Source: a virus
Direction: 5' to 3' (one strand)
IMG/VR virus record: IMGVR_UViG_3300030102_003564
Coordinates: 1-31,155 of that record
Length of the DNA stretch: 31,155 bases
In this document: one piece after another, positions 1-31,155 of the stretch
Position numbering within the stretch: position 1 is the first letter of the stretch
How the letters are laid out: each line of letters begins with the position of its first letter
Notes under the pieces: model-generated
The model's input: the letters and a program-made list of their open reading frames with translations, nothing else
Told to the model about the DNA's origin: nothing
The model's database searches: none
Translations under genes and position numbers: made by a program

Positions 1-74
1 ACGTTTGTTGCTACAGTTACGCCTGCGTTATTTACGTCAGGCTGATCTGGCAACCATTCTCCAAAGCGTATCAT
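1..74 (-). CDS. Partial tail protein, N-terminus only (cut by window edge)
   Basis: Only the first 24 codons are visible. An ATG at 74 opens a frame that runs off the left edge and begins MIRFGEWLPDQPDVNNAG. The start overlaps the stop of the upstream gene in an ATGA arrangement, which supports it as a real start in the same late operon. The GEWLPDQPDxNNxG opening resembles the N-terminus of a large tail protein seen in many short-tailed phages, placed after the adaptor and small tail genes. I infer a tail tube, nozzle or stabilisation protein; the name is from memory of the family and the fragment is too short to be certain. Confidence 0.6.
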   Translation of the reverse strand, partial: MIRFGEWLPDQPDVNNAGVTVATN

Positions 75-799
75 TGTTGTAACCAGACCTCACTGCCTGC
101 TGATTGAACCGCCCACACTTCTGAGCCTGCGGTCTGAATAGTCCAAGTCTCGCTGCCAGCCGATACGTTTGACCAATCTTCTCCGAGTATCTTTCCTGTG
201 GCTGTAACGGATGCCGATGCTGTAGCCGTTGCCACCATAGCAAACTCGCCTGTGGCTGCTGCGGTGACGGTGGCTTCTGTACTTTCGGATGCCGTCACGA
301 AAAATACAAAGTTTGCAACAACGTCATTTACGGTCGCTGCGGTGTCTGCCGTTGCCACCATCTGCCGCACAGGTATTGCTGAAGCGGTAGCCGTAGCGCT
401 TACTGTCGCGCTGCCGACAGGTATTTTGGTCGCTGTCGCGGTTGCTGTAACTGTGCCAACACTGGCAACAGTTGCCTCCATAGTGCGCACGCGAGTTGCG
501 GCTGCAGATACGGTAGCGCTGGTGGATACCGTTGCGTCAACCTCAATAGCAAACTGCAACTCTGCTGTGACGGTCGCGGACGTAGATACAGAAGCCGCGC
601 CCTGCTTGACAGCCAGCGATGAAAGCGCGTCTAGATTCCCGAAGGTATCCAGAGCGTCCATTAGCCCCCATGTGTCAAGCTGCTCTAGCGTCGGGTTACT
701 AAAATCAACTTTATCCAGATCAGATGTGCTATCCAGAGAACCAACGATGCTGTCGAGCGGTGTGGTTATCTGGTCAAGATTTGGTGTCCCCAAAGCCAT
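71..799 (-). CDS. Repetitive Ala/Thr/Val-rich virion protein, tail-associated
   Basis: 242 residues, ATG at 799 preceded by AGGGGGC. The N-terminal 65 residues are ordinary (Asp and Leu rich). Residues of about 66 to 205 are a loose repeat of short beta-forming units of the ATVS and TATAT type, and the last 35 residues carry three near copies of the unit SAGSEVW, each ending in tryptophan. Such low-complexity beta-rich repeats are common in phage tail proteins of marine phages. It sits between a small tail-fibre-type gene and a tail gene cut by the window edge, so a structural role is likely. No specific domain is recognised. A long plus-strand frame over the same DNA is its shadow. Confidence 0.8.
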   Translation of the reverse strand: MALGTPNLDQITTPLDSIVGSLDSTSDLDKVDFSNPTLEQLDTWGLMDALDTFGNLDALSSLAVKQGAASVSTSATVTAELQFAIEVDATVSTSATVSAAATRVRTMEATVASVGTVTATATATKIPVGSATVSATATASAIPVRQMVATADTAATVNDVVANFVFFVTASESTEATVTAAATGEFAMVATATASASVTATGKILGEDWSNVSAGSETWTIQTAGSEVWAVQSAGSEVWLQQ

Positions 800-811
800 A
801 ACTGCCCCCTA

Positions 812-1198
812 TTAGGCGGCTGTGATAGTTAGAGAGCCGCTTGCTACCTTCAGAATGTCTCCAGACCCGATGGCCTTACCAGTTGTGAACGCGCCATGAA
901 AAAGTTGGTTTCCGCCGCTAGACGCATCGTATATAGCCCAATGGGAAACTGTACCCCATGAACCTGTTGCTGCATCAAACTCAACGGCTGCGTTTGTTGA
1001 AATGCTGCCGCCGGACGCTGATGCAAATGTAATCGCTTTGCGACTGTAATTATTTCCAGTTAATTCTGTGCCAGAGTTATCGTCTGCCATTGAGCCAGTA
1101 GAAAGCCCAAGATAGACGGCGGATGGCGCTGATGTGCTGGCTGTTCCTGTAAAGTGATCGAGGAACTTCAGTTCTAAATAATCTGACATTGCAGACAT
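812..1198 (-). CDS. Small phage tail-fibre-associated structural protein
   Basis: 128 residues, ATG at 1198 with GGAG eight bases upstream. The sequence follows a pattern I recognise from many phage genomes: an N-terminal SDYLELKFLDHF segment, then SAVYLGLST, then NNYSRKAITFASASGG, then WGTVSHWAIYDASSGGNQLFHG, and a beta-rich end. In other phages these proteins are annotated as tail-fibre or head-tail structural proteins, and some are virion components by mass spectrometry. Here it lies between the adaptor and the repetitive tail protein in a gapped head-to-tail row, in keeping with that. Exact position in the virion is unknown. Confidence 0.8.
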   Translation of the reverse strand: MSAMSDYLELKFLDHFTGTASTSAPSAVYLGLSTGSMADDNSGTELTGNNYSRKAITFASASGGSISTNAAVEFDAATGSWGTVSHWAIYDASSGGNQLFHGAFTTGKAIGSGDILKVASGSLTITAA

Positions 1199-1209
1199 GA
1201 TTTGCTCTC

Positions 1210-1845
1210 CTAAATATTCGCCTGACGCTGATAGACGGACTGTATCTGCAACGTGCCAGTGCCGTAATGCGCACGCTGCTCATCCTTTCGGATCTCTTCG
1301 ATGATGCGGCTGAACTTCTGATCGTATAACTGCGCACGCTGATCGTCCATCAGGTACAGATACGCTTCCACAAGTGAGCCTGTAAGATACGCGTCAGGAT
1401 GGCGGGTCAGCATTGTGTTTGTCAGGTTTGACGATGACAACGCTTCAAGACTGCCCACATAAATAATCTCTGCGGTGTAAGTGCTGTCCGGCACAGGGCG
1501 CAGTTTTATTTCTGTGCCGACTATCGAATAGGCAACAGGCTTGCCGTTTGCCCCGCTTGGATAGGTGTTATCCAGAGCAACAGGTGACATATACTCCAGC
1601 ACAGTGTTCGGGCTGGTGTTTAACTTTACCTCACGCACCTCACGCAAATCTGTCGGCAGGGCTGTGTACTCATCGCCCACCGCAAGCGTGGCCTGCGCAC
1701 GCTTCTCTTGTTCTCGTGTCTCTAGCTCACGCGACAAACGCGCTTCGCAGAGCGTAATGAAGTCGGGTATATTTGTCGTCAGATCTGTTCTAGCGAGACT
1801 GTTTGCAATCGCCGTTTGCAGTTCTGTATATGTCGTGATCGCCAT
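1210..1845 (-). CDS. Head-tail adaptor protein (SU10/P22 gp4-like)
   Basis: 211 residues. The ATG at 1845 overlaps the stop of the preceding gene (TGATG). The N-terminal half is helical, with ITTYTELQTAIANSL and FITLCEARLSRELETR, followed by a short beta region around TALPTDLREVREVKL and YSIVGTEIKLRPVP, and a helical C-terminus. This pattern and length match the adaptor that sits under the portal ring in SU10-like and other podoviruses, the functional equivalent of P22 gp4 and T7 gp11. It would form a dodecameric ring joining portal to tail nozzle. Its place after portal, scaffold and capsid genes fits. Confidence 0.8.
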   Translation of the reverse strand: MAITTYTELQTAIANSLARTDLTTNIPDFITLCEARLSRELETREQEKRAQATLAVGDEYTALPTDLREVREVKLNTSPNTVLEYMSPVALDNTYPSGANGKPVAYSIVGTEIKLRPVPDSTYTAEIIYVGSLEALSSSNLTNTMLTRHPDAYLTGSLVEAYLYLMDDQRAQLYDQKFSRIIEEIRKDEQRAHYGTGTLQIQSVYQRQANI

Positions 1846-2168
1846 CAGATGCGTCCGCCGCCTGTTCTAAAATGTCTGTTCTCAGGATCATTCAACCACT
1901 TTGCCCAATCCTTCGGGTTATCGGCTGGATGCCCAAACTTCTCACGAAGCTGCATATATAAAAGGTTCGGAATGTCAGCGACCTTTTGATGATGTCTTTG
2001 CGTGTTGCCGATCAGGTTGCCGTATTTCCACTCGTTCTGCTGACGCTTATTAGCTTCCAGCACTTGCTTAATATGCTGCTTCTGGATGATCTCTGCCTGA
2101 CCATCGCGGTCAAAATTCATCCAAGTTTCTTTGCCGGAAGATGGGTCAGAAGAAAGTAATTTTTTCAT
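1845..2168 (-). CDS. Conserved hypothetical protein between capsid and adaptor genes
   Basis: 107 residues from the ATG at 2168, which has GAGGT five bases upstream; a TTG four codons earlier is less likely. The protein is polar and mostly helical: an acidic stretch with WMNFDRDGQAEIIQK, a basic middle with KRQQNEWKYGN, and a C-terminus ADIPNLLYMQLREKFG followed by LNDPENRHFRTGGG. The pattern 'IPN...L...DPENRHFRT' is familiar from small proteins found next to adaptor genes of podoviruses, but I know of no assigned function. It is translationally coupled to the adaptor gene. Confidence 0.75.
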   Translation of the reverse strand: MKKLLSSDPSSGKETWMNFDRDGQAEIIQKQHIKQVLEANKRQQNEWKYGNLIGNTQRHHQKVADIPNLLYMQLREKFGHPADNPKDWAKWLNDPENRHFRTGGGRI

Positions 2169-2223
2169 GTGAAACCTCAATAATCTTACGAGCTTGTTCG
2201 TCTACCTTTTGAAAGGAGATAAT

Positions 2224-2337
2224 ATGCAAACACTCGAAAGACAGATTTACCGCACAGTTAGGCCGCACCTCACAAAAGAAGAGGCTAGAGCCTTTGCTGT
2301 AAGGCTTGCAAAGCTAATCAGGAAAGGGCGGCAATAG
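2224..2337 (+). CDS. Small plus-strand ORF, 37 residues, inside the late operon
   Basis: An ATG at 2224 is preceded by AAAGGAGATA, close to an ideal ribosome binding site, and opens a 37-residue frame ending at TAG 2335. The peptide is basic and looks like one or two amphipathic helices (LERQIYRTVRPHLTKEEARA and RLAKLIRKG). It lies in the only sizeable gap of the head gene row, on the opposite strand to every neighbour. Its last codons form half of a hairpin that may terminate the capsid transcript. No promoter is obvious upstream. It may be a real micro-protein; the ribosome binding site is the main evidence. Confidence 0.5.
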   Translation: MQTLERQIYRTVRPHLTKEEARAFAVRLAKLIRKGRQ

Positions 2338-2343
2338 CCGCCC
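2326..2343 (-). terminator. Hairpin just downstream of the capsid gene
   Basis: GGGCGGC (2326-2332) pairs perfectly with GCCGCCC (2337-2343) around a four-base loop, 19 bases after the capsid stop codon in the minus direction. Only a short CTTTCC follows on the minus strand, so it would be a leaky terminator or an mRNA-stabilising stem. That would let capsid mRNA exceed downstream tail mRNA, a common layout in podoviruses. Confidence 0.5.
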
Positions 2344-2361
2344 CTTCTAACTCGTTTTGGC

Positions 2362-3315
2362 TTATGAGCCTGACAGACCGATAACGGCAGCGTGTGCCTT
2401 CGGTGCGTCTGGCTGCAGAGTCCATTCACACAGAATCTGGCGCTTAGTCGCGTCACCTGTTGGAGCGATTTCTTGCTCAACAAAGTTACGTCCGTTAATT
2501 GCACCAACTGCAACGTGGTCTGGGTCAATCAAGAACACTTTGTCGTTAGACAGGAATCTTGATGGAATGACCTCAAGCTGACCGAAGTCGTTAAACAGCA
2601 CTGAGACCGCACCATTGAATGTGATGGGCTTAGATGCTGTTGTGTTGACTTGGTTAGTGACCAAGTTTGTGCCTGACTGAGTCAGGTCTGAGATGTTGGC
2701 GCGGTTTGTTGCGCTGGCAACCAACAAACGTGGGTTACCACCGTCTGTCCAAGCTGCCTGCATCGACGCGTCAATCTGAGCAAGTGTCAGCGCACGCGCT
2801 GTACCTGTCAGGTCAGCAACATCAGTTCCGTCGCCTGTAGCAAAAGCCATGTCTGAAGGTGCATCACCATTGGTGATCCAAGTGATCAGAGAAGCTGACT
2901 TTCGTGGGCTGCCAGAATCACGAGCTACGTTTGTGTCACCGATTGACTTTTCGATGTCTTTACGCAGATCCAATCCGGCCAAAACGGTCTGATATGCGAT
3001 TTCAGATTCCACGCCTGCTTTATCAACGGACTCGACCGTCCCAGAAATTAGAAAACCCCGAGTTGAGATCTGTGCATAATTCCCGAGTCTTGTCAGAGCG
3101 GTCACGCCTGTATCGGTCATGTCCGCGCCTTCAGTGCGGTGGTTGTTGGTCGCAGCACTTGCTAGCTCTTGAACAAGAAACTCTCCAAAGATGCCGCTTG
3201 TAGTGCGCTTCTGCGCACCACTGTAGATGGGAGTCTCATCGCTGTCGATACGCGCAATTACGTCCGACAGGCTCTCCCGCTCACCAATTTTGGTGGCTGT
3301 GGTTAAAGTCGCCAT
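2362..3315 (-). CDS. Major capsid protein, SU10-like (DUF5309 type)
   Basis: 317 residues, ATG at 3315 preceded by GAGGTAAT. The start TATKIGERESLSDVIARID, then TPIYSGAQKRTTSGIFGEF, is the recognisable N-terminal arm of the SU10-type major capsid family, which has the HK97 fold. Later marks include NRANISDL, ITFNGAVSVLFNDFGQLEVIP and a C-terminal LCEWTLQ, which fit the family's beta-rich P and A domains. It directly follows the scaffold gene and is followed by a hairpin. Length is normal for the family (about 310 to 350). Expected to form the T=7 or elongated icosahedral shell with the scaffold at 3333-4355. Confidence 0.93.
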   Translation of the reverse strand: MATLTTATKIGERESLSDVIARIDSDETPIYSGAQKRTTSGIFGEFLVQELASAATNNHRTEGADMTDTGVTALTRLGNYAQISTRGFLISGTVESVDKAGVESEIAYQTVLAGLDLRKDIEKSIGDTNVARDSGSPRKSASLITWITNGDAPSDMAFATGDGTDVADLTGTARALTLAQIDASMQAAWTDGGNPRLLVASATNRANISDLTQSGTNLVTNQVNTTASKPITFNGAVSVLFNDFGQLEVIPSRFLSNDKVFLIDPDHVAVGAINGRNFVEQEIAPTGDATKRQILCEWTLQPDAPKAHAAVIGLSGS

Positions 3316-3332
3316 TGTATTACCTCACAAAT

Positions 3333-4355
3333 TTAGCGTTGTAGAAGAAGATCAACCGCAGAGGCTATTGTTCCCTCTTCGGCGTGACGTTTGCGCAGTT
3401 TCTCTCTGCGCCTGCTTGCCACTTCATTCTTTGAGCGAGGAACTCCGGCCTTTGCCATCTTGGGTGCGCGTCTAACCTTTTTCTTAACCTCTGGCGTGCT
3501 GGCGTTCAGCTTGCTCAGTTGCATTGAATGGTACAAAGCAACAATGGCTCTGTGGTCGGCTGCGTTTGCAATCTCGTCATCGGTGTAACCCAATGTCTTT
3601 GCGTATGTGATAAGATCCTGACGTTCTTTGTCGCGGACTTTTTCATCTTTCCACTGAGGCAGTTTTTGAAGCATAAGATCTGACTGCTGTGCCAGATGCC
3701 TGCGCATCAAATCTTCTGTCTCAGCCCGTTGCTCTTTTGCAACTCGTGCCTGCTCGACCTTTACCTTTTGGTTGTTTTCTTTGCGCATTTGCCAATCTTG
3801 AACAAGACGGGCGTATTCCTTCGCATCAAGCTGCTCGTAAGCCTTATCCCAATCAGGCTCTTGTGCAAGACCCTGCTCGAGTTGCTCTCGAAGCTGCTGA
3901 AGTGATTGTGCATACGCGTCACGCAGTTGTGCGGTTTCAGCACGCTGTTGTTGAAACTGAGATTTTTCAGCCTCAAATTCTTTGCGCTGGTCTGACAGTT
4001 GCTGCGTCTTTTGCGTGTAATCAGATTCCCGCTGATAACCTTTGAGGGCTTCCTCAAGCGTTACATCTACTTCCTGCCCATTTACTTTGACAGTGTAAAC
4101 TTCCTGCTCTTCGTAATCTTCCTCATCGGCGTCATCGGTTGCCTGATCATCTTCTTCTGCCTCTTCCTCAGATGGCTCGTAATCACCATCCTCAACGGCT
4201 TCGGCTTCCAAAGGCATAACCTGATCTTCCTCAGTAACGGTCTCGTCAGGTTGGACAGCCTCTTGCGGTTCAGTTGCCTCTGTCTGAGACTGAAGTAGCA
4301 AGCCTGCTGCATCTTGTAATGAAAGTGAACTGGACTCCTGTTTAGGTTGATCCAT
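3333..4355 (-). CDS. Capsid scaffolding protein
   Basis: 340 residues, ATG at 4355 with AGGAG upstream. The layout is typical of podovirus scaffolds. A strongly acidic N-terminal third (residues 30-85, runs such as SEEEAEEDDQATDDADEED) is followed by a short beta piece YTVKVNGQEVDVTLEEALKG. A long Gln/Glu-rich coiled coil spans residues 110-260. The C-terminus is very basic (EVKKKVRRAPKMAK and RRREKLRKRH), presumably the segment that binds capsid subunits. It lies immediately upstream of the capsid gene with a 17-bp gap. It would guide procapsid assembly and leave the shell before or during DNA packaging. Confidence 0.88.
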   Translation of the reverse strand: MDQPKQESSSLSLQDAAGLLLQSQTEATEPQEAVQPDETVTEEDQVMPLEAEAVEDGDYEPSEEEAEEDDQATDDADEEDYEEQEVYTVKVNGQEVDVTLEEALKGYQRESDYTQKTQQLSDQRKEFEAEKSQFQQQRAETAQLRDAYAQSLQQLREQLEQGLAQEPDWDKAYEQLDAKEYARLVQDWQMRKENNQKVKVEQARVAKEQRAETEDLMRRHLAQQSDLMLQKLPQWKDEKVRDKERQDLITYAKTLGYTDDEIANAADHRAIVALYHSMQLSKLNASTPEVKKKVRRAPKMAKAGVPRSKNEVASRRREKLRKRHAEEGTIASAVDLLLQR

Positions 4356-4373
4356 CCTTAACTCCTAAATTTA

Positions 4374-4628
4374 TTAAATTTTCAGCCTATCCTTCGCAAG
4401 TTTTCCATCTTCAAGAACTTTCACAAAGTGTCCCTTAAAGGCTTCAAGTGCTTGCAGAAGCTGGTATATGTGTTCGCGGCTTTGTTGGTCAGCGATGCCT
4501 GACTCTTTCCACGCGGACACAAATTCTTTTTCGAGCGTTTCAAACGCCTCTGTTATCATTGGTTCGCGCAGTAGCGTTTCGGCTCTTGCTGCACGATCCA
4601 CCTGATCTCTCAGTTTACCTTCGTTCAT
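4374..4628 (-). CDS. Small helical phage protein next to scaffold gene
   Basis: 84 residues, ATG at 4628 overlapping the stop of the upstream gene (ATGA). The sequence is all helical: RAARAETLLREPMITEAF, then ETLEKEFVSAWKES, then SREHIYQLLQALEAFKGH. Small proteins with the pattern 'RAxxAExLLxxPxxxEAFxxLExxFxxAW' are frequent in podovirus head clusters and remain of unknown function; an assembly role is a guess from position. No signal peptide or membrane segment is present. Confidence 0.75.
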   Translation of the reverse strand: MNEGKLRDQVDRAARAETLLREPMITEAFETLEKEFVSAWKESGIADQQSREHIYQLLQALEAFKGHFVKVLEDGKLAKDRLKI

Positions 4629-6031
4629 CTGAGTTTCGTAAATCCTGTTAAATCCATAGGGGTGCGACCGTAGTATTGCGGACGGTACGCATAAGACTCT
4701 TGGAAGCGGCGGTTAGCTGCATCGAAGTCAAAACCAGATGGCACGTTTGTCGGCGCTCTATCGAGAGCGGTCATCCGCACAAACATATCTGGGTTTGCTG
4801 GGAAGTCGCTTATAGGCCCACGCCGCTCTGGGCTGTCCGGCATACAAGCGCCAACACTCTCATCGAAACTGTATCCCTCTGGGCAGCGCGGCTGATTTGT
4901 AATTGGGTTCATTTGCGGCTGTATAGGCTGGTCATCACTTGAGCCTGTAAAGCCTGATCCTGTGTTCGCGCCAATGATAGACCCATCTGGCATAACTACA
5001 TAATCAGGGTTGCCGTCCTCATCGTACATCAACCGACCGCCCTGCTGGATTCCGATCTGCATATCTCCAACGCTACCGAAGCGGGGCAAGCCTGCGTCTG
5101 TGGTCATAATGTTTGGCAGGCCAAGCAAGCCTTCTACAAACTGACCGCCTTTCACGATTGGGTTATTGAAATAATCAACTGCATCGCCAGCCAAAGCGTT
5201 CAGATCGTCTCTGCCTCTCTGGTCTAAAAAGTTGTCGCTGAGAGCCGATACCACTTCGGAATCGCGGTCTACACCCTCAGAAGATGCCATAATGTTGTCA
5301 AACATTTGCTGGTCTGTAAGGCCAGTGTTTGTTATTCCGGCTCTTGCTGTATCAGCGCTAAACTCCCCCGCAGAACCGATGCCATAAGCATCTTTGTTTC
5401 CTGTAGCTATATCCGCAGCCGTCTGCGCTAGAGTTTCTGGCTCTAAGGATGGGTCAGCGCCACGCTTATAAGTGCCGGACTTTTCATCAAAATACATTTC
5501 TTGCGGCAAGACCATATTTGCATCATTCATGGCAATCTGGTCTGCTGCCTGCTGTGACATATATGATGGGGCTAACATCTTAACAAAATTAGCTGTAGAC
5601 GTATCTATCGGACGACGCTCCACACGCGTCTGTGGTCGTGGTGCTGCAAACGCCTGCGCCACAGCTTGGCCTACGTTTCCGCCTGTGAAGTTGTTACCGC
5701 CGGACGCTAAAACTTGCGCGGCTTGATTTGCTGCAGAGCCACCATAAAAACCAGTTCCGCTTTCAAAAGGATCTGAATATCCACCTGTGCCGAAGATTTC
5801 AGCCTGTCTTGCCTTTGAGGTGTTAAAGCCGCCGTAAGTGTCATCTGTGGAGTTTGACGCAAGCGTGTCAGAGCTAATCTTTACGCCATCACCCGCTTTG
5901 TAATCATCGCCGGATGTAAAGGTAACGCCGTCCGGCTCATCGCCGCTCGGATCATCTGAGCCGAAACAATAAAATTTTCGCTCTAATTTTTCAGCATAAT
6001 CGCACTTGAATATGTCATCACGAGACCACAT
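4625..6031 (-). CDS. Unknown 468-residue protein of the head cluster
   Basis: The ATG at 6031 is chosen over a TTG at 6073 because the latter would overlap the upstream gene by 56 bases; AGG lies ahead of the ATG. The protein is Gly, Asp, Ser and Thr rich with few long helices and no membrane segment, and looks partly disordered. Recognisable stretches include TGGYSDPFESGTGFYGG, RPIDTSTANFVKMLAPSYM, ERRGPISDFPANPDMFVRM and a C-terminus RPQYYGRTPMDLTGF. It lies between the HlyC-like acyltransferase and the scaffold partner gene, with a start coupled to the former. A minor virion or head-completion protein is likely, and it is one candidate substrate for its acyltransferase neighbour. No family is recognised. 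Confidence 0.75.
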   Translation of the reverse strand: MWSRDDIFKCDYAEKLERKFYCFGSDDPSGDEPDGVTFTSGDDYKAGDGVKISSDTLASNSTDDTYGGFNTSKARQAEIFGTGGYSDPFESGTGFYGGSAANQAAQVLASGGNNFTGGNVGQAVAQAFAAPRPQTRVERRPIDTSTANFVKMLAPSYMSQQAADQIAMNDANMVLPQEMYFDEKSGTYKRGADPSLEPETLAQTAADIATGNKDAYGIGSAGEFSADTARAGITNTGLTDQQMFDNIMASSEGVDRDSEVVSALSDNFLDQRGRDDLNALAGDAVDYFNNPIVKGGQFVEGLLGLPNIMTTDAGLPRFGSVGDMQIGIQQGGRLMYDEDGNPDYVVMPDGSIIGANTGSGFTGSSDDQPIQPQMNPITNQPRCPEGYSFDESVGACMPDSPERRGPISDFPANPDMFVRMTALDRAPTNVPSGFDFDAANRRFQESYAYRPQYYGRTPMDLTGFTKLR

Positions 6032-6410
6032 GGCCTGACCTTTCTTTTGCTGGACGATACCAATGCCCCTCAAGACCTTTTCCTGATTTTTTTCTAAAAT
6101 GCGCCATTACATGACGCATGATTTTTGACACACCGCCATGAGGCGCGAGAAAGTCAACAAAGAACAAATTTTCACCAGACTTCCAATCGTCCAAATCAAT
6201 TCTGCGTTTTCCAGATTTTAAATCTTCGAGAGCGTCATCACTTACCCACGCCCAAGTGACTATCGCAACCATCTTGCCGCCCTTTCTAAAAACAAGAGCC
6301 TGCTTGTGGGCTATAGGCGGAACAAAGGTTTTGACTACTTTGTCCATCCGCCAGTGACCATATATTTGCGACTCAGCTAGTAACTCGCAAACTTCTCCAA
6401 ATACACTCAT
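6018..6410 (-). CDS. HlyC/CyaC-like lysine acyltransferase (RTX toxin activator family)
   Basis: 130 residues, slightly shorter than HlyC (170), with the same order of landmarks. An N-terminal GEVCELLAESQIYGHWRM corresponds to HlyC GHVSWLWASSPLHRNWPV. A PPIAHKQALVF strand follows, then VAIVTWAWVSDDALE (HlyC VAYCSWANLSLENE), then DWKSGENLFFVDFLAPHGG (HlyC DWTSGDRKWFIDWIAPFGD), then a helix leading to a basic end. The family moves a fatty acyl group from acyl carrier protein to lysines of toxins. By this alignment Ser20 and Asp92 of HlyC are kept (Ser14 and the Asp of FVDF) but catalytic His23 falls on Tyr17, with His19 two residues away. The gene overlaps portal and the 468-residue gene. The target is unknown. 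Confidence 0.8.
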   Translation of the reverse strand: MSVFGEVCELLAESQIYGHWRMDKVVKTFVPPIAHKQALVFRKGGKMVAIVTWAWVSDDALEDLKSGKRRIDLDDWKSGENLFFVDFLAPHGGVSKIMRHVMAHFRKKSGKGLEGHWYRPAKERSGHVVS

Positions 6411-8395
6411 GCGCGGGGCAGATTTGTGCTTATCTCTGCGTCTGTCATAGCTTTAGCAACACGCAACTGACTCTCCGCAGCCAACTCTTGTCTGCGAAGC
6501 TCAAGCTCCATCATCATCTTTTCACGTTCCAGAGCTATTTCTGCATCCAGCTTGGCCTTCTTCAACTCAAAGTCCTGCTGCAGCTTGACCATCTCTGGGT
6601 TAGGCTGCTGCTGCTGTTGCTGTGCCATAGCCTGCTGTTCCATCATCGCCTGTGCCGGATCTTTGAAGTAACGGCTGGCATCTTTCATGCCTGCCATCTC
6701 GACATATTGGCGCAGCGTGTTTGTGTACTGCTCCATTGAGACGATGGGGTTGTTCGGCCCAAGCTGCTGAAGAATTTGCTCCTGCTTGACGATGATTTCC
6801 ATCACGCGGCTCATTTTTTCCTGCTCGTCCATAGTGCCGAGTCCGACATTTACAACAATGTCGAAGCCCTCGAACTCGCGGGGGTCGATGGGAACAAACT
6901 TGTTACGAAGCCGAATGATGCGCGGCTGCTGCTGATAAGTGGAAACCAGCTTCAACACAATTCGGAAAAGATCCTTCATGCCTGTTTCTGCGATGGTTCT
7001 GGCATAAGATTCCAGCTTCTGACCTGCGCCCTTCACCGTAGCGGCAACCGCTGCGGCTGTGCTGGATTGCAAAGAATTAGCATCAAGCCCCTGAGAGGCT
7101 TTGCTCATTCCTGTGCGCTGCTCTTTTATTTCATCCAAGTAGCGCATCAAAGGCTGTATTTCTGCCCCAACGCCACCAGTGTTTAGCGGCTGGACTGCGC
7201 CTGCGTTTCGGGCGCGGATAATACCGCCAGCAGTGCCGTCCAGAAGGTCGTCCAGATTAACCTGACCCTCTACAGCCACAATACGCGGCATCACGCTCAA
7301 ATATGTGCTGTCAAGATACTGCCGCATCAAAGTTGACTTGATGACTTGCAGATCTTTCGTCAGGTCAAAGATAGAGCGACCGATAAGGCGGTGCGGCATA
7401 AGGATCGGGCTGATCACCGCAAATGGGCAGTAATCGATCACATCATTTTCTAAAACGTAATCGCCGGAGTCGCCGATGCTTAAAACGCGGCGGTGTTCGG
7501 CTATGCCGTCCTCATCGAAGTCGACCTTTATGTAACTCTCATAAACAGGCACTTCGCGCTGTGAAGGGTCTGCGTAATCATAGTCCTGCTGCGCGTCCAG
7601 ATCTTCAAACCGCTTGCGGCGCTCGTTCTCTGTTTCCAACTCGCCCACGCCTGCATAGGCTTCAATCTCGTCCTGATCGTATCCCATGCTGACCAGTTCT
7701 GAAATGGTCATGGTTGTGCGATGGCACAAAAAGCGTGCCTCATCCAGATTTTTACAGCGCCTGTTTGTCAGGAACTCTTCAGGCGGCACATTCTCCACGC
7801 GGATGCGACCAGACTTTTTGCGGATCTTGAGCGTCACATCATAGTTGGCAACCTCTTCAATGCCTAACTCAGCATCGCCAGCAACAATTACCGTTTCGCT
7901 CTGCTCGACAACTTCGACATCAGGGTTTGCCAAAAGGAGCGCCAGTTCACTCTGTTCCAGACCCTCGTAGGTTTCCTGCTGCACTTCGTCAACGTCGTCC
8001 CACGACACTTTGACGACTCCAAGTTTAAACAGCAGCGAGTCTTTGATGAAGTTATATAAGACGCGGTAATAATCGTTATCATTTTGCAGTATAAAGTTCA
8101 CATAATCTGTGGCCTGTTCAGCCTTTTCGACATCTTCCTCTGTGCGAGGGGCGAAGCGCACAACTTTGTCTGTGCCTGTAAATATGCGCATCATCGACGG
8201 CATGATCTGCTCGACCGTATCGGCGACCTCTGTGCTTACCACAGATGAGCGGCCTTCAATTTCGTTGCCAAAAGGCCGACCCAAATAATAATCAAGAGCA
8301 TCAATGCGGTCTTGCGTGTATTCGGTGTCGAAATGATTAAGGCTTTCTGTAATCTCACGCGAGATCACTGAGCCTAATAATTCGTTGTCCATCAT
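6407..8395 (-). CDS. Portal protein
   Basis: 662 residues, ATGATG at 8395 overlapping the upstream stop, with GAGGT upstream. Length and pattern fit podovirus portals of the P22/SU10 type. The N-terminus has YYLGRPFGNEIEGRSSVVS, then DTVEQIMPSMMRIFTG. A clip and stem region includes DSLLFKLGVVKVSW and ENVPPEEFLTNRRCK. A crown region includes PHRLIGRSIFDLTKDLQ and the conserved RTGMSKASQGLDANSLQ. The C-terminal 90 residues are a Gln/Met-rich helical barrel (QQAMAQQQQQQPN followed by a heptad-like helix). It would form the dodecameric ring at the DNA entry vertex, binding terminase during packaging and the adaptor afterwards. Confidence 0.93.
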   Translation of the reverse strand: MMDNELLGSVISREITESLNHFDTEYTQDRIDALDYYLGRPFGNEIEGRSSVVSTEVADTVEQIMPSMMRIFTGTDKVVRFAPRTEEDVEKAEQATDYVNFILQNDNDYYRVLYNFIKDSLLFKLGVVKVSWDDVDEVQQETYEGLEQSELALLLANPDVEVVEQSETVIVAGDAELGIEEVANYDVTLKIRKKSGRIRVENVPPEEFLTNRRCKNLDEARFLCHRTTMTISELVSMGYDQDEIEAYAGVGELETENERRKRFEDLDAQQDYDYADPSQREVPVYESYIKVDFDEDGIAEHRRVLSIGDSGDYVLENDVIDYCPFAVISPILMPHRLIGRSIFDLTKDLQVIKSTLMRQYLDSTYLSVMPRIVAVEGQVNLDDLLDGTAGGIIRARNAGAVQPLNTGGVGAEIQPLMRYLDEIKEQRTGMSKASQGLDANSLQSSTAAAVAATVKGAGQKLESYARTIAETGMKDLFRIVLKLVSTYQQQPRIIRLRNKFVPIDPREFEGFDIVVNVGLGTMDEQEKMSRVMEIIVKQEQILQQLGPNNPIVSMEQYTNTLRQYVEMAGMKDASRYFKDPAQAMMEQQAMAQQQQQQPNPEMVKLQQDFELKKAKLDAEIALEREKMMMELELRRQELAAESQLRVAKAMTDAEISTNLPRA

Positions 8396-8646
8396 TTCTT
8401 TTTACCTCTGCCGCGTGCCTTCTGATAAATATCTTTATCAGCCGTTCTAGCTTTGTCGCCGCGCATATAAGAATTTACACGCCCCATTGACCAAGCTGCC
8501 ATTGGGACGTTTCTGCTTCCCCCACCAAGATAAGCGCCCTGCCCCCTACGATAGACCTGTGCAAGTTCGCCATAAGTGAACTTTGTGCCTTTAGCCTTTT
8601 TTCTTAGAGCGGCTTTTGTTTTTTCGTTTAACGGTTTTCTTGGCAT
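8392..8646 (-). CDS. Small basic phage protein (DUF5824-like)
   Basis: 84 residues, ATG at 8646, stop overlapping the portal start (TGATG). The core TYGELAQVYRRGQGAYLGGG followed by PMAAWSMGRVNSYMRG and KARTADKDIYQKARG matches a short family found in many phages next to portal or terminase genes, which I know as DUF5824. It has 16 or more Lys/Arg and no acidic patch. Function is not established; nucleic-acid binding is an inference from charge. The 5' end overlaps the previous gene by 56 bases in another frame. Confidence 0.75.
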   Translation of the reverse strand: MPRKPLNEKTKAALRKKAKGTKFTYGELAQVYRRGQGAYLGGGSRNVPMAAWSMGRVNSYMRGDKARTADKDIYQKARGRGKKK

Positions 8647-8824
8647 TTTGGGCTGCTCTCGATTTGCTTATCGCAGCAACATCTATCGGATCACCCCGCT
8701 TGTACGCGGCGGCTGTCCTTTTTAGCTCTGCTGCTTTTTTTGATCTGTTTTTTGATCCCGCCAGATACTTTTTTGGCAGTCCTGTTTTTTTGTCCTTTGG
8801 CACTTTCGGAAAGCGTCGGGGCAT
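8591..8824 (-). CDS. Small lysine-rich phage protein
   Basis: 77 residues. The ATG at 8824 is preferred to a GTG one codon earlier because GGAG then lies seven bases upstream. The segment PKVPKDKKTGLPKKYLAGSK, followed by KAAELKRTAAAYKRGDPIDV, is a pattern I have seen in small phage proteins near DUF5824 genes (DUF5872-like). The C-terminal 20 residues are almost all Lys, Arg and Ser. It is likely soluble and nucleic-acid binding, but that is inference. It overlaps the next gene by 56 bases. Confidence 0.7.
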   Translation of the reverse strand: MPRRFPKVPKDKKTGLPKKYLAGSKNRSKKAAELKRTAAAYKRGDPIDVAAISKSRAAQNAKKTVKRKNKSRSKKKG

Positions 8825-8933
8825 CACAAGACTCCGTATCTTTGCATCGTTTAGGGGTAACGCACCCCGCGCAAAAAGAGAAAGCGGGGGGTGCGGGTGT
8901 TCTGGGTCTGGAAAGGTGACGGATAAGTATCAT

Positions 8934-8999
8934 TTAAGAGCAAAACTTGCCTTTTTTGACATTACCGCCTTTTTTCTTGCCTTTTTTCTTGCCGTACAT
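8934..8999 (-). CDS. Lysine/glycine-rich micro-protein, 21 residues
   Basis: ATG at 8999 with AAGGAGACC close upstream, an excellent ribosome binding site. It encodes MYGKKKGKKKGGNVKK plus five more residues ending in TTTTGCTCT (FCS), with eleven... lysines making up about half the chain. Very short Lys/Gly-rich peptides of this type recur between terminase and portal genes in related podoviruses, as far as I recall. It is followed by about 110 bases with no gene (8825-8933), in which I see nothing else. Confidence 0.6.
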   Translation of the reverse strand: MYGKKKGKKKGGNVKKGKFCS

Positions 9000-9011
9000 T
9001 TAGGTCTCCTT

Positions 9012-9173
9012 TTATCGCCCGACTTTTTTCATTGCTTTACGGTGTGCCTCTGCAAAGGTTGACCCAGACAACATCGAGCGCTTCATCTCAGCCATGTGCT
9101 TTGCTGTGTGGTGAACGCTATGACGCTTGAGAGCGTTCATTTGCCTTTTTGTCAATTGCTTTGCCTTTGCCAC
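9012..9173 (-). CDS. Small basic His-rich phage protein, 53 residues
   Basis: GTG start at 9173 with AGAGGT six bases upstream, stop TAA at 9012. The peptide has the pattern 'LTKRQMNALKRHSVHH' then 'HMAEMKRSMLSGSTFAEAH' and ends KAMKKVGR. I recognise this pattern from small proteins in phage packaging clusters (usually written K-x-L-x-x-x-Q-x-x-x-L-K-x-H-S-x-H-H-T). It is helical and basic with five histidines. No function is known. It lies in a tight row of mini-genes between large terminase and portal. Confidence 0.75.
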   Translation of the reverse strand: MAKAKQLTKRQMNALKRHSVHHTAKHMAEMKRSMLSGSTFAEAHRKAMKKVGR

Positions 9174-9175
9174 AG

Positions 9176-9433
9176 CTACCTCTTTGATTTAGTCCCAGCG
9201 CAGCCCCACCTTTTTCTGGAAAGTCGAAGTGGGCTGTTAGGGTTTCTTGCTGCCTTTGGAAACTTCTTCATTTGAGCGTTAGAGCGTGCGCAATAGGCGT
9301 CGCCTTTTTTTGTGCCTTTTCTTACTCTTGAGCCGCCGTCCTTTGCTTTTCCGGCCTGCCCATAGGAGACTTTTTTGCCGCTTGCTGTGATTTTGACTCT
9401 AGCTTTGCCTTTAGCGGGTTTTGCTCTGGGCAT
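9176..9433 (-). CDS. Small basic Cys-containing phage protein (DUF6321-like)
   Basis: 85 residues, ATG at 9433. The block VKITASGKKVSYGQAGKAKD, then GGSRVRKGTKKGDAYCARS and a C-terminal LSRKRWGCAGTKS, is a distinctive small family that I know from phage genomes as DUF6321. Two cysteines in similar surroundings (DAYCARS and RWGCAG) could bind a metal or form a disulphide. It is highly basic. Its role is unknown; its gene is nested among other small basic genes downstream of large terminase. Confidence 0.78.
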   Translation of the reverse strand: MPRAKPAKGKARVKITASGKKVSYGQAGKAKDGGSRVRKGTKKGDAYCARSNAQMKKFPKAARNPNSPLRLSRKRWGCAGTKSKR

Positions 9434-9436
9434 AGG

Positions 9437-9583
9437 TCAACCCTTCGAAAGCCTGACCTGAACTTCATACTCACGTCTTTGCTTTGGGGACATTGTAGAA
9501 ACATCCACTTTGGGCTTTGCAACAGGCTTTTCTGTCTCAGTTTTTACCTTTTGCTCTTTCGCGCTTTTTATAGTTTTACTCAT
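9437..9583 (-). CDS. Small charged hypothetical protein, 48 residues
   Basis: ATG at 9583 with GAGGA six bases upstream; the stop TGA at 9437 falls just before the next gene. The N-terminal half is Lys/Glu rich and probably disordered (SAKEQKVKTETEKPVAKPK), and the C-terminal half reads VSTMSPKQRREYEVQVRLSK, a short helix and strand. The start lies one base from the stop of the upstream gene. No family is recognised. Confidence 0.6.
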   Translation of the reverse strand: MSKTIKSAKEQKVKTETEKPVAKPKVDVSTMSPKQRREYEVQVRLSKG

Positions 9584-9584
9584 T

Positions 9585-9851
9585 TCAGTCCTCGTCCGTT
9601 ACCTCTATCGAGTGCATAATCTTGTTAAACTCATCTGCCGTAAGGCCAGCCTGCTTTGCGCAGTTAGCAGCCGCCAGCAAACAGGCTTCCATGAGAGACG
9701 CATACGGCACATCTGCCGTAACGTGCATCCCGTTCAAGTTGCAGATCAACGCTGAGTGCGCAGCGTCTACATCATCATCAAGATCATCTTCGGGGGTAAA
9801 CACAAGCTCCAACTTTGGCTTTCTTGGAAACTGCACAACATTGTCACTCAT
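9585..9851 (-). CDS. Small acidic hypothetical protein after large terminase
   Basis: 88 residues. The ATG at 9851 overlaps the large-terminase stop (ATGA) and so is coupled to it; a GTG three codons earlier is less likely. The start MSDNVVQFPRKPKLELVF is followed by an acidic linker with five Asp in seven residues, then a helical domain ASLMEACLLAAANCAKQAG and a second helix FNKIMHSIEV. An N-terminal NVVxFPRK motif occurs in many small alphaproteobacterial phage and host proteins. Function is unknown. Confidence 0.75.
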   Translation of the reverse strand: MSDNVVQFPRKPKLELVFTPEDDLDDDVDAAHSALICNLNGMHVTADVPYASLMEACLLAAANCAKQAGLTADEFNKIMHSIEVTDED

Positions 9852-11239
9852 ACAACCCACCGCGCATCTGGCTTATAAGTCCCTCTGGTGTTCCAACGTG
9901 AAGCCTGCCCCATAGCCGTTGCACCTTCCTGTGCAAAGGTCAGGACAAACGCGTCAGCAACGTCAGGAGACCTCTGCCCCCTGCGCTTCATCTCGTCCTT
10001 ACTCTCAATCTTCAACTTGCCTGTTGACTGATACTTGTACCGAACAGCCGTCACTTCGCTTATAAGGGCTTCATCGTTTGGTATGTGACAATCTCTTGCC
10101 TCAAACCACTCACGCGCTTTCCAGAACAACTCGTCCCGCAGCCGCGTGAACCGATCCTTCAGCGATGGGCTTTCTGATACCGCGATGCCTATAGCTGGCA
10201 GATCCAACTCCGACAGCCTGTCAGCCAAGCCGCCACCAACCCCGATGGAATCTATAAAGATGCTCGATGGGCGCAACGTGTAAGGCGTGGCCTCATACTC
10301 CGACAGGATAATACCCGCCATCTCCATCAAATCTTTACCCTGCCAAGTCTTGCACTTCTCAACAAGCACCTGCCCCTGACGCTTGCATAAAGCACTCCTG
10401 TCACCACCAAAACGTGCAACGTCTATCCCCCACACTACAGGGGTCATAGGACTTGGCTCAATGTCACGCTTTACAGCGTCCTCTACCAAGTGCAGAGGCA
10501 AAAGAACATCATCCGACTGCGTCGGGAACTCGCCATAAACGCGGATGCGGGTTACATTACTCTCCGCACCATACTTGGCAATCATATCCTCAACAAACTT
10601 CGGATCGACCGTATCAGCGTCCTCACAGGACACTGTCATACACTCAAACTGCTCTCTATTATTGTGAAAAGCATCAAAGAAAAACCCCTCCGCTCTGGTC
10701 GGGTTTCCTGTCAACACCGTCTTAGCGCCCTTCGTCGACATAGCGCCTTCACCGACCTGAAACACCACATCAGGCACGCCGGACGCCTCATCTACAACGA
10801 TGAGCATATTCTCACTGTGGAAGCCCTGCAAAGCCTCTGGATTCTCTCTGCGGCTCGTTCTAAAAGCGCAAAAGCTGTCACTGCTGCCAGCCAAACTGAT
10901 CTTGTCGCTCTTGAAGTCCAACTGGTTGTTGAACCCTTCGGGCATCATCCGCGCCCACTTATCAACCTCAGTCCACAACACATCATTCAACTGATGCGCT
11001 GTGTTTGCCGTAGCAACAATCTTTGTGGGATAACGCGTCAACAACCACCACAATATCAGCCAAGACAAAAACGCCGTTTTTCCAACGCCGTGACCTGACT
11101 TGATCGCAACCTTATCATTCGCCGCAATCGCCCTCAAAGCCTCTGTCTGCCACTGCTGTGGTTCAGCACCAATAACGTGCCGGACAAACATCTCTGGGTT
11201 ATTCCGAAGCTGTAACAGCGTGTCCTGTAGATCAGTCAA
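9848..11239 (-). CDS. terL: Terminase large subunit
   Basis: 463 residues from a TTG at 11239. The frame is open to 11365, but those 42 extra codons only read the ArfA-like gene out of frame. From the TTG the protein starts LTDLQDTLLQLRNNPEMF, the usual opening of this family. The ATPase has Walker A SGHGVGKT (48-55) and Walker B LIVVDEA (about 146-152). The nuclease has GIDVARFGGDRSAL (Asp273), IFIDSIGVGGG (Asp330) and SPDVADAFVL (Asp426, Asp429), an RNase H-type site. It powers DNA translocation through the portal and cuts the concatemer. The TTG overlaps the upstream stop by eight bases, so translation is probably coupled. Confidence 0.93.
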   Translation of the reverse strand: MTDLQDTLLQLRNNPEMFVRHVIGAEPQQWQTEALRAIAANDKVAIKSGHGVGKTAFLSWLILWWLLTRYPTKIVATANTAHQLNDVLWTEVDKWARMMPEGFNNQLDFKSDKISLAGSSDSFCAFRTSRRENPEALQGFHSENMLIVVDEASGVPDVVFQVGEGAMSTKGAKTVLTGNPTRAEGFFFDAFHNNREQFECMTVSCEDADTVDPKFVEDMIAKYGAESNVTRIRVYGEFPTQSDDVLLPLHLVEDAVKRDIEPSPMTPVVWGIDVARFGGDRSALCKRQGQVLVEKCKTWQGKDLMEMAGIILSEYEATPYTLRPSSIFIDSIGVGGGLADRLSELDLPAIGIAVSESPSLKDRFTRLRDELFWKAREWFEARDCHIPNDEALISEVTAVRYKYQSTGKLKIESKDEMKRRGQRSPDVADAFVLTFAQEGATAMGQASRWNTRGTYKPDARWVV

Positions 11240-11375
11240 GCGCCCGCCCCAATCCCAAAGCGCGTCTGGGAGATGCGCTTCTGCCTTTACGCGTATAACT
11301 GCCGCGACCCTTTCGGGATCGCACAACACGCTGCTTAAAACGCGGGTTGCGCAGTGATTTCGCAATTTTGTTCAT
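11232..11375 (-). CDS. arfA-like: ArfA-like alternative ribosome-rescue factor, 47 residues
   Basis: ATG at 11375 with GGGGA upstream, TGA at 11232. Residues 10-32 read NPRFKQRVVRSRKGRGSY then TRKGR. E. coli ArfA has DPLFRQRVEKNKKGKGSY then MRKGK: 13 of 23 identical and nearly all others conservative. ArfA sits in the empty mRNA channel of a stalled ribosome and recruits RF2. The KGKGSY-type segment is its hallmark. The N-terminal helix (IAKSLR) matches ArfA IEALLH. The C-terminus is short, like the processed active ArfA. A 6-bp inverted repeat (AAGCGC/GCGCTT, 11258-11280) follows the core codons. In E. coli a hairpin in arfA yields truncated product. The stop sits at the large-terminase start. 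Confidence 0.72.
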   Translation of the reverse strand: MNKIAKSLRNPRFKQRVVRSRKGRGSYTRKGRSASPRRALGLGRALD

Positions 11376-11404
11376 CGGAGTCCCCTATGCTTCCCAGATG
11401 CAAA

Positions 11405-11464
11405 GGGGGGGGTGAGTGGGGGGAAAGCGCAAGACCTGCCCCCGCGCAGAAATACAGGGGGGGG
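11405..11464 (+). other. Guanine-run cluster in the terminase gap
   Basis: Three uninterrupted G runs lie within 60 bases on the plus strand: eight at 11405-11412, six at 11418-11423 and eight at 11457-11464, with a C5 run at 11439-11443. Such runs stand out against the rest of the window and could form a G-quadruplex or unusual DNA structure. The place, between small and large terminase genes, is where packaging start sites (pac or cos) often lie, but no proof is visible. Confidence 0.5.
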
Positions 11465-11500
11465 TATATCTGTCACCACCTATAAAAATGCGCAGCACTT

Positions 11501-11521
11501 TGGCGATACATTGGCGATACA
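11501..11521 (-). repeat. Pair of TGTATCGCCA repeats identical to attP arm sites
   Basis: On the minus strand TGTATCGCCA occurs twice (11512-11521 and 11501-11510), starts 11 bases apart. The same decamer with the same 11-base spacing flanks the attP core at 21767-21787, and more copies lie at 21950-22000. I saw no other copies in the window. The pair sits in the non-coding gap between small terminase and the ArfA-like gene. The rest of this 200-base gap (11376-11574) holds only the G runs. Confidence 0.75.
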
Positions 11522-11574
11522 CGCCGCAAAGCCGCAGTATTGCTAGAGTTTAGTCAGGCTTGTTATCTAACGAC

Positions 11575-12045
11575 CTAATGAATTGACTTGTTTTTTGGCT
11601 TGTCTGCCTCGCGTGCGCGTACTGCGGAAAGTTGTGCTGGAGTAACATCCTCACTTACTTTCCCCTGCACTGCCTTCAATGCCTCCACATAGCTGCCACC
11701 AGCTTCATGCTCCACCTGCACCCTATCGCCAAACTTCTTTGGCGACATTCTAGCGGCACTCCACTTGAGTCCGTCTATAGCTGCACGCAGCATAGCGCTG
11801 TCCTTATACTTCCCCTGCAGGCCAGCCAGCGATATCTCAGCCACCAATTCCCCATAGTAATTGCCACGCTCTTCTTTTGCCTGATCATACTGGCGTGCAA
11901 ACACTGGATCGCTATCCACCCAATTCTGTATCGTCTTGCTGCTTGGCATACCTTCCTGCTTGCAAGCTTGCGCACAGGAGCGTCCGTTCTTAATCATATC
12001 AAGAAAGGCTGCAACGACTTCAGGTGTCTTTTTTGTCGGATTCAT
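11575..12045 (-). CDS. terS: Terminase small subunit (Sf6-like)
   Basis: 156 residues from ATG 12045 (AGGA ten bases upstream); a GTG seven codons earlier has no ribosome binding site. The N-terminal helix-turn-helix (PEVVAAFLDMIKNGRSCAQA, MPSSKTIQNWVDSD) is of the type that opens Sf6-like small terminases. A central helical oligomerisation region (FARQYDQAKEERGNYYGELV, LKWSAARMSPKKFGDR) follows, with the family's conserved KWxAxxMxPKKFGDR. The C-terminus is charged. It recognises the packaging site and delivers DNA to the large subunit. It overlaps the methyltransferase gene by 26 bases. An unusual 200-base gap separates it from the next gene. Confidence 0.88.
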   Translation of the reverse strand: MNPTKKTPEVVAAFLDMIKNGRSCAQACKQEGMPSSKTIQNWVDSDPVFARQYDQAKEERGNYYGELVAEISLAGLQGKYKDSAMLRAAIDGLKWSAARMSPKKFGDRVQVEHEAGGSYVEALKAVQGKVSEDVTPAQLSAVRAREADKPKNKSIH

Positions 12046-13258
12046 TAAACGTCTTTCCTGTCTCACAATGCACTGCGTCTTGGCCTGTAAACTCCTGCCA
12101 GCGCTTTAAAATTACATCCACATACTTTTCATCAAGCTCGTTAATGTATGCGTTCCTGCCGCTCTTCTCAGCCGCTATCAGCGTGCTTCCAGAGCCACCA
12201 AACAAGTCCAGAACTATATCTGCACCTTTCGTGTTATTAAGTATTTGATACTCAATCAAATCCACAGGCTTCATAGTCGGATGCACATCGTTCCGCTTAG
12301 GCCTGTCAAACTTCAGGATAGTTGTCTGCTTCCTGTCGGATGCCCACAGGTGCGAGGCGCCTTTTTTCCATCCGTATAAGCATGGTTCGTGCTTCCAGTG
12401 ATAGTCCTGCCGTCCCATCACCATCACGTCTTTGTCCCAGATAAGGCACTGCCTAACTTCCCAATCGATATCGTAGCAAGCGCCTCTGAAATTGTATCCT
12501 TCGCTGTCCGCGTGCCAAATATAAAAAGCCGCACCCTTCTTCATCACTATATCAGCAGTGCTGAAGCTATCGACTAGAAACTGTCTGAAGGTATCGTCCG
12601 ACATCTTGTCGTTTTGTATCTTCAACGCGTCTTTTGTCTTGCCGGTGTAATCCACGTTATACGGCGGATCTGTCAGCAACATATCGGCAAGCTGACCATC
12701 CATCAGAGTTTCTATATCGGTGAGAACCGTAGCATCCCCGCATAGCACTCTATGCCTGCCAAGCTGCCACACGTCACCTCTTACGCTCACAGCTTCTTCT
12801 GCAAGCTCTGGAGCGTCGTCAGGGTCAGTAAGCCCTTCATCCACCTTATTGGCTTCAGCCAACAGGCTGTCTATCTCGTCTGCACCAAAGCCGGTCAGGT
12901 CTAGGTCGAACCCCTGCTCAAGCAGCTCTTCGACCTCTACCGCCAGCATTTCGGAGTCCCATCCGGCGTTCAATGCCAGCTTATTGTCAGCTATGACATA
13001 GGCACGCTTCTGTGCGTCTGTTAAGCCCTCAAGCCGTATTGTCGGCACTTCGGATAAGCCCAAGCGCTGCGCAGCCATAAGCCTGCCATGACCCGCTATG
13101 ATCGTGCTTGTCTCGTCAATGAGTATCGGATTAGTCCACCCGAACTCTTTAATGCTTGCCGCTACCTGTGCAACCTGTTCATCGCTGTGAGTGCGGCTGT
13201 TGCGTGCATAAGGCGTGATTGCCTTTGCATCCAAGTATTGAATTTGTATCCCAGACAT
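12020..13258 (-). CDS. ParB-like nuclease domain fused to DNA methyltransferase
   Basis: 412 residues, ATG at 13258. Residues 1-95 are a ParB/Srx-type domain: ITPYARNSRTHSDEQVAQVA, then PILIDETSTIIAGHGRLMAA. Residues 155-395 are an N6-adenine or N4-cytosine methyltransferase of the beta class: catalytic TDPPYNVDY (196-204) precedes the AdoMet-binding DLFGGSGST (351-359), with HPTMKP (326-331) before it. ParB-methylase fusions are common in phages of proteobacteria. No cognate restriction enzyme is present, so protection of phage DNA from host restriction or marking of packaged DNA is more likely than restriction-modification. The start codon abuts a terminator stem and lacks a free ribosome binding site. 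Confidence 0.92.
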   Translation of the reverse strand: MSGIQIQYLDAKAITPYARNSRTHSDEQVAQVAASIKEFGWTNPILIDETSTIIAGHGRLMAAQRLGLSEVPTIRLEGLTDAQKRAYVIADNKLALNAGWDSEMLAVEVEELLEQGFDLDLTGFGADEIDSLLAEANKVDEGLTDPDDAPELAEEAVSVRGDVWQLGRHRVLCGDATVLTDIETLMDGQLADMLLTDPPYNVDYTGKTKDALKIQNDKMSDDTFRQFLVDSFSTADIVMKKGAAFYIWHADSEGYNFRGACYDIDWEVRQCLIWDKDVMVMGRQDYHWKHEPCLYGWKKGASHLWASDRKQTTILKFDRPKRNDVHPTMKPVDLIEYQILNNTKGADIVLDLFGGSGSTLIAAEKSGRNAYINELDEKYVDVILKRWQEFTGQDAVHCETGKTFNESDKKDT

Positions 13259-13279
13259 AAAAAAAGCGCCCTCTGGCGC
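13259..13279 (-). terminator. Intrinsic terminator upstream of the late genes
   Basis: On the minus strand GCGCC (13275-13279) pairs with GGCGC (13266-13270) around AGAG and is followed by seven T residues (13259-13265), a textbook intrinsic terminator. It ends exactly where the methyltransferase ATG begins. It would stop leftward transcripts from the replication operon and from the promoter at 13301-13329, so late expression probably needs antitermination. Confidence 0.8.
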
Positions 13280-13300
13280 ATCAATTCCAACTCTAGAAAA

Positions 13301-13329
13301 ACGCTATCAGAAGCGGGGACGCCCGTCAA
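13301..13329 (-). promoter_or_regulatory. Candidate late promoter (pR'-like), leftward
   Basis: Minus strand TTGACG (13324-13329) and TAGCGT (13301-13306) are 17 bases apart. The -35 box is near perfect and the -10 box poor. Transcription would begin near 13294 and meet the terminator after about 15 to 35 bases, the layout of lambda pR'-tR'. Confidence 0.4.
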
Positions 13330-13339
13330 CACTCTATGC

Positions 13340-13391
13340 GCATATATGCTTGCATCTGTTTACTATAAAGCATATTATGCTCATATATGAG
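13340..13391 (+). promoter_or_regulatory. Rightward promoter with three operator-like palindromes
   Basis: TTGCAT (13350-13355) and TATTAT (13373-13378) are 17 bases apart. Three palindromes cover it: GCATATATGC (13340-13349) at the -35, GCATATTATGC (13370-13380) over the -10, and TCATATATGA (13381-13390) at the start point. GGGAG follows ahead of the ATG at 13411. Strong repression by the phage repressor or Cro is expected. Confidence 0.65.
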
Positions 13392-13410
13392 TCCTATAAG
13401 GGAGATTTCG

Positions 13411-13503
13411 ATGAAAGAGTGGATTTATGAAGGCATCTGCACAGTGTTTTTCTTTGTGGCGATGTTTATGTGGATGTTCATCTTGCTCGTGATGTTTGGC
13501 TAG
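13411..13503 (+). CDS. Single-span membrane micro-protein, 30 residues
   Basis: ATG at 13411 with GGGAG six bases upstream, directly after the operator-covered promoter. After the short head MKEWIYEGICT the chain is one hydrophobic segment (VFFFVAMFMWMFILLVMF) with a short end, so it is a one-pass membrane peptide with the head probably in the cytoplasm. It is the first gene of a two-gene plus-strand island lying between leftward operons. Function is unknown; small membrane peptides expressed early often act on host envelope or superinfection, but nothing here shows it. Confidence 0.65.
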   Translation: MKEWIYEGICTVFFFVAMFMWMFILLVMFG

Positions 13504-13673
13504 TGGAAGTCGAGTGTCCTGAGTGCGGCGGTGAAGGCCGCTGCGAGTATGAGGTAGCTGTCATTGATTGGGAACATGGCGGCTACTTAAAAGGTGAACG
13601 CATGACCTGTGAGCGCTGTCAGGGCGATGGTGTCATTGAGGTTGAGGACGAGGAGCAGTGCGTAAATTCTTAA
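13503..13673 (+). CDS. Small zinc-finger protein (DnaJ-type Cys motifs)
   Basis: 56 residues from a GTG at 13503 that overlaps the stop of the membrane micro-protein (TAGTG), which indicates coupled translation; an ATG at 13470 would overlap that gene by 34 bases. Two CxxC pairs, CPECGGEGRC near the start and MTCERCQGDG 30 residues later, form a zinc site like the DnaJ cysteine-rich repeat (CxxCxGxG). Small proteins of this kind are common in phage early regions and function is not assigned. The 3' end overlaps the converging gene by 41 bases. Confidence 0.7.
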   Translation: MEVECPECGGEGRCEYEVAVIDWEHGGYLKGERMTCERCQGDGVIEVEDEEQCVNS

Positions 13674-14130
13674 AAGCCTCATTCAGGTGATCGAGTGACA
13701 TACGCAATATCTCAGTCGCAGCTTTTGGGTTGCGGCTGTTTTTCTTTGCCCACTCTGGTGCGCTGTAATCATGCACCACGATATCCTCAACACAGCCGAA
13801 GCTCTCTGTCCCCATCAGCCACTTCAGCTTGAAATAATCCAATAGCGCTGTAGCACTATAATCGCTCATATCACCGCCAGATCCCTTTGGAAGCCCGTCC
13901 AGACTGCCAGTAACCCTCTGATTACGTCCTGCCGCTCTGTAAAGCTGCAGCAAGCGCTCTGCTGCCATGTGCTGTTGCGGTGTGATATGCCCATGCTTTT
14001 TGTAGTAATCAATCCAGCGCTGATCTGTAACCCGCGTGCGTCTTTTGCCTGCCTTTGCTGTGTCCACCCGCTCAACGCTGTGATGCTGCAAAAACTCATC
14101 AGTCGGATCTACACGCTTCTCTTCTGTCAT
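13633..14130 (-). CDS. Hypothetical protein, candidate late regulator
   Basis: 165 residues, ATG at 14130 overlapping the upstream stop (ATGA). Polar and mostly helical, with a basic N-terminal part (KAGKRRTRVTDQRWIDYYKK), a central helix pair HITPQQHMAAERLLQLYRAA and LLDYFKLKWLM, then a C-terminal helix. The segment ITPQQHMAAERLLxLYRAAG recalls DUF6456-type proteins of alphaproteobacteria and their phages. It is the last gene of the leftward early operon, just before a promoter-terminator pair leading to late genes, the place of Q antiterminators in lambdoid phages. That role is inference from position only. Confidence 0.75.
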   Translation of the reverse strand: MTEEKRVDPTDEFLQHHSVERVDTAKAGKRRTRVTDQRWIDYYKKHGHITPQQHMAAERLLQLYRAAGRNQRVTGSLDGLPKGSGGDMSDYSATALLDYFKLKWLMGTESFGCVEDIVVHDYSAPEWAKKNSRNPKAATEILRMSLDHLNEAFKNLRTAPRPQPQ

Positions 14131-14882
14131 ATCCAGCCGTTCCGCTTTGCCTCAATGATGACCTCTGGCCTGTGACGTGCGTAGTAATCCTTCATAGTCG
14201 GCGTAACCTTTTCCAGAAACTCCTGCTTTGACTTGGGCATCCACTTCTGCGAAACACCGAAGTTGTCTCGCACTTCCTCTACCTCATCCTCTGCATCATC
14301 CCAGCGTCCCTGATTAAGCCACGTCGTCGGGTGCAAAACATACTGCTGTGCCGTCCCGTTATCCTTCACCCGCTGCGCATAAGCCTTTACCCGCTCCAGC
14401 AACGTATCGGCGTCGATGTCTTTGAGAGCCGTCTTATAAGCACGCAAAGCTGCCTTCTTTCCCACCTTCTTCGGTACGGCTTCCCAAAAGGCATCGAAAG
14501 ACGAATTGATCATATTATTATTGTTACTACTATTGTTAACTATTGTTTGGCTGACATCTGGTGTCAGGGTTACCCCGTCACCCGTGTCAGGGTTACCATG
14601 ACATCTGGTGTCAGGGTGACATTCTGTCAGGGTAGGCAAAAAGTATCTGTTTGTTTGCGGTGGATTGTGCAGTATCTGTATCAATCCGACCTCTTGAAGC
14701 AGCGCTAATTTACGGCTTACGGTGCGCTCAGTGCAGTCAGCCATATCTGCCAGCCTCTCCACCGAAGGCCACGCATAACCCCTATCCTCATTATACTTGT
14801 CGGCAATTCCTAACAACACCAGCTTTGCAGTCGGATCGTCCAGCTTTTGCTTAAACGCCCACGTTAGCGCTTCTATACTCAT
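14127..14882 (-). CDS. Replication initiator, lambda O-like
   Basis: 251 residues, ATG 14882 with GGAG seven bases upstream. Residues 1-80 are a winged-helix of the HTH_36 type: ALTWAFKQKLDDPTAKLVLL, then WPSVERLADMADCTERTVSR, then KLALLQEVGLIQ. A variable linker (83-125) ends in an Asn-rich run (VNNSSNNNNMINSS). The C-terminal part has FDAFWEAVPKKVGKKAALRA and ATTWLNQGRWDD-like text (HPTTWLNQGRW), typical of phage replisome organisers that recruit helicase. The DNA coding for the linker holds direct repeats and an A/T-rich stretch, as in lambda O. No helicase or loader gene is seen, so host helicase is presumably recruited. Confidence 0.85.
   Translation of the reverse strand: MSIEALTWAFKQKLDDPTAKLVLLGIADKYNEDRGYAWPSVERLADMADCTERTVSRKLALLQEVGLIQILHNPPQTNRYFLPTLTECHPDTRCHGNPDTGDGVTLTPDVSQTIVNNSSNNNNMINSSFDAFWEAVPKKVGKKAALRAYKTALKDIDADTLLERVKAYAQRVKDNGTAQQYVLHPTTWLNQGRWDDAEDEVEEVRDNFGVSQKWMPKSKQEFLEKVTPTMKDYYARHRPEVIIEAKRNGWI
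14508..14636 (-). other. Probable replication origin: iterons plus A/T-rich segment
   Basis: GTGTCAGGGTTACC occurs at 14561-14574 and 14584-14597, with variants GTGTCAGGGTGAC (14608-14620) and CTGTCAGGGTAGG (14624-14636). A longer unit TGACATCTGGTGTCAGGGT is exact at 14552-14570 and 14599-14617, and contains the inverted pair TGACA/TGTCA. Next to the repeats, 14508-14550 is very A/T rich (TTATTATTGTTACTACTATT region). Iterons plus an unwinding element inside the initiator gene is the lambda ori layout. Confidence 0.75.
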
Positions 14883-15339
14883 CAAGATCTCCCATCTGTC
14901 TCAACGCCTCTTTCGGCACAAAGAACGCAGCCCCATGACCGCCATAGTTCTTCTGCCACTCCTCTTTCTTCGCATCCTCTGAGCGTATCCAGCCCCAGAC
15001 GAGATATTCAGGCGACTGTCCTGTCACTAGAATAAACACCCGACCGTCAGGATCGTCATGCCTGACAATTAGGTCATAATCATGCTCAGATCGTGTCCGC
15101 ACTTCCCAGCCAGTGCTGTCGATGTCACCGCCGTTTTTGAACGTGTTAATAGACCCGCCCCAATACTTACCCATCAGCTTGGCTACAGCGATCTCCCCGC
15201 AAGCCCCTTCGATGTGTCCCTGCCATTCACGTCCGGCAAACAGAGAGGGCAAGCCGCGCCGCTTTGCGGATATATGCCGCAAGCAGGCAGCGTTGGACGC
15301 CATCGCCATTTCGTAATCGGTAAGCGTCACCTCAATCAT
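14851..15339 (-). CDS. Hypothetical protein, possible PD-(D/E)XK-like fold
   Basis: 162 residues, ATG 15339. The middle part GHIEGACGEIAVAKLMGKYW, then NGGDIDSTGWEVRTRSEHDY, then DLIVRHDDPDGRVFILVTG follows the order helix-Glu, strand-Asp, strand-ExK of restriction-type nucleases, but the usual Lys is Arg (EVRTR). Similar proteins occur in alphaproteobacterial phages without assigned function. The C-terminus YLVWGWIRSEDAKKEEW and FFVPKEALRQM looks like a small extra domain. It overlaps the initiator gene by 32 bases. It may be an inactive or divergent nuclease; confidence in that fold is modest. Confidence 0.75.
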   Translation of the reverse strand: MIEVTLTDYEMAMASNAACLRHISAKRRGLPSLFAGREWQGHIEGACGEIAVAKLMGKYWGGSINTFKNGGDIDSTGWEVRTRSEHDYDLIVRHDDPDGRVFILVTGQSPEYLVWGWIRSEDAKKEEWQKNYGGHGAAFFVPKEALRQMGDLDEYRSANVGV

Positions 15340-15544
15340 TAACAGCCACCACCTCTAAGACGTCGCAGTCGCCAAAGTTGACGTTATCCAGCTTTAAATG
15401 CTTGCGCCTGCGAAGCCGACCCTCTGCAATTAAACGCGCCTCTTTCTCGTCCGCAGCCTTTACGACCACATCTTCCATGACCTCATAGCAAAGCAGCACC
15501 TTAAAAGGCTTTGAATAGCGTGGGTTATCACTAATGGTTTTCAC
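15332..15544 (-). CDS. Small hypothetical protein
   Basis: 70 residues, GTG start at 15544 with GGGGA eight bases upstream; overlaps the next gene by eight bases and the previous by 14. The core FKVLLCYEVMEDVVVKAADE, then KEARLIAEGRLRRRKHL, is a beta-alpha pattern seen in small phage early proteins that begin with a strand carrying a 'xVxAxDExEA' turn. The end CDVLEVVAVND is a strand. No named family and no function can be given. Confidence 0.7.
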   Translation of the reverse strand: MKTISDNPRYSKPFKVLLCYEVMEDVVVKAADEKEARLIAEGRLRRRKHLKLDNVNFGDCDVLEVVAVND

Positions 15545-15857
15545 TGTGTTTCCCCGCCACTAAATCAAAAAAGTCGCCCATATCGAGGACGACCAACTCA
15601 CGCTTTCCATCTGCCTTTATGACCAGACCGTCGTTACCTTCGATCCAGTCGTAGATCTGTTTGAAGCCTGAAGCGCGGCACTTCACCTCCAGCGTCCAGC
15701 GCTCTTTGCTGTTCTCACAGCCAACAACAATGTCACCTTTTATCGAACCACCGCCGGACAAAGGCACGCGGTAGCTGGCGTCTAGCCCATGATCGATAGC
15801 CTTTTTGCGCACGTTATTTTCGACGCGGTAGCCCTTATCCCTCTGGCTTTTTCCCAT
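15531..15857 (-). CDS. Holliday junction resolvase-like PD-(D/E)XK nuclease
   Basis: 108 residues from ATG 15857; the longer frame only reads the Cro-like gene out of frame. The layout is that of archaeal-type Hjc resolvases found in phages. An N-terminal basic helix GKSQRDKGYRVENNVRKKA is followed by YRVPLSGGGSIKGDIVVG (catalytic Asp), then WTLEVKCRASGFKQIYDWI (the ExK pair Glu-Val-Lys), then a helix with GNDGLVIKADG. It would resolve recombination or replication junctions before packaging. It sits in the leftward early operon between Cro-like and replication genes. Confidence 0.82.
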   Translation of the reverse strand: MGKSQRDKGYRVENNVRKKAIDHGLDASYRVPLSGGGSIKGDIVVGCENSKERWTLEVKCRASGFKQIYDWIEGNDGLVIKADGKRELVVLDMGDFFDLVAGKHSENH

Positions 15858-16044
15858 GTTCTCGCACCCAATCTTCCAGCGACACATCACCCTTCGTGAG
15901 GGTATGGATCTGCATAATTCTTTTGCCTGAAGGGATAGACAGCCCATAAATCCACTTATGCACTGTGGCCTGACATACGCTGCATCGTTTCGCAAAATCG
16001 CTCTGACTCAGGCCATTTGTTACTAGATATTGATTTAATTTCAT
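15835..16044 (-). CDS. Cro-like helix-turn-helix regulator
   Basis: 69 residues, ATG 16044, with no clear ribosome binding site. The core MKLNQYLVTNGLSQSDFAKR, then CSVCQATVHKWIYGLSIPSG is a compact HTH of the Cro/YdaS type: helix two SQSDFAKRC and recognition helix QATVHKWIYG. It is the first gene of the leftward operon, divergent from the repressor side, with its promoter at 16081-16109 overlapping an operator. It probably competes with the repressor for the GCATATATGC sites. Length and position fit Cro well; which sites it prefers cannot be read from sequence. Confidence 0.8.
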   Translation of the reverse strand: MKLNQYLVTNGLSQSDFAKRCSVCQATVHKWIYGLSIPSGKRIMQIHTLTKGDVSLEDWVREHGKKPEG

Positions 16045-16080
16045 CGAAGAACACAATATGCGGTTGCTTAACTATGGGGC

Positions 16081-16109
16081 ATATTTGCGCATATATCCAC
16101 ATCTGTCAA
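16081..16109 (-). promoter_or_regulatory. Leftward early promoter with operator in the spacer
   Basis: Minus strand TTGACA (16104-16109) is a perfect -35 box, followed after exactly 17 bases by AAATAT (16081-16086). The spacer contains GGATATATGCGC (16087-16098), a variant of the operator. Transcription would enter the Cro-like gene and the replication operon. Confidence 0.75.
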
Positions 16110-16154
16110 TAAGCAGATAACCCAAAATGACATTTTACTAGCATTTCTGCGTGG

Positions 16155-16187
16155 TTAGGCTATGCTATATATGCCTTATAGTAAAAT
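16155..16187 (+). promoter_or_regulatory. Rightward early promoter with operator in the spacer
   Basis: TTAGGC (16155-16160) and TATAGT (16177-16182) are 16 bases apart, with a second possible -10 TAAAAT at 16182-16187. The spacer holds GCTATATATGC (16164-16174), an operator-like palindrome. GGAGG follows at 16210-16214 ahead of the ATG at 16221. The rest of the region 16045-16220 shows no gene. Confidence 0.55.
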
Positions 16188-16220
16188 TAAAGTTTTGTGA
16201 CATTTCATTGGAGGTTTGAT

Positions 16221-16412
16221 ATGAGTTTGTTCACTGCTTCGGAACATTGGGAAAATATACCTACAGCGCCGCCTAAAAAAGGTAGAAGAGAGTGTAAAAA
16301 AGGCATCGCATACGGATTGCGGTGGAACAGGAATATTGCATCGGTTGGGGTGAATTCACCTCCTGACAAATCTGTTAAAGGAAATCTATTGTGGAGTATC
16401 CAAACAATCTGA
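16221..16412 (+). CDS. Small basic hypothetical protein before the repressor
   Basis: 63 residues from ATG 16221, which has TTGGAGG seven bases upstream; an earlier GTG-type start has no such site. The chain begins MSLFTASEHWENIPTAPPKK, continues with a basic GRRECKKGIAYGLRWNRN and ends in a hydrophilic stretch. It is the first gene of the rightward operon and overlaps the repressor start by 22 bases, so it may set repressor translation by coupling. It resembles no family I know. An antirepressor or leader role would be a guess. Confidence 0.6.
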   Translation: MSLFTASEHWENIPTAPPKKGRRECKKGIAYGLRWNRNIASVGVNSPPDKSVKGNLLWSIQTI

Positions 16413-16984
16413 GACGTTTGCGTGACGCAAAGAGTCTCACTCAGGGTCAAGTTGCAGATCAGCTTGGCATCAATCAGGCTGAGTACAGCCGCATAGAGAA
16501 AGGGCGCAGAAGGGTTGGCACGCATCTCAAAGCACTAAGCAAAATATTAAAGTGCAAAGAGGATGCTATATTAGCGCCCGACCAATACCAGCCAGCCGCA
16601 AGTATCTTACCAGAGGACATTCCTGTTTACGCTTTGCCAGAACCAGATGGTGAAAGCGTGCGCTTTGATATGGCTATGACGAGCCGTATAGCACGCCCAC
16701 CTGTATTGGCTGATGCAGTAAACTCATTCGGTATGTTTAACTGTGGTTCAGCCATGATGCCCCGCTTAAAACATGGGGACTTCCTTTTCTGCGACCCAGA
16801 TGAGGCTGCAAAGGGTAATGACATTTGTGTTTTAGTGTTGCAGCGCGGTAACAGGCTGGTTGCTTTAGTGCGAGAGTGTCTTGGAGATAATGTCTGGCTA
16901 CGGCTGGACAAATCCGAAGAGGAGAGCTTTGGGGCAGACCTGAAACAGGTCGCTCCTGTGTTAGCCGTTAATCTGGCTAGATAG
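16391..16984 (+). CDS. CI-like repressor with degenerate S24 peptidase domain
   Basis: 197 residues, GTG start with AAGGA eight bases upstream. Residues 5-60 are an XRE-type HTH (NLRRLRDAKSLTQGQVADQL, INQAEYSRIEKGRR). Residues 95-197 follow the LexA/CI C-terminal fold: FGMFNCGSAMMPRLKHGDFL, then a core strand ICVLVLQRGNRLVALVREC. In active S24 domains the motif is G-x-S-M-x-P-x-L-x-x-G-D; here it is G-S-A-M-M-P-R-L-K-H-G-D, so the nucleophile Ser becomes Ala121. The Lys expected in the later strand is not seen either. It would still dimerise and bind the GCATATATGC operators, but self-cleavage after DNA damage seems unlikely. Confidence 0.85.
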   Translation: MEYPNNLRRLRDAKSLTQGQVADQLGINQAEYSRIEKGRRRVGTHLKALSKILKCKEDAILAPDQYQPAASILPEDIPVYALPEPDGESVRFDMAMTSRIARPPVLADAVNSFGMFNCGSAMMPRLKHGDFLFCDPDEAAKGNDICVLVLQRGNRLVALVRECLGDNVWLRLDKSEEESFGADLKQVAPVLAVNLAR

Positions 16985-16993
16985 CATTTATGA

Positions 16994-17032
16994 GCATATA
17001 TGCTTGACCTAACTTATGCCCTAATGTAAAAA
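16994..17032 (+). promoter_or_regulatory. Operator and weak promoter before the recombination genes
   Basis: A perfect GCATATATGC palindrome (16994-17003) directly precedes TTGACC (17004-17009). TAAAAA lies 17 bases later (17027-17032). The start ATG at 17039 would be almost leaderless from this promoter, so the assignment is weak; the operator itself is clear. Confidence 0.5.
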
Positions 17033-17038
17033 GGGGCT

Positions 17039-17959
17039 ATGAGTGATGACACACCAAAGCCAGAAAAGAGTGAAGACGCGCAGGACATTCCGGCGTATTT
17101 TCGCTCTTTTTCTTTAAGCACAAAGTCATTAGATGAGCGCCTGACCACCATAGGCGGCTCTGACATCAATATACTGGCAAGCGCCGACCCTAAAGAAATA
17201 AACCGCCTTTACGATAAAAAGGTAAACGCGCTGCATGATGACCTCAGTATGGTCTGGCCTGTTTTGATGGGCCATGTAACTGAGGACGTAAACACCGAAT
17301 GGTGTGCGTATAAGCAGGGAATCGACATTGTAGACCGTCAACGAATTATACGCGGAAAAAAGTACAAATTTATGCGCTGCACTCTTGACGGCGCTGTCAG
17401 AAAGTATAAAGGCACGCAAGCCGTATTTGACGCAAAGTTTACGCTTGGTCGCCCTATGAAGGGTGAGGCGTGGGATGAAGTGATCCCCCGCTTGGTGCGC
17501 AAATACACACCGCAGCTTCATTGGAACGCTTACCTTCTAGCAGAAGAAACAAACAAGCCTGTCGAGTACGGCCTGCTTTCTATATTGCGTGGCGGCAACG
17601 AGCCGACCTTTCATGAAGTGCCTATAGATCCAGAATATACACAACACCTCATCGGGCTTGCCACATACTTTATGGGCTGCATTGAGATGGGCGTGTATCC
17701 AGAAGAAGTAGAGCGCAGGGAAGTCACACTGCCGCCAGAGGAACGTCTGCCTGTAGATATGGAGCAGAGCAACAACGGGCCGCGCTGGAAACAACTCGCC
17801 GAAACTTACAGGCAAGTTGCAGGCGCAGCCGACACATTCAAAAAGACTGAAACTGAAATCAAAAAGCTAGTGCCGCCCAGTGCTTCAGAGGCTTTCGGGC
17901 ATGGCATCCGCGTGAAGGTATCCAAGAACAATGCAAAGAAAGTGGAGATCATCAAATGA
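17039..17959 (+). CDS. YqaJ/lambda-exonuclease-type recombination nuclease
   Basis: 306 residues, ATG 17039 with AGGGG upstream. The N-terminal RLTTIGGSDINILASADPKE is the typical GGSD opening of phage YqaJ-like exonucleases. MGHVTEDVNTEWCAYKQG is the helix with the conserved Gly-x-x-x-Glu. CTLDGAVRKYKGTQAVFDAK holds the active site: Asp117 in LDG, then Asp131-Ala-Lys133, where most relatives have Glu-x-Lys. It degrades one strand of double-stranded DNA from ends to give tails for the annealing protein encoded next, with which it overlaps (ATGA). The last 70 residues are helical and basic. The Glu-to-Asp change is conservative. Confidence 0.85.
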   Translation: MSDDTPKPEKSEDAQDIPAYFRSFSLSTKSLDERLTTIGGSDINILASADPKEINRLYDKKVNALHDDLSMVWPVLMGHVTEDVNTEWCAYKQGIDIVDRQRIIRGKKYKFMRCTLDGAVRKYKGTQAVFDAKFTLGRPMKGEAWDEVIPRLVRKYTPQLHWNAYLLAEETNKPVEYGLLSILRGGNEPTFHEVPIDPEYTQHLIGLATYFMGCIEMGVYPEEVERREVTLPPEERLPVDMEQSNNGPRWKQLAETYRQVAGAADTFKKTETEIKKLVPPSASEAFGHGIRVKVSKNNAKKVEIIK

Positions 17960-18549
17960 GTGAGTTAGCAAAGGCGCTGGTCAAATGGCACGCCACGAAC
18001 CCGAAGGCGCGGCTGGACAGTAAGAACCCGCACTTCAAAAGCGAGTTTGCATCGCTGGAAAGTGTAATTGCTTGCGTAAATAGCGCGTCCGCTTATGGCA
18101 TCACCTTTATGCAGCCGACAGGCTTTGACGGTGATATCGACTATGTCGAAACGATTATGATCCATGAAGGCGGTGAGGAGCGTGTAGCACGCACAAAGAT
18201 AAAGTCGAAAGACTCCTCAGACCCACAGAAATATGGGGCTGGGATTACTTATGCAAAACGCTTCGGCTTGCAGTCTTTGTTCGGCATCGCCGACACAGAT
18301 GACGATGGCAATTTAGCAAGCCAGCCACCGAAAGAAGCGCCACCAGTTGGTAACTCCCTGTCCAACGGCGCTACCCCCGCCCCCCAAACAAATCCTCCAG
18401 CTGGTGGGGCGGGGATGTCCTTAGAAGAAGAATTGTCAATGGCAGAGACGCAAGACCAGCTTCTCGCATTGTTCAATAGGGTCAAACCTACAGACCCGAA
18501 AGTGATCCAGTTGTTTAGCAAGAGAAAGGATGCGATCAATGGACAATGA
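17956..18549 (+). CDS. erf: ERF-family single-strand annealing protein
   Basis: 197 residues, ATG overlapping the exonuclease stop. Residues 1-120 match the ERF domain: DSKNPHFKSEFASLESVIAC near the start, GITFMQPTGF, then TIMIHEGGEERVARTKI, and the most typical block QKYGAGITYAKRFGLQSLFG followed by IADTDDDGN. A Pro/Ala linker follows, then a C-terminal helical tail LEEELSMAETQDQLLALFNR that may bind partners. ERF proteins anneal homologous single strands, here with the exonuclease upstream, for recombination or circularisation of phage DNA. Confidence 0.92.
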   Translation: MSELAKALVKWHATNPKARLDSKNPHFKSEFASLESVIACVNSASAYGITFMQPTGFDGDIDYVETIMIHEGGEERVARTKIKSKDSSDPQKYGAGITYAKRFGLQSLFGIADTDDDGNLASQPPKEAPPVGNSLSNGATPAPQTNPPAGGAGMSLEEELSMAETQDQLLALFNRVKPTDPKVIQLFSKRKDAINGQ

Positions 18550-18775
18550 AATGAAGGGTGCGCTCTTCCACAATGATAAGGGCGACAATCCAAGCCGCCC
18601 AGATATGCGTGGGGAAGTCACCATCAATGGCACAAAGTACAGTCTGTCTGGCTGGAACAATACCAGCAAAGGCGGAAAGGACTATGTCGGACTGAAAGTC
18701 TCAGAGTGGGTGGATAAGCCTGCGCAGCAGCCAAAACCCGCGCAGGGTGGGCTAGATGACCAGATTCCCTTCTGA
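18539..18775 (+). CDS. Small SSB-like protein with acidic DDQIPF tail
   Basis: 78 residues from ATG 18539 (AAGGA eight bases upstream), overlapping the ERF gene by 11 bases. The core MKGALFHNDKGDNPSRPDMR, then GEVTINGTKYSLSGWNN and KDYVGLKVSEW is a small beta barrel pattern like half an OB fold. The C-terminal QGGLDDQIPF is almost the DDDIPF tip by which bacterial SSB binds partner proteins. It follows exonuclease and ERF genes, where phages often keep SSB. The barrel is shorter than classical SSB (about 110 residues), so it may bind single-stranded DNA weakly or mimic the SSB tail. Confidence 0.7.
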   Translation: MDNEMKGALFHNDKGDNPSRPDMRGEVTINGTKYSLSGWNNTSKGGKDYVGLKVSEWVDKPAQQPKPAQGGLDDQIPF

Positions 18776-18986
18776 CATGGTCGACACATCGTACAACGAT
18801 GATTGGATAAAAAAGCAAGAGGACGGACATCCTGTCCTCTGCGTCCCCCGCCCTGAAGGGGCGCTGCTTGTGATCGGTAGCAGGCAGGCAATCAATGAAA
18901 TGTCACCAAAGCAACAAGCGCAGTTAGGAATCGAGTTGATCCAGATCGCTTTGCAGAGGCTTGACGATGTTCAGACAGATACATGA
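18756..18986 (+). CDS. Small hypothetical protein of the early operon
   Basis: 76 residues, ATG 18756 overlapping the SSB-like gene by 20 bases; ribosome binding is weak (GGGTGGG) and an ATG at 18777 is possible. The sequence shows a polar start, VLCVPRPEGALLVIGSRQAI as two strands, and a helix PKQQAQLGIELIQIALQRL. No named family, metal site or membrane segment. It lies in a tight row of small rightward genes, so it is probably expressed with the recombination genes. Confidence 0.65.
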   Translation: MTRFPSDMVDTSYNDDWIKKQEDGHPVLCVPRPEGALLVIGSRQAINEMSPKQQAQLGIELIQIALQRLDDVQTDT

Positions 18987-19167
18987 CAGGCACATCACCT
19001 GTGACTTTTGCGGCGCACTTACGAGAGCGCGTGTTCACCCCGATGAGCCTGATGTAGTGCGGTGCGGGTCTTGTCATTACCCGCTTTCGGAAGGCGAGTT
19101 TAGTGGCAAGAAAAAAGAAAAAACGCATCGAAAATTATCTGGAAAGCCCACGCATGAGGGAGTGTGA
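18967..19167 (+). CDS. Small zinc-ribbon protein
   Basis: 66 residues from ATG 18967 with GAGG seven bases upstream, overlapping the previous gene by 20 bases. CDFCGALTRARVHPDEP and VRCGSCHYPLSEGEF give two CxxC pairs 20 residues apart, a zinc ribbon. The C-terminal 20 residues are basic (KKKEKTHRKLSGK), perhaps for nucleic-acid contact. Role unknown. Its 3' end overlaps the following gene by 65 bases, long for a phage, so one of the two starts may lie further downstream. Confidence 0.6.
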   Translation: MFRQIHDRHITCDFCGALTRARVHPDEPDVVRCGSCHYPLSEGEFSGKKKEKTHRKLSGKPTHEGV

Positions 19168-19315
19168 GTTTTGCAAAAAGCAGTTCAATCTAAATGGTTT
19201 CGGCTGGTCAGTGAACGGGAACGGGGCGCTCTTCTGCTCCTGCCAATGTCACTGGGAGAACTATCAACGCAGCGAAAGGATACGAAAGGGAGAAGCGACA
19301 TGGAAGGATCTTTAG
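19103..19315 (+). CDS. Small zinc-finger protein, basic N-terminus
   Basis: 70 residues from a GTG at 19103 (AAGG eight bases upstream); an in-frame ATG at 19154 is the alternative. RECEFCKKQFNLNG and ALFCSCQCHWENYQ give a four-cysteine (plus His) site, a treble-clef-like finger known from HNH-related and small phage proteins, but no nuclease motif is present. The N-terminal KKKKR patch is basic. It overlaps the next gene by 16 bases. Confidence 0.6.
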   Translation: MARKKKKRIENYLESPRMRECEFCKKQFNLNGFGWSVNGNGALFCSCQCHWENYQRSERIRKGEATWKDL

Positions 19316-19530
19316 TAATAGAGAGCGGGATACCTATCCCACAAAGCTATAGGGGCGCAAGAACAGCTAACGGCATCACAGCTAAAAAGATGCAGATAGG
19401 GCAGTCAGTTCTGGTTGGTACGGAGCGAGAGGCTTACCAGTTGCGGGACTGTATGCGCTACCATCATGGAGAGGGCTGCTACCGCATCCGCAAGCTGCCG
19501 GACGGGTGGAGAATTTGGCGATTAAAGTGA
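19300..19530 (+). CDS. Small hypothetical protein, DNA-binding-like
   Basis: 76 residues from ATG 19300 with GGGAG eight bases upstream; the open frame extends further back but only over the previous gene. GARTANGITAKKMQIGQSVL, then EREAYQLRDCMRYHHGEGCY and RIRKLPDGWRIWRLK show a short strand, a helix and a basic C-terminal hairpin ending in 'DGWRIWRL', a pattern frequent in small phage early proteins. No function is known. Confidence 0.65.
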   Translation: MEGSLVIESGIPIPQSYRGARTANGITAKKMQIGQSVLVGTEREAYQLRDCMRYHHGEGCYRIRKLPDGWRIWRLK

Positions 19531-19763
19531 CCGTCCGCTACGTTACGCACGCTGAGATAGGTGCTTATGAGGAGAAGGGCTGGACGGTTGTGAGCCGCTT
19601 TGAAGGCTCACACCACGCCCGATATGCAGTGATTATGCAAGCACCTTCTGAGCAATCGTTTCTAGATCTGACACGTTATGCGCCAGCTTCACATCCGCGT
19701 CAGTGTAATGCACCTTCGCAGTGTTCGACTTCTTCGAGTGACCCATCCGATATTTGCGGATAG
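19527..19763 (+). CDS. Small hypothetical protein, overlaps integrase gene tail to tail
   Basis: 78 residues from a GTG at 19527 that overlaps the upstream stop (GTGA). VTVRYVTHAEIGAYEEKGWT, then VVSRFEGSHHARYAVIMQAP is a compact alpha-beta unit resembling small proteins with a 'GW...GSHHxRYAVxM' core in other phages. The last 44 codons lie over the 3' end of the integrase gene on the other strand, 131 bases of convergent overlap, and look less protein-like (Ser/Cys/Pro rich). Start and end are both somewhat uncertain. Confidence 0.55.
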   Translation: MTVRYVTHAEIGAYEEKGWTVVSRFEGSHHARYAVIMQAPSEQSFLDLTRYAPASHPRQCNAPSQCSTSSSDPSDICG

Positions 19764-20748
19764 ACTCCGGCACGCCTGCCACTTCCATTTGAGTGTGATA
19801 AAACTTGCGGAAGCCACCCAAGCCTCTGTCCTTTACACCCGCCTGCTTGCAGGCTTGTGCCACCTGTTTGCGCCAAGCGTTTTGTTCACCCATGCGCCCA
19901 CTAACGGCTGGAAAGACCCAAACCTGAGTGTGGCATTGTAGCTGCCACTCACGCAGCGTCTTGATAAGGATAGATGGAAGCGGGAGACTGCGGCGCCGAT
20001 ACTCCGTCTTTGTCTCGTCCTGCACCATATACCTGAAGCCTGTGCGCTGCACCGACAGAGTGCCAGCGTAAAGGTCTATGTCCTTCCATTGTAGCCCCTG
20101 CAACTCGTTTGCTGCGAGTCCTGTAAGCGCTGCGGTTGTGATCATAGCGCGTACCTGTAGCGGCATCTCTGCCGAAAGGATCGCCTGCACCTGATCTGCG
20201 GTGTAGCCTTTGCGCTCCCCCATCGAGCCGCGTATCTGTTGCCTGTCGCCTTTGGCACAGGGGTTGGTCAAAAGATAGCCTTTGGCAACGGCGTGCTTGC
20301 AGACCATATTAAGCGTGTTGATAACGTGGCGCTGTGTCTTAGGGCTGATCTCATCAGCCGCCATCTTGTTTATGTAAAGATTGATGTCGCCTGTCGTGAG
20401 GTTGCGCATCTGCACATTAGAAAAATGCGGCGTAAGATACAGGCGCAAGTGGCGCTCGTCATTCTTGTGCGTTTGAGACCGAATACCGTTTTTCTTGCCA
20501 ACCAGTTCGGCTCTGGCCTCTAGTGCTTCAGCCGCTACTTTGCTGAAAGAGATGCGGTTAGCGTTGTGCTGCCCCGCCTTTAGGTCGCTGTCAAGCTGGG
20601 CAATCTTTCTGAACATTTCAGCTTGAGACTTTGAATAAATGCGTCTGCGCTTGCCAGAGTTGTCTTTGTAAGAGACGACCCACGATGTGCGTGTTGTGCC
20701 GTCTCTTTGCACCACCTCTGTGGTCGTTGGTGTGCCGATATGGATCAT
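19633..20748 (-). CDS. int: Tyrosine integrase with altered catalytic residues
   Basis: 371 residues, ATG 20748 overlapping the upstream stop. The N-terminal arm-binding part has SWVVSYKDNSGKRRRIYSKS. The core-binding SAM-like region reads HLRLYLTPHFSNVQMRNLTT. The catalytic domain starts near 180. Of the usual set, Lys247, Arg314 (GGFRKFYHT), His337 (MGHSKKS) and the nucleophile Tyr348 (KVHYT) are present. But the first Arg in TGLR-x-x-E is Ala212 (TGLAANELQGLQW), and the His of H-x-L-R is Gly311. It would insert the phage at a tRNA-fMet gene using attP 1 kb away. The codons are plain GCA and GGT, so this is not a reading-frame error. Activity is uncertain. Confidence 0.9.
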   Translation of the reverse strand: MIHIGTPTTTEVVQRDGTTRTSWVVSYKDNSGKRRRIYSKSQAEMFRKIAQLDSDLKAGQHNANRISFSKVAAEALEARAELVGKKNGIRSQTHKNDERHLRLYLTPHFSNVQMRNLTTGDINLYINKMAADEISPKTQRHVINTLNMVCKHAVAKGYLLTNPCAKGDRQQIRGSMGERKGYTADQVQAILSAEMPLQVRAMITTAALTGLAANELQGLQWKDIDLYAGTLSVQRTGFRYMVQDETKTEYRRRSLPLPSILIKTLREWQLQCHTQVWVFPAVSGRMGEQNAWRKQVAQACKQAGVKDRGLGGFRKFYHTQMEVAGVPESIRKYRMGHSKKSNTAKVHYTDADVKLAHNVSDLETIAQKVLA

Positions 20749-21305
20749 TGTTCCGCCCTATCCTTTTCAGCTTCTTTTACAATTTCTGTTATATCTGAAA
20801 GGCTTTCATTTTGCCTTTGCCGACCATATTCTGTGAGTGAATAAACTTCATCACAGACCCATCTTAACAGTCCTTCCACCCTTCCACTGGTAAAACTGGT
20901 GACGTTATAATCATCCAATCTAAACCCCGCCGCCTTTAACGAAGTCCCTGACTCATGCGGCTGGGTGTAAGTAACAATTTGTCTGTAACCCATCGCAAAG
21001 CACGCTTGTTTCGCTTTGCCGATTAAAAAGCTGGTTGTGTTTTGTTTTGCAAATGGCGCAGCACATATACGACGAATTTCTACGCGGTCTCTGTCCTTTG
21101 ACCAAGCAGAACTGCATCTGTCTACCGTCAAGACGCCATGTAGCCCAACAGGAAAATCAACAAGTTTTGAGCCAAACATGAGCATTGTATCGTATGCTCC
21201 TATAGAGAACATGTGTCTTTTTAACGGTTTCGAGTGACGGTGAAAGCGCTCAACAAATGCCTGCGCTTCCCCCAGTTTTAAATTTATATGACGCAGCTTG
21301 CCCAT
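20745..21305 (-). CDS. XF1762-like phage protein, GNAT acetyltransferase type
   Basis: 186 residues from ATG 21305 with GAGAGG upstream and the upstream stop overlapping (TGATG); the longer frame has no such site. AFVERFHRHSKPLKRHMFSI near the start, GVLTVDRCSSAWSKDRDRVE, then IRRICAAPFAKQNTTSFLIG and MGYRQIVTYTQPHESGTSL and KAAGFRLDD match the phage family often labelled XF1762, which has the GNAT fold with a 'R(I/V)C...N..S.L...A...MGY..I.TYT' core. The acceptor is unknown. It is cotranscribed with the integrase. Confidence 0.85.
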   Translation of the reverse strand: MGKLRHINLKLGEAQAFVERFHRHSKPLKRHMFSIGAYDTMLMFGSKLVDFPVGLHGVLTVDRCSSAWSKDRDRVEIRRICAAPFAKQNTTSFLIGKAKQACFAMGYRQIVTYTQPHESGTSLKAAGFRLDDYNVTSFTSGRVEGLLRWVCDEVYSLTEYGRQRQNESLSDITEIVKEAEKDRAEQ

Positions 21306-21652
21306 CACACCTCTCCAGTAAACGGCACGATACCAGACTGAACTACGACGCACTCTTCAGTCTCTAGATCGTATTTTGAGTGGTCATGGCAGTTGTCTAA
21401 AAAAAGAACGTCGGCGTCCTGTTCAGATAAATACTCTGAAAGATGGGAGTAAAACCAATCTGGGTCAGGTTCGGTGCGGGGGACTTCGTTGCCATCTTCA
21501 TCCAGAGTTAGATCAGGTGACTCATCATCCTCAAACTCATCTGGCGCACCGTAATGGTCAATCGCCCACTGCTTTAGTTCGTTCTCATCTACATCAATAA
21601 CCAATTCGAAAATCTTGACATCGGTCTTTTCAATTTTGATTTTTGCCTGCAT
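21305..21652 (-). CDS. Acidic hypothetical protein, first gene of integrase operon
   Basis: 115 residues, ATG 21652 with GGGAGAG upstream. A short beta-rich N-terminus (KIKIEKTDVKIFELVIDVD) leads into a highly acidic middle (EFEDDESPDLTLDEDG) and a C-terminal part with WFYSHLSEYLSEQDADVLFL and CHDHSKYDLETEECVVV. Net charge is strongly negative, which recalls DNA-mimic proteins, but no such family is recognised. No excisionase-like HTH is present. It lies directly behind the promoter at 21703-21731. Confidence 0.7.
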   Translation of the reverse strand: MQAKIKIEKTDVKIFELVIDVDENELKQWAIDHYGAPDEFEDDESPDLTLDEDGNEVPRTEPDPDWFYSHLSEYLSEQDADVLFLDNCHDHSKYDLETEECVVVQSGIVPFTGEV

Positions 21653-21702
21653 TTTACTCTCCCTTTAGTTTGTAACTCCCTTTGATAAATACCTTACACC
21701 TC

Positions 21703-21731
21703 ATATTAACTCATATATGCGCAATAGTAAA
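21703..21731 (-). promoter_or_regulatory. Integrase operon promoter with operator in the spacer
   Basis: Minus strand TTTACT (21726-21731) and TAATAT (21703-21708) are exactly 17 bases apart. The spacer contains GCATATATGA (21711-21720), an operator variant. Leftward transcription would cover the acidic protein, XF1762-like protein and integrase. Confidence 0.65.
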
Positions 21732-21766
21732 GCATTTATGCAAATAAAATCACGAAAGCCTGACGA

Positions 21767-21787
21767 TGTATCGCCACTGTATCGCCA
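21767..21787 (+). repeat. attP left arm: two TGTATCGCCA integrase-type sites
   Basis: TGTATCGCCA at 21767-21776 and 21778-21787, each followed by C, starts 11 bases apart. With three more copies on the other side of the tRNA-like core they have the look of arm-type integrase binding sites. Confidence 0.75.
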
Positions 21788-21811
21788 CTAACTATAGAGC
21801 CAAATACAGAA

Positions 21812-21842
21812 AGCCCTCGCAAGCTAAAAAGCTTGGAGGGCT
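21812..21842 (-). terminator. Terminator-like hairpin between attP arm and core
   Basis: AGCCCTC (21812-21818) plus CAAGCT (21820-21825) pair with AGCTTG (21830-21835) plus GAGGGCT (21836-21842), one bulged G, loop AAAA. On the minus strand TTTCTGTATTT follows. It would end the leftward late (lysis) transcript before the integrase operon. Its place inside attP means integration would leave it at one prophage end. Confidence 0.65.
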
Positions 21843-21868
21843 GTAAACTATTGATATGTATAGGTTTT

Positions 21869-21920
21869 TGGTTGCGGGGGTAGGATTTGAACCTACGACC
21901 TTCAGGTTATGAGCCTGACA
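21869..21920 (-). other. attP: attP core: 3' half of initiator tRNA-Met (fMet)
   Basis: On the minus strand the sequence runs from TGTCAGG, through the anticodon CAT within GGCTCATAACC, the T arm GGTTCAAATCC, to the acceptor end CCCCGCAACCA. It carries A72 before the ACCA end, the mark of bacterial initiator tRNA. The 5' half (D arm and acceptor 5' strand) is missing, so this is not a working tRNA but the identity segment by which integration restores the host gene. The region 21653-22004 has no protein gene; it holds the promoter, arm sites, terminator and this core. Confidence 0.88.
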
Positions 21921-21949
21921 TTTCTGGCGGAAACCCTAAAGCAACTCAG

Positions 21950-22000
21950 CGTATCGCCAATGTATCGCCACGCTTTCGGGAGGAGGGATTTGTATCGCCA
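21950..22000 (+). repeat. attP right arm: three TGTATCGCCA-type sites
   Basis: CGTATCGCCA (21950-21959, first base differs), TGTATCGCCA (21961-21970) and TGTATCGCCA (21991-22000), all in the same direction as the left-arm pair. The first two have the 11-base spacing. Confidence 0.75.
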
Positions 22001-22004
22001 CCAC

Positions 22005-22400
22005 TCACTTTGTCAGCCCCTTTTGCTTTTCATAAGTTCTGAGGCCGCCCAGCCCCAACATACCCAATAGAACAGTCATTAGGGTATCCATATCAAAAGC
22101 CGGATATTGTGGTGGCGTGTAGCCTAAGTATGCAGTCACCACATCAGCCACAGGAATGACAAGAAAATGAGTAAAGAGAGCAAGTCCACACGTCCATCCA
22201 ACGAAAGGTCTCCATCCGGCTACAAAAATGTTCTTTGACTTAGCTTCCTCTGCGTTGACTGCCAACTGGCCTTTGGCAAGCTCATGCGCGTGCCGTTCAG
22301 CCATCGTGCTGATCTCATGCGCCAGCTTTGCCTTCTGGTCTTTGTCCTCTACAAACTTGTCGAGGATGCCACTAACGGCTGGAATAAGCGCCTGTATCAT
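22005..22400 (-). CDS. GTA-type holin with three membrane segments
   Basis: 131 residues from ATG 22400 with AAAGGAG upstream. A soluble amphipathic N-terminus (IQALIPAVSGILDKFVEDKD) leads into the conserved KNIFVAGWRPFVGWTCGLAL. A second hydrophobic stretch FTHFLVIPVADVVTAYLG follows, and then MDTLMTVLLGMLGLGGLRTY with a basic KQKG tail. This is the GTA_holin_3TM pattern: 'WRPFxGWxCxxxL' and 'LLxxMLGLGGxRTxEK'. It would form the membrane lesion that frees the lysozyme encoded three genes upstream. It is the last gene of the late operon. Confidence 0.85.
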   Translation of the reverse strand: MIQALIPAVSGILDKFVEDKDQKAKLAHEISTMAERHAHELAKGQLAVNAEEAKSKNIFVAGWRPFVGWTCGLALFTHFLVIPVADVVTAYLGYTPPQYPAFDMDTLMTVLLGMLGLGGLRTYEKQKGLTK

Positions 22401-22612
22401 ACTGACTCCTTTTTGTCCGGCTCTACACAGATTCTGGATGTGATCCTGTAAGGCATTCGGAACATCGACCAAATGTCATGCAGTGAGCCTTTCATTTCGT
22501 TCAAGCGCTCGATGCACTCACCCTCTGTTCTATATGGGCCTCTCGTATCATTCACCATCATGCACAACTGCAAATCAGCGATGTGGCAGGCGATGATGAC
22601 GGCGCTGAACAT
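22397..22612 (-). CDS. Small cysteine-containing exported-type protein of the lysis cassette
   Basis: 71 residues, ATG 22612 overlapping the upstream stop, and stop overlapping the holin start (ATGA). The N-terminus MFSAVIIACHIADLQLCM is hydrophobic and signal-like though short. The rest has MVNDTRGPYRTEGECIERL, then MKGSLHDIWSMFRMP and TSRICVEPDKK with four cysteines in total, which would suit a periplasmic disulphide protein. A 'GPYxTExxCxxRxxEM' pattern occurs in small proteins of marine phage lysis regions, as I recall. Function unknown; spanin-like activity is a guess. Confidence 0.65.
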   Translation of the reverse strand: MFSAVIIACHIADLQLCMMVNDTRGPYRTEGECIERLNEMKGSLHDIWSMFRMPYRITSRICVEPDKKESV

Positions 22613-22809
22613 TACTTTTTCTCGCCACCCATCCAGATTGCGAAGCTGGCTGAAAGGCAGCCAAATACAACACTGCAGAAACCGCTCTGCTCAATCGTGG
22701 GCGTCGGGAGTGACATATACCACTGCGTCACTTGATAGCACATCACAGTGACCGCCAGCATCATTAGGCGCGGCATGATCTTCCATTTGTCGAGCATCTC
22801 TGGTGTCAT
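22612..22809 (-). CDS. Two-span membrane protein, holin-like
   Basis: 65 residues from ATG 22809, which overlaps the lysozyme stop (ATGA), with AAGGG nine bases upstream. After MTPEMLDKWKIMPRLMM come hydrophobic LAVTVMCYQVTQWYM, a loop SLPTPTIEQSGF, a second span CSVVFGCLSASFAIWM, and a short charged end GGEKK. The pattern 'KWK(I/V)xPRxMMLAxTxM' and 'PxxEQSGFxSxVxG' recurs in podovirus lysis regions. Holin or antiholin is likely given the larger holin two genes on. Confidence 0.75.
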   Translation of the reverse strand: MTPEMLDKWKIMPRLMMLAVTVMCYQVTQWYMSLPTPTIEQSGFCSVVFGCLSASFAIWMGGEKK

Positions 22810-23258
22810 TTCACAAGCCCTTCCCGCATCTGCTCTGCTAAATGGGTCGCACGCGATTTGACCTGACGGGCCCAAACACTGTCCAGCATCTGAGCGCTGG
22901 CCTCAGAATAGTCCCCCTGCTCTAACGCAGCGTGCATCTTTTTGAATTGGTCAAAACGGTTGCCCATATTGAAGATCATATTCATGATCACCATTTGGCG
23001 TGCCGCATCGAGCTTGTGCCAGAAGCCATAGCCCTCTGCCTTTTCTGCAACCCACTTCAGGTCGTTCATCAACAGCATCTTTGCCTCATCGTGGCTAATG
23101 CCTCTGTCGTCCGTTAGAAGCCGCCCAACGCCGATGGTTGGGTTGCCCTGCAAAGTGTCGCCCTTTCCGATAGGCTTGCCTGTAGCGTCATCGTAGACCG
23201 CTAGACGCAGGCTTTCATGCTCTATTAATTGTTCAGCGAGTCTTTCTATAAAGCTCAT
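22806..23258 (-). CDS. Lysozyme, T4-type glycoside hydrolase 24 (endolysin)
   Basis: 150 residues, ATG 23258 with AAGGA upstream. HESLRLAVYDDATGKPIGKG followed by NPTIGVGRLLT aligns with T4 lysozyme DEGLRLKIYKD and TIGIGH, giving the catalytic set Glu15, Asp24 and Thr41. The loop between Asp and Thr is about ten residues longer than in T4. The C-terminal helices include RQMVIMNMIFNMGNRFDQFK, the family's usual 'NMxFNxG' helix, and SVWARQVKSRATHLAEQMR. It cuts the glycan chains of peptidoglycan. No signal peptide is present, so it depends on a holin. Confidence 0.92.
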   Translation of the reverse strand: MSFIERLAEQLIEHESLRLAVYDDATGKPIGKGDTLQGNPTIGVGRLLTDDRGISHDEAKMLLMNDLKWVAEKAEGYGFWHKLDAARQMVIMNMIFNMGNRFDQFKKMHAALEQGDYSEASAQMLDSVWARQVKSRATHLAEQMREGLVK

Positions 23259-23655
23259 CTAAAATCCTTATTGTTTTGCTAAAGGTGTCGCTTTCAACAT
23301 CCGGCTGTTCAAAAAACTGCCCTCTGCGAGAGTGGGTTATTTTATCAACGCTAGTGATCGGCAAAAAATACGCTCTGCGGTGTGGCACGCTCACGCAGCA
23401 GGCAAAATCATAATCTTCCCAAGTTGGCCTCCGCTTTGCCCTGCCGATGCCGAAATGAAACTGAAGTCTGTTTAGGCTGGTGTGAAAGGTGCTGCTTTTG
23501 ACCTGACAACGATAAAACTTGTTATCTTTCCAGCAAAGCAAGTCCACGCCTGTTTGCTGACAGAAAGCTGTCTGCCACCCTAACTCTTCTATTATTGCAG
23601 CCGCATACAACTCACCGATGCGGCCTGTCTGGACTTCAGAACGCCTTTGCTTCAC
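23233..23655 (-). CDS. PD-(D/E)XK endonuclease (intron-endonuclease-like family)
   Basis: 140 residues, GTG 23655 with a weak binding site and 20-base overlap with the previous gene. TGRIGELYAAAIIEELGW, then QTGVDLLCWKDNKFYRCQVK and SSTFHTSLNRLQFHF give the nuclease signature Glu15, Asp38 and Gln-x-Lys (QVKSS), of the PDDEXK_5 type first noted in group I intron endonucleases. The C-terminus is helical. Free-standing copies are common in phages. It sits just before the lysozyme gene, possibly as a mobile-type or DNA-processing nuclease; no intron is seen nearby. Confidence 0.8.
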   Translation of the reverse strand: MKQRRSEVQTGRIGELYAAAIIEELGWQTAFCQQTGVDLLCWKDNKFYRCQVKSSTFHTSLNRLQFHFGIGRAKRRPTWEDYDFACCVSVPHRRAYFLPITSVDKITHSRRGQFFEQPDVESDTFSKTIRILDELYRKTR

Positions 23656-24115
23656 TTGCCAGCCATATAAAATAGATCAACAAAATTATGGCTGCCGAAA
23701 CAATAGAAATAATTGCCGTCCATTCTATAAGCTGCTGCCGCGCCTCTCGTTGCTCATATATAGCACGCTGACGCTGCTTTCTGATCTGGCCTTCCAACTT
23801 GATCAGGTCGTCCCAACCCTTTATGCCATGATGGGCTATAACGAAGTTCTTTAGCTCTTGCCTTTGCTTTTCCAGCCGCTTTTTCGCAGCGAACACCTGT
23901 ACAGCTTCCTGCTCGACAGAACCCGCAGCAAAGAGCTTCTTATAAAATGGTGGTCTTTTTACTTCCTTTTCTCTGCGCTCGACATCTGATACGGCTGAAA
24001 GCCAACGGCCTATGTCCCCCGACATTTGCTCGATATCCCGCCCAGCCGCAAACGCAGATTTTAACAAAGCAAAGCTCTGCGTGGCGACTGAAACAGCCAC
24101 ACCTATCTCAAGCAT
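23636..24115 (-). CDS. Helical protein with C-terminal membrane anchor
   Basis: 159 residues, ATG 24115 with AGGT upstream. An N-terminal Ala-rich helix (GVAVSVATQSFALLKSAFAA) is followed by a long charged coiled coil of about 100 residues (AAKKRLEKQRQELKNFVIAH, QIRKQRQRAIYEQREARQ). A single membrane span near the end (TAIISIVSAAIILLIYFIWL) is followed by a short tail. Proteins of this layout occur in podovirus lysis or tail regions, usually without name. A spanin-like or injection role could be imagined from the coiled coil plus anchor, but nothing decides it. Confidence 0.75.
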   Translation of the reverse strand: MLEIGVAVSVATQSFALLKSAFAAGRDIEQMSGDIGRWLSAVSDVERREKEVKRPPFYKKLFAAGSVEQEAVQVFAAKKRLEKQRQELKNFVIAHHGIKGWDDLIKLEGQIRKQRQRAIYEQREARQQLIEWTAIISIVSAAIILLIYFIWLASEAKAF

Positions 24116-24137
24116 GATGACCTACTTTTTTGAAAAA

Positions 24138-24365
24138 TTAGCGAGTAAGGACTTTATCTAGCTTGTCCTCAATGCGATGAAGGTGTTGCATGACCTGACC
24201 CATATCTTCGCGCACGTCATCGCGGCGTGCGTAAGTCTCTCTGGTTTGATTTAGGAGTATTTGGAGTCGCTTAACCTCCGCATACATTTGACGGAACGCC
24301 CACATCGCTGGTGCTATAACCAGTGTCAATATGATGTTCCAAAACATCATGCCTGATAACTCCAT
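24138..24365 (-). CDS. Small membrane protein with coiled coil
   Basis: 75 residues from ATG 24365, overlapping the upstream stop (TGATG) with no binding site of its own, so translation is coupled. MELSGMMFWNIILTLVIAPA is the start of an N-terminal span ending at MWAF, followed by a coiled coil EVKRLQILLNQTRETYARRD and GQVMQHLHRIEDKLDKVLTR. This layout (N-in anchor plus periplasmic or cytoplasmic coil) resembles i-spanins and small phage coil proteins near lysis genes. Which one cannot be told. Confidence 0.75.
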   Translation of the reverse strand: MELSGMMFWNIILTLVIAPAMWAFRQMYAEVKRLQILLNQTRETYARRDDVREDMGQVMQHLHRIEDKLDKVLTR

Positions 24366-24736
24366 CAGGCGTATGGAGAGTCGCCAAGCAGTGAAGTGTC
24401 CCACGCTGCTTTCAGTTCTGAAATGTTGGATGCGCTTCCGATAGCAGATGCGGCTGGTGCGTCACGCAAGTTGTTTTTCTTTGTAACGGATGCGGCTTTT
24501 GCTGTAGCGTCGTCGGCTTCCATCGCTTTCATATAAACAACATCTTCTGCGTCGAGCAAAGGAGCGCGGACTTCACGAATCTTGTCCTTAAATAATTCTT
24601 TTGCTGTTGCCAGATCTTCTGTAATGACATTCCCGCTAAGTGACCAAGCACCGCGAAAATCTCTGTTCGCTGGGACAGTAACCTCTGAGGCGTTTGCCTG
24701 ATTGCCGTCTTTATCAATGATGTATGTATCAACCAC
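24365..24736 (-). CDS. Tail-fibre-accessory-type hypothetical protein
   Basis: 123 residues, GTG 24736 with AGGAG seven bases upstream. MVDTYIIDKDGNQANASEVT, then FRGAWSLSGNVITEDLATAK and ELFKDKIREVRAPLLDAEDV and VYMKAMEADDATAKA follow the pattern 'W.L.G..I..D...AK...(D/R)KIRE.R.PLL...D' that I know from proteins after tail-fibre genes in marine phages. A helical hydrophilic chain, no membrane span. Likely a fibre chaperone or virion part; unproven. Confidence 0.72.
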   Translation of the reverse strand: MVDTYIIDKDGNQANASEVTVPANRDFRGAWSLSGNVITEDLATAKELFKDKIREVRAPLLDAEDVVYMKAMEADDATAKAASVTKKNNLRDAPAASAIGSASNISELKAAWDTSLLGDSPYA

Positions 24737-24745
24737 TTTAAACTC

Positions 24746-25204
24746 CTATGCGGCTTCTTGATCAATGCGCCAAGCATTACGCCAGACGCGGGTTGGTGGT
24801 AACTGCTCTTTTTTGCAGATAACCAAAGTTCTACGATTGCCTTTGTCAAAATTTTCCCAAACGTGACGTGGGCAGTCCTTCATGATTAGATACTCGATTG
24901 CTTCTTGTTCAGTCATAGCTGGCATCGGCTCAGTCTCATGCAACAAATAACCGCGTGTGTGCTTTTTAAAGTCTGGCTGTGCTTCGTCTTTGGCAAGTTC
25001 CCAATACACCCACACAGGCGGTAAGATGCCGCCCTGCAATGCACAGGCCATCCAGTTGGGATCAGGTACAAGTATCTTAGCACACTCGTCAATGCTGTCC
25101 TCATAGACAACACGATAGTCTGACTGCACACCGTCTAGGTTTTCTTTAGCCCAGCATAGTCTATCCCAGAGATGTGTACCTTTAAATTCAGATGTCTGAA
25201 TCAC
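24746..25204 (-). CDS. Hypothetical protein of tail-fibre region
   Basis: 152 residues, GTG 25204 overlapping the preceding stop (GTGA). It is Trp and Cys rich: LWDRLCWAKENLDGVQSDYR, CAKILVPDPNWMACALQGGI, PPVWVYWELAKDEAQPDFKK, DCPRHVWENFDKGNRRTLVI and a C-terminal TRVWRNAWRID. The order of short blocks suggests a small globular alpha-beta protein. Similar sequences sit beside tail fibres in T4-like and other marine phages, to my memory, with no function given. Confidence 0.7.
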   Translation of the reverse strand: MIQTSEFKGTHLWDRLCWAKENLDGVQSDYRVVYEDSIDECAKILVPDPNWMACALQGGILPPVWVYWELAKDEAQPDFKKHTRGYLLHETEPMPAMTEQEAIEYLIMKDCPRHVWENFDKGNRRTLVICKKEQLPPTRVWRNAWRIDQEAA

Positions 25205-25584
25205 GCCAAGTCCCCATGAATTGTAAGGCAGTTATCTACATTATCTGTTCTATTTGATTGATGAAGAAGGTTATTCGATGCGCCACCGTTAATCGTCACA
25301 ATACTGCCCGTAGAAAGAGTTTTTATACTATTCGCAAGAGCGTTATTGTTGGAGTGCTTTGCAGCAAATTGCGCTGAATAATTAGCATTTGAAAAACTAG
25401 TCGTAAACGCAATAGTGTGGTCGCCCGTATCATTATCCGTAAAAGAACTTGAGTTAAGTGAATTTACCAGTGCGGTTGCACTATAATGTGTCCAAACCTT
25501 CGCACTACCATCGACAACGTATTCCGTACTAACCGTACCAGCGGTGCTGTGTTCTAGTTGATCTGCTACAATTTTTCCAGCCAT
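25201..25584 (-). CDS. Tail-fibre-type protein, paralogue 3 of a tandem set
   Basis: 127 residues, ATG 25584 overlapping the previous stop (TAATG), GGGGG upstream. The chain starts MAGKIVADQLEHSTAGTVST, then SAKVWTHYSATALVNSLNSS and SFTDNDTGDHTIAFTTSFSN and ANYSAQFAAKHS, and ends IHGDLA. The block LNSSSFTDNDTGDHTIAFTT is the marine-phage tail motif usually seen as 'SFNVSSITDNGTGDYTVNF'. Beta-rich, probably trimeric. Together with the next two genes upstream it forms a tandem paralogous set. Confidence 0.75.
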   Translation of the reverse strand: MAGKIVADQLEHSTAGTVSTEYVVDGSAKVWTHYSATALVNSLNSSSFTDNDTGDHTIAFTTSFSNANYSAQFAAKHSNNNALANSIKTLSTGSIVTINGGASNNLLHQSNRTDNVDNCLTIHGDLA

Positions 25585-26006
25585 TATGCTAGCCCCCCCA
25601 TAACAATACCGTTTGAAATAGCCGTGTCATCTAGCGAACCAGTGTTTTGCTCTGTTGTCGCAACAAATACCTCGCCAGCATTATCTCCACGAATGACGTT
25701 ACAATTTCTGTTTGAGTTTGTTGCACCATTAGCACTGCTAGTTTCAGAGCAATCTCCAACGCAGGACATTGTTGTTGTATTGCTCATGTTGTTTGTTAGA
25801 GATATGGTCATTCTTCCATTTGCTCTGTCATTCAATGAACTGACGTTTAACCCACCAGAAACTAATGTGCTGTTATTGGTTACGTTAAACAAAGCCTTCG
25901 CCAACCCCTGTTGAAGATTAGTTGTTGTGCTATTGCCTTCACCTGTTACCGCAATAGAGCCAGCAGTGCTTGTACCAGTAAGCGTGTTTACTTTAACTGT
26001 ACTCAT
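25584..26006 (-). CDS. Tail-fibre-type protein, paralogue 2 of a tandem set
   Basis: 140 residues, ATG 26006 with GGAG upstream and ATGA overlap. MSTVKVNTLTGTSTAGSIAV, then LAKALFNVTNNSTLVSGGLN and VSSLNDRANGRMTISLTNNM, ending VMGGLA. The SLTNNMSN and LNVSSLND blocks match paralogue 1 (LTNNMNDA, LNVSSVTD) and the latter also paralogue 3. The N-terminal MST(V/L)K(V/A)(N/D)T is a short tag shared with paralogue 1 and with many phage tail proteins that begin MSTIKVDTI. Cysteines (MSCVGDCSE, RNCNV) are unusual for a fibre. Confidence 0.75.
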   Translation of the reverse strand: MSTVKVNTLTGTSTAGSIAVTGEGNSTTTNLQQGLAKALFNVTNNSTLVSGGLNVSSLNDRANGRMTISLTNNMSNTTTMSCVGDCSETSSANGATNSNRNCNVIRGDNAGEVFVATTEQNTGSLDDTAISNGIVMGGLA

Positions 26007-26374
26007 GCTAAATCTCCAAATGATGCGTTGTGCAATCCGTCTATTGCTGACTCACTAGCACCTGTTGAGTGTGTAAGATAACTAATTACCTTAAAAGAAG
26101 AAGTTGTTCTTTCTTCGGTAGCCCCTGACCTAACCGCATGACCAGTAAGGTCTACACCAGTGTTACAACAGTAAAGAGCATCATTCATGTTGTTTGTAAG
26201 CTGTGGGTCAAATTCTCCTGTACCAACATCAGTTACCGAACTTACATTCAAGCTACTCTCTATAGAAGCTGCTACAGTTAAGGATATAAAAACTTTTGCC
26301 GCACTCTGCTTAGTCAGCGTGACAGGGCTAGTGCCGTCTGACGCTACGATTGTATCTGCTTTTAACGTACTCAT
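26003..26374 (-). CDS. Tail-fibre-type protein, paralogue 1 of a tandem set
   Basis: 123 residues, ATG 26374 directly after the previous gene. MSTLKADTIVASDGTSPVTL, then AAKVFISLTVAASIESSLNV and SSVTDVGTGEFDPQLTNNMN, then a variable part with paired Cys (LYCCNTG) and an end FGDLA. It shares the N-terminal tag, the LNVSS(V/L)xD turn, the LTNNM strand and the G-x-LA end with the next gene. Small virion tail or fibre tip proteins of this kind carry a constant fold with a variable second half. Confidence 0.75.
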   Translation of the reverse strand: MSTLKADTIVASDGTSPVTLTKQSAAKVFISLTVAASIESSLNVSSVTDVGTGEFDPQLTNNMNDALYCCNTGVDLTGHAVRSGATEERTTSSFKVISYLTHSTGASESAIDGLHNASFGDLA

Positions 26375-26893
26375 CTAAGCCACCACTAATGTTGCGCCAC
26401 TGCTGACCGTTACAGTCACGCCAGTTGCTATTGTTAGTGGGCCAGCCGCCAGCCCATTCGTATTTGCCGCAACAGTCACATTTGTATCCAGTTGCTTTTC
26501 ATGTACGCGAATGATGTCCGCAGTACCGCCGCCACTATCGCCCAAGAACGAGCCACCGCCTGTGCTTTGGTCAACCCAATCGAGTGTGCCTGAACCGTTT
26601 GTTTTAAGAACCTGACCAGCAGAACCGTCACCGTCTGGCAACGTGAATGTTACCGTTGTTGTGACCGCTGATGGTGCTTGAAACTTGATGGATGCACTTG
26701 CGTCATCGTCAGCAAAAGACAGAACGTCAATGCCGTCCGTTCCCGCCGCAAAGTTCTTGAGATGCGAAAGCACCTCTCTCAGCGCGTTGTTCACATCGCT
26801 GGGCAGCATACTCGATTCTGCCAGATTTACGCCACCAACATCCGTATTGTTTGCGGCGGTAGCATCATATTCGGTGAGTTTATTCTTTGGCAT
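26375..26893 (-). CDS. Tail fibre protein with virion-anchor N-terminus
   Basis: 172 residues from ATG 26893 with AGGAGG upstream; a TTG one codon earlier is not needed. The N-terminal 50 residues (EYDATAANNTDVGGVNLAES, DVNNALREVLSHLKNFAAG) are homologous to the start of the 459-residue receptor protein (DFSATAASNTDIQSVDIDEN, GINNAIRELMADL), so both probably dock at the same virion site. The middle has IKFQAPSAVTTTVTFTLPDG and GQVLKTNGSGTLDWVD, a repeat motif common in phage fibres, and the C-terminus is a beta-rich, Thr/Val-rich stalk. Confidence 0.82.
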   Translation of the reverse strand: MPKNKLTEYDATAANNTDVGGVNLAESSMLPSDVNNALREVLSHLKNFAAGTDGIDVLSFADDDASASIKFQAPSAVTTTVTFTLPDGDGSAGQVLKTNGSGTLDWVDQSTGGGSFLGDSGGGTADIIRVHEKQLDTNVTVAANTNGLAAGPLTIATGVTVTVSSGATLVVA

Positions 26894-27072
26894 CAATCGG
26901 CCTCCTGAATAGTTAATTCGCCAGAATCAACCTTAGCTTGGATGTCACTTGGAAGGTTGTCTCTATTATCTCGCAACCATCTTTGAAAAACTACATCTAT
27001 GCCAATGCAACTTCTTTTTCCATCACCATAAATAACTTCATTATCAACAGTATCGACAATTGAATAACTCAT
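26893..27072 (-). CDS. Small hypothetical protein between tail-fibre genes
   Basis: 59 residues, ATG 27072 overlapping the stop of the receptor protein (ATGA), and stop overlapping the next start (TGATG). The sequence MSYSIVDTVDNEVIYGDGKR, then CIGIDVVFQRWLRDNRDNLP and SDIQAKVDSGELTIQEAD suggests a short alpha-beta protein. Coupling on both sides argues that it is real. Small genes in this place often encode fibre chaperones or tip proteins, but no family is recognised. Confidence 0.7.
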   Translation of the reverse strand: MSYSIVDTVDNEVIYGDGKRSCIGIDVVFQRWLRDNRDNLPSDIQAKVDSGELTIQEAD

Positions 27073-28448
27073 AACTCAGCACTCCAAGCTAAAAAAGAAT
27101 CAGCATGCTTTGCTTGTATGACACCCGCTTGCCCCGTTGTCACACTACCACTCGCATAAGGAAATCTAACAAATGATGTATTTAATGACGCACGAACAAA
27201 AGTAGGAACTGAATTACAATTTACATTTACGCCAGCAGTTAAAGATCCGTAATCTGATGCTACACCAGTTGTTTCTACGGCTGTTGGTATACTCCTCATG
27301 GTGACAGGAAAATGGCAAATGGCATCGCTTCTTGAGGTATTATTACTGTTACAACTAGCATATCCACTCGCAGTAGATCCGGGTTTAAGTTTATAATAAT
27401 ACCGCTGACACCTTCTCAACTCATCACCATAAGACCGATGTTCAAATTCTGTTGCTGTGCTACCTACTTCAAGCTGGATGCCTGTGATAAAAAATGTTCC
27501 TGTCTGTGCGGCAAAGTTTACTTGGTCTCCGTGTGCAAAATCATCCGTTTGGTTGTACGTACCCCATCCTGTGTGCGGTGTTCCCGCAAAATCAGTCCCA
27601 GCGGCAAGCACAACATTCATAAGAAGACCATAACCGTTGTCGTTATTTATTGTGCCGCTGGTATCGCCATCAAAAGTTATTGTCTTGCGTTCCCAAGTAT
27701 TCGCACTGTTTATTGTAATAGATTGTGTGTTGCTTCTTGTTGCGTCATCTTGATAAAGAAGCACAGTATATTTTCCAGTTAAACTGCTTCTTACGTAGAA
27801 AGATAAAGTTACTTTTTTAGCATCAGAAGTTCCATAAGCCAAATGTTGAAGGTCTTGTGCTTCTGCTCTATACTGTATGTACAAAATTTCATCAGCGGCA
27901 AGTGCTGATTCCGCTACAGTTACTTCAACTCCAAAACTATTCGAGAAACCATCTGGGGAAGTCGTAGATTGTGTTTGAGTAACTCGTAATTGATCCATAG
28001 CGTTACTAAGCAGTTGAAACCTATCTACTGTGTAATAGCCATTAATTGCTGACTCAGTATGCGCTTTACTCGTAGCCCTCTGGGCAACCTCAAACGCACC
28101 ATTGATAATCAGATTCCTGTTGCCCCCAATCTGACCGCCGTTAATGCTGGTCAGGTGTGCCGCAACCGCAGAGGCAATCGAGCCAAGTGCGCCATCCTTC
28201 AACAAAACGCTGTCAATCGTTACACCAGATCCGCTTGTCTTTTCACTGATTGTGTCTGTGCTAAGACTGTCCGCCGATGGGCTGGTCATAGCAACAGTGC
28301 CAGCGTTTACGTCAGCCAGATCCGCCATCAACTCGCGGATGGCATTGTTTATGCCAGAGGCAGCGCAGTTCTCATCAATGTCCACCGACTGAATGTCTGT
28401 GTTTGACGCGGCGGTTGCCGAAAAGTCACGAATGGAGTTTTTTGCCAT
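27069..28448 (-). CDS. Large tail fibre or tailspike-like receptor-binding protein
   Basis: 459 residues, ATG 28448. Residues 1-50 are the virion anchor shared with the next fibre gene. Residues 105-340 include the block GGNRNLIINGAFEVAQRATS, then YYTVDRFQLLSNAMDQLRVT and ILYIQYRAEAQDLQHLAYGT, then KKVTLSFYVRSSLTGKYTVL and WERKTITFDGDTSGT, then FFITGIQLEVGSTATEFEHR. This is a well known phage fibre module, a carbohydrate-binding-like jelly roll ending in 'QLE.G..AT.FE.R'. The C-terminal 110 residues differ and probably make the host-specific tip (RCQRYYYKL onward). It likely binds host surface glycans. Confidence 0.88.
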   Translation of the reverse strand: MAKNSIRDFSATAASNTDIQSVDIDENCAASGINNAIRELMADLADVNAGTVAMTSPSADSLSTDTISEKTSGSGVTIDSVLLKDGALGSIASAVAAHLTSINGGQIGGNRNLIINGAFEVAQRATSKAHTESAINGYYTVDRFQLLSNAMDQLRVTQTQSTTSPDGFSNSFGVEVTVAESALAADEILYIQYRAEAQDLQHLAYGTSDAKKVTLSFYVRSSLTGKYTVLLYQDDATRSNTQSITINSANTWERKTITFDGDTSGTINNDNGYGLLMNVVLAAGTDFAGTPHTGWGTYNQTDDFAHGDQVNFAAQTGTFFITGIQLEVGSTATEFEHRSYGDELRRCQRYYYKLKPGSTASGYASCNSNNTSRSDAICHFPVTMRSIPTAVETTGVASDYGSLTAGVNVNCNSVPTFVRASLNTSFVRFPYASGSVTTGQAGVIQAKHADSFLAWSAEL

Positions 28449-30458
28449 TTATCTCTCTCCTGTAAGCAGGCCAGACATAGTTCCTACTGTGCCGCCATAA
28501 AGTCCTGTGTTGCGTCCAACTCTTGCCAGACGCGCCTGCTCTTGCGCTCTGCGTGCAATCAGGCGGTCGAGAAACGCTCTTTGTGCTGCCGCATCTGTAG
28601 CAAACAAATCACGCGATAAAGCGCTGCCCACTCTGCCAGATGTCGTTGCGCGGTCTGTAACGCGGTCAGTCAAGCTGCGAACTGCGGGGAGTGGGTTGCC
28701 CATAAGCATAGAAGATACTGCGTCTGCCGTTTGTGACAGGTTGGCTGCATCCTGCTGCCGGAGTGCCGTCTGGCTTCCTGCCTGCGGGGATGTTCGGGCT
28801 CGTGTTTTGACTTGCTCAGTGCGTGCCAGCATACGCTTCTCAAAAGCGTCAAACGTGTCGCCGTCAGGAAACGCTGACCGCAGCAGCTTGCGCTGTTTTT
28901 TGTTGCCGAAAATCTTACGTCCTGCGTCTGCCATATCCGCAGTGTTGTCCACGCTGTTGCGCACAGCCTGTGCCACGCCGATGCGAAATGCCTCTTTCTC
29001 AGAGTCGGACATAGCTTTTACTTTACCTTCCAACTCGTCCGGCTTCATCTTGAAAAAGCCTTCGCCATCTTCAATGGCCTCACGCAAACGTGCGTCACCA
29101 GCAAACTTGTTGCGTGCTGTTTTGTAAGCGCTCTCACCGTCTATCTTTGGCGATGCGTCATCTAGTATCTTAATAAAATCTGCACGCGCACCTTTCAGGC
29201 CACGCTCAACGCCACGCCCGATGGATGTCTTTGACTGCCCACGCTTGCCCAGCCCCATTACTTCATCGAGACCCATCTTTATATAGTGCATCTCTTTGAG
29301 GGACAGGTTGTCTAACTTCTGGCCTTTGATTAGCTGATCAGCCGATGGCATATCTACACCGTCAAACTTCGCCAGATTGCGTGCTTGCTCCACAGCCTCA
29401 TCAAAAGCTGGCAAGCTGAACAGACGCTTAATATCGTCTGTAACATTGACGGTTACAGGAGCGCCGTTGACGTTAAACGCTGCGTCATAGTCGTTGCCTG
29501 CATTGGCTGCTTGACGCGTTGCGATCTCGTCCAGAGCTTCTGTGGCGCTTTTACCGCCTGCCAGCACACTGCCGACATCGTTTGCAATCTCATCCCCAAG
29601 ATTAGCTGCGCGGTCATCCAGAGCCTTTGTAGCTACGTCACCGCCGTCACCAGCAACAGTAGTCGCGCCTCTTGCCAGCCTGCGTGTAGCTTCGCCGGCT
29701 ACGTCAGGAATCATCGCATCTGTCACGCCCATAGCGGCTGTGTCGTCCAGTGCCTTTTGCACTGCCTCTGGTGATGTGCCAGCTTCCTCAAATGCTTGGA
29801 TGGCCTTTAGGTCTGCGGTGTCCTGTGCGGCCTTTTCTGAAACGCCAGAACGCACGCGGTTGGTCAGGCTCTTGCCTGCGCCAATGACGGCTGGCAAAGC
29901 TGATCCAGCAACGCCGCCTACTGTACCGCCAACAAGTCCGCCAGCGAGACGGCTGGCAGCATCTTCACCAGCACCTATGCCAGCAATCGCGCCCTCTGTT
30001 GCGCCTATGGCACCGCCAAGTCCGGCAGTGCCAGCCTTCTCTAGAATCTTTCTGCCAAGCGCTGTGCCTGCGGCTCTTGCGCCGCCCAAGCCACCTGTAA
30101 CAAGACCGCCGCCTATTTCTGCCGCAAGTGCAGTGGCAGGGTTCTCTGCTCTGAAGTCTTTTAACTGCCCACGAACATCGGAGACTGTTTTGTCGTAATC
30201 GCCAAGCAAACCAAAACCTGTGCGCAAGCCTGCTTCCACTTCATCTCCGAAGCCAAGCAGTGCGCCCTGACCTAAAGCGGTGCGTGCAAGATTAGCAAGA
30301 TATCCATCGTCATCATCTTTGCGTTTGTTTTTGGTTTCGACATTCTTTCGCTCACTGGCGATGCGGTTCACAAAGTCCTGCTTTTGTCTATCGGTCATAT
30401 CATTGAAGTCGTCGCTGACTTCTATAACGCCGACACCGTCTACTTTTATCTTAGGCAT
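28449..30458 (-). CDS. Internal virion / DNA-ejection protein, Gly/Ala-rich
   Basis: 669 residues, ATG 30458 overlapping the upstream stop (TAATG). The first 60 residues are a polar, mostly helical DNA-injection-type head (VIEVSDDFNDMTDRQKQDFV). Residues 100-215 are rich in Gly and Ala with small-residue hydrophobic patches (ALAAEIGGGLVTGGLGGARA, SRLAGGLVGGTVGGVAGSAL), typical of ejection proteins that insert in membranes. The rest is a long helical, charged body with KTSIGRGVERGLKGARADFI and KPDELEGKVKAMSDSEKEAF. Size and position before the fibres fit an inner core protein ejected with the DNA. No lytic transglycosylase motif is seen. Confidence 0.8.
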   Translation of the reverse strand: MPKIKVDGVGVIEVSDDFNDMTDRQKQDFVNRIASERKNVETKNKRKDDDDGYLANLARTALGQGALLGFGDEVEAGLRTGFGLLGDYDKTVSDVRGQLKDFRAENPATALAAEIGGGLVTGGLGGARAAGTALGRKILEKAGTAGLGGAIGATEGAIAGIGAGEDAASRLAGGLVGGTVGGVAGSALPAVIGAGKSLTNRVRSGVSEKAAQDTADLKAIQAFEEAGTSPEAVQKALDDTAAMGVTDAMIPDVAGEATRRLARGATTVAGDGGDVATKALDDRAANLGDEIANDVGSVLAGGKSATEALDEIATRQAANAGNDYDAAFNVNGAPVTVNVTDDIKRLFSLPAFDEAVEQARNLAKFDGVDMPSADQLIKGQKLDNLSLKEMHYIKMGLDEVMGLGKRGQSKTSIGRGVERGLKGARADFIKILDDASPKIDGESAYKTARNKFAGDARLREAIEDGEGFFKMKPDELEGKVKAMSDSEKEAFRIGVAQAVRNSVDNTADMADAGRKIFGNKKQRKLLRSAFPDGDTFDAFEKRMLARTEQVKTRARTSPQAGSQTALRQQDAANLSQTADAVSSMLMGNPLPAVRSLTDRVTDRATTSGRVGSALSRDLFATDAAAQRAFLDRLIARRAQEQARLARVGRNTGLYGGTVGTMSGLLTGER

Positions 30459-31155
30459 TACTTGACCACCTCATAGCTAACGTCGCCGCTTGTTGTTGGG
30501 TTGGTATAGTCGGAGAAATCGAAAGCACTGCCGCCCTGAGATTTGCGGCGGCGGTTGATGTTGCGCTTGCGAAGCTCAATGGCGCGTTCGTTTAAATCAC
30601 GCAGACGCTTTAACTGAGCGCGGACAACTTTCGTGTCATTTTTGTTTGCAATAATTTCATTCAATGCACGCTGCGCATCGCCTTCTGTCTGCACACCTTT
30701 GTTCAAGCGCAGAGTATCGTTTCTGAGTTTTTCTAAGAAAGTGTCGAACTGTGCGGAGTTGATCTCCTCTTCGCCAGCTATACCAAGACCACGCTGCACG
30801 CTGTCAGACATACCTTCAAAGAATCCAAAGTCGAGCTTGTCTTGATCAATAAGGCCAGTGAAGCGGTCTATTTCTGAAAGGATGCCGCTAGAGGTGTCGA
30901 TTGCGAAGAAGTCATCATCCTCTGCCTTTTGAGCCGATGTGCTAAGAGGCTTGTCGGCTTTCTTTTTCTGCTCTGCCGCAACGATCTCATCAAACACATC
31001 GCTGCGCTTGACCTGAATGTTGCCCTCTGCGTCTTTGGTGTAAGTGTACTTTCCGCCACCTAATAGGCCGGACTCGATCTTCTTTGGCTGCTGATAAACG
31101 ATCTTCGGATTAGCGCGGTCACTTAGGTCAAGCAGTGAGCCACCGACGACTTGAA
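30458..31155 (-). CDS. Internal virion-type protein, C-terminal part (cut by window edge)
   Basis: The frame is open to the right edge; 231 residues are visible. The GTG at 30997 is internal. Upstream of it the frame reads ...SGLLGGGKYTYTKDAEGNIQ then VKRSDVFDEIVAAEQKKKAD, with no stop before the edge. The visible part is a charged helical chain (EIDRFTGLIDQDKLDFGFFE, VVRAQLKRLRDLNERAIELR) with a basic end KRNINRRRKSQGG. By position it is a second inner core or ejection protein, but no domain proves it. The true start lies outside the window. Confidence 0.7.
   Translation of the reverse strand, partial: QVVGGSLLDLSDRANPKIVYQQPKKIESGLLGGGKYTYTKDAEGNIQVKRSDVFDEIVAAEQKKKADKPLSTSAQKAEDDDFFAIDTSSGILSEIDRFTGLIDQDKLDFGFFEGMSDSVQRGLGIAGEEEINSAQFDTFLEKLRNDTLRLNKGVQTEGDAQRALNEIIANKNDTKVVRAQLKRLRDLNERAIELRKRNINRRRKSQGGSAFDFSDYTNPTTSGDVSYEVVK

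Follow-up and report, generated by a model that had tools for sequence, protein, structure and literature searches.

A predicted ArfA-family protein of alphaproteobacterial type encoded at a phage terminase junction

Among the closest known counterparts of the protein reported here is ArfA of Escherichia coli. According to the parts of PMC8012679 and PMC6299226 that deal with its binding, the ArfA tail lies in the empty mRNA channel, residues 15–31 lie against RF2 with F25 in a pocket of that factor, and single residues of the KGKGS motif are not essential. The sections of PMC8012679 on activation further state that residues 1–13 become ordered when RF2 is active, and that with the A18T substitution RF2 is recruited without being activated. 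Phage ArfA as such is already known, and several phages are so annotated. Labels of ArfA or rescue factor are found for gp10 of Citromicrobium phage RXM (also in print, in the relevant part of PMC8953757), several Brevundimonas (jumbo) phages, Pseudoalteromonas phage J2-1 and, as a note, Ochrobactrum phage OC, while gp30 of Pelagibacter phage HTVC027P was called ArfA by its authors, whose account of this gene records its expression during infection (PMC12753301). As for bacterial chromosomes, Table 1 of one survey gives arfA in 0 of 2,376 alphaproteobacterial genomes (PMC11633108), and the passage on distribution in another describes it as 'not present' in Alphaproteobacteria (PMC10070815). 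One of these surveys relied on DNA-level nhmmer profiles; the other took the Pfam gathering score as its threshold in annotated proteomes.

The window, as we call the whole stretch of DNA that was analysed, is a virus record 31,155 bases long. A Pfam scan of 10 of its proteins recovered, among other families, an integrase, a repressor-like protein, an SU10-type portal and major capsid protein, an Sf6-like small terminase and a Terminase_6N large terminase, and the record looks like a temperate tailed phage, whole or in large part. Its host is probably an alphaproteobacterium. Six relatives of the terminase were found in named genomes, one of them, with 55% identity, in an alphaproteobacterial MAG in which a search for ArfA gave no match. 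Separately, a tRNA-like Rfam match (37.1 bits, E 0.00017) was noted on the minus strand at 21873–21950, about 1.1 kb from the integrase gene, where ARAGORN makes no call; it could be an attachment-site remnant. A connection with tmRNA, whereby integration at ssrA would be compensated by ArfA, was dropped on finding no tmRNA or fragment of one in the window, either by Rfam at E up to 1 or by ARAGORN.

The frame upstream of the large terminase

The arfA-like gene lies between the two terminase genes (Table 1), with its ATG at 11375–11373 and a TGA stop at 11234–11232. The preliminary description had reported a 47-residue frame with GGGGA before its ATG and a stop eight bases into the probable terminase start. 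Both are present in the sequence, the former with a spacing of 5 bases and the latter as an overlap at 11239–11232 with the terminase TTG at 11239–11237. In 57 of 80 relatives (the best 80 of 595 listed) the terminase match begins at query residue 1, which is the TTG start. The stretch by which the terminase frame continues upstream without a stop, as far as 11365, lies wholly across arfA in another frame, and a start at 11365 was rejected because this extension carries a stop in the relative L019; as had been proposed, the extra N-terminal codons are probably just arfA read out of frame. Since arfA has its own ATG just before the terminase and overlaps the terminase start, the two genes are probably translationally coupled, and the overlap makes it more likely that ArfA production is tied to the terminase operon. 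In the gap between the terminase genes (11390–11580) there are C tracts and G-rich stretches that recur across many relatives, possibly as a packaging signal or RNA element.

Table 1. Positions of the features at and around the arfA-like gene in the window
Feature	Positions	Strand	Basis
arfA-like gene, 47 codons and stop	11232..11375	-	ORF list, Pfam, PDB match, selection, HMMs
GGGGA, probable ribosome-binding site of arfA	11381..11385	-	inference from spacing, 5 bases before ATG
Stretch matched by the Pfam ArfA model, residues 8-33	11277..11354	-	Pfam
GGGATTGGGGCGGG block within the end of arfA, probable ribosome-binding region of the terminase	11243..11256	-	sequence and relatives
Open stretch ahead of the terminase start and in frame with it, probably non-coding	11240..11365	-	stop in L019
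Large terminase gene (Terminase_6N), most probable start TTG at 11239	9848..11239	-	ORF list, relatives, Pfam
Small terminase gene (Sf6-like), upstream of arfA	11575..12066	-	ORF list and Pfam

The resemblance to ArfA first noted from the sequence alone was borne out by profile. The window protein scores 29.6 bits against Pfam ArfA (PF03889; curated cut-off 25.5, E 4.8e-7), the sole Pfam family at E up to 1 and hence without a match to PF23876. NCBIfam gave no match, and PHROGs none of significance, the one weak match being phrog_20887 (E 0.17). Six PDB sequences were matched (best E 1e-5), all of them E. coli-type ArfA chains, and the alignments shown pair window residues 2–35 with the solved E. 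coli ArfA without a gap. Counting upheld the 13 identities in 23 positions claimed earlier (10/18 plus 3/5). The motif KGRGSYTRK reproduces the K/R-G-K/R-G-S-Y series followed by R-K of the mRNA-channel part of ArfA, and a phenylalanine occupies what would be position 25 in E. coli numbering, the hydrophobic RF2-pocket residue of ArfA. As an independent check, HMMs to which the window had not contributed searched 12,603 six-frame frames; these came from the window itself, the 80 terminase relatives and L094. The window ranked third (E 1.9e-8) with an HMM of 39 cores not of the alphaproteobacterial type defined below, and second (E 4.3e-14) with one of 7 alphaproteobacterial chromosomal ArfAs; in both lists the first frames unlike ArfA appear only at E above 1.

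The nearest relative carrying arfA is L019, with a terminase 87% identical (among the best 80 of 595 listed). Across 45 aligned codons the two arfA genes show 17 substitutions. Of these, 11 are synonymous and 6 non-synonymous, and 10 fall at third codon positions, giving dN 0.063 and dS 0.405 for this one pair; the other two reading frames show no such pattern. The pair thus shows purifying selection on the arfA frame, and it is this frame, rather than that of the terminase, which the related phage conserves. A chance or non-coding frame was rejected on the family score, the selection and the independent HMMs. Judged by its sequence, the gene is real, and what it encodes is a minimal ArfA-family protein of alphaproteobacterial type.

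A proposed alphaproteobacterial type of ArfA in chromosomes and phages

In 386 genomes whose class is recorded as Alphaproteobacteria, six-frame protein searches, which also detected ArfA-type genes in many phages, gave 9 matches to PF03889 at E 1e-3, 8 of them over the cut-off. A profile of the window's type (A2, which includes 6 of these chromosomal copies) gave 18; 7 of the 9 extra matches were read, and all seven have a shortened loop. Several copies sit among ordinary chromosomal genes. Pfam places that of L099 between a symporter and a photolyase-related gene (L100 is arranged alike) and gives the L105 copy an MscS-like channel gene on one side and a DUF2336 gene on the other, with look-alike ORFs in L104, so that neighbours are shared within two genome pairs. 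The L103 copy lies between GntR and YfbK-like genes and that of L101 between PPIase and DUF1223 genes; the single neighbouring ORF tested in L106 had no Pfam match. These copies contradict the two surveys that report no arfA in the class (PMC11633108 and PMC10070815). The preliminary description's statement that ArfA is mostly a beta- and gammaproteobacterial protein agrees with the published view, but the window type is found in alphaproteobacterial chromosomes as well.

We compared ungapped 29-residue cores of 40 sequences from the phylum, 7 from alphaproteobacterial chromosomes and 41 distinct ones from phages (89 in all, the window included). The phylum cores derive from 397 genomes, of which 55 matched, 50 were fetched and 10 were left out where the core pattern was not found or did not fit; they are unsorted by class, and one (L235) looks alpha-type. 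Among the alphaproteobacterial copies, L100 is identical to L099 and L098 was left out for the same reason of core pattern. Ala17 is found in 2/40 phylum, 7/7 alphaproteobacterial and 41/41 phage cores, and Val or Ile at position 30 in 3/40, 6/7 and 41/41, the last figure being biased by the IMG/VR search pattern described below. At position 18, 32 of the 40 phylum cores have Ala and 7 have Ser, so that Ala18 is not general to the family; Lys stands there in 27 of the 41 phage cores, and 5 of the 7 alphaproteobacterial copies have Arg, Glu or Lys. Phe or Tyr occupies position 25 in 39 of the 41 phage cores. On these grounds we propose an 'alpha-type' ArfA, a new grouping marked in sequence by Ala17, Val/Ile30 and often a basic residue at 18. 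The window core has Ala17, Lys18 and Val30, which assigns its predicted protein to this type, shared with the ArfAs of some alphaproteobacterial chromosomes. In the open-licence literature of PubMed Central, preprints excluded, we found no report of chromosomal ArfA in Alphaproteobacteria or of the alpha-type signature.

ArfA-type genes are common in phages and recur in unrelated ones. A search of IMG/VR with one degenerate pattern from alignment A1, which fixes positions 29–37, found at least 284 stretches encoding a relative among the 599 pattern matches listed. Among 50,697 phage records, the window protein retrieved 16 at E up to 1 and E. coli ArfA 11, including Salmonella phage Arash, Pseudomonas phage pf16 and Pseudoalteromonas phage J2-1; the Salmonella records OR851698, AFYI01000003 and AGRM01000003 are probably host DNA, as their length and 96% identity to E. 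coli suggest. With the alpha-type consensus 121 phage records were retrieved at E up to 10; 96 remained when the limit was set at E up to 1, and 68 of these are Acinetobacter phages. Isolated phages with a relative include those of Citromicrobium, Brevundimonas, Caulobacter, Roseobacter, Ochrobactrum and Pelagibacter. Several annotated phage copies score low with Pfam, for example HTVC027P gp30 (20.2 bits, below the cut-off as a single protein); the copy of Caulobacter phage Cr30, lying between annotated genes, passes with 27.2 bits.

Two further arrangements were seen. At L179:1617–2033 an ArfA domain (PF03889, 29.5 bits) lies inside a longer phage protein whose flanking parts match phrog_2423 and phrog_17747, two families without a known function; L181, L182 and L184 probably encode the same type of longer protein, L179 being the one examined with Pfam and PHROGs. 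A large group of IMG/VR loci (L118–L127, L129–L141 and similar ones) carries near-identical ArfA genes that begin about 27 bases after one ORF and precede another; the former looks like a clamp-loader ATPase and the latter like T4 gp62.

Variation at the junction and the short-loop form

Terminase relatives were taken as the best 80 of 595 listed; in 78 of these 80 the sequence continues for more than 200 bases ahead of the terminase. The models used to scan these junctions include some of the scanned sequences, and a leave-out HMM check was made. The junction between the terminase genes holds a full-loop ArfA in three of the 78 (L019, L036 and L039), a shorter ArfA-type form in four (L006–L009) and no detected ArfA-type gene in 71, among these best 80 of 595; such a junction, with ArfA, a form three residues shorter or neither detected, is new. 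In eight other loci (L040, L068, L070, L072, L074, L076, L077 and L078) a full-loop copy lies downstream of the terminase instead. In a whole-record search with the Pfam ArfA model, 10 of the 80 virus records passed the cut-off, L040 fell short of it (22.2 bits) and L006–L009 were not found. The same model found nothing in the record of C72C1, the closest isolated or deposited phage (terminase 69% identical). In L018, with a terminase 96% identical, the body of arfA is absent and the flanks are kept with a AAAATTTTTGGCA remnant. Of the 80 terminase leaders (best 80 of 595 listed), 14 retain a short AAAATTTTGGCA-like remnant and 50 show a purine-rich block resembling GGGATTGGGGCGGG ahead of the terminase. 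The gene thus comes and goes at a fixed site, by loss or exchange, and given the 71 of 78 relatives with none detected at the junction, it is dispensable for the group.

The protein encoded at this site in L006–L009 has 45 residues and aligns with ArfA minus three residues of the KGKGS loop. L007 and L008 are identical, and the other pairs give dN 0.11–0.16 and dS 0.40–0.45. Pfam assigned no family at E 0.1 to the proteins of L006 and L009. HMMs of 8 short-loop proteins from named phages found L006–L009 at E 7e-4 to 3e-8, and those of 6 chromosomal short-loop proteins from Alphaproteobacteria at E 5e-10 to 7e-12; the window ArfA was found by the same models at E 4.5e-6 and 3.9e-9, respectively. 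In profile-profile comparison, a short-loop profile of 17 sequences (L006, L007 and L009 included; L254, L256 and L261 left out) scored 57.7 against alpha-type ArfA, the best of 50 column-shuffled controls reaching 12.9, and 25.1 against the 39 non-alpha-type cores (best control 11.5), both alignments having a three-residue gap in the loop. The one Acinetobacter protein run through Pfam, from phage Ac42, matched DUF7230 (PF23876, 51.6 bits) and not PF03889, and also phrog_2701; both families are without a function, and PF23876 occurs in 1 of 299 genomes of the phylum. These comparisons identify the short-loop form as a homologue of ArfA that groups with uncharacterised DUF7230-type phage proteins, a new relationship: in open-licence PubMed Central, preprints excluded, DUF7230 is not mentioned, nor is it reported as an ArfA relative. 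An identity of the short-loop form with ArfT was set aside on the description of ArfT in PMC6299226 alone, in the part that treats it. The window gene itself has the full KGKGS loop and falls outside the short-loop/DUF7230 form.

The DUF7230-type gene of Ac42 (L236:1492–1611) lies two genes from rIIA, and L236 and L257–L264 hold short-loop relatives in Acinetobacter (T4-like) and rhizobial phages, several of these copies being unannotated.

Proposed action, alternatives and comparison with known systems

The window ArfA most likely acts by recruiting host RF2 to free ribosomes on broken mRNA. Its F13, Q15–V18 and KGRGS correspond to F25, strand 27–30 and KGKGS of E. coli ArfA. The N-terminal part, with the phenylalanine equivalent to F25, would dock host RF2, which would then hydrolyse peptidyl-tRNA, and the phage could in this way keep ribosomes free when mRNA is cut during infection. 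Expression, binding to the ribosome and RF2, rescue and the benefit to the phage are what we infer from the sequence. The protein lacks E. coli residues 1–13 and has Lys in place of Ala18, and therefore the activation step may differ. A real alpha-type ArfA whose RF2-dependent rescue aids the phage is overall the best explanation, with a probability of about two in three; against it count the sequence differences just named, the 71 of 78 relatives (best 80 of 595 listed) in whose junctions no ArfA-type gene was detected, the failure of PHROGs and NCBIfam to give a significant match and the low Pfam scores of several annotated phage copies. A broader proposal stands at about even odds: the full-loop form (in the window, many phages and some alphaproteobacterial chromosomes) and the short-loop form (DUF7230 and its relatives, in T4-like Acinetobacter and rhizobial phages and other alphaproteobacterial chromosomes) would make up an unrecognised alphaproteobacterial ArfA-type branch, both forms being exchanged or lost by phages at one site, and both working with the host release factor by an activation step unlike the E. 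coli mechanism of Ala18 and N-terminus.

The main rival is that the protein descends from ArfA and has turned inhibitor, sitting on non-stop ribosomes and recruiting inactive RF2 or competing with SmpB/tmRNA, and so shaping host translation for the phage rather than rescuing ribosomes. Lys18 and the missing residues 1–13 would fit this, as would the recruitment of RF2 without activation by E. coli A18T (PMC8012679, in its account of that mutant). However, chromosomal homologues vary at position 18 too: 7/40 of the phylum sample have Ser there, and the residue is Arg, Glu or Lys in 5/7 alphaproteobacterial chromosomal copies, where a pure inhibitor is unlikely; we hold this reading to be unlikely, if the strongest of the alternatives. 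A decayed or untranslated remnant, at a site that matters only as the terminase leader, is improbable: the lack of a detected ArfA-type frame in 71/78 relatives and the pieces kept in 14/80 (AAAATTTTGGCA-like) and 50/80 (purine-rich) leaders, again among the best 80 of 595, speak for it, whereas dN is below dS against L019 and the frames of two distinct ArfA-type forms are intact at the site. Least probable of all is a basic nucleic-acid-binding or packaging-related peptide that merely resembles ArfA, which the very basic character of the protein, its place between the terminase genes and the further small basic ORFs after the large terminase might suggest, but against which stand the ungapped agreement with ArfA (including the non-basic N14, L20, F25, S38 and Y39), the curated Pfam cut-off passed and the independent HMMs that find the window.

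If the proteins of these families are active, rescue dependent on a release factor would be wider than thought, some phages would supply their own rescue factor to hosts that possibly have none, and DUF7230, now without function in annotation, would gain a testable one. The natural variants, which lack Ala18 and the N-terminus or have a short KGKGS loop, would in addition test the structural model of RF2 activation by ArfA.

Set beside E. coli ArfA, the window gene, for a predicted RF2-dependent rescue factor, shares the PF03889 score over the cut-off, the ungapped residues 2–35, the KGKGSY-type motif, the F25 equivalent and a basic tail. It differs in lacking residues 1–13 and in having Ala17/Lys18 for Glu17/Ala18 and Val30 for Glu30, and thus does not belong to the E. 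coli subtype typified by residues 1–13, Ala18 and a stop-less mRNA. Unlike that mRNA, arfA has an ordinary in-frame TGA and no hydrophobic tail. An E. coli-like regulatory hairpin was not seen in the fold of leader and gene (z -0.26; 71 of 200 shuffles at least as stable), no terminator-like sites are listed within arfA, and there is no sign of repression by trans-translation of the E. coli kind. ArfT of Francisella and BrfA of Bacillus resemble it as very small proteins with basic tails that recruit a release factor (in the parts of PMC6299226 and PMC8012679 describing them). ArfT is set apart from the window on its published description: according to PMC6299226 it has KKGGSTNKK and no hydrophobic residue at 25 and works with RF1 or RF2, whereas the window has KGRGSYTRK and Phe25. 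DUF7230/phrog_2701 is homologous to alpha-type ArfA and like the form at the arfA site of L006–L009, but its KGKGS loop is three residues shorter than the full loop of the window. Annotated phage ArfAs are likewise phage-borne, and those compared from alphaproteobacterial phages share N-x-x-A and K/R-G-K/R-G-S/A; they come from other phages and lie in other places, that of HTVC027P directly before the small terminase, whereas arfA at the junction of small and large terminase was found in the window and, among the best 80 of 595 relatives listed, in L019, L036 and L039 alone. As an ArfA the window gene is ordinary; what sets it apart is its type, where it lies and the family to which it leads.

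Follow-up and report, generated by a model that had tools for sequence, protein, structure and literature searches.

A slot between the terminase genes of marine phages most likely serves as a lox-like site for making single-unit circles of phage DNA

Why should the arm-type repeats of a phage attachment site recur 10 kb away, between the genes of the small and the large terminase? The question was raised by the IMG/VR virus record IMGVR_UViG_3300030102_003564, whose 31,155 bases are referred to below as the window, that is, the whole stretch of DNA that was analyzed.

Arm-type repeats at attP and between the terminase genes

The genes and attachment site elements of the window that bear on this question are the following:

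9848–11365 (−): terL, large terminase (phrog_2; PF03237)
11575–12066 (−): terS, Sf6-type small terminase of the headful/pac family (PF20901, E 1.6e-23; phrog_1482)
17039–17959 (+): YqaJ-like exonuclease
17956–18549 (+): ERF annealing protein
19633–20748 (−): tyrosine integrase, lambda-Int-like (PF00589)
21767–21787 (+): P-arm pair of arm-type sites of attP
21902–21918 (+): attP core, TCAGG-TTATGAG-CCTGA, corresponding to the tRNA-Met anticodon stem-loop in antisense
21950–22000 (+): P' arm of attP, with a pair of arm-type sites at 21950 and 21961 and a third site at 21991

The predicted model of the integrase contains a b-b-b-a N-terminal domain of the arm-binding type, followed by the core-binding and catalytic domains, and its best match in the PDB was lambda Int on COC' (1z1b). 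Judged by this model, the enzyme possesses the arm-binding N-domain that characterizes lambda-type (heterobivalent) integrases. A Mom-like DNA modification protein (phrog_1384, weak PF25680) is encoded beside the integrase at 20745–21353 (−).

The attP core falls in the antisense 3' half of a tRNA-Met gene (Rfam tRNA match at 21873–21950). The attPs of the relatives contained an identical core, and the overlap was constant in the attPs seen. Between the P arm and the core, the sequence TAA-ACTA-TTGATA (21844–21856, +) resembles the IHF consensus. An extended core-type half-site, CCTGACG (21759–21765), directly precedes the P-arm pair, as it does in most of the attPs examined. Junctions of the attL and attR type were sought in bacterial genomes; the integrase profile matched one MAG contig only, and no TerL match was found in that MAG.

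The decamer TGTATCGCCA was found in six exact copies in the window, solely around attP and in the terS–terL gap, together with one copy of CGTATCGCCA. At attP, the exact copies start at 21767, 21778, 21961 and 21991 (+), and CGTATCGCCA starts at 21950 in the P' arm. The gap contains the following elements:

11512–11521 (−): arm-type site 1 of the gap pair, TGTATCGCCA, exact match
11501–11510 (−): arm-type site 2 of the gap pair, TGTATCGCCA, exact match
11400–11464 (−): C-run and G-run elements (CCCCCCCCT..GCGCGGGGGCAGG and CCCCCCCCTTTGC)

The gap pair reads in the direction from terS to terL. The layout given in a preliminary description of this DNA, with five copies at attP (one of them altered), two in the gap and an 11-base step, was confirmed down to the coordinates. 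Its opinion that chance recurrence is very unlikely also held, since 10 decamer matches with at most one mismatch were counted against 1.53 expected and none of 100 shuffles reached this number; the three remaining one-mismatch matches were single and scattered. A search of the whole window for exact tandem pairs of 10-mers with a step of 11 returned only two, those of the gap and the P arm, and lowering the identity to 9/10 added the P' pair and nothing further. The decamer is not frequent elsewhere in the window, and the shuffles and the tandem-pair scan together rule out chance recurrence of the pair.

Three further observations concern the surroundings of the pair. A 47-codon ORF between terS and terL (11232–11375, −) matched ArfA (PF03889, E 4e-7), the alternative ribosome-rescue factor. 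The terS–terL gap of relatives likewise contained very small ORFs of a similar kind or a short ORF for a hydrophobic product. Directly upstream of terS, the ORF at 12020–13258 (−) encodes a DNA methyltransferase to which a ParB-like domain is fused at the N-terminus.

Gap repeats and a core-like site across the clade

Relatives were gathered by terS, terL and integrase, and many of them are fragments. Throughout a wide clade, the gap contained two direct repeats of ~10 bases, located ~55 nt past the terS stop codon with a step of 11 or 12, and the sequence of these repeats varied by lineage. In contigs holding both loci, the gap repeats matched the contig's own attP arms in both sequence and step, and six arm classes were distinguished:

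TGTATCGCCA, step 11: window, L140 and L105
TGTGTTGCCA, step 11: L004
TGGTGCTA, step 11: L118 and L120
TGGCGCTATG, step 11: L144
GTTAGCCAC, step 12: L161, L057, L167 and L178
TTTATCAC, step 12: L063 (its attP is L189)

For seven representatives, the mean best match between gap and attP was 0.90 on the diagonal and 0.58 off it. The observed sum was reached by 2 of 5040 permutations, the second of which merely swaps two contigs sharing one motif, and this count is not a strict probability because the six same-contig classes share ancestry. For further gap classes (GTGGACA, GGGCAAC, ATTAATCAC, TCGCAAA and TGGTGCTAC), attPs with the same arms were found elsewhere in the pool. The gap accompanying the most distant integrase (L129, 39%) contained one arm sequence in inverted orientation, and the pair there is not clean.

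Since the gap pair co-varies with the attP arms, it is not a relic and appears to be maintained by the arm-reading protein. From this co-variation, it is nearly certain that whatever reads the attP arms would also read the pair between terS and terL. The preliminary description had proposed such binding in the gap, and the alignment of the relatives' terS–terL gaps, in which the arm motifs track with the attP arms in sequence and step, supports that proposal.

Some contigs showed other arrangements. The gap at the start of contig 3300017735_000046 (L034:1–75) contained three tandem arm repeats (TGTTTCGCCA, TGTTTCGCCA and TGTATCGCCA), so the arm copy number differs between strains. Both termini of this contig lie in the gap and overlap imperfectly over ~130 nt, which was attributed to an assembly break between strain variants and is not proof of a DNA end. 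An unrelated prophage-like contig (L134:3209–3240) contained two copies of TGTATCGCCAT followed by ATAATCGCCA, which are arm-like and have a step of 11.

In addition to the arm pair, a core-like site was found near the terS stop codon:

11554–11570 (−): core-like site, with left half TTAGA (11566–11570), spacer TAACAAG (11559–11565) and right half CCTGA (11554–11558)
11501–11574 (−): whole attL-like site, directly after the terS stop codon, consisting of the core-like site, ~31 nt and the arm pair

In the clade, the gap core takes the form T(T/C)AGG-N7-CCTGAC(G), compared with TCAGG-TTATGAG-CCTGAC at attP, and its spacer was 7 bp long in every case. The gap cores were aligned by anchoring on the right half-site (CCT[AG]A), so the conservation of that half is partly by construction. 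The left half-site, which did not anchor the search, contained ~1.3 bits per column against ~0.6 for the spacer in 46 distinct aligned sequences, one of which (L060) is a chance match. Without L060, 21 different spacers were counted among 45 distinct gap sites. Each differed from the attP overlap TTATGAG by at least two mismatches in either orientation (0 of 21 equal), and none of the 21 was a perfect palindrome. In the 11-step clade, the distance from core to arms was 30–33 nt in the gap and 31–33 nt at attP; in the 12-step clade, the corresponding values were 31–33 nt and 45 nt, about one helical turn apart.

Judged by these sequence features, the gap looks like an attL-like integrase site (core plus P'1P'2) with a private overlap. 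With lambda-type attachment sites, it shares arms identical to those of attP and inverted half-sites around a 7-bp overlap; it lacks the overlap identical to attP and attB that functional attP, attB, attL and attR sites have, and a self-matching asymmetric spacer between half-sites, as in lox-type sites, is found instead. Tyrosine integrases follow an overlap-identity rule. Because the overlap of the gap site differs from that of attP and attB, the site should have no recombination partner other than another copy of itself. The suggestion that the gap is a second site used in excision was nearly right as regards a second site, but a use in excision is unlikely, as the overlap never matches attP/attB. 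In the window, the gap site and attP are oppositely oriented, so that part of the genome would be inverted if they had a common overlap, an outcome that a private overlap would avoid.

The known site closest in layout is lambda attL, with its half-sites around a 7-bp overlap and tandem P' arms in register, and the integrase model matches lambda Int; recombination of attL with attL is known for lambda. Unlike lambda attL, the gap site is not a prophage junction: it is permanent in the phage genome and has its own overlap, two arms against three P' arms at attP and no clear IHF site between its core and its arms. The left half-site of the window, TTAGA, is itself imperfect, and an even weaker one, TTACA, occurs in part of the 12-step clade.

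A dif-like site in integrase-less relatives

In a sister clade, the same slot was occupied by the sequence (C)GCATAA-N6-TTATGCGACA or a close variant, and the integrase core and pair were not found. Members include C72C1, a complete circular phage of 34,944 bases, as well as a 35.5-kb contig and numerous shorter ones. Neither C72C1 nor the long contigs of this clade contained a recombinase matching PF00589 or PF00239; C72C1 encodes a repressor and lacks an integrase.

The sequence has putative XerC and XerD halves around a 6-bp center, TTATG in the inner part of the XerD half and an A at position 25. Comparison with the dif sites tabulated by Carnoy and Roten 2009 (PMC2731167) showed that its XerD half, TTATGCGACAA, matches Magnetospirillum magneticum dif at every base and that its XerC half resembles the one of Agrobacterium. 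The centers found were TGGACA, TGGAGG, TGGACG, TGAACG, TTAACG and ATACGG, and they differ from the tabulated chromosomal alpha dif centers. By its sequence, the gap site of the sister clade is classified as a XerCD dif-like site. Direct repeats with a step of 12 (GTGAAACATTCC) were observed next to the dif-like site in three gaps (L083, L093 and L096) and are possibly accessory sites for XerCD.

When the slot states were placed on a tree of 84 TerL proteins, 54 gaps were of the att type, 23 of the dif type, 7 of neither and none of both; one of the seven (L049) contained an intact XerD half and a degenerate XerC half. The motif CATAA-N6-TTATGCGACA was absent from the gap of the window and from every att-labelled gap. 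The two kinds of site thus exclude each other. The C-run and G-run elements, on the other hand, are common to the gaps of the integrase and dif clades, C72C1 included, and are therefore independent of the integrase or other recombinase. These elements may belong to pac or to an RNA element.

The XerCD site dif and plasmid sites such as cer and psi, of which the latter resolve multimers, are similar to what is found in the slot of the integrase-less relatives. The difference is that in the window's clade the site would be read by the phage integrase and not by the host XerCD.

Cyclization beside pac and the competing explanations

These results allow us to assume that the slot most likely acts as a lox-like site through which these marine phages make single-unit circles of their DNA. 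We estimate the probability at about 0.7 that the gap pair is part of another recombination site of the integrase, attL-like in its layout, through which genomes are cyclized or resolved beside pac. It is also probable that the lambda-type integrase is doubly employed, for integration at attP and for Cre-like cyclization or monomerization beside pac, with the slot being filled by any tyrosine recombinase that is available, whether the integrase of the phage itself or the host XerCD.

The pac site normally lies in or near terS. For the phages considered here, the position of pac and the headful mode are presumed from the terS family. Given a headful terS of the Sf6 type and pac near terS, a terminally redundant packaged genome would have a copy of the site at each end. 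The integrase would bind the gap core and arms directly after terS and recombine the two copies, so that the incoming DNA would be cyclized, and multimers would later be resolved to monomers by the same reaction. In the integrase-less relatives, the host XerCD would act at the dif-like site in the equivalent slot. As the slot holds either a self-matching site of the integrase or a host dif-like site, the simplest account is site-specific recombination between two slot copies, and the benefit would be cyclization or multimer resolution. Another route to circular DNA, one that does not involve the gap site, is possibly provided by the ERF protein and the YqaJ-type exonuclease.

A system of this kind is known from phage P1, where Cre-loxP cyclizes terminally redundant headful DNA and lox lies near pac. 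Cre-loxP also keeps the P1 genome monomeric (PMC2409434). Similarly, a phage tyrosine recombinase would act here on a self-matching site. Unlike the integrase of the window, Cre lacks an arm-binding domain, and P1 is not an integrating phage, whereas here a single lambda-type integrase would serve both attP and an attL-like site. In the open-licence literature, no report was found of an att-like, arm or dif-like site between terS and terL.

A possible trace of recombination was observed in L118 and L120, whose genomes are ~96% identical and whose terS cassettes are swapped (L120:12323–12876 against L118:18515–20268); the exchanged segment has its right border 15 bp ahead of the gap core. This is suggestive, and modular exchange at gene borders explains the swap too.

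The main competing explanation, which we consider unlikely, is that the integrase bound in the gap plays an architectural or regulatory role only, as a roadblock or repressor in the terS–arfA–terL operon or as a factor at pac, tying packaging to the integrase level with no strand exchange. It covers the coupling of lysogeny with packaging and the control of the leader proposed in the preliminary description. The site does lie within the packaging operon and adjoins the C-run and G-run elements kept in both clades, and an integrase can repress a promoter from an att site, as exemplified by KplE1 IntS (PMC2951348). However, the KplE1 site is a real attL that overlaps the int promoter, while the gap site is 8 kb away from int, and a search of the gap for sigma-70-type promoters and for terminators found none. 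Nor does binding alone predict a core-like site with an exact 7-bp spacing or its replacement by a dif-like site in relatives without an integrase.

It is quite improbable that the slot is a second attachment site for another host locus, with the dif-clade version being an attP for the host dif. Some integrase-less phages do integrate at dif motifs by way of the host XerCD (Jorvik, PMC10589892; filamentous phages, PMC2731167), and C72C1 has a repressor and no integrase. Against this, the integrase-bearing phages already own a full attP at tRNA-Met, and the centers of the dif clade are unlike the tabulated chromosomal ones. The free variation of the gap spacers, 21 in number against one constant attP overlap, makes a second integration site less likely. 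For the dif clade taken separately, it is possible that the site serves integration at the host dif, as in Jorvik (PMC10589892), rather than resolution.

There is very little probability that another attP-binding protein, e.g., an excisionase, reads the repeats at both loci in place of the integrase. Direct repeats are used by further attP proteins too, but here they flank the core in the lambda P/P' pattern (a pair on one side, a pair and a third site on the other), and core-type half-sites of the integrase are present in the gap as well. Finally, the notion of a functionless remnant, i.e., a duplicated or ancestral attP fragment, which the preliminary description had raised and which the likeness of the site to half an attP (core plus P' pair) invites, can practically be dismissed, because a relic would not track the arms of the current integrase across six or more arm classes and one change of step while being kept throughout the clade.

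In the textbook view, a phage integrase carries out one reaction, that of attP with attB. If recombination between slot copies takes place as proposed, a lambda-type integrase also performs the circularization or monomerization that headful phages need, which would explain how terminally redundant temperate phages supply their integrase with a clean circle. Since relatives lacking an integrase have a XerCD dif-like site instead, this function is directly testable, with one slot, two recombinases and one predicted outcome. For uncultured phages, the results provide a sequence rule, namely arm repeats with a core, or dif, after terS, and they allow arm sites to be assigned to integrases from sequence alone.
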